From NCBI GenBank assembly GCA_003987775.1, contig RXJD01000098.1, positions 1-34,300 of the forward strand: 34,300 nucleotides of DNA. The letters are read 5' to 3'. This stretch comes from Mycobacterium sp. (GTDB lineage: Bacteria > Actinomycetota > Actinomycetes > Mycobacteriales > Mycobacteriaceae). Each line of letters begins with the position of its first letter. The first letter of the stretch is position 1. A model generated the notes under the pieces. That model was given only the letters and a program-made list of their open reading frames with translations, ran no database searches and was not told where the DNA came from. The position numbers were made by a program, and so were the translations under genes. This document shows positions 1 through 34,300 of this stretch, in pieces.

Positions 1-1008
1 CACCTCGACTGGTACCACCAACTGGCCCAGCAGGCCGGCCAGGAATGGTACAGCGAACGCCAACTCGACTGGTTCCACCGCCTTCACTGGGAAATCCCCA
101 ACCTGCGCGAAGCGCTACAGTTCGCACTGGCCGCCGCGCCGCCGGTGGCGCTGCAGATGGCCACCAGGCTGTATCGCCCGTGGACCGGCCTGGGCAAACT
201 GCAGCAGGGGCGCCGCCGAATCGAGCAGGCGCTCGACGCCGAACCCACCGCAACCGCGCTGCAACGACTACAAGCGGTCAACGCTGCGGCCGAACTGGCG
301 TTTCTGCAGGCCGACATCCCCTCCCTGGCCGCTCGGCAGGCCGAGGCACGCGAACTGCTTGCAGGCGTGACCGACCGCAATGCGATCGCCAACTTCACTG
401 TCAACGACGCAACCCTGGCGTTGCTCACCGGCCAGCTGGAACTCGCGCAATCGCTGGCCCAGGAGTCGTTCACCGGCACCGGGGAATATTGGGTGCGGAT
501 CTTCGCCCTACTCGTGATGACCTGGGCGGCCGCGGCCAATGGTGACGCACAGACCGCGGTCGCCCACGCCGAGCACGGCCTTGCCCTGTCCGAAGCCCAC
601 GGCCACGACATCATCCTCCGGACGTACCTTTGGGCAGCCCTGGCGCTCGGCCGCATGGTGCTGGGCCAACTCGAATCCGCCGAGCAGGCAGTCCGGGAAG
701 GTTTGCAACTGTCCAGGATGATGAATGACACCGTCTCTTGCGTCACTTTCGTGGAAGCGGCAGCCTGGATCGCCGCGGCCCGGAAGGAAGCATGGCGTGC
801 CGCGGTCCTGACGGCCGCAGCTGCCACTATCAGCCGGTCCGTCGGCGCTGATAGCGCGGTCTCGGCGAATGTAGGTCAATTCCACGAAGCATGCGAACAC
901 CAAATACGTGAGCAGCTCTCACCTAGCGAATACCGGACCGCAACCAACGAAGGCAGATTGCTGTCCCTCGACGAAGCCATCGCCATCGTTCTGGATGAAG
1001 CTGCCTGA
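1..1008 (+). CDS. LuxR/AfsR-type TPR regulator, C-terminal part (5' end outside window)
   Basis: The frame is open from base 1 to a TGA at 1006-1008, so the start lies upstream of the window. The first residues, with HLDWYHQLAQQA and the WFHRLHWEIPNLREAL block, match the junction between the NB-ARC-like ATPase and the TPR region in the large mycobacterial regulators of the Rv0386/Rv1358/Rv2488c kind. The rest is an Ala/Leu-rich helical repeat region. In those relatives a LuxR-type helix-turn-helix usually follows the motif seen here as LSLDEAIAIVLDE. In this gene the protein stops four residues after it, and I see no helix-turn-helix coding in the following bases. It is therefore either a family member without the DNA-binding domain or a C-terminally truncated one. 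The part upstream of the window (cyclase or ATPase domains) cannot be judged. Confidence 0.8.
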   Translation, partial: HLDWYHQLAQQAGQEWYSERQLDWFHRLHWEIPNLREALQFALAAAPPVALQMATRLYRPWTGLGKLQQGRRRIEQALDAEPTATALQRLQAVNAAAELAFLQADIPSLAARQAEARELLAGVTDRNAIANFTVNDATLALLTGQLELAQSLAQESFTGTGEYWVRIFALLVMTWAAAANGDAQTAVAHAEHGLALSEAHGHDIILRTYLWAALALGRMVLGQLESAEQAVREGLQLSRMMNDTVSCVTFVEAAAWIAAARKEAWRAAVLTAAAATISRSVGADSAVSANVGQFHEACEHQIREQLSPSEYRTATNEGRLLSLDEAIAIVLDEAA

Positions 1009-1044
1009 TCGATCACGTCCGATCTGGTGGCGGCCACACGGATC

Positions 1045-1218
1045 TCAACGACCAGGCATCAGCAGCTGACCCGATACTTCGATCGAGGATCCATTAATTT
1101 GCGGTGGCAGATTCGACGCACACGATAGTGGGCCGATACCCGACGCCGTAATCGTCGTCAGTACCGCCAAACCGGCGACGCGTGTGACAAGCATCCGTGC
1201 CTTGCGCCTGTCGCTCAT
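1045..1218 (-). CDS. Small putative exported protein (57 aa)
   Basis: The ATG at 1218 is preceded by GGAGTGGAG with suitable spacing. The 57-residue product has a basic start (MSDRRKAR), a hydrophobic segment (LVTRVAGLAVLTTITASG) and then a polar tail with QINGSSIEVS, which looks like a signal peptide followed by a very short mature part. A Cys follows the hydrophobic stretch (GPLSC), but the context is not a good lipobox. I do not recognise a family. It may be a genuine small secreted mycobacterial protein or the stub of a truncated one. The Shine-Dalgarno sequence and the signal-like N-terminus are the only support. Confidence 0.45.
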   Translation of the reverse strand: MSDRRKARMLVTRVAGLAVLTTITASGIGPLSCASNLPPQINGSSIEVSGQLLMPGR

Positions 1219-1934
1219 GGACTCCACTCCGTTCTTTTCTTCGGATCATCTCATCGAACTCGATCACATCCTGGGCCGCACCCATTCGCCATTCGGGTCG
1301 CGTTCGCCCCTACCATCGGGGCGCGCTGATCGACAGGATCCGGCACCGCACAATTTGTCGCAGCAAACGCAATTAAGACACCGCACTAGCTCTCTGCACT
1401 CCGCGACAGGTTCCCCTTTCTGCCTGTAAGGCCTCCAGCCCAGCAGCTCTTTGATGGTAAGTCCGTACCTTTCGCGGGAGAAGAGAAACCTGCACAACCG
1501 CCATCAAAACAGGAAATAGTGAGACTAAGCTGTCACATCTATGCCATAAGCGCCTCGCGTGAGGTGCACCCGTATCGTCGGTTCCCAACCAGGGCCGGAC
1601 GACCTGCGAAGGTCGCGGTCGCCGAATATGCATTGCCGCGGCCGGTGCCACGTTGGGGCTTGCCGGAGGCCGATGAACATGCAGGCAAAAGCCCATCCGG
1701 TCGGTGGTCCGTCACCGCTGACCGGACCCGTCAATCGCACACGTCCGAGTCGGGAAGCGTCTTCGCCCCGCATACTGGTTAAAACAAAAACGTCGCAACA
1801 AAGAGCGCGACGTATCGGGTTCTGCAATACGGTACCAATTGCGACCACACATCCTCAAATAGCTCAATAATTCCTCGTCAACAGGCCGAATTACCCCCTT
1901 CACGGGCCTCGCATGAGGGTCGTAGGATAACGCG
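1219..1934. other. Gene-poor stretch upstream of mmpL
   Basis: About 700 bases without a reading frame I can support. Short frames exist on both strands, but none has a recognisable protein, a good Shine-Dalgarno site or a signal peptide. By eye the base composition becomes poorer in GC towards the right end and this continues into the first part of the mmpL gene, which contrasts with the flanking genes. It probably holds the regulatory region of the mmpL-sqdB-sqdX cluster and possibly remnants of a past insertion. Confidence 0.4.
1923..1928 (+). promoter_or_regulatory. Putative -10 element of a leaderless mmpL transcript
   Basis: TAGGAT lies six bases before the ATG at 1935. No Shine-Dalgarno sequence is present. 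This spacing is what is expected when transcription starts at the A of the start codon, a common arrangement in mycobacteria. No convincing -35 hexamer is seen. Confidence 0.4.
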
Positions 1935-4900
1935 ATGCCTGGCCGTCCCGTTTCGCACGAACAAGCGAAGCCAGGTGGACTTTTTGATCAGATTGGCAAA
2001 TTTGTCATCCGGAGACCAGCATTAATCATCGGGCTTTGGCTGGTGACAACGGCAATATTATTCGGAACGCTGCCGTCATTACATTTACAGGCCGTAAAAC
2101 ACCAAGAAGCGCCGTTGCCGAATGACGCGCCCTCGGTAGCACTCAGCAAGCAGATGGGGCGAGCCTTCCATGAAATAGAAGGCGGATCGCTCCTGCTGGT
2201 GGTCTTGACCGATGAGCGGGGCCTCAGCCCGAGTGATGAGGACGTCTATCGCGGTCTCATCAAGAATTTGCGGCAAGACACTCAGGACAAAGTTCTGGTG
2301 CAGGACTTCCTGACCGTGCCGGCGCTCCGCCAGATATTAGAAAGCACCGACAAGAAGGCATGGAACCTACCGATCAGTTTCCCGGGCGAGGGGCCCACCG
2401 CGGAAACACAGCAGGCTTACCGGCATATAGCCGAAATCGTGAGAAGCTCGGTCGCGGGAACCACCCTGAGCGCTAGCCTCAGCGGGCCGGTGGCAACCAT
2501 ATCCGACTTCCAGCAGCTGGGCGAAGATGATTCCCGAGTAATCGAAATCGGCACCGTATTGTGTGTTCTCGCAATACTTTTCACCATTTATCGCAACCTC
2601 GTGACGATGCTGCTGCCGGTGGTCACGATCGGCGCTTCAGTGCTGTTCGCCCAGGGGACGCTGTCGGCTCTGTCCGACCACGGTTTGGCGCTGAATATGC
2701 AGGTGGTGGCCTTTATCAGTGCGGTGATGATCGGCGCCGGGACGGACTACGCGGTTTTCCTCATCAGCCGGTATCACGACTACGTCCGGCAGGGCGTCGA
2801 TTCGGACCAAGCGGTCGAGCGAGCATTGTTGTCCATCGGCAAGGTGATCGTCGCTTCCGCCGCCACAGTCGCCATCACTTTTCTGGCGATGGTGTTCACC
2901 CGACTGAAAGTCTTTTCCGCCGTTGGACCGGCGACCGCGATCGCGATCGCGGTGTCACTGCTGGCGGCGGTGACGCTGCTGCCTGCATTGCTGGTGCTGG
3001 CGGGCCGGCGAGGCTGGATTCATCCGCGGCGCGAATTGGCGAGCAGGTTCTGGCGCCGGTCGGGCACGGCGATCGCGCGGCGACCCGTCACCTACCTCGC
3101 CGGCAGCCTGGTGGTTCTGGTTGTCCTGGCCGGATCTGCAAGCCTCATCCACCTGAGCTTCGACGACGTCAGATTCCTGCCCCGCGATGTGGGCAGCGTG
3201 GTCGGGTACGAGCAGATCAACCACCACTTTCCCATGAATACGATGACGCCGGCCGTTCTCCTCGTGCAATCGCCGCGCGACTTACGCACCCCGGCTGCGC
3301 TGGCTGACCTCGAAGAGATGGCCCGCAGGATCAGCGAGCTGCCCGACGTCGCCGTAGTACGAGGCCTCACACGGCCTACCGGCGAAACGGTCGAACAAAT
3401 GAAAGCGTCGTTTCAAACCGGCGAAGTGGGCAGCAAACTCAGCGACGTATCGACCACGATCGGGAACCGCGCCGGAGACCTCGACACGCTCGCCGGAAGT
3501 AGTCACCAGCTGGCCGGTGCGCTTGCCCACGTGCGCGAGCAGCTGATCGGCGCCGCATCCGGGGCGGACCGGCTCATCACCGCAGTTGAGGAATTGAAGG
3601 CTTTTCTCACTACAAACCAGACACGCCAACAGCTGGTGAACGCCGGACAGATCGTCGGCCGAATGGCGGCACTGAGCAGCAATTTGAGCACCACAGTGGC
3701 GAGCGCTCAACAAATTGCCAGGTGGGCGGATCCCATGGTTCCCGCCCTGACGTCCAGCCCCGTCTGTAGTGCCGATCCCGGATGCGTCCGCTCGCGCACG
3801 GAATTGGCGTCGCTCGTTCAGGCCGACAAAGATGGCACCCTCGCATCGGTCGCGGCACTGGCGGCGAGCTTTCGAGAGAATCCCGATCCCAACACCGTCT
3901 CCCAGACGATGAAGCAATTCGAGCAGCAACTCGGTGTGGCCCTCACCATATTGAGAACCATGGATGGCCTGCGGGGCCGGGTGGCGCAAATGACGCTCGG
4001 AGCCGACACTCTCGCGCAGGGCAGCGCGGCGGTGGCCGAGGGAGTTCAGCAGTTGGTCGATCGGACCAAACAGCTCGGGACGGGACTGAACGAAGCCTCC
4101 ACATTCCTGTTGAGCATCAAACGCGACGCGCGCACCAGGTCGATGAACGGCTTCTATGTTCCGCCGCAGTTCATGAGTCGCGCGGAGAATTTCAGCGGCG
4201 CGGGAATTTTCATCTCCGACGACGGCCATTCGGTGCGCTACTTCATTCAGAGCGCGCTCAACCCCTTCACTACGTCCGCGATGGATCAGATCTCGAGGAT
4301 CACCTCGGCCGCGCGTTCGGCTCAGCGCAATACCGAGTTGGTGGACGCATCGATCGGGCTGACGGGCATCACAGCCGGCCTCAAAGACATCCATGACTAC
4401 TACCGCAGCGACATGGAGTTCATTGTCATCTCCACCGTCGTCATCGTATTTCTCGTTCTGGCTGCACTACTGAGGGCAATCGTCGCGCCGCTCTACCTGA
4501 TCACGTCGGTCTTGATTTCCTACCTATCAGCCCTGGGACTGAGCGTCATCGTCTTTCAACTGCTGCTGGATCAGCAGATGCATTGGAGTTTGCCGGGGTT
4601 GTCTTTTGTCTGCTTGGTGGCGGTGGGCGCGGACTACAACATGCTCCTGATATCCCGAATTCGGGAAGAATCGTCCGACGGCGTCCGCCTGGGAGTTGTC
4701 CGAACAGTGGGCGCCACTGGCGGCGTGATCACATCGGCCGGGATGATATTCGCCGCTTCGATGTTCGGACTGATGGCGGCGAGCATCGGCACGGTAGTTC
4801 AGGCAGGTTTCACCATCGGTATGGGAATCCTCCTCGATACTTTTCTCGTACGCACTGCGACGGTGCCGGCTCTGGTGGCAATCATCGGACGAGCCAGCTG

Positions 4901-5288
4901 GTGGCCTGGGGAACGCGCAGGCAAATGGCTCCGGAATACATCAAACGCCTTGGCATACCAACTCTCTCGCGGGAGCCGCGGGCTCTCCGGTCGCGTTTCC
5001 GGCCCCGCTGACAAGCGCTGCATGCCGGGAACCGTTACCAGCTCTGTTGAACCACCCAAGCCGGGCGCAGCCGCCGTCATCAGTGGTCTGCTGCAAAGCC
5101 GTTCCGGGATACACGCCCTGCCGTTGTTCGCATGCAACCACGGCACCCAACCGCCGCCCCGACGGTCACAATCTCGACGATCAAGGCCCAGGAATAAGGC
5201 ACAAGAAGTCAGCAGGCCGGACGCGGATTTCGTGCAGCACGCGTTACCGCTTTTTTGTCTCATCGAGGCGCCGATCACAGCCAACTGA
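1935..5288 (+). CDS. mmpL: MmpL-family RND lipid transporter (1117 aa)
   Basis: The protein has the MmpL plan: a first membrane helix near residues 25-46, a periplasmic porter domain to about 195, a five-helix membrane bundle to about 365, another helix near 385-405, a large second periplasmic domain (about 410-810) whose middle is rich in heptad-like Ala/Leu/Gln helices, and a last membrane bundle near 830-1000. The conserved proton-relay Asp-Tyr pairs are D271-Y272 (GAGTDYAVF) and D900-Y901 (GADYN). At 1117 residues it is in the size range of the longer glycolipid MmpLs such as MmpL8 or MmpL12. No mmpS lies beside it. The two downstream genes encode sulfoquinovose-lipid enzymes, so by analogy with MmpL8 and sulfolipid-1 the inferred cargo is their product. 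The tail carries HALPLF twice (residues 1060 and 1102). The start of the gene is unusually AT-rich for this window. Confidence 0.93.
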   Translation: MPGRPVSHEQAKPGGLFDQIGKFVIRRPALIIGLWLVTTAILFGTLPSLHLQAVKHQEAPLPNDAPSVALSKQMGRAFHEIEGGSLLLVVLTDERGLSPSDEDVYRGLIKNLRQDTQDKVLVQDFLTVPALRQILESTDKKAWNLPISFPGEGPTAETQQAYRHIAEIVRSSVAGTTLSASLSGPVATISDFQQLGEDDSRVIEIGTVLCVLAILFTIYRNLVTMLLPVVTIGASVLFAQGTLSALSDHGLALNMQVVAFISAVMIGAGTDYAVFLISRYHDYVRQGVDSDQAVERALLSIGKVIVASAATVAITFLAMVFTRLKVFSAVGPATAIAIAVSLLAAVTLLPALLVLAGRRGWIHPRRELASRFWRRSGTAIARRPVTYLAGSLVVLVVLAGSASLIHLSFDDVRFLPRDVGSVVGYEQINHHFPMNTMTPAVLLVQSPRDLRTPAALADLEEMARRISELPDVAVVRGLTRPTGETVEQMKASFQTGEVGSKLSDVSTTIGNRAGDLDTLAGSSHQLAGALAHVREQLIGAASGADRLITAVEELKAFLTTNQTRQQLVNAGQIVGRMAALSSNLSTTVASAQQIARWADPMVPALTSSPVCSADPGCVRSRTELASLVQADKDGTLASVAALAASFRENPDPNTVSQTMKQFEQQLGVALTILRTMDGLRGRVAQMTLGADTLAQGSAAVAEGVQQLVDRTKQLGTGLNEASTFLLSIKRDARTRSMNGFYVPPQFMSRAENFSGAGIFISDDGHSVRYFIQSALNPFTTSAMDQISRITSAARSAQRNTELVDASIGLTGITAGLKDIHDYYRSDMEFIVISTVVIVFLVLAALLRAIVAPLYLITSVLISYLSALGLSVIVFQLLLDQQMHWSLPGLSFVCLVAVGADYNMLLISRIREESSDGVRLGVVRTVGATGGVITSAGMIFAASMFGLMAASIGTVVQAGFTIGMGILLDTFLVRTATVPALVAIIGRASWWPGERAGKWLRNTSNALAYQLSRGSRGLSGRVSGPADKRCMPGTVTSSVEPPKPGAAAVISGLLQSRSGIHALPLFACNHGTQPPPRRSQSRRSRPRNKAQEVSRPDADFVQHALPLFCLIEAPITAN

Positions 5289-5351
5289 TACGGGGCGGGA
5301 AAAAGAACGGCTGAACGTGGGAATCCCCGCCTCAGCTACCAACACATCAGC

Positions 5352-5358
5352 AAAGGAG
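5352..5358 (+). promoter_or_regulatory. Shine-Dalgarno site that places the sqdB start at ATT
   Basis: AAAGGAG sits seven bases before ATT at 5366. Reading from this ATT gives (M)KIIVLGGDGFCGW, the complete first beta strand and GxxGxxG loop expected for the family. No ATG, GTG or TTG lies between the in-frame stop at 5312 and the TTG at 5381, and starting at that TTG would remove the beta strand. Confidence 0.65.
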
Positions 5359-5365
5359 TTCAATC

Positions 5366-6604
5366 ATTAAAATAATCGTCTTGGGTGGCGACGGCTTCTG
5401 CGGATGGCCATGCGCCCTCAATTTGTCCGACGCCGGCCATGACGTCGTCATCGTAGACAGTCTTGTGCGCCGCAAGACAGATATCGATTTGGGCGTCAAG
5501 TCGCTGTCGCCGATTGCCAACATCTTCGAACGCTTGGAGGCATGGGCACGGACCGGCGGAAATCCCATCAGGTTCGTCCAACTCGACATCGCGACAGAGT
5601 ACGAGCGGTTACGGGACCTACTCAAGCGGGAACGTCCGGATTCGGTGGTGCACTGCGCCGAACAGCGTGCCGCTCCGTACTCGATGAAAAACCCTGCGAC
5701 CAAACGCTATACAGTGCACAACAACGTCAACGGCACGCATAACCTGCTCTGCGCAATCGTGGAGACGGGACTCGATATCCACGTTGTGCACTTCGGCACC
5801 ATGGGCGTGTACGGGTACGGCGGTCTGCAGAACGGCTCGATCCCCGAAGGTTACCTGGAGGTCGAGATAGCCGGCGGTGGCCACGGTCCGTCCCGGCGGG
5901 AAATCCTTTACCCCGCTGACCCGGGAAGCGTTTATCACATGACCAAGTCGCTTGATCAGTTGCTTTTCTATTTCTACAACAAGAACGATCGTATTCGGAT
6001 CACCGACCTGCATCAAGGAATTGTCTGGGGCACGAATACGGTACAGACGAAGCGCCACCCGAAGCTGATCAACCGTTTCGATTACGACGGCGACTATGGA
6101 ACGGTCCTCAACCGTTTTCTGATGCAGGCAGCTATCGGCTACCCACTGACGGTGCACGGCACCGGAGGACAGACCCGCGCATTTATTCATATCAGTGATT
6201 CGGTGCGCTGCGTACAGTTGGCGCTCGAGAATCCGCCGCACAATCAAGACCGGGTGAACATCTTCAATCAGATGACCGAAGTCCACCGGATCAGGGACCT
6301 GGCGGTGAAGGTGGCTGAGCTGACCGGTGCGGAGATCAGTTATCTGCCCAACCCGCGCAAGGAAGCGGTCGAGAACGACCTGCAGGTCGAGAACCGGCAC
6401 CTGCTGGACCTCGGGTTGAAGCCGACAACCCTGAGCGACGGCTTGATGACTGAACTTGTCGACGTTGCTAAGCGCTTCGCCTATCGGTGCGACCCCGCTC
6501 GGGTGCCATGTACGAGCGCCTGGGTCGGCCCGGCAAATGTCAGTGGAGAGGTCGCCGAACCCGCATTGACAGCCCCCTTGGGCGCACTCACATCGGAGAT
6601 ATAG
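5366..6604 (+). CDS. sqdB: UDP-sulfoquinovose synthase (SqdB/SQD1 family), rare ATT start
   Basis: This extended short-chain dehydrogenase would convert UDP-glucose and sulfite to UDP-sulfoquinovose in the cytosol. The match to plant SQD1 and bacterial SqdB runs end to end: GGDGFCGW, the family signature around LVRR...LGVKSLSPI, HCAEQRAAPYSM, the NAD-site loop, T145 in FGTMGVYG, Y190 and K194 in YHMTK, TDLHQGIVWG, RFDYDGDYGTVLNRF, PLTVHGTGGQTRAFI, FNQMTE and PNPRKEA. These blocks are far more specific than for a generic NAD-dependent epimerase, because the RR and the GQTR segments bind the sulfite and nucleotide ends. The length, 412 residues, is normal. It lies 77 bases after mmpL and 88 before the sulfolipid-synthase-like gene. 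The start is inferred as ATT (see the ribosome site), which may limit translation. A related sugar-sulfonate synthase for another glycoconjugate is the main alternative. Confidence 0.9.
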   Translation: MKIIVLGGDGFCGWPCALNLSDAGHDVVIVDSLVRRKTDIDLGVKSLSPIANIFERLEAWARTGGNPIRFVQLDIATEYERLRDLLKRERPDSVVHCAEQRAAPYSMKNPATKRYTVHNNVNGTHNLLCAIVETGLDIHVVHFGTMGVYGYGGLQNGSIPEGYLEVEIAGGGHGPSRREILYPADPGSVYHMTKSLDQLLFYFYNKNDRIRITDLHQGIVWGTNTVQTKRHPKLINRFDYDGDYGTVLNRFLMQAAIGYPLTVHGTGGQTRAFIHISDSVRCVQLALENPPHNQDRVNIFNQMTEVHRIRDLAVKVAELTGAEISYLPNPRKEAVENDLQVENRHLLDLGLKPTTLSDGLMTELVDVAKRFAYRCDPARVPCTSAWVGPANVSGEVAEPALTAPLGALTSEI

Positions 6605-6692
6605 AGCAGCGCATGTCCGTGCAATGCATCCCCGCCGCGGCATTTACCGCCGATATCGCTGGTTTTTGCCTACCCGACGTGAGGTTCACTTG

Positions 6693-7859
6693 ATGCGTAT
6701 TTCGATATTCACAGATAATTTCGTGCCGAAGGTCGACGGCATCGTCACCCGTCTCACCATGACGGTGCAGGCCTTGATTGACGCCGGGGATGACGTGCAG
6801 ATTTTCTGCCCCGACGATGCGCCGTCCACCTACCACGGGGCGGAGATCGTAGGTTTGCCGTCCGTCCGATTACCGTCGTACCCCGAGGTGAAATTGGCGC
6901 TGCCCACGCGCACCGTTTCCGCGGCGTTGAACCGATTTCAGCCGGATGTGATCCACGTGGTCAACGCATTCGGGCTGCTGGGCGTGGGGGGCATCTGGTT
7001 CGCCAAGCGCAAAAAGATACCGCTGGTCGCCAGCTACCATGTCGACCTGCTGAAGTACGCCGACTTTTATCGGTGGCCCGCGCCGGTGAAACGGGCCAGT
7101 TGGAAACTCGTCCGAGCAGCTCACAACCAGGCAGCACTCACACTGTGCACCTCGACACCACTGGGCGCAGACCTCCGCAGCAGTGGTGTCCAGCGCGTCA
7201 CCAAATGGCCGCGCGCTGTGGACACCGAACTATTCCATCCTCACCGCGCCTCGTCGGAATGGCGCAATCGGCTGCTGGGAACCCATAGCGACAATGGCGC
7301 ACTTCTTCTCTACGTCGGCCGGCTGGCCGTGGAGAAGGAGATCGAACAAATGCGTCTCGTGCTCGATGCGTTGCCCGACGCCCGGTTGGCGCTGGTTGGC
7401 GACGGCCCGCACCGAAGACAACTCGAAAGGCATTTCGCCGGAACCGCGACCACGTTCCTGGGGTACCTGAGCGGTGAACAGCTGGCGGCGGCCTACGCCA
7501 GTGCCGACGCGTTTGTGCTGACCTCCTGCACCGAGACACTCGGCCTGGTGCTGCTGGAGGCCATGGCGGCGGGCTGCCCCGTAATTGCGGCCAATCGAGG
7601 CGGTATTCCTGACGTCGTCCAGGACGGCGTCACAGGTTTCCTGTACGAACCCGGCCGTCCCGGTGACTTGGTCGCGCAAAGCAAACGGCTGTTGAGCAAC
7701 GCCGCGCTGCGCCAGGCGATGAGCCGGTCTGCGCGCCAGGAAGCCGAGCGGTGGTCCTGGAAATCAGCCACAGACGAGTTGCGCCGTCAATACGTGCGGG
7801 CTGTCGGCGCGACCCCCACGCGCCGCCGCTTGATCGCCAGCGGTGCGTCGACGGTGTAG
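6693..7859 (+). CDS. sqdX: GT4 glycosyltransferase, sulfolipid synthase-like (SqdX/SQD2)
   Basis: SqdX/SQD2 transfers sulfoquinovose from UDP-sulfoquinovose to diacylglycerol at the membrane. The 388-residue product resembles it along both halves of the GT-B fold: an N-terminal acceptor domain with the FTDNFVPKVDGIVTRL loop, FxPDVIHV and SYHVDLLKY, then the donor domain with KWPRAVDTELFHP, LLYVGRLAVEKEI, LVGDGPHRRQLE, and the EX7E motif E281/E289 in TETLGLVLLEAMAAGCPVIA followed by GGIPDVV. The ATG at 6693 has GAGG eight bases upstream. GT4 mannosyltransferases such as MgtA or PimB' share much of the donor domain, so on sequence alone the sugar is not certain. Its place directly after a UDP-sulfoquinovose synthase makes sulfoquinovose the best donor. 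The acceptor lipid is unknown. Confidence 0.85.
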   Translation: MRISIFTDNFVPKVDGIVTRLTMTVQALIDAGDDVQIFCPDDAPSTYHGAEIVGLPSVRLPSYPEVKLALPTRTVSAALNRFQPDVIHVVNAFGLLGVGGIWFAKRKKIPLVASYHVDLLKYADFYRWPAPVKRASWKLVRAAHNQAALTLCTSTPLGADLRSSGVQRVTKWPRAVDTELFHPHRASSEWRNRLLGTHSDNGALLLYVGRLAVEKEIEQMRLVLDALPDARLALVGDGPHRRQLERHFAGTATTFLGYLSGEQLAAAYASADAFVLTSCTETLGLVLLEAMAAGCPVIAANRGGIPDVVQDGVTGFLYEPGRPGDLVAQSKRLLSNAALRQAMSRSARQEAERWSWKSATDELRRQYVRAVGATPTRRRLIASGASTV

Positions 7860-7862
7860 GGA

Positions 7863-7879
7863 CCTTTCCGAGCGGAAGG
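7863..7879. terminator. Weak hairpin between convergent sqdX and meaB
   Basis: CCTTTCC and GGAAGG can pair around GAGC with one bulged T. It lies in the 28-base gap between the ends of two convergent genes. No T tract follows. It could be a weak bidirectional terminator. Confidence 0.3.
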
Positions 7880-7887
7880 CACGGAGG

Positions 7888-8760
7888 TCAGTCCTGCCGG
7901 GGCGCCAGCAGTCGTTCGGCCGCGGCGTAGGGATCGCCGTGTCCGTCGACGACCGATTCGGCGAGCAGATCCAGGTCGGTGCGGGTCCGTAGCCGGGTTT
8001 GCGCCAGCGACAGGATCTGCGCCCGGGCGCGGGCCAGCCGCCGGGTGCGGTTGTCGGAGCGGTGATGGGCGTCGATGGCGGCGACCAGATCCTCCAGCCC
8101 CTCACCGCGGGCCGCGATGAGGCTGACGATCGGCGCGCTGGTTTCGGCCCGCAGATCGCGCACGGTCTGCTGGGCACCGTCGCGGTCGGCCTTGTTCACC
8201 GCCACGATGTCGGCGACTTCCAGCAGACCCGCCTTGGCGGCCTGCACCGCGTCGCCGGCTCCGGGGTTGAGGATCACGACGGTGGGGTCGGCGACGGCGG
8301 CGATCTCGATCTCCGACTGGCCCACTCCGACGGTCTCCAGCAGGACGACGTCGTAGCCGATGGATCCGAGCAACCTGATCGCCGCGGGGACGGCAGCGGC
8401 GAGGCCGCCGAGATGTCCCCGGCTGGCCACCGAGCGGATCAGCACGTCGGAGTCGTTGATGTGCGCGGTCATTCGGATACGGTCGCCCAGCAGCGCGCCG
8501 CCGCTGAACGGCGAGGACGGATCCACGGCCAGGACGGCGACCCGTTGATCCTGCTTGCGGTAGGCGCCGACGAGGGCGCCGACCGTGGTCGATTTACCTG
8601 CGCCCGGGGGGCCGGTGATTCCGATTACCCGCACGGGCGCGGCCGGGCCGAGGGCGGTCAGCACCTCGTCCCGGCTCTCACTCTCGACGAGGCTGAGCAG
8701 TCGCCCGGCGGCGCGCGGAGAACCGTTGCGCGCCTTGGTGATCAGGTCGGTGACGTCCAG
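7888..8760 (-). CDS. meaB: MeaB/ArgK-type GTPase, chaperone of B12-dependent mutases
   Basis: MeaB proteins use GTP hydrolysis to load and protect the cobalamin of acyl-CoA mutases. The G1 loop is GPPGAGKST, followed by VLAVDPSSPFSGGALLGDRIRM, SVASRGHLGG, ETVGVGQSE and the NKAD base-recognition motif, all typical. The first standard start is GTG at 8664, but the frame continues upstream with TDLITKARNGSPRAAGRLLSLVE, the conserved N-terminal helices of the family. That part is open only back to a TGA at 8773-8775 and has no ATG, GTG or TTG, so the start must be CTG at 8760 or another unusual codon, or the true start was lost. It is a shorter paralogue type than Rv1496. Its likely partner is the mutase encoded by 18282-20285. 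Confidence 0.85.
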   Translation of the reverse strand: MDVTDLITKARNGSPRAAGRLLSLVESESRDEVLTALGPAAPVRVIGITGPPGAGKSTTVGALVGAYRKQDQRVAVLAVDPSSPFSGGALLGDRIRMTAHINDSDVLIRSVASRGHLGGLAAAVPAAIRLLGSIGYDVVLLETVGVGQSEIEIAAVADPTVVILNPGAGDAVQAAKAGLLEVADIVAVNKADRDGAQQTVRDLRAETSAPIVSLIAARGEGLEDLVAAIDAHHRSDNRTRRLARARAQILSLAQTRLRTRTDLDLLAESVVDGHGDPYAAAERLLAPRQD

Positions 8761-8793
8761 GGTTGGGTCCGTTCAGCGGGGCGGGTTGGTAAC

Positions 8794-8808
8794 GAGAACC
8801 CCATTCTC
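8794..8808. promoter_or_regulatory. Putative operator, GAGAA-N5-TTCTC
   Basis: GAGAACCCCATTCTC forms two 5-bp arms around five bases. It lies between meaB and the divergent hydrolase gene. The same 15-bp layout occurs at 15276-15290 in the fadD/ferredoxin intergenic region. A TetR-type repressor site is the natural reading. Confidence 0.45.
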
Positions 8809-8827
8809 GCACTTTCTCGCCTCTACC

Positions 8828-8889
8828 CGCGAGCAGACACAAAATCGCATATTTGCGAACGACAACGTGCGATTTTGTGTCTGCTCGCG
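8828..8889. repeat. Perfect 22-bp inverted repeat with 18-base loop
   Basis: The left arm 8828-8849 begins CGCGAGCAGACACAAAATCG and the right arm 8868-8889 is its exact reverse complement. It stands in the divergent promoter region, directly before the hydrolase gene. I recall closely similar GCGAGCAGAC...AAAATCGC palindromes as scattered intergenic elements in mycobacterial genomes, but could not verify this here. It can form a long hairpin or cruciform. Confidence 0.85.
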
Positions 8890-8893
8890 CGGC

Positions 8894-8899
8894 CATAAT
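8894..8899 (+). promoter_or_regulatory. Putative -10 element of leaderless hydrolase transcript
   Basis: CATAAT lies six bases before the GTG at 8906, the spacing of a leaderless mycobacterial transcript. No Shine-Dalgarno site is present. The region where a -35 box would be falls inside the right arm of the inverted repeat. Confidence 0.45.
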
Positions 8900-8905
8900 G
8901 GCACC

Positions 8906-9760
8906 GTGGACACGATCGAGGTTCCTGGCGGCCGGGTGTGGTTCAAGCGGGTGGGGGCCGGTGCTGGCCTGCCTCTACTGGTGGTGCACGGCGGCCCCGG
9001 CCTGCCGCACTACTACCTCAGCTCACTGGAGCGCCTCGCCGACCAACGGGAAGTGATCTTCTGGGATCAGCTCGGCTGCGGAAACTCCGAGCACCCCGCC
9101 AACCCCGACCTGTGGACCATGGAACGCTCGGTCGCCGAGCTGGACGCCGTCGTTCGGGCCTTGGGGCTGAACGCTTTTCACCTCTTCGGAAACTCGTGGG
9201 GCGGCATGCTGGCACAGCAGTATGTGCTGGACGTCCCCTCCGGTGCCGTCAGTCTCACCATTTCCAACAGCGCAGCGTCCATTCCCGTCTTCGCCGAGAA
9301 CGTGATCCGGCTGAAGTCCCAGTTGGATCCCGCCACCCAAAATGCGATCGACCGCCACGAAGCCGCCGGCACCACCGATTCCACGGAATACCAGGCCGCG
9401 ATCACCACCTGGAACGAAACCTACCTGTGCCGGACGCTGCCCTGGCCGGACGACCTCTACCGGGCCTTCGCGAACATGGGTGCCGAGATCTTCCAAACGA
9501 TGTTCGGGCCCAGCGACTTTCACATCGTCGGCACCATTCGGGACTGGGACGTGGTCGACCGGTTGGGTGAGATCGCCATCCCGACTCTGTTACTGGCGGG
9601 CAGGTACGACGAGTGCTCACCGGAGCACATGAAGGAAATGCACGAGCGCATCCCCGGTTCCCGTTTCGAGTTCTTCGAGCACACCGCCCACCTGCCGTTC
9701 GTGGAGGAGCCTGAGCGTTTCGATGCGGTAGTGCGTGCCTTCCTGGGGCAGCACGACTGA
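8906..9760 (+). CDS. Alpha/beta hydrolase, proline iminopeptidase-like
   Basis: A 284-residue alpha/beta hydrolase of the S33 proline iminopeptidase group, which releases N-terminal residues from small peptides or acts on related amides and esters. It shows the HGGPG oxyanion-hole motif, FWDQLGCGNSE, the nucleophile in GNSWGG, the acid in AGRYDECSP and the catalytic His in EHTAHLPF. The frame is open far upstream, but GTG at 8906 gives the normal family N-terminus (VDTIEVPGGRVWFKR) and fits the promoter. The upstream extension would translate the inverted repeat and is rejected. It is divergent from meaB. Substrate is not predictable. Confidence 0.88.
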   Translation: MDTIEVPGGRVWFKRVGAGAGLPLLVVHGGPGLPHYYLSSLERLADQREVIFWDQLGCGNSEHPANPDLWTMERSVAELDAVVRALGLNAFHLFGNSWGGMLAQQYVLDVPSGAVSLTISNSAASIPVFAENVIRLKSQLDPATQNAIDRHEAAGTTDSTEYQAAITTWNETYLCRTLPWPDDLYRAFANMGAEIFQTMFGPSDFHIVGTIRDWDVVDRLGEIAIPTLLLAGRYDECSPEHMKEMHERIPGSRFEFFEHTAHLPFVEEPERFDAVVRAFLGQHD

Positions 9761-9851
9761 GCTTGATCGCCAGCGAATGCGGGTACCCGCGAGCTGTGGT
9801 TGGCTACAAACGATGAAGTTTCGGCGCGATCGTACAAAGGGGGGCGCGTTG

Positions 9852-10655
9852 ATGAAGCGTGAGGTCGGGGCCAGCCTGCGGGTCACCGTCACCGATCCCA
9901 CGGCCCTCGAGTTTCAGATCGCGGTCGCCGCGCTGCCAGGTCTGCAGATCAACGAGTCGCTGCGGGTGAATCTGGACGGCAAACCGGTTTCGCTGCGCGA
10001 GATCCCCGGCGAACATGGCACCCGTATCCACACCGCCGACGTCGGGACGGGTGATCTGCAGGTCGACTACGAGGCCACGGTGGTCGGGCGCGCCGACCCG
10101 ATCGCGGTGCGGGACCTCGACGTCTCCACCTACCTGCGGCCCAGCCGCTACGCCGAGGCGGACAAGTTCTTCGGCTTCGCGGCCACCGAGTTCGGTCAGT
10201 ACACCAACTCGGTGACACTGCTGGAGAAGGTGTCCTCCTGGGTGGGCACCCGGCTGAAATACGTTCCGGGGTCTAGTGATCCGATCGACGGTGCGACGGA
10301 CACCCTGCTGGCGGGCGCCGGGGTGTGCCGGGACTACGCACATCTGGTGGTCGCACTGCTGCGTGCGGTGAACGTGCCCGCCCGGCTGGTTGCGGTCTAC
10401 GCACCCGGATGCGACCCGATGGACTTTCACGCGGTGGCCGAAGCGTTGATCGACGGGCAGTGGCAGGTGGTGGACGCGACGTGCCTGGCGCCGCGCCAGA
10501 CGATGCTGCGGATCGCCACCGGACGCGACGCCGCCGACACCGCGTTTCTCGACAACCACGGGGGCGCAATCGAATTGACCGAATCGGTGATCACCGCGGT
10601 CACCACCGACCCGTTGCCGCGGGATTCGGTGGAAGAACTCGTGGCGCTGGGCTGA
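9852..10655 (+). CDS. Transglutaminase-like (cysteine peptidase-fold) protein
   Basis: A 267-residue cytosolic protein with a beta-rich N-terminal domain and a transglutaminase-like core. The catalytic triad is C159 in GVCRDYAHL, H193 in FHAVAEA and D208 in WQVVDAT. The ATG at 9852 has the purine run AAAGGGGGG just upstream. It starts about 90 bases after the hydrolase gene on the same strand and may be co-transcribed. Bacterial members of this family are mostly peptidases or amidases rather than cross-linking enzymes. The substrate is unknown. Confidence 0.88.
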   Translation: MKREVGASLRVTVTDPTALEFQIAVAALPGLQINESLRVNLDGKPVSLREIPGEHGTRIHTADVGTGDLQVDYEATVVGRADPIAVRDLDVSTYLRPSRYAEADKFFGFAATEFGQYTNSVTLLEKVSSWVGTRLKYVPGSSDPIDGATDTLLAGAGVCRDYAHLVVALLRAVNVPARLVAVYAPGCDPMDFHAVAEALIDGQWQVVDATCLAPRQTMLRIATGRDAADTAFLDNHGGAIELTESVITAVTTDPLPRDSVEELVALG

Positions 10656-10798
10656 GGAATTACCCCCGGAGAACGGGCTTGTCGCCCCCGGGGCCGCGGG
10701 TCACGGCCGACACAGTGACAGTCGCCATAGTTTGATTGTTCGGACGTTGCCACGGGGTAACCGAATCAGGACCGCGTGCCAACGAAAGGAGCGCAATC

Positions 10799-11035
10799 AT
10801 GGCCGACAGTGGACCTGTGGCAGGCATCAAGGGCGTCATTGAGGACGTTATCGGTAAGGCGAAGGAAATCGTCGGAATCATCATCAGCAACGACGGTCTT
10901 CGCAACGAAGGCCGCGCCCAGCAGGACAAGGCGAAGGCGCAGCGCGACGTGGCGAAGAAAGAGGCCCAGGCTGAGTCGGCCCGGGTGGCCGCCAGCGCGG
11001 CCGAGGCCCGTCAAAAGGCCCAGTCCTCCAAGTAG
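10799..11035 (+). CDS. CsbD-like small stress protein
   Basis: A 78-residue hydrophilic helical protein. Its N-terminal half (GVIEDVIGKAKEIVG...LRNEGRAQQDKAKAQ) follows the CsbD pattern and its second half is a charged Ala/Lys/Glu coil. Mycobacterial relatives are annotated as CsbD-family or microaggregate-binding proteins and are stress-induced. The start has GAAAGGAG upstream at good spacing. It is an isolated single gene followed by a strong hairpin. Exact role is unknown. Confidence 0.8.
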   Translation: MADSGPVAGIKGVIEDVIGKAKEIVGIIISNDGLRNEGRAQQDKAKAQRDVAKKEAQAESARVAASAAEARQKAQSSK

Positions 11036-11042
11036 CACCCTG

Positions 11043-11079
11043 AGCGTGGGGTCACGTGCCGTGCATGTGGCCCCACGCT
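11043..11079. terminator. Bidirectional terminator hairpin
   Basis: AGCGTGGGGTCAC (11043-11055) pairs with GTGGCCCCACGCT (11067-11079), 13 base pairs with one G-T wobble and an 11-base loop. It sits in the short gap between the ends of the convergent CsbD-like and enoyl-CoA hydratase genes. It lacks a strong T run, as is common for mycobacterial intrinsic terminators. Confidence 0.7.
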
Positions 11080-11088
11080 TGTGCGTTG

Positions 11089-11856
11089 TCAGCCCTTGCC
11101 GGCGTTGAGCTTGCTGACGATCGCGCGGAAGTCCTCGGTGACGAACGACTGGTGCTCGGCCGACAGGGCATAGTCCAGGCTGGCGAGCACGGCGCGCTCC
11201 AAGTGGATGTTCAGCACCCGCTTGGTGCTCTCCACCGCCTGCTGGGGCAACTCCATGATCTTCTTGGCGCACTCCACCGCCGCGGCGAATGGATCGTCGG
11301 CCACGTGGTTGGCCAACCCGAGTTCGACCGCCCGCTGAGCACGAATCCTGGTGCCCGTCAACGCATATTCCTTCGCCAGCAGCAAGCTGATGTGCAGCGG
11401 CCAGGTCAGGGGTCCGCCGTCAGCGGCCACCAACCCCACCTGCACGTGCGGGTCGGCGAGAAACGCGTCCGGTGCGATGTAGACGATGTCGCTCAGCGCG
11501 ACCAGACTGCAACCCAGCCCCACGGCCGGGCCGTTGACAGCCGCAATCACCGGGATCCGGCACCGGGCCATGCCCAGCACGATCTCCCGCCCGTCGCGGA
11601 TGGTCTTGGCGCGCAGGTCGGCGTCTTCGGCGAGTTCGGCCAGATACGCGAAATCCCCACCGGCCGAGAAGGCCTTGCCGCGACCGGTGATGACCGCGGC
11701 CCGCGCCGACGCGTCGTCGGTCAGCCGCTGCCACAATCGCGCCAGCCCGACGTGCAGACTGTCGTTGACGGCGTTCAGGTCATCCGGCCGGTTGAGGGTG
11801 ATGATCCGCAGCGCCCCCTCGGCGCGAACGTCGATTTCGCTTGGCATGTCGTACAT
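11089..11856 (-). CDS. Enoyl-CoA hydratase/isomerase family protein
   Basis: A 255-residue crotonase-fold enzyme of acyl-CoA degradation. The oxyanion-hole segments are present (FSAGGDFAYL and NGPAVGLGCSLVALSD). At the position of the first catalytic Glu of classic hydratases the sequence reads FLADPHVQVGLVAADGG, with no Glu, so it may be an isomerase, hydrolase or other crotonase rather than a true hydratase. Its ATG follows the stop of the upstream acyl-CoA dehydrogenase after one base, so it is the last gene of the four-gene operon fadD-fadE-fadE-hydratase read from 15231 to 11089. Confidence 0.9.
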   Translation of the reverse strand: MYDMPSEIDVRAEGALRIITLNRPDDLNAVNDSLHVGLARLWQRLTDDASARAAVITGRGKAFSAGGDFAYLAELAEDADLRAKTIRDGREIVLGMARCRIPVIAAVNGPAVGLGCSLVALSDIVYIAPDAFLADPHVQVGLVAADGGPLTWPLHISLLLAKEYALTGTRIRAQRAVELGLANHVADDPFAAAVECAKKIMELPQQAVESTKRVLNIHLERAVLASLDYALSAEHQSFVTEDFRAIVSKLNAGKG

Positions 11857-11857
11857 G

Positions 11858-12958
11858 TCAGACTCCCAATCCCAGGATCCGCGAGGCGATGATGTTCTTC
11901 TGTATCTGCGATGTCCCGCCCATCACGCTCTGTGCGCGGCTGTACAGGTAGGCGTTGAACAGTGCGGCGTCACGGGTGCCGCCCACGGCCAGCGCGGCGT
12001 GCCCGACGGACTGTTCGACCCACGTCATCAGCAGTTTGTCCAACGAGCCTTCCGGCCCATGCGACACACCGTCGAGTTGCTCGGACAGCCGGCGCCGCAC
12101 GTGGTGCGTCAGCATCTCGGCCTGCACCGCCGCCCAGGCCACTTCCTCTTTGACGGAGTCGTCCGGGTCCTCGTTGCTGCGGGTCACCAACTCCGCGACC
12201 AGTTTGTTGTAGCGGGCCGCGTAACCGAGGGTGGACGGTTCCCGTTCGTGGCCAACAACCGTCATCGCGACGGCCCACCCGTCTCCGGGGGCACCGACCA
12301 TGCGATCTGCCGGTACCGTGGCGCCGTCGAAGAACACCTGGCCGAACTCGTTGGTGACGCCGTTGATCATCTGCAGCGGACACTGTTGCACGCCAGGCTG
12401 TTTCATCGAAAGCACGAAAGCGGACAGACCGCGGTGCCGCTTGGCATCGGGATCGGTGCGGGCCAGCAGTAGGCACCAGTCGGCGACGTCGGAGTAACTG
12501 GTCCAGATCTTGTGCCCGTGGATCACGTAATCGTCGCCGGCGCGGGTCGCGGTGGTGGTCAGCGACGCCAGGTCCGAACCGGCACCCGGCTCGCTGAACC
12601 CCTGACACCAGCGCTCGGAACCGTTGATGATGCCGGGCAGAAACCGCTGCCGCAGCGCATCGCTGCCGTGGTGGCCGATCCCCATCACCAGATACCCGAC
12701 GCTGGGGCGCGGCGGGGCGCCCGCCCGCGCGATTTCCTCGTCGACGATGACGTCGTAGACCGGCGGCAGCTCGAAACCCCCGTAATCACGGGGCCAGGAC
12801 AGTCCGAAGAAGCCCTCTTCGTAGAGCGCGCGGTGCCAATCCGCCTGACGGGCCCAGTATTCGTCCCCGGAGCCGCCGAACTCCTTGGCGTGCAACGCAA
12901 GCCACGCGCGCAGCCGCTGCCGGAATTCCGCCTCCTGAGGTGAGTCACGAAAGTCCAC
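11858..12958 (-). CDS. fadE: Acyl-CoA dehydrogenase, large subunit type
   Basis: A 366-residue flavin-dependent acyl-CoA dehydrogenase. It has the FAD-binding segment GFSEPGAGSDLASL, the IHGHKIWTSYSDVADW block and the C-terminal LYSRAQSVMGGTSQIQKNIIASRILGL. It starts at GTG 12958 and overlaps the stop of the upstream FadE gene by 14 bases. Mycobacterial FadE proteins encoded as such adjacent pairs (for example the ChsE pairs of steroid side-chain degradation) form alpha2beta2 heterotetramers with one FAD site per pair. This one keeps the FAD-side motifs, so a heterodimeric partner role with the next gene is inferred. Confidence 0.92.
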   Translation of the reverse strand: MDFRDSPQEAEFRQRLRAWLALHAKEFGGSGDEYWARQADWHRALYEEGFFGLSWPRDYGGFELPPVYDVIVDEEIARAGAPPRPSVGYLVMGIGHHGSDALRQRFLPGIINGSERWCQGFSEPGAGSDLASLTTTATRAGDDYVIHGHKIWTSYSDVADWCLLLARTDPDAKRHRGLSAFVLSMKQPGVQQCPLQMINGVTNEFGQVFFDGATVPADRMVGAPGDGWAVAMTVVGHEREPSTLGYAARYNKLVAELVTRSNEDPDDSVKEEVAWAAVQAEMLTHHVRRRLSEQLDGVSHGPEGSLDKLLMTWVEQSVGHAALAVGGTRDAALFNAYLYSRAQSVMGGTSQIQKNIIASRILGLGV

Positions 12959-13850
12959 GGCCGACCTCCTTCAGGGTGACCGGCCACAGCTCGGTCGATG
13001 TCAGTGCGCGGCGCAGGTATAGGTGCGCCAGGCATTCCCAGGTGTTGCCGATGCCACCGTGTACCTGGATCGACGTCTCGCACACGGTGCGGGTAGCGCG
13101 TGCACAGTAGACCTTCGCCACCCGGGCGGCCTGGATAGCCGCGGCCGGGTCCAATTCGTCCACTGCCCAGGCGGCATGGCGCAACACGCTCACCGAACCC
13201 TCGATCAGCGCGAGGCTTTCCGCCAGCAGGTGGGCAATCGCCTGGTAGGACCCGATCGGTTTGCCGTACTGCTCGCGGATTTTCGCGTAGTCGCAGGCGA
13301 CGGCCTGCGCGCCGCGGGCCGCACCGACCAGGTCTGCCGCCGTGCCCACCAACGCGAGAGCAAACCAGCGGTCGGCAACTTCGGCGGACACCTCACCCAA
13401 TTCCTCTGCGTCACCAGCGATTCCCGCGCACGCCCGGGTCAGGTCGGCTCCGCCGCCGGCGCCGTCGAGCTGCGTCGCGAACACCGTCGTGTCCGAGAGC
13501 AGCAATGCGCGCCGGTAGCCGCGGGTGTCGAAAGCGACGCCGCCAACCGCCACCGTCGCGGCACTGGCTGTGGAACCGAGATGGCGGGCCAGGTCGTCGG
13601 CCAGTACCGGTCCGAGGAAGGGAGCGTCGACCAGTCGCCGGCCGAATTCCTCTGCCACCAGCGCCACTTCGACCCCGGAGGCGCCGTCCGACCGCAACGA
13701 GCGCCAGCCCGTCTGGTCAATCTGCTTGTCCAGGCGCGCAATCCGGCCCTGGTCGGACAGCTCCTGCACGGCTGCCGGGCCGAGGTCGTCGGCCATCTTG
13801 GCCGCGGCATCACGCAATTGCTGTTGTTCAGCAGTCAGACGTACATCCAT
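12945..13850 (-). CDS. fadE: Acyl-CoA dehydrogenase, partner subunit
   Basis: A 301-residue acyl-CoA dehydrogenase homologue, shorter than its neighbour. The N-terminal helical domain (LTAEQQQLRDAAAK) and C-terminal helical domain (YAKIREQYGKPIGSYQAIAHLLAE, VHGGIGNTWECLAHLYLRRA) are clear, while the middle beta domain is shortened and lacks the typical flavin-contact motif. This is the pattern of the second subunit in mycobacterial heteromeric FadE pairs. ATG 13850 has AAGGAG immediately upstream. The gene overlaps the end of the ligase gene by 23 bases and its neighbour by 14, showing translational coupling. Confidence 0.9.
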   Translation of the reverse strand: MDVRLTAEQQQLRDAAAKMADDLGPAAVQELSDQGRIARLDKQIDQTGWRSLRSDGASGVEVALVAEEFGRRLVDAPFLGPVLADDLARHLGSTASAATVAVGGVAFDTRGYRRALLLSDTTVFATQLDGAGGGADLTRACAGIAGDAEELGEVSAEVADRWFALALVGTAADLVGAARGAQAVACDYAKIREQYGKPIGSYQAIAHLLAESLALIEGSVSVLRHAAWAVDELDPAAAIQAARVAKVYCARATRTVCETSIQVHGGIGNTWECLAHLYLRRALTSTELWPVTLKEVGRGLS

Positions 13851-15231
13851 AGCTCTCCTTGAGCACTCTGCGCAGCACCTTGCCCGAGGGCAGGCGGGGA
13901 ATCTCGGTCACGAACACCACCCGGCTCAGACGCTTGTACGTCGCGAGTTTCGCATCGACCCGGGCGATGAGTTCCTCGGCATCGACCGGAATGTGGGTGG
14001 CGATGGCAGCGACGACGGCCTCGCCGTTGGCTCCGTCCGGCACGCCGAAAACCGCGCAGTCCTTCACCGCCGGATGGCCATGCAGCACGGTTTCGATCTC
14101 GGCCGGCGCGACCTGGAAGCCCCGCACCTTGATCATCTCTTTGAGGCGATCGGTGATTCGCAACCAGCCGTCGGCGTCCAGCCATCCGACGTCCCCCGTG
14201 CGATACCAGCCGTCGTCGCAAACGTCGGCGGTGCTCGCCGCGGGCAGGTATCCCGCCATCAGCGAGTCAGCGCGCGCCTGGATCTCGCCGACGTGGCCGG
14301 GACCCTGCGGTTCCCCGGTGTCCATCGAGACCACCCGCAACTGGACGCCGGGCACCGCGCGGCCCACCGAATCCAGCCGCGCCCCGGTCAACGGATTGCA
14401 GGCGATCACCGGCAGTTCGGTGGTGCCGTAGGCCGGCACCCAACCGACACCCGTGCGGCGGGTCACCGTCTCGGCGATGCTGTCGGTCACCGGCGTCGCC
14501 CCCCACATGATGTACCGCAGCGACGACAGGTCGTAGGACTCGAGGTCCGGGTGCGAGGCCAGCGCCAACGCGATAGGCGCCACAGCCATTTCGACTGTGA
14601 TCCGGTCGGTTTCGATATGCCGAAGCATCCGGTCGATATTGAAACGCGGGTGCAGCCTGACACGAGCGCCGGTGCGCAGCGCGGTGAGGATGTTGAGCAG
14701 GCCGAGGATGTGCGACGGCGGAGTGGTGACCTGCAGGCGGTCCCGCTCGGTCAAACCCAGGGCGTCGCGCCACTGCCGCACTGCCGCGTTCAGCGAGGCG
14801 TGTGTATGCCGTACTGCCTTCGGCAGTCCGGTGGTGCCGGAGCTGAAGACCAGCACCGCGTCGGCCTGCGATGGCACCGGAGCGCCGACGGGTTCGGCGG
14901 GCGCAAGGGGTTCGTCCAGATGCAGCATCGGCATCAGGCCGGCCAGCACCGGATGGTCACCGAGCGCGTCGACCGGCCCGGTCAAGGCGAGTGCATGCTC
15001 GACCTCGTCGCGTTTCCAAGCCGGACTGATCAGCACGGCTGCCGCGCCGACGCGCCAGATCGCGTGCACTGCGGCGATGAATTCCGGCCGGTTGGAGGCC
15101 ATGAGCGCGACCCGCTGCCCGGCGTCGACTCCACGCTTCCGTAAGGTCGCGGCCAGGCTGTTGGTCAACGCATCGAGTTCAGGCAGGCACACGTGCCGAT
15201 CCTCGAACACGAGCGCCGCCGGTTCGGTCAC
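13828..15231 (-). CDS. fadD: Acyl-CoA synthetase / AMP-dependent ligase
   Basis: A 467-residue adenylate-forming enzyme that would activate an organic acid to its CoA ester. Motifs in order: the P-loop FSSGTTGLPKAV, the YGTTELPV adenine-binding motif, GDVGWLDADGWL, DRLKEMIKVRGFQVAP hinge region and the C-terminal catalytic Lys in LPSGKVLRR. It is rather short at the N-terminus compared with long-chain FadDs. GTG 15231 has GGAGGG eight bases upstream. It is first in the operon with the two FadEs and the hydratase, so it probably feeds them. The acid it activates is unknown. Confidence 0.92.
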   Translation of the reverse strand: MTEPAALVFEDRHVCLPELDALTNSLAATLRKRGVDAGQRVALMASNRPEFIAAVHAIWRVGAAAVLISPAWKRDEVEHALALTGPVDALGDHPVLAGLMPMLHLDEPLAPAEPVGAPVPSQADAVLVFSSGTTGLPKAVRHTHASLNAAVRQWRDALGLTERDRLQVTTPPSHILGLLNILTALRTGARVRLHPRFNIDRMLRHIETDRITVEMAVAPIALALASHPDLESYDLSSLRYIMWGATPVTDSIAETVTRRTGVGWVPAYGTTELPVIACNPLTGARLDSVGRAVPGVQLRVVSMDTGEPQGPGHVGEIQARADSLMAGYLPAASTADVCDDGWYRTGDVGWLDADGWLRITDRLKEMIKVRGFQVAPAEIETVLHGHPAVKDCAVFGVPDGANGEAVVAAIATHIPVDAEELIARVDAKLATYKRLSRVVFVTEIPRLPSGKVLRRVLKESYGCTSDC

Positions 15232-15275
15232 GTCTCGATCCCTCCGGCGGTCTTGAGAAGGTCCTATCGTCTAGT

Positions 15276-15290
15276 GAGAATAGTATTCTC
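15276..15290. promoter_or_regulatory. Putative operator, GAGAATA-G-TATTCTC palindrome
   Basis: GAGAATAGTATTCTC is a perfect 7-1-7 palindrome in the divergent promoter region between fadD (-) and the ferredoxin gene (+). It shares the GAGAA-N5-TTCTC layout with 8794-8808. A TetR-type acyl-CoA-responsive repressor is a likely reader. The site lies about 45 bases from each start codon, so it can control both directions. Confidence 0.6.
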
Positions 15291-15324
15291 TATAGTGAAG
15301 AATACAAGTACGGGGAAGGTGCGC

Positions 15325-15606
15325 ATGACGGAGGCCGCCGTGGTGACGATTCACCTCGACCGCAGGAAAGTGTCGGTGCCGCTGGTTCCCGGTGAGACTT
15401 TGCTGGAAACGGCGCGACGGGCCGGGCTCGACCCCCCGTTCAACTGCGAGGCCGGCAACTGCGGCACCTGTATGGCCAGGCTCACGGAGGGCACCGCGAC
15501 CATGCGCGTCAACGACGCCCTGGACGACGACGAGGTGGCCGACGGCTACATTCTGACGTGCCAGGGCATTCCGGACACGACGCGGATCACCGTTCATTAC
15601 GAGTAG
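15325..15606 (+). CDS. Plant-type [2Fe-2S] ferredoxin
   Basis: A 93-residue ferredoxin. The cluster ligands are in CEAGNCGTCMA with the fourth Cys in ILTCQG, the spacing of plant/putidaredoxin-like domains found alone or as oxygenase reductase tails. It would carry electrons to an oxygenase or dehydrogenase. ATG 15325 has GGGGAAGG upstream. It is divergent from fadD and followed after 18 bases by the small Dabb/EthD-like gene. No partner oxygenase or reductase is encoded in the window. Confidence 0.9.
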   Translation: MTEAAVVTIHLDRRKVSVPLVPGETLLETARRAGLDPPFNCEAGNCGTCMARLTEGTATMRVNDALDDDEVADGYILTCQGIPDTTRITVHYE

Positions 15607-15624
15607 CCACGAGAGGCGACGACC

Positions 15625-15939
15625 ATGGCCAAAGGCATCATCTACGTCGAGACGTATCCGAGTTCGCCGGACCGCGAACAGGAGTTCAACACCTGGTACG
15701 ACGAGGTCCACCTTCCCGAACTGGTCGCTCTAGACGGGATCGTGTCGGCACGCCGGCTGCGACCGGTCAATGGCGAAGGGCCCTATGTCGCCCTTTACGA
15801 GATCGAGGGTGACGATCTGCAGGCAGTCCTGCAGGGCATGGGCGGGGCCAAGCTGACCATGTCCAGTGCGCTGCAACTGGATCCGCCGCCGATTCCGCGA
15901 CTGCTCGAGGTGATCGCCGAGCACGAAGCCGACGCCTAA
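15625..15939 (+). CDS. Small EthD/Dabb-like ferredoxin-fold protein
   Basis: A 104-residue protein with the pattern of dimeric alpha/beta-barrel proteins: IIYVETYPSSP...EFNTWYDEVHLPELVALDGIVSARRL, then a second beta-alpha half. The WYDEVHLPEL segment is typical of this group. Members are small enzymes or accessory proteins next to degradation genes. It lies directly after the ferredoxin gene and is probably co-transcribed. Its specific role is not predictable. Confidence 0.75.
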   Translation: MAKGIIYVETYPSSPDREQEFNTWYDEVHLPELVALDGIVSARRLRPVNGEGPYVALYEIEGDDLQAVLQGMGGAKLTMSSALQLDPPPIPRLLEVIAEHEADA

Positions 15940-16011
15940 CCGGCCGGCGGGCTCATTCCAGCAGCCGCTGCCGCATGGCCTCGGCCACTGCCGCGCGAGC
16001 AGTCGCGTCAG

Positions 16012-16305
16012 ATGGCGGAATTCATTCACGACGGTCCGCTGCAGTACCTGCTGGCCGCCCGCCAGGATATTTCGGAACATCTCGGGAAGTACCCGGACGA
16101 GCGCCTGAGCGACTCCCTGGCCAGCCTCAAAGTCGCATCAGATCAATTGCGGCAGGCCACCTTCGAACTCCATCCCGCCGTCCTCGAGCATGCCGGACTG
16201 CCTGCCGCCATCAGACAGCTGACTGACGCCCTGACGACCCGCAACGGCATCGCGGTGACGCCGGGCACACCCATCGAAGTCGTGGTTCCGCTGCCGGACA
16301 ACTGA
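16012..16305 (+). pseudogene. Remnant of a NarL-type sensor histidine kinase with internal deletion
   Basis: The frame encodes the dimerisation/phosphoacceptor region of a two-component kinase: AEFIHDGPLQYLLAARQD with the phospho-His, then LRQATFELHPAVLEHAGLPAAIRQL. After RNGIAVT the sequence jumps to PGTPIEVVVPLPDN, which looks like the last strand of the HATPase domain (normally ...GTHVRVEVPLP). The N, G1 and G2 ATP-binding boxes are missing. The N-terminal sensor part is also missing: the in-frame bases back to the previous stop give a short Ala/Pro-rich stretch and EQSRQ. It cannot bind ATP as it stands. No response regulator is near. It may still be transcribed from the upstream genes. 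Confidence 0.75.
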
Positions 16306-16309
16306 CGTC

Positions 16310-17344
16310 TCAGCCGATCTCCAATGCCGGCGGCGGTCGGTATCGAGGCTCGTAGTCCGACACCCGGATCGGGCTGCCGACCAACCGGAAGTCGCCGGCC
16401 TGCACGACGACTTCCGGAGTCGCCGCCAGAGCCTCGGGCAGCGTGCGGACCGCCGCCGCCGGTACCCCGAGTTTGCGCAGCCGCCGTTCCCAGTTTGCCG
16501 CGGTATCGGTCGCCAGGGCCGCGGTGACTACGGCCAGTACCTCGTCGCGTCGTGCCACCCGCTGCGTCATCGTCTCGAAGCCGTCGATACCGGCCTCTTC
16601 CGCGAAGGACTTCCAGAATCCGTCGTGGGTGATGAACAGGGCGAGATAACCGTCGGAGGTCGGAAAAAGTTGAGCCGGAACGTAGTACGAGTGTGCGCCG
16701 TAAGGGCGCCGCTGCGGTTCGGTGCCGTCGTTGAGGTAGGCCGCCGCATGGTAATTGAGTTGCGAGAACATCACGTCGCGCAGCGACACGTCCACCTGGC
16801 CACCGCTACCGGACACGATCTTGGCCAGCAGACCCAGAGCTGCACACATTCCGGTGGAGTTGTCGGCCGAGGAATAGCCCGGCAGAGTCGGCGGTCCGTC
16901 CGGGTCGCCGGTCAGTGCGGCGATGCCGACGCTCGCCTGCACCACGTAGTCGAACGCCGGATCGTCCCCGCCGTTGAGCCCGAAGCCGGTGATGGCGACA
17001 CACACGAGCTTGTCGTTGTGGTGCCTCAGGGCGTCGTAGGTGAGGCCCAGCCGGCGGATCGCCGATGGTTTCAGGTTCACCAGCAGCGCATGGGAATCCG
17101 CCGCAAGCTCGCCCAAACGCTGCTGCCCGCCCGTCGAATTCAGGTCGAGACAGATGCTGGACTTGTTGCGATTGAGGCTGGCGAAATAACTGTCCCCGAC
17201 CCCGCGGGAAATCTCGCCGCCGGCCGGCTCGATCTTGGTGATGTCGGCACCCAGATCGGCCAGCAGCATGGTGGCGTACGGCCCGGCCAGCATGGTGCCG
17301 ACTTCCAGAATGCGAATCCCGGCCAGCGGCCCCGCTGCGCTCAC
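16310..17344 (-). CDS. Type III (CaiB/BaiF) CoA-transferase
   Basis: A 344-residue family III CoA-transferase, which moves CoA between acyl groups through an aspartyl-CoA anhydride. The N-terminal GIRILEVGTMLAGPYATMLLADLGADITKIEP and NRNKSSICLDLNS blocks are typical. The catalytic Asp is probably in YSSADNSTGM. It begins at GTG 17344, overlapping the stop of the upstream LLM gene by four bases, and is last in the operon mutase alpha, mutase B12 subunit, LLM oxidoreductase, CoA-transferase. It may load CoA onto the mutase substrate or recycle it from the product. Length is somewhat shorter than the usual 380-400 residues. Confidence 0.9.
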   Translation of the reverse strand: MSAAGPLAGIRILEVGTMLAGPYATMLLADLGADITKIEPAGGEISRGVGDSYFASLNRNKSSICLDLNSTGGQQRLGELAADSHALLVNLKPSAIRRLGLTYDALRHHNDKLVCVAITGFGLNGGDDPAFDYVVQASVGIAALTGDPDGPPTLPGYSSADNSTGMCAALGLLAKIVSGSGGQVDVSLRDVMFSQLNYHAAAYLNDGTEPQRRPYGAHSYYVPAQLFPTSDGYLALFITHDGFWKSFAEEAGIDGFETMTQRVARRDEVLAVVTAALATDTAANWERRLRKLGVPAAAVRTLPEALAATPEVVVQAGDFRLVGSPIRVSDYEPRYRPPPALEIG

Positions 17345-18297
17345 CGCAACTCCGCAGCCAACTCGGCGATCATCTCGCGCGTCCGGCGTTTGGACGCGAC
17401 GAGTTCGTCGCGGGTGTCACCGATCGGCAGCAGCCGCACCGACAAATCGGTCACGCCGGCGTCGGCGAAGCGCCGCATCCGGGCCAGAATCTGTTCCGGG
17501 TCGCCGGCCGCACACAGATCACCGACGTCGCGGGCGTCGCCGCGTTCGAGCAGGCGCTGGTAGTTGGGCGACACCTCCGCCTCGCCCAGGATTCGGTTGG
17601 CCCGTTCCTTGGCCGCTCCGACTTCCGCAGGCGCACAGAGGCATACCGGGATTCCGGCGACGATCCGCGGCGCCGGACGGCCGGCAGCGGCGGCCGCCTT
17701 GGTGATCTTCGGCGCGATGTGATCACCGATCGCGCGCTCGTCAGCCATCCACAGCACCGTGCCGTCAGCCAGTTCACCTGCCAGTTGCAGCATCACCGGC
17801 CCCAGTGCGGCGACCAGCACCGGCATCGGAGGATCGGCCGCGAGAACCGTCGGGTTGTGCACCGCGAACGAATCGTTCTCGACGTCAACCGGTCCCGGCC
17901 CTGTGATGGCGGCGTTGAGCACCTGCAGGTAGTCACGGGTGTAGGCAGCCGGCTTCTCGTAAGCCAGTCCGAGCATGTCGCGGATGATCCAGTGGTGGGA
18001 CGGACCGACACCCAGGGCCAGCCTGCCAGTTGCTACCGCATGCACGGAAAGTGCCTGGCGCGCAAGAGCGATGGGATGTTGGGCCTGCAATGGGACTACG
18101 GCGGTGCCCAGCTCGATGCGCGAAGTGTGCGCTGCCATCAGCGACACCATGGTCAGGCAGTCGAAGTCGTCGGGCACCTGCGGCATCCACGCGGTATCCA
18201 GTCCGGCCGCTTCAGCCCATTCGATGTCGGCGACCAGTTTGGCCACCTTCCGCGCCATGTCGCCGCGCTCGGCGCCGATCATCACTCCGACGCGCAC
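17341..18297 (-). CDS. LLM-class (F420-type) oxidoreductase
   Basis: A 318-residue TIM-barrel protein of the luciferase-like monooxygenase family, in mycobacteria usually F420-dependent. Typical segments are AGLDTAWMPQVPDDFD, IELGTAVVPLQAQHPIALARQA, GRLALGVGPSHHWI and MPVLVAALGPVMLQLAGELADGTVLWMA. GTG 18297 has GGAGG just upstream and overlaps the stop of the B12-subunit gene by 16 bases. In context it should oxidise or reduce an intermediate before or after the mutase step. F420 rather than FMN is inferred from the family. Confidence 0.9.
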   Translation of the reverse strand: MRVGVMIGAERGDMARKVAKLVADIEWAEAAGLDTAWMPQVPDDFDCLTMVSLMAAHTSRIELGTAVVPLQAQHPIALARQALSVHAVATGRLALGVGPSHHWIIRDMLGLAYEKPAAYTRDYLQVLNAAITGPGPVDVENDSFAVHNPTVLAADPPMPVLVAALGPVMLQLAGELADGTVLWMADERAIGDHIAPKITKAAAAAGRPAPRIVAGIPVCLCAPAEVGAAKERANRILGEAEVSPNYQRLLERGDARDVGDLCAAGDPEQILARMRRFADAGVTDLSVRLLPIGDTRDELVASKRRTREMIAELAAELR

Positions 18298-18707
18298 GGT
18301 TCCTCCAGTACGGGTTCGGGCGTCCCGGTGAGTGCGCGGATGTCGCGCACCAGCACGTCCAACGGCGTTCCGGTGGGAAACACCGCGGCAGCGCCGGCGG
18401 CCAGCAGCTTGGGCACGTCGGCATGCGGGATGGTGCCGCCGACCACGACGGCGATGTCTGCGGCATCGGCTGCCCGCAGGGCCTCGATGGTGCGCGCGGT
18501 GAGGTTCAGATGTGCGCCCGAGAGGATGCTCAACCCCACGACGGCGACGTCCTCCTGGACGGCGATCGACGCGATGTCTTCGATGCGCTGCCGGATACCG
18601 GTGTAGATGACCTCGAAGCCCGCGTCGCGCAGGGTGCGGGCGACGATCTTGGCGCCGCGGTCATGTCCGTCCAGCCCGGGCTTGGCGACCAGAATCCTTG
18701 CGGCCAT
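18282..18707 (-). CDS. B12-binding small subunit of acyl-CoA mutase
   Basis: A 141-residue stand-alone cobalamin-binding domain. It has the base-off signature DxHxxG (D13, H15, G18 in GLDGHDRG), then GLSILSGAH and VVVGGTIPHAD with the nucleotide-tail groove. It corresponds to the C-terminal domain of methylmalonyl-CoA mutase, but is encoded separately as in isobutyryl- and 2-hydroxyisobutyryl-CoA mutases and in archaeal mutases. Its ATG follows the stop of the large subunit gene directly, so the two subunits should be made together. Confidence 0.93.
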   Translation of the reverse strand: MAARILVAKPGLDGHDRGAKIVARTLRDAGFEVIYTGIRQRIEDIASIAVQEDVAVVGLSILSGAHLNLTARTIEALRAADAADIAVVVGGTIPHADVPKLLAAGAAAVFPTGTPLDVLVRDIRALTGTPEPVLEEPCASE

Positions 18708-20285
18708 TCAGAACACCACCGGCTGCTGAAATTCGCCCCAGACCGCCTTGAGTGCGGAAACCATCTCACCCACCGTGCAGTACGCGTTGGCACAGTCGAT
18801 CAGCTTGTGCATGAGATTGTCGGTTCCCTCGGCGCTACGTGCCAACGCCGCAAGTGCAGACTCGACTGCGGCACTGTCTCTTTCGGCCTTCACGGTGGCC
18901 AGGCGCTTCAGCTGGAGGTCGCGCCCCTCGGCGTCGAGTTCGTAGCTGACGACGTCGGGTTCGGGCTCTTGTGACACGAATCGGTTGACCCCGACCACCG
19001 GACGGGCGCCGGACTCGATGTCCTGATGGATCTTGTAGGCCTCGTCGGCGATCAGGCCCTGCAGGTAGCCGTCCTCGATCGCGCTGACCATGCCACCGTG
19101 CTGCTCGAGGTCGGCCATGATCTCGATGATGCGGGCCTCGGTCGCGTCGGTGAGCGCCTCGACGAAATAGGAGCCGCCCAGCGGGTCGGCGACCTGGGCG
19201 ACGCCGGTTTCATAGGCGAGGATCTGCTGGGTGCGCAGCGCCAGGGTGGTGGACTCCTCCGAAGGCAGCGCAAATGGCTCGTCCCACGCCGCGGTGAACA
19301 TCGACTGGACACCCCCGAGCACCGCAGCCATCGCCTCGTAGGCCACCCGCACCACGTTGTTCTGCGCCTGTGGCCCGTACAGCGATGCGCCGCCGCAGAC
19401 GCAGCCGAACCGGAACATCGACGCCTTGTCCTTACTGGACCCGTACCGCTCCCGCACGATCGTGGCCCAACGCCGCCGTCCCGCACGGTATTTGGCGACC
19501 TCCTCGAAAAAGTCGCCATGGGTGTAGAAGAAGAATGAGATCTGCGGCGCGAACTCATCGATGCTCATCCGGCCGCGTTCCACCACGGTGTCGCAGTAGG
19601 TGACACCATCAGCCAGGGTGAACGCCATCTCCTGCACCGCGGTCGCGCCGGCGTCGCGAAAGTGCGCGCCCGCCACCGAGATCGCGTTGAACCGCGGCAC
19701 CTCCGCCGCGCAGAATTCGATGGTGTCGGCGATCAGACGCAGGGAAGGCTCGGGTGGCCAGATCCAGGTGCCCCGCGAGGCGTACTCCTTGAGGATGTCG
19801 TTCTGAATGGTCCCGGTGAGCTTGGCCCGCGGTATTCCCTTGCGCTCGGCGGCGGCGACGTAGAAGGCGAGCAGGATGGCCGCCGTGCCGTTGATGGTCA
19901 TGCTGGTGCTGAGTTTGTCCAGCGGGATGCCGTCGAACAGGATCTCGAAGTCGGCCAGGGTGTCGACCGCGACACCCACGCGGCCGACTTCCTCACCGAA
20001 GTCGGGATCGTCGGAGTCGTACCCGCACTGGGTGGGCAGGTCCAAGGCGACCGACAAACCGGTACCGCCCTGGTCCAGCAGGTAGCGGTAGCGGCGGTTG
20101 GATTCTTCGGCCGTCCCGAACCCCGAGTACTGGCGGAAGGTCCACAACTTGCCGCGGTACCCGGACGCGAAGTTGCCCCGGGTGAAGGGGTACTCCCCCG
20201 GCGGCGGAGGCTCGGTGCGCCGATCCGCCGGGCCATACACCGGCGCAAGCGGGATGCCCGATGGGGTCTGGGCTGCGTTATCCAT
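18708..20285 (-). CDS. B12-dependent acyl-CoA mutase, catalytic subunit (methylmalonyl-CoA mutase type)
   Basis: A 525-residue TIM-barrel subunit of a coenzyme-B12 mutase that rearranges the carbon skeleton of an acyl-CoA. It follows methylmalonyl-CoA mutase from RQYSGFGTAEESN through LPTQCGYDSD, TIQNDILKEY, the His in GAHFRDAGA and FAPQISFFF. Residues known to fix the substrate of the family are Y53 (Tyr89 of the Propionibacterium enzyme) and R171 (Arg207, binds the free carboxylate), so a dicarboxylyl-CoA substrate is likely. However, the neighbour of the catalytic His is A207 where methylmalonyl-CoA mutase has Tyr243, which widens the pocket. ATG 20285 fits a leaderless promoter. Longer readings starting up to 60 bases upstream are rejected as they would cover that promoter. 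Confidence 0.92.
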   Translation of the reverse strand: MDNAAQTPSGIPLAPVYGPADRRTEPPPPGEYPFTRGNFASGYRGKLWTFRQYSGFGTAEESNRRYRYLLDQGGTGLSVALDLPTQCGYDSDDPDFGEEVGRVGVAVDTLADFEILFDGIPLDKLSTSMTINGTAAILLAFYVAAAERKGIPRAKLTGTIQNDILKEYASRGTWIWPPEPSLRLIADTIEFCAAEVPRFNAISVAGAHFRDAGATAVQEMAFTLADGVTYCDTVVERGRMSIDEFAPQISFFFYTHGDFFEEVAKYRAGRRRWATIVRERYGSSKDKASMFRFGCVCGGASLYGPQAQNNVVRVAYEAMAAVLGGVQSMFTAAWDEPFALPSEESTTLALRTQQILAYETGVAQVADPLGGSYFVEALTDATEARIIEIMADLEQHGGMVSAIEDGYLQGLIADEAYKIHQDIESGARPVVGVNRFVSQEPEPDVVSYELDAEGRDLQLKRLATVKAERDSAAVESALAALARSAEGTDNLMHKLIDCANAYCTVGEMVSALKAVWGEFQQPVVF

Positions 20286-20293
20286 CGTTGCAT

Positions 20294-20322
20294 AACGTAC
20301 TTGCAAAAAAAGAGAATGCCAA
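20294..20322 (-). promoter_or_regulatory. Putative promoter of the mutase operon
   Basis: On the minus strand TTGGCA (20322-20317) is followed after 17 bases by TACGTT (20299-20294), then eight bases to the ATG at 20285, which suits a leaderless transcript. The half-site ATTCTC (20317-20312), the same as one arm of the GAGAA-N5-TTCTC operator, touches the -35 box. Confidence 0.4.
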
Positions 20323-20644
20323 TACCACATACCTGAACAGGTCAAATGTCGGTTTCACGGCCCGCGGCTGAGGACCCCGCGCGGGACTGATGGCCGCCTG
20401 GCGCCCGCCGGCGCCGGTGTGAACATGCGCACATTCGCGCCGCGGAGAATGCCGGTCGACGGCTCGCCCTCGACGCCCGTCACGTGGGTAAATGCCCCGC
20501 GACCCGCGCTCCGGGGCCGATCGCGCGTGCCCTGCGACGGTCCGGCGGGTGAATTAGGCTCAGCACGCGCCTGAAGAACCCCGGAACAAACTGCTCCCGC
20601 CACAGGTTCGTAATCGGCGGACCTCCCGACGAAAAGAGCCGACC
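20323..20644. other. Intergenic stretch between divergent mutase and cutinase genes
   Basis: About 320 bases with no supported gene. Apart from the mutase promoter at its left edge I see no clear operator, repeat or RNA structure. The cutinase promoter must lie near its right end, but no convincing hexamers stand out. Confidence 0.5.
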
Positions 20645-21361
20645 TTGAGCTGCAGTAAATTGCCCGCGCTGTCGTTACCACCGGTGGCCGCCTGGCTGGC
20701 CGCGATGGTGATGTCCGTGGTGGCCCTCGTCGGATCGTCAGGCGTCGCACCACGAGTCGCCGCCGATCCCGGCTGCCCCGACGTCGACGTGGTGTTCGCC
20801 CGCGGCACGTTCGAGGCGCCCGGCGTCGGCGCCACCGGTCAGGCGTTCGTCGATGCGCTCAATGCACGCCTGGCCGGCAAGACCGTAGGCGTGGATCCGG
20901 TCAACTACCCGGCGTCGCTGGACTTCGGCCGGGCGGTCGACGGCGTCGCCGATGCCAGCAGCAAGGTCGAAGCCACCGCGGCCAATTGCCCGAACACCAG
21001 GATCGTCCTGGGTGGCTATTCCCAGGGTGCGGCCGTCGCGGCGTACACCACCACCGACTCCGTTCCGGACGGCGTTGCCCTGCCCGACGGGATCGGGCCC
21101 ATGCCGCCCGCGGTTGCCGCCAAGGTCGCCGCCGTGGTGCTCTTCGCGCCGCCCTCGGACGGGTTCTTGCACCTGGTGGACCGCAGCGCGCCCCCCATCA
21201 ACATCGGACCTCTGTACGCCGCCAAGACCCTGCAACTGTGCGCCGACGGGGATCCGGTGTGCGCGCCGGGCGGGCGTGACCGCGCCGCCCACAGCTCCTA
21301 CCGGGACAACGGAATGGCCAACCAGGCAGCCGACTTCACCCGCAACGCGCTGGCACGTTGA
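20645..21361 (+). CDS. Secreted cutinase-family esterase (CFP21-like)
   Basis: A 238-residue serine esterase with an N-terminal signal peptide (hydrophobic LAAMVMSVVALVGSSGVA, cleavage likely after about residue 40, before DPGCPDVDVVFARGT). The nucleophile is S126 in GGYSQG. The acid and His are in DGDPVCAPGG and AAHSSY, and four Cys sit at the disulfide positions of the family. The pattern is that of the mycobacterial Culp proteins, closest in my recall to Rv1984c (CFP21). The start is taken as TTG at 20645, with AAAAGAG upstream, because no ATG or GTG precedes the signal peptide. It would act on ester lipids at or outside the cell wall. Confidence 0.9.
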   Translation: MSCSKLPALSLPPVAAWLAAMVMSVVALVGSSGVAPRVAADPGCPDVDVVFARGTFEAPGVGATGQAFVDALNARLAGKTVGVDPVNYPASLDFGRAVDGVADASSKVEATAANCPNTRIVLGGYSQGAAVAAYTTTDSVPDGVALPDGIGPMPPAVAAKVAAVVLFAPPSDGFLHLVDRSAPPINIGPLYAAKTLQLCADGDPVCAPGGRDRAAHSSYRDNGMANQAADFTRNALAR

Positions 21362-21378
21362 GCCTTCGGGGCTAAACC

Positions 21379-22194
21379 TCAAGCGCGACAGAGCACTTCC
21401 CCGTGCGGGATACCCAGCCACCCGTCGGGAGCGGCGGCCCAGGCTAGCCAGGCCGCCGAAATCTCTTCCAGCTCTGCATAATCCGCAAGTCCCGTGTTCA
21501 CCAACTGGCGGGCCAGGTCAGATTGCAGGATGCGGTCGGCCCACATGCTGCCCCACCACTGCCTGGTTTCGGCCGTCGCGTAGCACCACATCCCGGCGGT
21601 CGCAGTGATGTCGTCGAAGCCGGCCCGCTGTGCCCACGACAACAGCCGGCGGCCCGCGTCGGGTTCGCCGCCGTTCGCGCGCGCCGCCTTCTCGTACAAC
21701 TCGAGCCACCGGTCCAGCAACGGAATGCGGGGAAACCAAGCGAATCCGGCGTAGTCGGCGTCTCGGGCGGCGACGATGCCGCCCGGCACGCAGACCCGCC
21801 GCATCTCGCGCAGCGCCTGCACCGGGTCGGCCACGTGCTGCAGCACCTGATGGGCGTGGACGACGTCGAACGTGTCGTCGGGAAACTCGAGCGCGTGCAC
21901 GTCGGAGGTGACGAAGGAAACGTTCGACGCGTTGCGTCGTTGCGCCTCGGCCCGCGCCAGGTCCAGTGCGTCGTCGGTGAGTTCGACCGCCGTCACCGAT
22001 CCCCCGGGACCGACGCGGGTTGCCAGATCGACGGTGATCGTTCCCGGGCCGCACCCGACGTCGAGCAAGGACAGCCCCGGCCTCAGATGCGGCAGCAGGT
22101 AGCCCGCGGAGTCCTCGGCGGTCCGTCGCCGGTGACTGCGCAGCACCGACTCGTGATGGCCGTGTGTGTACACGGCTCGATGTGCCTCGCTCAC
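21379..22194 (-). CDS. Class I SAM-dependent methyltransferase
   Basis: A 271-residue methyltransferase of the UbiE/Methyltransf_11 kind. The SAM site is seen as LLDVGCGPGTITVDLA, the acidic loop as VTAVELTDDAL, then FVTSDVHALEFPDDTFDVVHAHQVLQHV. The C-terminal half, with several Trp residues, probably forms the acceptor lid. I choose GTG 22194 because GAGGAG lies eight bases upstream. GTG 22203 would overlap that site. The substrate is unknown, and neighbours give no strong hint. Confidence 0.9.
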   Translation of the reverse strand: MSEAHRAVYTHGHHESVLRSHRRRTAEDSAGYLLPHLRPGLSLLDVGCGPGTITVDLATRVGPGGSVTAVELTDDALDLARAEAQRRNASNVSFVTSDVHALEFPDDTFDVVHAHQVLQHVADPVQALREMRRVCVPGGIVAARDADYAGFAWFPRIPLLDRWLELYEKAARANGGEPDAGRRLLSWAQRAGFDDITATAGMWCYATAETRQWWGSMWADRILQSDLARQLVNTGLADYAELEEISAAWLAWAAAPDGWLGIPHGEVLCRA

Positions 22195-22262
22195 GACGAC
22201 CACTCCTCACAGGCTCGCGGTAGGTGGGCGACCCCAGCCTAGCGCTTGTGATCAGATTATGA

Positions 22263-22294
22263 GACTAGTAACTCACTATGTGAGACAGCTAGTC
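22263..22294. terminator. Nested hairpin at the end of the VanX-like gene
   Basis: GACTAG (22263-22268) pairs with CTAGTC (22289-22294), and inside it CTCAC pairs with GTGAG around TAT. The outer arm includes the stop codon of the VanX-like lipoprotein gene. It could be that gene's terminator or an operator upstream of the methyltransferase gene. A possible -10 for the latter (CATAAT, minus strand, 22261-22256) abuts it. Confidence 0.35.
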
Positions 22295-23056
22295 GAGGGG
22301 GACGTTGAGAATCGGCCGTTGCACGCCGGCGCCTGGTCCGTCGAAATGCCACCACTCTCCGGAATAGACGGTCAGGCCCCCGTAGTTCATCGCGTCCCGG
22401 AGTCGCTTACGGTTGGCCTGCGCTTCGGTACTGACCTCTTGAGTCGCGAAAGCGTTTGCGCGCGAGGTGAAATCGTCGAAGTCAGTGCCCATCTCGGCCA
22501 GGCAGATTCCGCTGACCAGCTGCTGGGCCGGGCACTGCGACAGTCCGCCCGCATAGGTGACATCGACCGAACGCCCTGCCTCGTGGCTGGTTGCGTACGG
22601 ACCGGGCCGCGCCACCCAGGCCGGGTTCGGCACGATCTGAAACATCTTGACCTGCACATCATGTGGGCGATAGCAGTCCCAGAAGACCAGGACGTGCCCC
22701 TGCGGACGCAACGCGTTGGCTGCGGCGGCCAGACCCGGCGCCATGGACTGGTGCACGAGGCACCGCGCATCAGCGGGATACAACTGCGTCTTCGTGAAAT
22801 TGTTCGTCGTCGCATATCGCAGGTCGATGATCGCGTCGGGAACCACGGACCGGACGTCCACGAACTGGGCGGCGTGTGCCTCCTGGCTCAGCGGCGGCAC
22901 GCCGGGGCCGGACGGAGCAGTGGTGTTGACGGGCCGAACGGCCATCGAGGCGGACCGCCCGGACTGGCAACCGGCGGACGCCGCGATAAGCGCGGCCGCG
23001 ACGACCACCAGCAAAGCCTTGCGACAACGCATCCCACCATTGTCCCGGCCCGTCAC
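22289..23056 (-). CDS. D-alanyl-D-alanine dipeptidase-like lipoprotein (VanX/M15D)
   Basis: A 255-residue predicted lipoprotein. The N-terminus has a basic region and hydrophobic core ending in SAGC with the lipidated Cys at residue 30. The peptidase domain shows the zinc motifs of the M15D family: HEAGRSVDVT (SxHxxGxxxD) and GEWWHFD with the catalytic Glu and third ligand His. VanX-type enzymes split D-Ala-D-Ala, and the exported location here suggests use in cell-wall peptide recycling. The start may be GTG 23056 or ATG 23032. The shorter form already has a full signal peptide. It is divergent from the CocE-like gene across a perfect palindrome. Confidence 0.88.
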   Translation of the reverse strand: MTGRDNGGMRCRKALLVVVAAALIAASAGCQSGRSASMAVRPVNTTAPSGPGVPPLSQEAHAAQFVDVRSVVPDAIIDLRYATTNNFTKTQLYPADARCLVHQSMAPGLAAAANALRPQGHVLVFWDCYRPHDVQVKMFQIVPNPAWVARPGPYATSHEAGRSVDVTYAGGLSQCPAQQLVSGICLAEMGTDFDDFTSRANAFATQEVSTEAQANRKRLRDAMNYGGLTVYSGEWWHFDGPGAGVQRPILNVPLD

Positions 23057-23111
23057 CGCCCGCCGGCAGCGCCACGCCAGCGGCGAGCTCGACGGCAGAA
23101 AATTCCTCTTG

Positions 23112-23131
23112 CGTTGAGATTAATCTCAACG
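23112..23131. promoter_or_regulatory. Perfect 20-bp palindrome, probable operator
   Basis: CGTTGAGATT followed directly by AATCTCAACG, a fully symmetric 20-mer. It ends 12 bases before the start codon of the CocE-like hydrolase and lies in the 87-base gap to the divergent VanX-like gene. Size and symmetry fit a TetR- or GntR-type repressor site. The symmetric sequence is not seen elsewhere in this window. Confidence 0.65.
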
Positions 23132-23143
23132 TAGCGTGAAACT

Positions 23144-24856
23144 ATGACGATGGCGCTCAACGGTCCGCAGACCACCGGCCGGGAATACCGCAACCTCAGC
23201 GAGCCGCAGTATCGCCGCCGACGGGATGACAACGTGCCGATCGCCATGCGGGACGGCACCACGCTGCTGGCCGATGTGCACCGGCCCGACGCGCACGGCC
23301 GCTTTCCCGCGCTACTGGCCGCCTCGCCGTATCCGCGCCAGATGCAGGATTTCGGCGCTCCGGCCGGATTCATCGAGGCCGGCGTGACCGACTTCTGGGT
23401 GCCACGCGGGTATGTGCATGTGATCGCCAATCTGCGCGGCACCAATGGTTCCGGCGGCACTTTCGGCTTCGCCGACCCCCAGGAGCGCCGCGACCTGTAC
23501 GACCTCGTCGAGTGGGTCGCCGCTCAGCCGTGGTGCGACGGAAACGTCGGCATGCTCGGCATCAGCTACTTCGCCGTGTCCCAACTCGAGGCGGCCGTTG
23601 AGCGCCCGCCCCACCTCAAGGCGATCTTCCCGGTCGCGGTCACTGCGGATATCTACGAAGCCGCCAGTCACCACGGCTTGTTCAGCTCAGCCTTTGTCAC
23701 GCCGTTCCTGTCGATGATCGGCCTGACCTCCGAGCGCAGCGACAAACTCTGGCGCAGCCTTCCCGTCAGCCTGGCGCGCCGGGTGCTGCACACGCCGCGG
23801 CTGCACAAGAAGTTCGCCACCATGAACGGCGAGGCCGCGGTCACCATGCTGCGCCAGTTGATGAAGCTGCCGCACGACCCGCACCCGTGGGACGAGCTGT
23901 GGCTCGACGCGGCGGTCAACCACCCCACTCACGACGAATGGTGGGATCAACGAAACCTGTTGCCGCTCCTCAAGGAAGTCGACATCCCGGTGTATCTCGG
24001 GTGCGACTGGGAGAACGTGCCGCTGCACCTGCCGTCGACATTCGCCGCGTGGAAGGGCCTGTCGGACAACGCCTGCGTGCGGATGGGGATGCTGGGGAAG
24101 TTCGGACTCACCTGGCCGTGGGAGAGCATGCACACCGAGGCGCTGGCCTGGTACGACCACTGGCTCAAGGGCCGCGACACCGGCATCCTCGAGGGACCGG
24201 CCGTCCGCTACTTCCTGCCGGGCGCGGACGAGTGGCGTACCGCCGAATCGTGGCCGCCGCCGGAGGCCGCCCATCGGGAGTTCGCCCTGCGCGCCGATGG
24301 CGACCTCGGCGAGGACGAAGGCAAGCCGGGCTCCCGCGACTATCTGGTGCTGGGTGCCGGTCTCGGCCGCACCAAGCCCAGCCCGATCGACCCACCCGCA
24401 TTACTGACCTGGACCAGCGCCCCACTCGCCCACAGCCTCGACGCCGTCGGCGACTTCGAATTGCGCCTGGTCGCATCCGCTACGGCAATCGACACCGCCT
24501 GGATGGCGACCCTGCAGGACGTGGGCCCTGACGGCGAGATCACCGATGTGACCGCAGGGTGGCTACGCGCCAGTTTGCGGGAGGTCGACGAGGCGGCCAG
24601 CCGCCCCGGCGCTCCGGTGCTGCCGTGCCGAAACCCGCAGGCGGTGCCGATCGGGGAGGAAGTGGAATATCGAATCCCGTTGGTGCCTAACGCTCGACGG
24701 TTCCAGTCCGGCCACCGAATTCGGCTCGTACTCACCAGCGATGATCAGGATCCGTCCACTCCGGCGATCATGAACTTCCGGCACGCCAGCGTCGGCACCA
24801 GCAGCCGCAACACCGTCCGCTCGTCGTCGCGATTGCTGATCCCGGTACTCGGTTAG
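23144..24856 (+). CDS. CocE/NonD-family alpha/beta hydrolase (X-Pro dipeptidyl-peptidase type)
   Basis: A 570-residue S15-family enzyme. The catalytic domain begins with RDDNVPIAMRDGTTLLADVHRP, has DLVEWVAAQPWCDGNVGMLGISYFAVSQ with nucleophile S141 (family pattern GxSYxG, with F and A at the last positions), a helical cap near 170-300, and a C-terminal jelly-roll domain (SGHRIRLVLTSDDQDPSTPAIMNF). Such enzymes cleave acyl esters or amides, including N-acyl peptides. No signal peptide is seen. The replacement of Gly after the SY pair is slightly unusual. The upstream palindrome suggests regulated expression. Confidence 0.88.
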   Translation: MTMALNGPQTTGREYRNLSEPQYRRRRDDNVPIAMRDGTTLLADVHRPDAHGRFPALLAASPYPRQMQDFGAPAGFIEAGVTDFWVPRGYVHVIANLRGTNGSGGTFGFADPQERRDLYDLVEWVAAQPWCDGNVGMLGISYFAVSQLEAAVERPPHLKAIFPVAVTADIYEAASHHGLFSSAFVTPFLSMIGLTSERSDKLWRSLPVSLARRVLHTPRLHKKFATMNGEAAVTMLRQLMKLPHDPHPWDELWLDAAVNHPTHDEWWDQRNLLPLLKEVDIPVYLGCDWENVPLHLPSTFAAWKGLSDNACVRMGMLGKFGLTWPWESMHTEALAWYDHWLKGRDTGILEGPAVRYFLPGADEWRTAESWPPPEAAHREFALRADGDLGEDEGKPGSRDYLVLGAGLGRTKPSPIDPPALLTWTSAPLAHSLDAVGDFELRLVASATAIDTAWMATLQDVGPDGEITDVTAGWLRASLREVDEAASRPGAPVLPCRNPQAVPIGEEVEYRIPLVPNARRFQSGHRIRLVLTSDDQDPSTPAIMNFRHASVGTSSRNTVRSSSRLLIPVLG

Positions 24857-24881
24857 CGGGTCGCGATGATCGAAGCCCGCG

Positions 24882-25526
24882 CTACCCGACGCGCTCGGTC
24901 GCCGTCTGCAGGATGGTCCGGGCGATCTGGTCGGCCGGTTCGAGCCCCAACACTCCGACGGACATCAATACCGCGGACTTCTCCCGGTACACGTGGCTCC
25001 ACGCGCGGGCAGTGATCCGCACGGTGGCCGAATCCGGCCGGTCCAGGGTGAAGTCGTAGCGGGGGTCGCCCAGCGCGGCACACGCCTGCAGCGAGGTATC
25101 GAGCTGGTGCAGGACACCCCGGGCGGTGCTCGAGTCGGGGTAGACGGCGACGGCCTGACTGACCGTCTGAATCATGGCGGGGCCGCCGGGCTTCAGGTCG
25201 TCGGTGATGCCGTGATAGCCCGCACTGCGGAATTCCGACCAACCGGTGCCGAAGGTGACATCGCTGATTCCGGCGGCCCGGCACGGTCCCGGCGCATTCA
25301 TGTCACCGGCCGGCGGTTGCCGCAGGTCCGCGTGCGAATGCGCGGTGAGTTCCTCGTAGTTGGCGATGCGACGGACTTCTTCAATGCTGACGATCAGCGC
25401 ATCGGCACGGGAAACGGCTGGGGTGGCGGGCTGAGCCGCGGTGCGGTCGGGAGAGCACGCCGCGACCGCCAACACCAGCAGGCCCGCTGCCAGACCCCGT
25501 AATGGCCTCATCGTCGATGACGTCAT
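24882..25526 (-). CDS. PknH-sensor-like lipoprotein
   Basis: A 214-residue exported lipoprotein: signal LRGLAAGLLVLAVAAC with the lipobox Cys at residue 24. The mature part, with the paired Cys residues (PGPCRAAG and LQACAALG) and Tyr/Trp-containing strands (GTGWSEFRSAGYHG, ITARAWSHVYREKSAVLMSVGV), matches the extracellular domain of PknH that many mycobacterial Lpp/Lpq proteins carry. The ligand of this domain is unknown. ATG 25526 or ATG 25511 are both possible starts. The gene stands alone between the CocE-like hydrolase and the divergent TetR gene. Confidence 0.85.
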   Translation of the reverse strand: MTSSTMRPLRGLAAGLLVLAVAACSPDRTAAQPATPAVSRADALIVSIEEVRRIANYEELTAHSHADLRQPPAGDMNAPGPCRAAGISDVTFGTGWSEFRSAGYHGITDDLKPGGPAMIQTVSQAVAVYPDSSTARGVLHQLDTSLQACAALGDPRYDFTLDRPDSATVRITARAWSHVYREKSAVLMSVGVLGLEPADQIARTILQTATERVG

Positions 25527-25663
25527 GACAAGCCGTTTTCTGCGGATTGCGGTCCGCGTTCGCGACGCAGTAGCTGCGACGATGCCCCGGGCGAGCGCGC
25601 CCGCCCCTGTCCCCTCTTCTCGGTTGCCCGCTGACCATCCTACGTTGGGGTTAGAGTCGCCGC

Positions 25664-26230
25664 GTGCCCAAGATCAGCGCCTCCTCGGTGGAGGAGCACC
25701 GCGAGCAGGTACAGCGACGCGTCTTCGAAGCCTTCGCCCGCCTGATGGTCGACCACAGCTTCGATGCGATCACCATGGCCAAGCTCGCGGCGGCGGCGGA
25801 CATCGGCCGCACGGCGATCTATCACCACTTCGCCGACAAGGAAGCGGTGGTGGTCGCGTTCGCTTCGCACGAGACCAGCCGCTACATCGACGGCCTGCGG
25901 GCCGACCTGGCGGGCGTCGACGACCCGGTGCAGCGCCTGATCATCTACATCAGGTACCAGCTCAAGGCCGGCGAGCAGTTCCACATGGGCCTGGGGCCTC
26001 AGCTTTACGGCGCGCTGTCACGAGACACCATGCGCGCCATCCGCGAGCATGTCATCGCTATCGAGGATGTGCTGGGCGAGATTCTGGCCGACGGCGTGGG
26101 GGCCGGGCGCTTCGTCATCGAGGACCGGGCCGCCACCATCTCGCTGATCCACGCCTGCCTGGGTCCGCGGGACCTGCCGTCGGCGACGATCGAGCGATTC
26201 GTGCTGCGCGCGCTGGGATCCGCGCCGTAG
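25664..26230 (+). CDS. TetR-family transcriptional regulator
   Basis: A 188-residue regulator. The N-terminal helix-turn-helix is clear (VFEAFARLMVDHSFDAITMAKLAAAADIGRTAIYHHFADKEAVV), followed by a helical ligand-binding domain that I cannot assign to a ligand. It starts at GTG 25664. The heme oxygenase gene follows on the same strand after about 90 bases, with a palindrome in between (26266-26278), so it may control that gene. Confidence 0.92.
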   Translation: MPKISASSVEEHREQVQRRVFEAFARLMVDHSFDAITMAKLAAAADIGRTAIYHHFADKEAVVVAFASHETSRYIDGLRADLAGVDDPVQRLIIYIRYQLKAGEQFHMGLGPQLYGALSRDTMRAIREHVIAIEDVLGEILADGVGAGRFVIEDRAATISLIHACLGPRDLPSATIERFVLRALGSAP

Positions 26231-26265
26231 CGACGAGCGAGTCCGGCAGGGATGTGGTACGTTTC

Positions 26266-26278
26266 TGACAGATTGTCA
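26266..26278. promoter_or_regulatory. Putative operator before heme oxygenase
   Basis: TGACA-GAT-TGTCA is a 5-3-5 palindrome in the short gap between the TetR gene and the heme oxygenase gene. It is followed by AATC-TTTT-GATT. It could be the operator of the adjacent TetR protein or part of an iron-responsive control site. Confidence 0.4.
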
Positions 26279-26322
26279 AAATCTTTTGATTCAAACTCTT
26301 CGGGATGAGACTAGGGGCCGAC

Positions 26323-26973
26323 ATGCGACCGAGGACTGCCGAGGCTGTCCGCCCCTTCTCCGTTGCGATGAAGGAAGGCTCGGCGGCCGAGCACGAGGCG
26401 GCAGAACAATCGCCCTTCGTGTCCGAGTTGCTCTCCGGCCGGGTCAACCGCCGGGGCTACGCCGACTACCTGCTACGGCTGCGGGTGATCTACGAAGCAC
26501 TCGAGGCCGCGGTGCGGGCCCGCCGCGACGACCCGTTGGTCGCCGCCGTCTACGACCCGTCACTGGAGCGTCTGGCGGCCATCGACGCCGACCTCGACTT
26601 CTGGGCCCCGGCGGCCGGCCGGCACATCGACTCTCCCGCCGCCCGGACGTATCGAGACCGGCTGACGGGCGCCTCCTGGGGTGGCACGCTGGTGGCCCAT
26701 CACTACACCCGCTACCTCGGCGACCTGTCCGGTGGACAGGCGATCGGAAAGATTCTCGACCGTACCTTCGGGCTGGACGGGGCGGGCTTGGCGTTCTACA
26801 ACTTTCCGGTGCGCGCCAAGCCGTACAAAGATGCCTACCGCGCCAGGCTGGACGGGCTCGCGCTCGAGGACGATGCCATCGATCGCGCGGTCGACGAGGT
26901 GCGGGTGGCATTCACGCTGAACCAGGCGTTGTTCACCGAACTCGCGGAGAAGCTGCCGGACTATCGGCGCTGA
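26323..26973 (+). CDS. Heme oxygenase (HmuO/HO-1 type)
   Basis: A 216-residue canonical heme oxygenase, which opens heme to biliverdin, CO and Fe2+ with electrons from a reductase. The proximal His is in SAAEHEAAEQSPF, and the distal helix has the flexible Gly motif GDLSGGQAIGK after HHYTRYL. This family is different from the MhuD heme degraders usual in mycobacteria. ATG 26323 has AGGGG upstream. A further ATG at 26305 would add six residues. The gene probably supplies iron from heme or limits heme stress. A decayed tail of a second copy follows. Confidence 0.9.
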   Translation: MRPRTAEAVRPFSVAMKEGSAAEHEAAEQSPFVSELLSGRVNRRGYADYLLRLRVIYEALEAAVRARRDDPLVAAVYDPSLERLAAIDADLDFWAPAAGRHIDSPAARTYRDRLTGASWGGTLVAHHYTRYLGDLSGGQAIGKILDRTFGLDGAGLAFYNFPVRAKPYKDAYRARLDGLALEDDAIDRAVDEVRVAFTLNQALFTELAEKLPDYRR

Positions 26974-27072
26974 GACCTGACCGTCAGTCCGAGGCCATCG
27001 CTTCGTCGGATTTTATTGTGGCGCTTTCCTTTTCCAGGTGGTCGTAGATTACCTGGACAGTGGATGGCCAGA

Positions 27073-27160
27073 AAAGCCGCACCTCGCCGACGGCTGCATC
27101 GATAGCGCCGTCGACGAGGTGCGGATCGCCTTCAGTCTGCGCAGGGCAGTGTTGTGCAGA
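27073..27160 (+). pseudogene. Tail fragment of a second heme oxygenase
   Basis: Bases from about 27097 align without gaps to the 3' part of the intact heme oxygenase gene (from 26878). Both start CATCGAT and share GTCGACGAGGTGCGG. The translation reads IDSAVDEVRIAFSLRRAV against IDRAVDEVRVAFTLNQAL. No start codon region or heme-binding part is left. It is the stub of a tandem duplicate, or of a diverged second copy, that has decayed. Confidence 0.7.
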
Positions 27161-27202
27161 CCTGCCGGCCTGGTTGCACTGACCTGGTGGTGCAGCCCGG
27201 CC

Positions 27203-27487
27203 TCAGCGGAAGGTGCCGGTCCGGGTGCGGCGCCCGGTGACCGCCTCGTAAGCCGCAATGAAGAGGACCGCAAGCCCCACTCCGATGAAGAACGGGATCC
27301 AGGCGATTCCACCGTTGGCGTTGGCGTATCCGAAATGGCTGGCGATAGCCGATCCGAGTAACCCGCCCGCAGCGCCGAGAAGGACCGTCATGATCATGCC
27401 CACGTTTTGCTTACCCGGCATGACAACACGCGCCACGACACCAATGATTGCGCCGACAACAAGAGCCAAGACAATTGTTCCGACCAT
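27203..27487 (-). CDS. GlsB/YeaQ/YmgE-family small membrane protein
   Basis: A 94-residue protein with three membrane segments: residues 2-22 (VGTIVLALVVGAIIGVVARV), about 30-50 and about 62-82. The MPGKQNVGMIMTVLLGAAGGLLGS block is the signature of the transglycosylase-associated (Tag) family. AGGAG lies seven bases before ATG 27487. These proteins are induced by envelope or acid stress. The biochemical role is not established. Confidence 0.9.
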   Translation of the reverse strand: MVGTIVLALVVGAIIGVVARVVMPGKQNVGMIMTVLLGAAGGLLGSAIASHFGYANANGGIAWIPFFIGVGLAVLFIAAYEAVTGRRTRTGTFR

Positions 27488-27681
27488 TTCAGACTCCTGA
27501 CCTGAGGGCGCCCCTGGCGGGCACCACTGCGTTGCGGGTTCCCGGATTCTGCAGGCTTATAACCACCCCTTTGGGTGTATTCGCGCGGACTCTTTGATGC
27601 GCGCCACAGCTGGTTTACCCGCCACAGGCCCGGGGTAGACCGCGCTTGGTCCGGCACACATCTCTCGAGGAGTCGCAGCAC

Positions 27682-27897
27682 ATGGTCACCAATATCTGCC
27701 CCGCGTGCGGCTACCCCACCCTGCACCCCACGCTGTGTGCCTTCTGCTGCCCCAGCGACTCACCGTCGACCGGCAATCACGGAATCGGGCGGATGTCCTT
27801 CACCCGAAACTTCGAACCGTCCTGGATCACGCGGCGCGACTCGGACTCCTATTCGCCCGCACGTGTTCGCGCATGGCCCGGCCCGATTGCCAGCTGA
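27682..27897 (+). CDS. Small Cys-rich protein with zinc-ribbon-like start
   Basis: A 71-residue product from ATG 27682, with GAGGAG about ten bases upstream. The first 25 residues hold CPACGYPTL and CAFCCP, two CxxC knuckles as in a zinc ribbon. The rest is basic and rich in Arg, Ser and Pro, without recognisable domain. The two knuckles, the Shine-Dalgarno site and its isolated place between a stress membrane protein and a PE gene make it plausible as a real gene. I cannot name a family. Confidence 0.5.
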   Translation: MVTNICPACGYPTLHPTLCAFCCPSDSPSTGNHGIGRMSFTRNFEPSWITRRDSDSYSPARVRAWPGPIAS

Positions 27898-28138
27898 CTG
27901 GTCTGTTGCAAACCCCGCCGACAAACTGCTGCAAAAATCAGGCATTTTCCGTGTGATTGAGTGCCGGGATCCGAATCCACTGTCGCGAATCCGAAAAGAC
28001 ACAAAGCAGCGATATCCGGCGCAGCGGGTTGCTTTGTGCCAGCTGAGAATTGGCTGGACACAGCTTAAGTAACGGACAATCCCGCCGTCCCCTCCCGGTC
28101 TCACGTGGCAGTGTGTTTGTGGTGGGGGAGATGAGCGA

Positions 28139-29827
28139 GTGACATACGTGCTGACGCATCCGCAGCTCTTGGCGACCGCGGCAATGGATGTGACGTCCAT
28201 TCAGACGTCGCTCAACGCGGCCACCGCGGCGGCAGTGCCCGCGACAACGGACCTGGCTGCCATGGCCGCCGACGAGGTATCCGAAGCGGTCGCCAGTCTG
28301 TTCAACGCCTTTGCCCGCCAGGGTCAGGCGGCCATGGCGCAGGTCGCAGCCTTTCCGGGCGACCTCACCAGGGCGCTGGCCGCGGCGGCATACTCCTACG
28401 AAAGTGCGGAGGCCGCCAATCTGAGCGGGCTCGCCGCTCCCCTGACCGGCGGCACGACTGCGCTGACCCAAGCCGTCGCGGCTGGGCCCTACGTCACCCT
28501 GGTGATGGGCGGCAGCGGAACACCCATCCCGCCAGCAGATTTCGTCGCCAACGTGGTGAGCCGGTACGTCACACCGAATCTCCCGGCCGGGCTCGTGCAA
28601 GCCCTCTACCTGCCTGCCGGCGAGTATCCGGACAGCGGCATCAAAGATCTGACGTCGGATGTGTCGATAGCCCGCGGCGTCGAAATTCTCACCACCACAA
28701 TCCAACAGCAGCTCGCCGCCGGAAACACCGTCAACGTCGTCGGTTACTCGCAGAGCGCCAATATCGCCGCACTGGCGATGCAGCAGCTGAACCCGACCGG
28801 AACGCCGAGCTCACTGCCGATAAACTTTGTGCTGCTGGGGAATTCGATGAATCCCAATGGCGGCTGGGACGCCCGTTTTCCCGGTCTGAGTTTCCCGAGC
28901 CTGGGGTTCACGGCCCTGGGTGCGGCACCGAGCAATTCATTCCCCACGACCTCGTACACGATCGAATACGACGGCTGGGCCGACTTTCCTCGATACCCGA
29001 TCAATATCCTGTCCGACCTGAACGCTCTTTTCGGCATGGTGACCGTGCACGGCGGCTACGACACTCTCACTGCAGCACAACTTGATTCCGCGATCCTCCT
29101 GCCCACCCAAGGACCGACCACCAGCACCTACTACATGATCCCGACCCAGGATCTGCCACTGCTGGAGCCGCTGCGCTTCATCCCCTACGTCGGCGACCCG
29201 GCCGCCGATGTCCTGCAACCGATCCTGAGACCCGTGATCAACTGGGGATACGGCGACCCGAACTACGGTTGGTCGACCGGCCCCGCCAATGTGCCGACGC
29301 CGTTCGGATTCCTCCCGCCCCCTGAGGCCACCATCGCTCTGGGGCCGGCACTGCTCAACGGATTTCAGCAGGGGATCCTCGCCGGGACCACCCACCTGTC
29401 CACCATGACACCGCCGACTTTCCCACCGCTGCCGTCACTTTCGGATGCTGTCACGTCGATGTCCGCGGGCCCCGGCACCTTCACCCTGCCCAGCGTTACC
29501 GATCTACTGCGCAATATTCAGGCGGGGAACACACAGCTCGTCGGGTCGTCGACGATGGCCCTCTCAACCGCGTACTCGACACTGCTGCCTACTGCGGATA
29601 TCGCCACTGCCGCGCTGATCTCGTTACCGTCCTATGACTACAACCTGTTCCTGGACGGGATGATTCAGATGTTCAACGGGCAGCCCGTCGAAGGACTGAT
29701 GAGCGCGATCGGCAATCCGATCGCCGCGAACATGGGGTTGCTGCCATTCCTGTTGGGTCTGGAATTGGCCAGTGTCGCGCTGGCGGGCGATTCGATTCTG
29801 ACGGGAACGCCTTTCCCGAGCACCTGA
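28139..29827 (+). CDS. PE: PE-family protein with PE-PPE serine-hydrolase domain
   Basis: A 562-residue protein. Residues 1-95 form the PE helical hairpin (LTHPQLLATAAMDVTSIQTSLNAATAAAVPATTDL) and carry the type VII secretion signal Y87-x3-E91 in YSYESAE. From about residue 115 the PE-PPE domain follows, an alpha/beta hydrolase with S204 in VGYSQSANIA, GNSMNPNGGW, and a possible catalytic His in MVTVHGGYDTL. The C-terminal 200 residues are Pro/Leu rich and contain hydrophobic stretches. Related proteins are esterases exported through ESX-5 and placed at the cell surface. GTG 28139 has GGGGGAG upstream. No PPE partner gene lies beside it in the window. Confidence 0.92.
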   Translation: MTYVLTHPQLLATAAMDVTSIQTSLNAATAAAVPATTDLAAMAADEVSEAVASLFNAFARQGQAAMAQVAAFPGDLTRALAAAAYSYESAEAANLSGLAAPLTGGTTALTQAVAAGPYVTLVMGGSGTPIPPADFVANVVSRYVTPNLPAGLVQALYLPAGEYPDSGIKDLTSDVSIARGVEILTTTIQQQLAAGNTVNVVGYSQSANIAALAMQQLNPTGTPSSLPINFVLLGNSMNPNGGWDARFPGLSFPSLGFTALGAAPSNSFPTTSYTIEYDGWADFPRYPINILSDLNALFGMVTVHGGYDTLTAAQLDSAILLPTQGPTTSTYYMIPTQDLPLLEPLRFIPYVGDPAADVLQPILRPVINWGYGDPNYGWSTGPANVPTPFGFLPPPEATIALGPALLNGFQQGILAGTTHLSTMTPPTFPPLPSLSDAVTSMSAGPGTFTLPSVTDLLRNIQAGNTQLVGSSTMALSTAYSTLLPTADIATAALISLPSYDYNLFLDGMIQMFNGQPVEGLMSAIGNPIAANMGLLPFLLGLELASVALAGDSILTGTPFPST

Positions 29828-29889
29828 TCGGAAAGTGGCGCAGCATGTTCCGCGGCCGGCGCAACAGACCACCTTGGGCACCGGTGAAT

Positions 29890-30706
29890 TCAGGCCGCTG
29901 ATCGGTTGTTTCGTTTGCGCGACGGGGCGACTTCCGGCCGCCGGGGCAGCGGACGCAACCGGTGGTCCGGCGTGAAGATCTGGCGCAGCAGCCCGAGGGC
30001 GATAATTACGGTGGTGGTGGCCGTCGAGCCGAGCACGAGAAACATCACCACGGCTTGCACCAGAACGGCCTGCAGCGGTGGCACACCGGCCAGGATGAGT
30101 CCCGTCATCGCGCCGGGCAGGAAGACGAGCCCGGTGGCCTTGGTCGACTCGATCTGCGGCGTGAGCGCCGAGCGCAGCCGTTCGCACGTAAGGTGTGGCG
30201 GCTTGGCGGGAAGGCTGGCCGAGCGCGAGCCTGGCTTCGACCTCGTCGCGTTTGTCGCGCAGCTCATCGACAAGCCGGCGGGCCACCAGTACCACGGCGG
30301 TCATGGAGTTGCCGATCATCATGCCGACGATCGGTACCAGGGTGCGGCTCTGCAGCGGGAAGACCCGCAGTCCGAACACCACACCGAGGGTGACCACCGC
30401 GGCGGCCGCGAAGGCGACGACGGCCAGTCTGCCGAGCCGGGGCACCTCAGGAACGCGGCGGCGCGCGACGTCGCCGGCGTAGAGCACCATGCCTGCGGTC
30501 CAGGCCCATGACCACCACAGGGAACGGCCCGGCTGCAGGAGCCAGGCCAGCACCACCCCGACGATCAGCAGTTGCGTCAGGGCGCGCGCCGCGGCCCAGA
30601 GCACCTGCCGCTCCAGGCCCAGCCGCTGCCACAACGAGATCCCGGCGGCGAAGGCGACCAGCGCCAGTGACATGGCCAACCCGGCCCACGACACCGGCCC
30701 GTTCAC
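29890..30706 (-). pseudogene. FetB-type (UPF0014) ABC permease, frameshifted
   Basis: The gene begins at GTG 30706, overlapping the ATPase stop by four bases. It reads normally through several membrane helices (LAMSLALVAFAAGISLWQRLGLE, LTQLLIVGVVLAWLL, IVGMMIGNSMTAVVLVARRL) to TPYVRTA near 30180. There the frame must shift by one base to continue as LRSALTPQIESTKATGLVFLPGAMTGLILAGV...LVLGSTATTTVIIALGLLRQIF, the family's conserved C-terminal half. The combined length of 817 bases is one more than a multiple of three. Without the shift the product runs into unrelated residues. E. coli FetA/FetB exports iron and lowers oxidative stress. Either the exporter is broken or the assembly has an error here. 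Confidence 0.8.
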
Positions 30707-31383
30707 TGCGACACCTGCCCGGGACCGGCGTGCACGGGCGTGATTCCCAGGCAGCGCCCACGCTCGATACGCAGCACCCGGTCGGCGATCCGGGCCACCT
30801 GTTCGGCATCGTGGCTGACCCAAAGCGCCGACAGCCCCGTCTCGGCCAAGTCCCGTACAGCCTGCTCGATCACTTGCGCGGCCACGGCGTCATCCGACGA
30901 CGTGGGCTCATCCAACAGCAACACGAGTGGTCGGGCAATCAAGGTGCGGGCCAGGCACATTCGTTGCGCCTCTCCGCCCGACAGCGCGGTCGCGTCGCGG
31001 TCCAGCCACGAGCCGGTCAACGCCACCCGGGCCAGCATTTCTTTCATCTGCGCCTCGCTCGCGTCCGGCTCTGCGACGCGCAGGTTGTCGGCCACCGTGC
31101 CGGGAAACGGGGTCGGGCGCTGAAAACACATGCCGACCTCGCGGCGCAGCCGCAACGGATCCAGATCGGCGATGTCCTTTCCCCGGAACAGCACCCGTCC
31201 ACCGGTGGGCACCTCGAGTCGATTACACAGCCGCAGCATCGTCGACTTGCCCGACCCTGACGACCCGAAAACTGCCGTCACCCCACCGTCGGGCACCACG
31301 GCATCGAACCCATCGAGGGCTCGCACGCCGTCGCGCTCCACCACAACGCCCTCAAAGGCGAACAGGGCACCTTCGCGTCCCAC
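30703..31383 (-). CDS. FetA-type ABC transporter ATPase
   Basis: A 226-residue ATP-binding subunit: Walker A GSSGSGKST, Q-loop MCFQRPTPF, signature LSGGEAQR, Walker B LLLDEPTSS and the H-loop SHD. It matches the FetA/YbbL group by its partner, a UPF0014 permease. GTG 31383 is chosen because GGAGGT lies seven bases upstream. The GTG at 31392 is directly adjacent to that site. The gene follows the multicopper oxidase gene after a few bases. Since the permease is frameshifted, it may have no working partner. Confidence 0.9.
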   Translation of the reverse strand: MGREGALFAFEGVVVERDGVRALDGFDAVVPDGGVTAVFGSSGSGKSTMLRLCNRLEVPTGGRVLFRGKDIADLDPLRLRREVGMCFQRPTPFPGTVADNLRVAEPDASEAQMKEMLARVALTGSWLDRDATALSGGEAQRMCLARTLIARPLVLLLDEPTSSDDAVAAQVIEQAVRDLAETGLSALWVSHDAEQVARIADRVLRIERGRCLGITPVHAGPGQVSQ

Positions 31384-31398
31384 CCACGTCACCTCCGT

Positions 31399-32889
31399 TC
31401 AGTTGACCTTCAGCAGTGTCATGAGGCCGTAGTCCATGTGGATCTGCTGGTGACAATGCAGTAGCGACAGGCCCGGCTGGTCGGCGACGAAGTCGACCTC
31501 CATGGTCTGGTAGCCGCCCAGCATGGCCACGTCCTTGCGCACGCCGCTCGTCGGGGCTCCGGCGAAGCGCGTGATCTCAAACGTGTGCCGGTGCAGGTGC
31601 ATCGGGTGCATGTCGTCAGTGGCGTTACGAAAGCGCAGTCGGTACCGCTTGTTCATCTGCAGGTCCAACACCGGACCGTCCATGGAGAACGGCGTGCCGT
31701 TGAAAGTCCAGACGTTGAAGCCGCTGTCGGCGGCGTTGCGTTTCTCGATCAGCAGATCAAGGGTCTGATCCGGTTGCGCCACCGGCGCCGGGCGGGGCGG
31801 GGCGAAGAGTCGGTAGTCCCAGGTGAACTCGGGGGGTGGCAGCCACCGCGGATCCCCGCTCTGTCCGGCGTACTCCACGACGATGCCCATTCCATGGCCG
31901 CGGTCGTCGTCGGACAGGTCACCGAGCACCCACACTCCGGGATTGGTCATCGTGACGATTGCCGAAATCCGTTCGGCCGCACCGAGCCACAGCACCGGCA
32001 CCGTCGCGGGGTGGGGAACCGGGTTGCCGTCCAGGGCAATCACCTCGAAGGCATGTCCGGGCAGCGCGAGGCTGCGGGTCTCGGTGGCGCTGCCATTGAG
32101 CACGTGCAACAGCACTCGCTGGCCGGTCCGCACCCGGATGGGGTCGCCGTGGCCAAGCATGCGCCCGTTGATAGCGAACGCGCCGTAGCTGACCTCGTAT
32201 CCGTGCGGGTCACCGCGGTTCAGCGACGCGTTCATGGCGGATTCGCCTTTTTCTTTGAGGTCGGGGTCTTCGTCACCGGCCAGAAATGAGGCGGCCATGT
32301 CGCCTCCGCGGCTGAAGACGGGCTGAAATTCCTTGAGTGTCAGAAAGATTTCCTGGTCGTAGCGTCCCGGGTTCTCTTTGGGTTCGATAAAGACCGGGCC
32401 GACCAGCCCGCTGTACTGCCCCCGCGAGAGATCGGCGCGCGGCACGACGTGGGTGTGATAGAAGCGGAAACCGGCCGGTCCTGGGATGAAGGAAATCCGC
32501 CGCATACCATGCGCGGGAATGTCCGGCGTCCCCTCCTCGGCGGCACCGTCGACATCGACCCCGACATGCTGGCCGTGCCAGTGCAACTGCTCGGGAGTGC
32601 CGGTGTCGTTGTAGATGTCCACCCAGGTCCGTTGGCCCTCTTTGAATCGCACGAGCGGGCCGGGGAACTGGCCGTTGTAGAGCACGGTAGACACGATCTG
32701 ATCGGGCGCCAATTCCACCGTGCCGGTGCCGATTCGCAGCGTGTAGTCCGGTTTACCGCCAGGCGGGGACGGTGCCGCAGGCCGAGAGCAGCCCGATGCG
32801 ACGCCGGCCAACCCGGCCGCACCGCCCGCGGCGAGCACGGCGGCGGTACCGCTGAACTTCAGGAAGTCGCGCCGGGTGCCGCTGCTCAT
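31399..32889 (-). CDS. Tat-exported multicopper oxidase (lipoprotein)
   Basis: A 496-residue three-domain copper oxidase. The Tat motif is TRRDFLKFS at the start, and a lipobox follows (ASGC, Cys 34), so it is exported folded and lipid-anchored. All four copper-binding motifs are seen: HWHGQH, FYHTHVV, HPMHLHRH and HCHQQIHMDYGLM, with the type 1 Cys, His and Met in the last. Such enzymes oxidise Cu(I) or Fe(II) and protect against metal stress, similar to CueO or MmcO. ATG 32889 overlaps the stop of the upstream small gene as ATGA. Confidence 0.95.
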   Translation of the reverse strand: MSSGTRRDFLKFSGTAAVLAAGGAAGLAGVASGCSRPAAPSPPGGKPDYTLRIGTGTVELAPDQIVSTVLYNGQFPGPLVRFKEGQRTWVDIYNDTGTPEQLHWHGQHVGVDVDGAAEEGTPDIPAHGMRRISFIPGPAGFRFYHTHVVPRADLSRGQYSGLVGPVFIEPKENPGRYDQEIFLTLKEFQPVFSRGGDMAASFLAGDEDPDLKEKGESAMNASLNRGDPHGYEVSYGAFAINGRMLGHGDPIRVRTGQRVLLHVLNGSATETRSLALPGHAFEVIALDGNPVPHPATVPVLWLGAAERISAIVTMTNPGVWVLGDLSDDDRGHGMGIVVEYAGQSGDPRWLPPPEFTWDYRLFAPPRPAPVAQPDQTLDLLIEKRNAADSGFNVWTFNGTPFSMDGPVLDLQMNKRYRLRFRNATDDMHPMHLHRHTFEITRFAGAPTSGVRKDVAMLGGYQTMEVDFVADQPGLSLLHCHQQIHMDYGLMTLLKVN

Positions 32890-33056
32890 TTCGCCCCGGC
32901 GGAGGTGAACAGTTCGTCCGGGTTGCTGGACGGGTCATCGAGCACGATCTGGCGCCGCCCGGGTCCGGCGAGGTGGGTGGTGGAGAAGTCGAAGGCGGCT
33001 GCCACATCGTCGACGAGGTGACGGACACTGACCATGCTGTCGTCGAGATCGGTCAC
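32886..33056 (-). CDS. Internally deleted VOC (glyoxalase-fold) protein, 56 aa
   Basis: GTG 33056 has GGGGGAG at good spacing and the stop overlaps the next gene as ATGA, so the frame is well placed for translation. The product reads MVSVRHLVDDVAAAFDFSTTHLAGPGRRQIVLDDPSSNPDELFTSAG if split at THL: the first half matches the start of a vicinal-oxygen-chelate protein (VSVRYxVDDVxxAIDFYTTHLGF) and the second its end (GPGGRQILLxDPxGNPVELFQPAG). Roughly the central 70-80 residues are missing, with the frame kept. The fold cannot form from this alone. It may now serve mainly to couple translation of the oxidase gene. Confidence 0.65.
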   Translation of the reverse strand: MTDLDDSMVSVRHLVDDVAAAFDFSTTHLAGPGRRQIVLDDPSSNPDELFTSAGAK

Positions 33057-33069
33057 AATGCTGCTCCCC

Positions 33070-33834
33070 CTATGCTTTTCGGGCCGCTGTCATGGCTTGA
33101 GCGAGGTAGCGGATGCGATCGTGCAAGTCGGCCGCCACCGCACGGAAGGCCGCATAGCCCGCCCGTCCGGCGCCCGCAGTAGCCGGATCCGCGACGCTCC
33201 AATGGATGGCTTGCCCGCCGGGAAACTCGGGGCAGATCTCGCGAGCCTTATCACACACGGTGATGACGTAGTCGAACCGACGCCTGAGTAGCTCCTCGAG
33301 GTGCTTACTGCGCCGGCCGGTCACATCGATCCCGTACTCGCGTAACACTCGGAATGTATTGGGGTGGATCGGTTTTGGACTGGACCCTGCACTTGCCACC
33401 CGTGCCCGCCGACCGGCGGCCTGTTGCAGCAATGCCTCGGCAATCTGCGAGCGGCTGCTGTTGCCGGTGCACACGAACAACACACGCACCGGAGTTGACC
33501 CGCGAGCGGGAACCGTCGGGGATGCAGTCGCCAACCCGGGGTGCAGCGCTGCACCCGTTGCGGCGAGCAGCTGTGCGCAGTGGACCAGCTCGATTCGGTA
33601 GTAGCTGTCGCGGCCGTCGGCCGAGCTGCGCCGCATCGACACCAAACCGCCGGCACGCAACCGGCCCAGGTGGTATGACACCGCGTTCTGCGGCTGTCCG
33701 ACCAACTCGGTCAACTCGCCCACGCGCCGGTCGCTGCGCGCCAGCTCGGACAGCAGCCGCCACCGCAGTGGCTCGCCGGCCAGCCGCAAAAATTCCGGCG
33801 GCGAGGTGTCTGCCACCACTGTGCCAGGATCCAT
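33070..33834 (-). CDS. ArsR repressor fused to arsenate reductase-like phosphatase
   Basis: A 254-residue fusion. Residues 1-100 are an ArsR-type winged helix (LAGEPLRWRLLSELARSDRRVGELTELVGQPQNAVSYHLGRLRAGGLV). From about 115 follows a low-molecular-weight phosphatase/arsenate reductase domain with the CX5R loop C122-R128 (VCTGNSSRSQIAEAL), a second Cys pair in VCDKAREICPEF and the acid in HWSVADPA. The fusion type occurs in actinobacteria. ATG 33834 has an ArsR-like operator just upstream. It heads the minus-strand operon with the VOC remnant, copper oxidase and ABC genes. Sensing and detoxifying arsenic, or another thiol-reactive stress, is the inferred role. No arsenite exporter gene is in the window. 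Confidence 0.92.
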   Translation of the reverse strand: MDPGTVVADTSPPEFLRLAGEPLRWRLLSELARSDRRVGELTELVGQPQNAVSYHLGRLRAGGLVSMRRSSADGRDSYYRIELVHCAQLLAATGAALHPGLATASPTVPARGSTPVRVLFVCTGNSSRSQIAEALLQQAAGRRARVASAGSSPKPIHPNTFRVLREYGIDVTGRRSKHLEELLRRRFDYVITVCDKAREICPEFPGGQAIHWSVADPATAGAGRAGYAAFRAVAADLHDRIRYLAQAMTAARKA

Positions 33835-33848
33835 GGACCTGAAAATAC

Positions 33849-33864
33849 ATCAACTGGGATTGAT
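33849..33864. promoter_or_regulatory. ArsR-type operator
   Basis: ATCAA-N6-TTGAT, a symmetric site 15 bases upstream of the ArsR-fusion start codon. The arms match the known ArsR/SmtB consensus half-sites. Autoregulation is the likely function. Confidence 0.6.
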
Positions 33865-33948
33865 ACGAATGGCCGCCCGAGTGCGCCGGAAGCCTACTTG
33901 AGACGCCCTCGAGTCGCCGCGGCGCCGATAGGCCAGAATCACTGGAAA

Positions 33949-33995
33949 TGGAATAGAGGGGGCGGGATCGAACCGCCGACCTTCCGCTTCTAGGT
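33949..33995 (-). tRNA. 3' tRNA fragment (T-arm and acceptor end), possible att site
   Basis: On the minus strand the sequence reads GGCGG-TTCGATC-CCGCC, a perfect T-arm with its seven-base loop, followed by CCCTCTATTCCA, which ends in CCA. The upstream part does not form an anticodon arm with a normal loop, and no complementary acceptor 5' strand is found at the expected distance, so the 5' half is missing. Such 3' pieces are left where elements integrate into tRNA genes. By its orientation the element would lie to the right of it. Confidence 0.4.
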
Positions 33996-34213
33996 CGAGG
34001 ATTCTTGACACGCCGGGTTTGTTGCCGAACACGCTGCGTCTCCCGCTGACGGCCTAATCGGCTGATGCCAGCGATCCTCAATATCTCTCGGCGTGTCGCG
34101 GGCACTAACGTCGAATAACGTCCAAGCTTGGCGGAGCTACTGCGGACGCGGCCTACAGTCGTCGCGTCGGCTCGATAACTATGTCCAGCTCCCCTAGGCC
34201 AAAGGTGCAGTCC
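33996..34213. other. Non-coding stretch between tRNA fragment and IS element
   Basis: About 220 bases without a supported gene. GACACGCCG at 34007-34015 is repeated as its reverse complement at 34089-34097. Otherwise nothing clear. Confidence 0.4.
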
Positions 34214-34300
34214 TGAATCGCCCTGGAAATCCCGGAGGCTCCTGACCTTGGAAACGAGGATGCAGGTATGCCGAAGGAACAATTGTCTGGGAAGCCCACG
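34214..34300 (+). mobile_element. Left end of an IS6110-like IS3-family element (cut by window end)
   Basis: The 28 bases 34214-34241 start TGAATCGCCCTGG and end CCCGGAGGCTC. They follow the terminal repeat of IS6110 (TGAACCGCCCCGG...TCCGGAGACTC, from memory) with few differences. An ATG follows 26 bases later, as expected for the first transposase frame. The rest of the element is outside the window. Confidence 0.7.
34268..34300 (+). CDS. Start of IS3-family transposase OrfA (partial)
   Basis: ATG 34268 opens a frame to the window end (MPKEQLSGKPT), with GAGGATGCAGG upstream. Only 11 residues are visible. The assignment rests on the terminal repeat just before it. Confidence 0.5.
   Translation, partial: MPKEQLSGKPT

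Follow-up and report, generated by a model that had tools for sequence, protein, structure and literature searches.

Sulfoquinovosyl lipids are regarded chiefly as a signature of photosynthetic membranes. In cyanobacteria, sulfoquinovosyl diacylglycerol (SQDG) is an internal membrane lipid made by SqdX with diacylglycerol as the known acceptor, and some non-photosynthetic bacteria use SQDG as a phospholipid substitute. The known mycobacterial sulfolipids are sulfate esters, including SL-1, a sulfate ester of acyl-trehalose. According to PMC12507525, the sulfur-containing envelope glycolipid SL-1 of M. tuberculosis has a dedicated MmpL8, and MmpL12 is needed for LOS transport in M. marinum. PMC4388408 contains a tree in which an SqdB homologue from M. 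vanbaalenii (Mvan_5143) appears. In searches of the open-access literature, mycobacterial SqdB-like genes received no more than a passing mention, and a system of SqdB, SqdX, and MmpL was not found.

Layout and distribution of the cassette

The window analyzed here is an entire mycobacterial contig of 34,300 nucleotides. We could confirm that the three-gene sulfolipid cassette with exporter, as first described, is real: mmpL, sqdB, and the GT4 gene are co-directional, as the original prediction had it, lie on the plus strand at the positions given there, and all have intact open reading frames. The relevant features are:

1–1008, plus strand: probable large regulator truncated by the start of the contig, C-terminal portion
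1935–5288, plus strand: mmpL, MmpL12-type RND/MmpL transporter and proposed exporter (TIGR00833 over cut-off, trees, dN/dS)
5352–5358, plus strand: ribosome-binding site AAAGGAG, 7 nt 5' of ATT (sequence)
5366–6604, plus strand: sqdB, UDP-sulfoquinovose synthase, apparent ATT start at 5366–5368 (NF041015, SQD1, catalytic residues, tree)
6693–7859, plus strand: sqdX, predicted GT4 UDP-sulfoquinovose:diacylglycerol sulfoquinovosyltransferase (synteny, trees, EX7E)
7888–8664, minus strand: meaB-type GTPase (PF03308), right-hand boundary, a host gene outside the system

Mapping of mmpL adjacency in the 297 genomes of the genus that were searched for SqdB yielded three intact cassettes and a decayed one; a separate search found SqdX in 4 of 396 genomes. 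mmpL adjoins the sqdB-sqdX pair in all three intact copies, and the gene order of the window is kept in the two relatives (L094 and L095). In the decayed copy (G202), sqdX is still intact, whereas mmpL and sqdB are broken. Identity among cassette copies is 68–69% for mmpL and 84–86% for sqdB and sqdX, making mmpL the faster evolving gene. The cassette genes are under purifying selection, with dN/dS of 0.07–0.19 across the three genes in three genomes (mmpL alone: 0.16–0.19), in a comparison where dS values above 1 are near saturation. Since dN/dS is well below 1 for all three genes and the order is kept in two relatives, the cassette is not a product of chance. Its G+C content is 58–64%, compared to 66.5% in the remainder of the window. 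Since genome G006 carries the cassette within a 6.79 Mb contig next to the same right-hand neighbors (85–98% identical to those of the window), we can rule out cyanobacterial contamination or misassembly.

The right-hand cluster of meaB, hydrolase, ECH, and ACAD genes occurs without the cassette in four of the six other genomes examined. The protein encoded at 1–1008 shares 64–66% identity with proteins that lie upstream of mmpL in the intact cassettes of L094 and L095 and has no match in L096. The full-length regulator from L095 matches TetR_N over the cut-off and NB-ARC and STAND just below theirs; the window piece itself gave no Pfam match. No PKS, AMP-binding, condensation-domain, FadD, or GT28-type match was found in the six proteins of window positions 1–9760. 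Searches for Rfam families (1–12000; gathering threshold) and tRNAs returned nothing, and a promoter and terminator scan (1000–8000) gave no clear excess over shuffled sequences.

Identity of SqdB and SqdX

The best NCBIfam match of SqdB is the UDP-sulfoquinovose synthase model NF041015, with 318.3 bits for the protein and 325.7 bits in the genome search against a curated cut-off of 575. This cut-off may be narrow, since 13 of 14 control genomes match the model and only one exceeds it. Among solved structures, Arabidopsis SQD1 is the best match (309.5 bits), and the nearest PDB match outside SQD1 scores 50.7 bits. These scores, together with a tree in which the window clade joins alpha-cyanobacterial SqdB at 100/99, exclude a generic epimerase, the alternative against which the original prediction was to be judged.

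The predicted family blocks are all present (T145, Y190, K194, CAEQRAAPYSM, and GGQTRAFI; residues numbered from ATT 5366). Alanine substitution of His95, Arg101, Met145, Tyr182, or Lys186 inactivates Agl3, and SqdB keeps these essential residues as H and R of HCAEQR, M of GTMG, Y190, and K194. The Agl3 variant E147A retains 12.4% activity. At this position SqdB contains Val (GTMGVYG), whereas SQD1 and Agl3 contain Glu. Val is common to the compared SqdBs from S. meliloti, a roseobacter (Palleronia), Rhodococcus, and cyanobacteria. Removal of this Glu slows Agl3, but the family as a whole does not require it.

No ATG, GTG, or TTG codon precedes the NAD-binding strand of sqdB. The ribosome-binding site agrees with a start at ATT 5366; this codon is kept in all three intact copies, and AAGGAG occurs at the same site in L094 and L095. 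TTG 5381 is not conserved in these two relatives. From the sequence, sqdB appears to initiate at the conserved ATT codon. In the best 80 cyanobacterial matches listed, 72 copies start with GTG.

The conserved start of the GT4 gene is ATG 6693 rather than 6624, which gives a protein of 388 residues in which alignment located the predicted EX7E motif of retaining GT4 enzymes (E281/E289). In all 80 picocyanobacterial loci (best matches listed), this protein matches the gene that directly follows sqdB on the same strand, with 50–62% identity over these loci and 51–60% in the 76 full-length alpha-cyanobacterial copies. Judged by sequence and gene order, the GT4 protein is SqdX. Its identity is 50–57% to further cyanobacterial matches and 45–50% to actinobacterial loci from outside the genus (19 best). 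Full-length cyanobacterial SqdX proteins score 401–456 bits, and PDB entry 3okc, which we take to be PimB', scores 55.6. The protein groups with cyanobacterial SqdX, and a mannosyltransferase, the refuting outcome named beforehand, is excluded by scores and trees (PimB' and MshA compared by PDB score only).

Origin of the sqdB-sqdX pair

SqdB is 69–74% identical to picocyanobacterial SqdBs. The best 80 loci listed are all cyanobacterial, so that intermediate lineages may be under-sampled. Elsewhere, identity reaches at most 67% on plasmids and 65% in the other Actinomycetota loci compared. In the SqdB tree, built with 22 of the 80 cyanobacterial loci and without the partial L096, the mycobacterial clade is sister to the alpha-cyanobacteria and not nested among them. 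The SqdX clade joins alpha-cyanobacterial SqdX at 99/94. The SqdX trees also included 22 of the 80 loci, with L104 dropped from the main tree and the AU test; a further cyanobacterial search matched 48 genomes, of which 18 gave no locus, and 29 new loci were used. Bootstrap favors nesting of SqdX inside cyanobacteria, but the AU test does not reject an alternative in which the 51 cyanobacterial SqdX rows together form a single clade (p 0.186). Given this value and the sister position of SqdB, the direction of transfer is not forced.

Both proteins branch apart from the other actinobacterial homologues sampled. SqdB is found at E ≤ 1e-80 in 66 of 396 genomes of the phylum; an origin from these actinobacterial SqdBs is disfavored by the identity ceiling and by the different branching of those compared outside the genus. 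In five alphaproteobacterial loci that group near SqdB, the next gene codes for another glycosyltransferase, a sulfotransferase, or a PAPS reductase, and none of the five contains an SqdX match; gene order and tree thus disfavor this origin as well. As for transfer by phage, thirteen IMG/VR loci carry SqdB at 53–65% identity, below the cyanobacterial values. None of the 80 cyanobacterial loci listed has an MmpL match near the pair. By these comparisons, the pair looks cyanobacterial in origin and the exporter mycobacterial.

The MmpL protein

The transporter matches TIGR00833 with 974.7 bits (cut-off 874.7) and Pfam MMPL with 558 bits. We placed it in a tree with paralogues from its own genome and homologues from the genus (best 30 loci; L267 dropped as short). 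The cassette proteins form a separate clade with a longer stem, which joins MmpL12-type genes at 100/98 and contains cassette genomes only among the homologues placed; the MmpL12 label follows locus content rather than a named reference sequence. Loci of these relatives contain EryCIII-like glycosyltransferase and FAAL genes, with PKS in both loci where tested; no glycolipid-type match was found among the neighbors of paralogues L120 and L121. The TIGR00833 match stops at residue 991 of 1117. Alignment extends to residue 1113 with the MmpL12-type paralogue of the same genome and to 1007 with the MmpL10-type L118. It ends at 993–995 in five of the six closest non-cassette genes, so the tail sequence is poorly conserved. 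Relative to an MmpL12-type transporter, the cassette MmpL is a diverged paralogue.

Proposed system and alternatives

From gene identity, phylogeny, linkage, and selection we infer a product, an acceptor lipid, a cargo, its export, and a direction of transfer. The locus is probably a hybrid cassette, in which an imported cyanobacterial SQDG pathway is linked to a recruited mycobacterial glycolipid exporter. SqdB would convert UDP-glucose and sulfite to UDP-sulfoquinovose, with sulfite supply made plausible by four PAPS-reductase-family genes in the genome. SqdX would transfer sulfoquinovose to diacylglycerol at the inner face of the plasma membrane, forming SQDG or a close relative. MmpL, as a diverged copy of an MmpL12-type LOS exporter, may then move this glycolipid, which would be anionic and sulfonated, toward the outer (mycolate) membrane. 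The source of sqdB-sqdX would be the alpha-cyanobacterial line or an unsampled carrier thereof, and pair and exporter would have been united before the carrier species split. The full account, in which mycobacteria acquired the alpha-cyanobacterial pair, recruited a spare LOS exporter, control sqdB by way of its AUU start, and display a sulfonated glycolipid in the outer mycolate membrane, is tentative and falls somewhat short of an even chance. The NF041015 score of SqdB, its Val for Glu substitution, and a cassette without an acyltransferase count against the proposal. The cargo of MmpL is deduced from linkage, and the survival of sqdX in G202 speaks against it.

This survival, the faster evolution of mmpL, the internal location of SQDG in cyanobacteria, and the cyanobacterial loci without a nearby MmpL match would also fit a pair that makes ordinary inner-membrane SQDG as a phospholipid substitute, for example under phosphate limitation, beside an MmpL that exports something else. 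We consider this unlikely, though a serious candidate, given that mmpL adjoins every intact pair and that its clade, confined to cassette genomes among the homologues placed, is kin to a glycolipid exporter. The glycolipid-type loci of these MmpL relatives could instead suggest that SqdX acts on another acceptor, such as an acyl-trehalose or a polyketide-derived lipid, and yields not SQDG but a complex glycolipid that carries sulfoquinovose. The acceptor choice of a GT4 enzyme is not readable from sequence. However, SqdX groups with its cyanobacterial counterparts, for which diacylglycerol is the known acceptor, and the scanned neighbors contain no PKS, AMP-binding, or condensation domain, which makes this reading improbable. 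Finally, low G+C content, the non-standard start codon of sqdB, and the broken copy in G202 might indicate a recent import that is unused or decaying. The low dN/dS values and the retention of ATT with a strong ribosome-binding site in all intact copies render such decay very improbable.

If the hybrid cassette operates as proposed, the coupling of a cyanobacterial pathway to a glycolipid exporter would give a new kind of mycobacterial envelope lipid. It would also show clearly that an operon from a photosynthetic phylum can be reused in a mycolate envelope, and illustrate how a new MmpL cargo can arise through duplication of an old exporter. The suggested surface sulfonated lipid is directly testable by mass spectrometry, and SQDG should not be used blindly as a marker for phototrophs.

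Comparison with known systems

Among the matches listed, the closest sequences are those of alpha-cyanobacterial sqdB-sqdX for SQDG synthesis, with the same two enzymes in the same order and on the same strand. The window pair differs by its mycobacterial host, the adjacent mmpL, and the ATT start in place of the prevailing GTG. Rhizobial and roseobacterial loci encode a similar SqdB (up to 67% identity, Val in GTMGVYG), but there sqdB is followed by a different glycosyltransferase (and an oxidoreductase in two of three loci) and not by sqdX. Five other SqdB-bearing genomes of the genus fall elsewhere in the SqdB tree and have no SqdX or MmpL match beside SqdB. M. marinum MmpL12, the LOS exporter, represents the closest MmpL clade, and the extra C-terminal stretch past the family model is also present in the cassette MmpL; the latter stands apart by its own long-stemmed clade and by scanned neighbors without PKS, FadD, or GT28-type matches. 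In the SL-1/MmpL8 system of M. tuberculosis, as described in PMC12507525, an envelope glycolipid that contains sulfur likewise has an MmpL of its own, as predicted here. In contrast to the sulfate ester of SL-1, the product of the window system is predicted to contain a C–S sulfonate made by SqdB.

Identity of the Cassette Genes

The original prediction of three co-directional reading frames, encoding an MmpL transporter, an SqdB protein, and a GT4 glycosyltransferase, is matched by the following genes:

1935–5288, mmpL, same strand as the other two genes: MmpL transporter (TIGR00833, 974.7 bits, above cut-off)
5366–6604, sqdB, same strand as mmpL and sqdX: SqdB (top NCBIfam match NF041015, 318.3 bits, below the cut-off of 575)
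6693–7859, sqdX, same strand as mmpL and sqdB: GT4 (Pfam Glycos_transf_1)

Gaps of 77 and 88 bases separate the genes, and their G+C content is 58–64% versus 66.5% in the remainder of the window. Structure-sequence searches identified MmpL4 and MmpL5 as the solved structures nearest to MmpL and Arabidopsis SQD1 as nearest to SqdB (309.5 bits); the GT4 gave weak GT4 matches alone (≤66.1 bits). All SqdB residues named in the prediction were found in the window protein. Alanine changes in Agl3 at the His and Arg of HCAEQR, the Met of GTMG, and the Y-XXX-K equivalents are described as abolishing activity (PMC4388408), and the window SqdB retains each of these residues. The position of Agl3 Glu147 is occupied by Val, as in the compared Sinorhizobium, Palleronia, Rhodococcus, and cyanobacterial proteins; it is Glu in a genus relative from another clade (L100) and Lys in Pseudonocardia.

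In sqdB, the frame from the preceding stop to the NAD-binding strand contains no ATG, GTG, or TTG. An AAAGGAG is located 7 bases 5′ of ATT 5366 (window 5352–5368), and two relatives with intact cassettes (loci L094 and L095, of genomes G119 and G006) carry AAGGAG followed by ATT AAA (L094 4807; L095 9611). The window TTG at 5381 is GTA or ATA in these relatives. In each of the three intact cassettes, sqdB appears to begin at a conserved ATT preceded by a strong ribosome-binding site. At the aligned position the best 80 cyanobacterial copies have GTG (72), ATG (4), or TTG (4), and a 61% identical SqdB from genome G152 (L098 9233) has ATC. By analogy with Streptomyces sigR, for which a rare start codon restrained by IF3 has been described (PMC5472188), comparable control of sqdB is possible.

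Origin of SqdB and SqdX

The closest SqdBs among the best 80 loci from 84,980 species genomes are picocyanobacterial (69–74% identity). Plasmid matches reach at most 67%, and Actinomycetota SqdBs outside the genus at most 65% among the loci compared; at E ≤ 1e-80, SqdB occurs in 66 of 396 Actinomycetota genomes. In a tree of 71 rows the window SqdB forms one clade with its two intact orthologues (100/100), and this clade joins 22 alpha-cyanobacterial SqdBs (100/99). Since the latter form their own clade (99/95), the mycobacterial clade is sister to them and not nested. Alpha- and beta-cyanobacterial SqdBs also stand apart in a published tree (PMC6946739). SqdB relatives (53–65% identity) were also seen on 13 IMG/VR contigs classed as viral (L193–L205), some longer than 100 kb.

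The window GT4 is matched by the gene directly 3′ of sqdB, on the same strand, at all of the best 80 cyanobacterial loci (50–62% identity); 76 of these matches are full-length (51–60%, 401–456 bits). Outside the genus, identity to actinobacterial proteins peaks at 50%, the 19 best matches all belonging to family f32 (45–50%), and SqdX was detected at E ≤ 1e-50 in 52 of 296 actinobacterial genomes. A tree of 74 rows, with actinobacterial and further cyanobacterial SqdX included, places the four mycobacterial proteins inside the cyanobacteria, joined to alpha-cyanobacteria (99/94). Both trees agree with the assignments originally proposed. Judged from sequence, the enzyme identity of SqdB and SqdX is strong and a cyanobacterial origin of this gene pair is well supported. 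A tree constrained to unite all 51 cyanobacterial SqdX rows is worse by 7.2 log units yet survives the AU test (p 0.186), so transfer from a cyanobacterium to a mycobacterium is favored, not proven. In several genomes the f32 SqdX-like GT4s (L163–L181, 45–50%) adjoin a distant SqdB (41–44%); in others, for example G483 and G620, SqdX and a 64% identical SqdB lie on separate contigs.

Distribution, Decay, and Selection

Within the genus, SqdB was found at E ≤ 1e-60 in 9 of 297 genomes, the window's own included; SqdX was found at E ≤ 1e-70 in 4 of 396 genomes. G119 and G006 contain the full cassette between the same neighbors, with 86% (SqdB), 84–85% (SqdX), and 68–69% (MmpL) identity to the window, 85–98% for the right-hand genes, and 64–66% for the left-hand regulator. 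This large regulator (window 1–1008), in its full-length L095 copy, matches TetR_N above cut-off and NB-ARC/STAND slightly below, and is tandemly duplicated in G006 (L095 244–2838 and 3145–5733). By blastn, the 926 bases 5′ of mmpL (1009–1934) match nothing in the leaders of the two relatives, which are shorter. A fourth genome (G202, L096 9037–11980) carries a decayed version: mmpL lacks its 5′ half, and a deletion has fused the remnant to the 3′ portion of sqdB, with additional stops. G202 retains an intact sqdX and the right-hand neighbors, and the left-hand regulator has no match there. The right-hand genes meaB, hydrolase, ECH, and ACAD occur together without a cassette match in four of six other genomes examined; in the other two, the hydrolase alone was matched.

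The SqdBs of the remaining five genomes group with a Rhodococcus plasmid SqdB (two), Pseudonocardia (two), or two rhodobacteral plasmid SqdBs (one). Genus SqdBs therefore occupy four tree positions, which suggests four separate gains. Scanned neighbors at these five loci (L097–L101) include nucleotide-sugar dehydratase/epimerase genes, GT4, and PAPS reductase (L097), GT2 (L098, L099), and methyltransferases (L100, L101); none of the five gave a tblastn match to the window SqdX or MmpL at E ≤ 1e-3. The GT2 neighborhood common to L098 and L099 recalls Rhodococcus plasmid locus L185. Among the genomes found, the linkage of mmpL to sqdB and sqdX is confined to the window's clade.

The dN/dS ratios are low (sqdB 0.07–0.08, sqdX 0.10–0.16, mmpL 0.16–0.19), and therefore the cassette genes are kept. 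Between the window and L094/L095, dS is 1.1–1.4 in mmpL and sqdB, where values above 1 are near saturation, and 0.38–0.56 in flanking meaB and ECH; L094 and L095 differ by 0.56–0.69. Synonymous divergence of mmpL–sqdB (1935–6604) is thus two to four times that of the two flanking genes. The window's copy of these two genes is unusually diverged, perhaps through exchange between mycobacteria. The cassette is real, conserved, and unusual.

Origin of the Proposed Exporter

Four paralogues in the same genome resemble the window MmpL (L110 53%, L118 49%, L120 47%, L121 38%); eight further MmpLs compared share less than 29% identity. L110 adjoins genes for a PKS, an EryCIII-like GT, and a fatty-acid-AMP ligase (FAAL), and L118 those for a PE acyltransferase, a condensation-domain protein, and a PKS. 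The nearest non-cassette MmpLs in the genus are 60–63% identical. At all six genus loci opened (56–63%), an EryCIII-like GT, FAAL, or both adjoin mmpL, and a PKS was confirmed at the one locus whose PKS-sized neighbor was checked. In a tree of 35 rows the three cassette MmpLs form a single clade (100/100) on a long stem, which joins the MmpL12-type group made up of these GT- and FAAL-linked genes (100/98). In M. marinum, lipooligosaccharide transport is reported to depend on MmpL12, a protein classed by structure with MmpL8 and MmpL10 (PMC12507525). Given the paralogue loci, the MmpL12-type clade, and this role of MmpL12, the cassette MmpL is most simply read as a duplicated, re-purposed glycolipid exporter.

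Predicted Product and Known Systems

SqdB produces UDP-sulfoquinovose from UDP-glucose and sulfite, and SqdX then yields SQDG. The cassette enzymes would follow the same two steps, and linkage and clade suggest that MmpL would export the SQDG-type lipid. Four PAPS-reductase-family genes are present in the genome, and therefore sulfite should be available. A sulfoquinovosyl product is likely and its export by MmpL plausible. A mycobacterial SqdB–SqdX or SQDG–MmpL system was not found in searches of the open-access literature. A putative SQDG has been reported in M. smegmatis from metabolomics, where proof beyond mass matching is needed (PMC7393984). Related entries are an RvD2 gene of M. bovis whose annotation notes similarity to SQDG synthases (PMC2883559) and Mvan_5143 of M. 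vanbaalenii, which is included in a published SqdB tree (PMC4388408).
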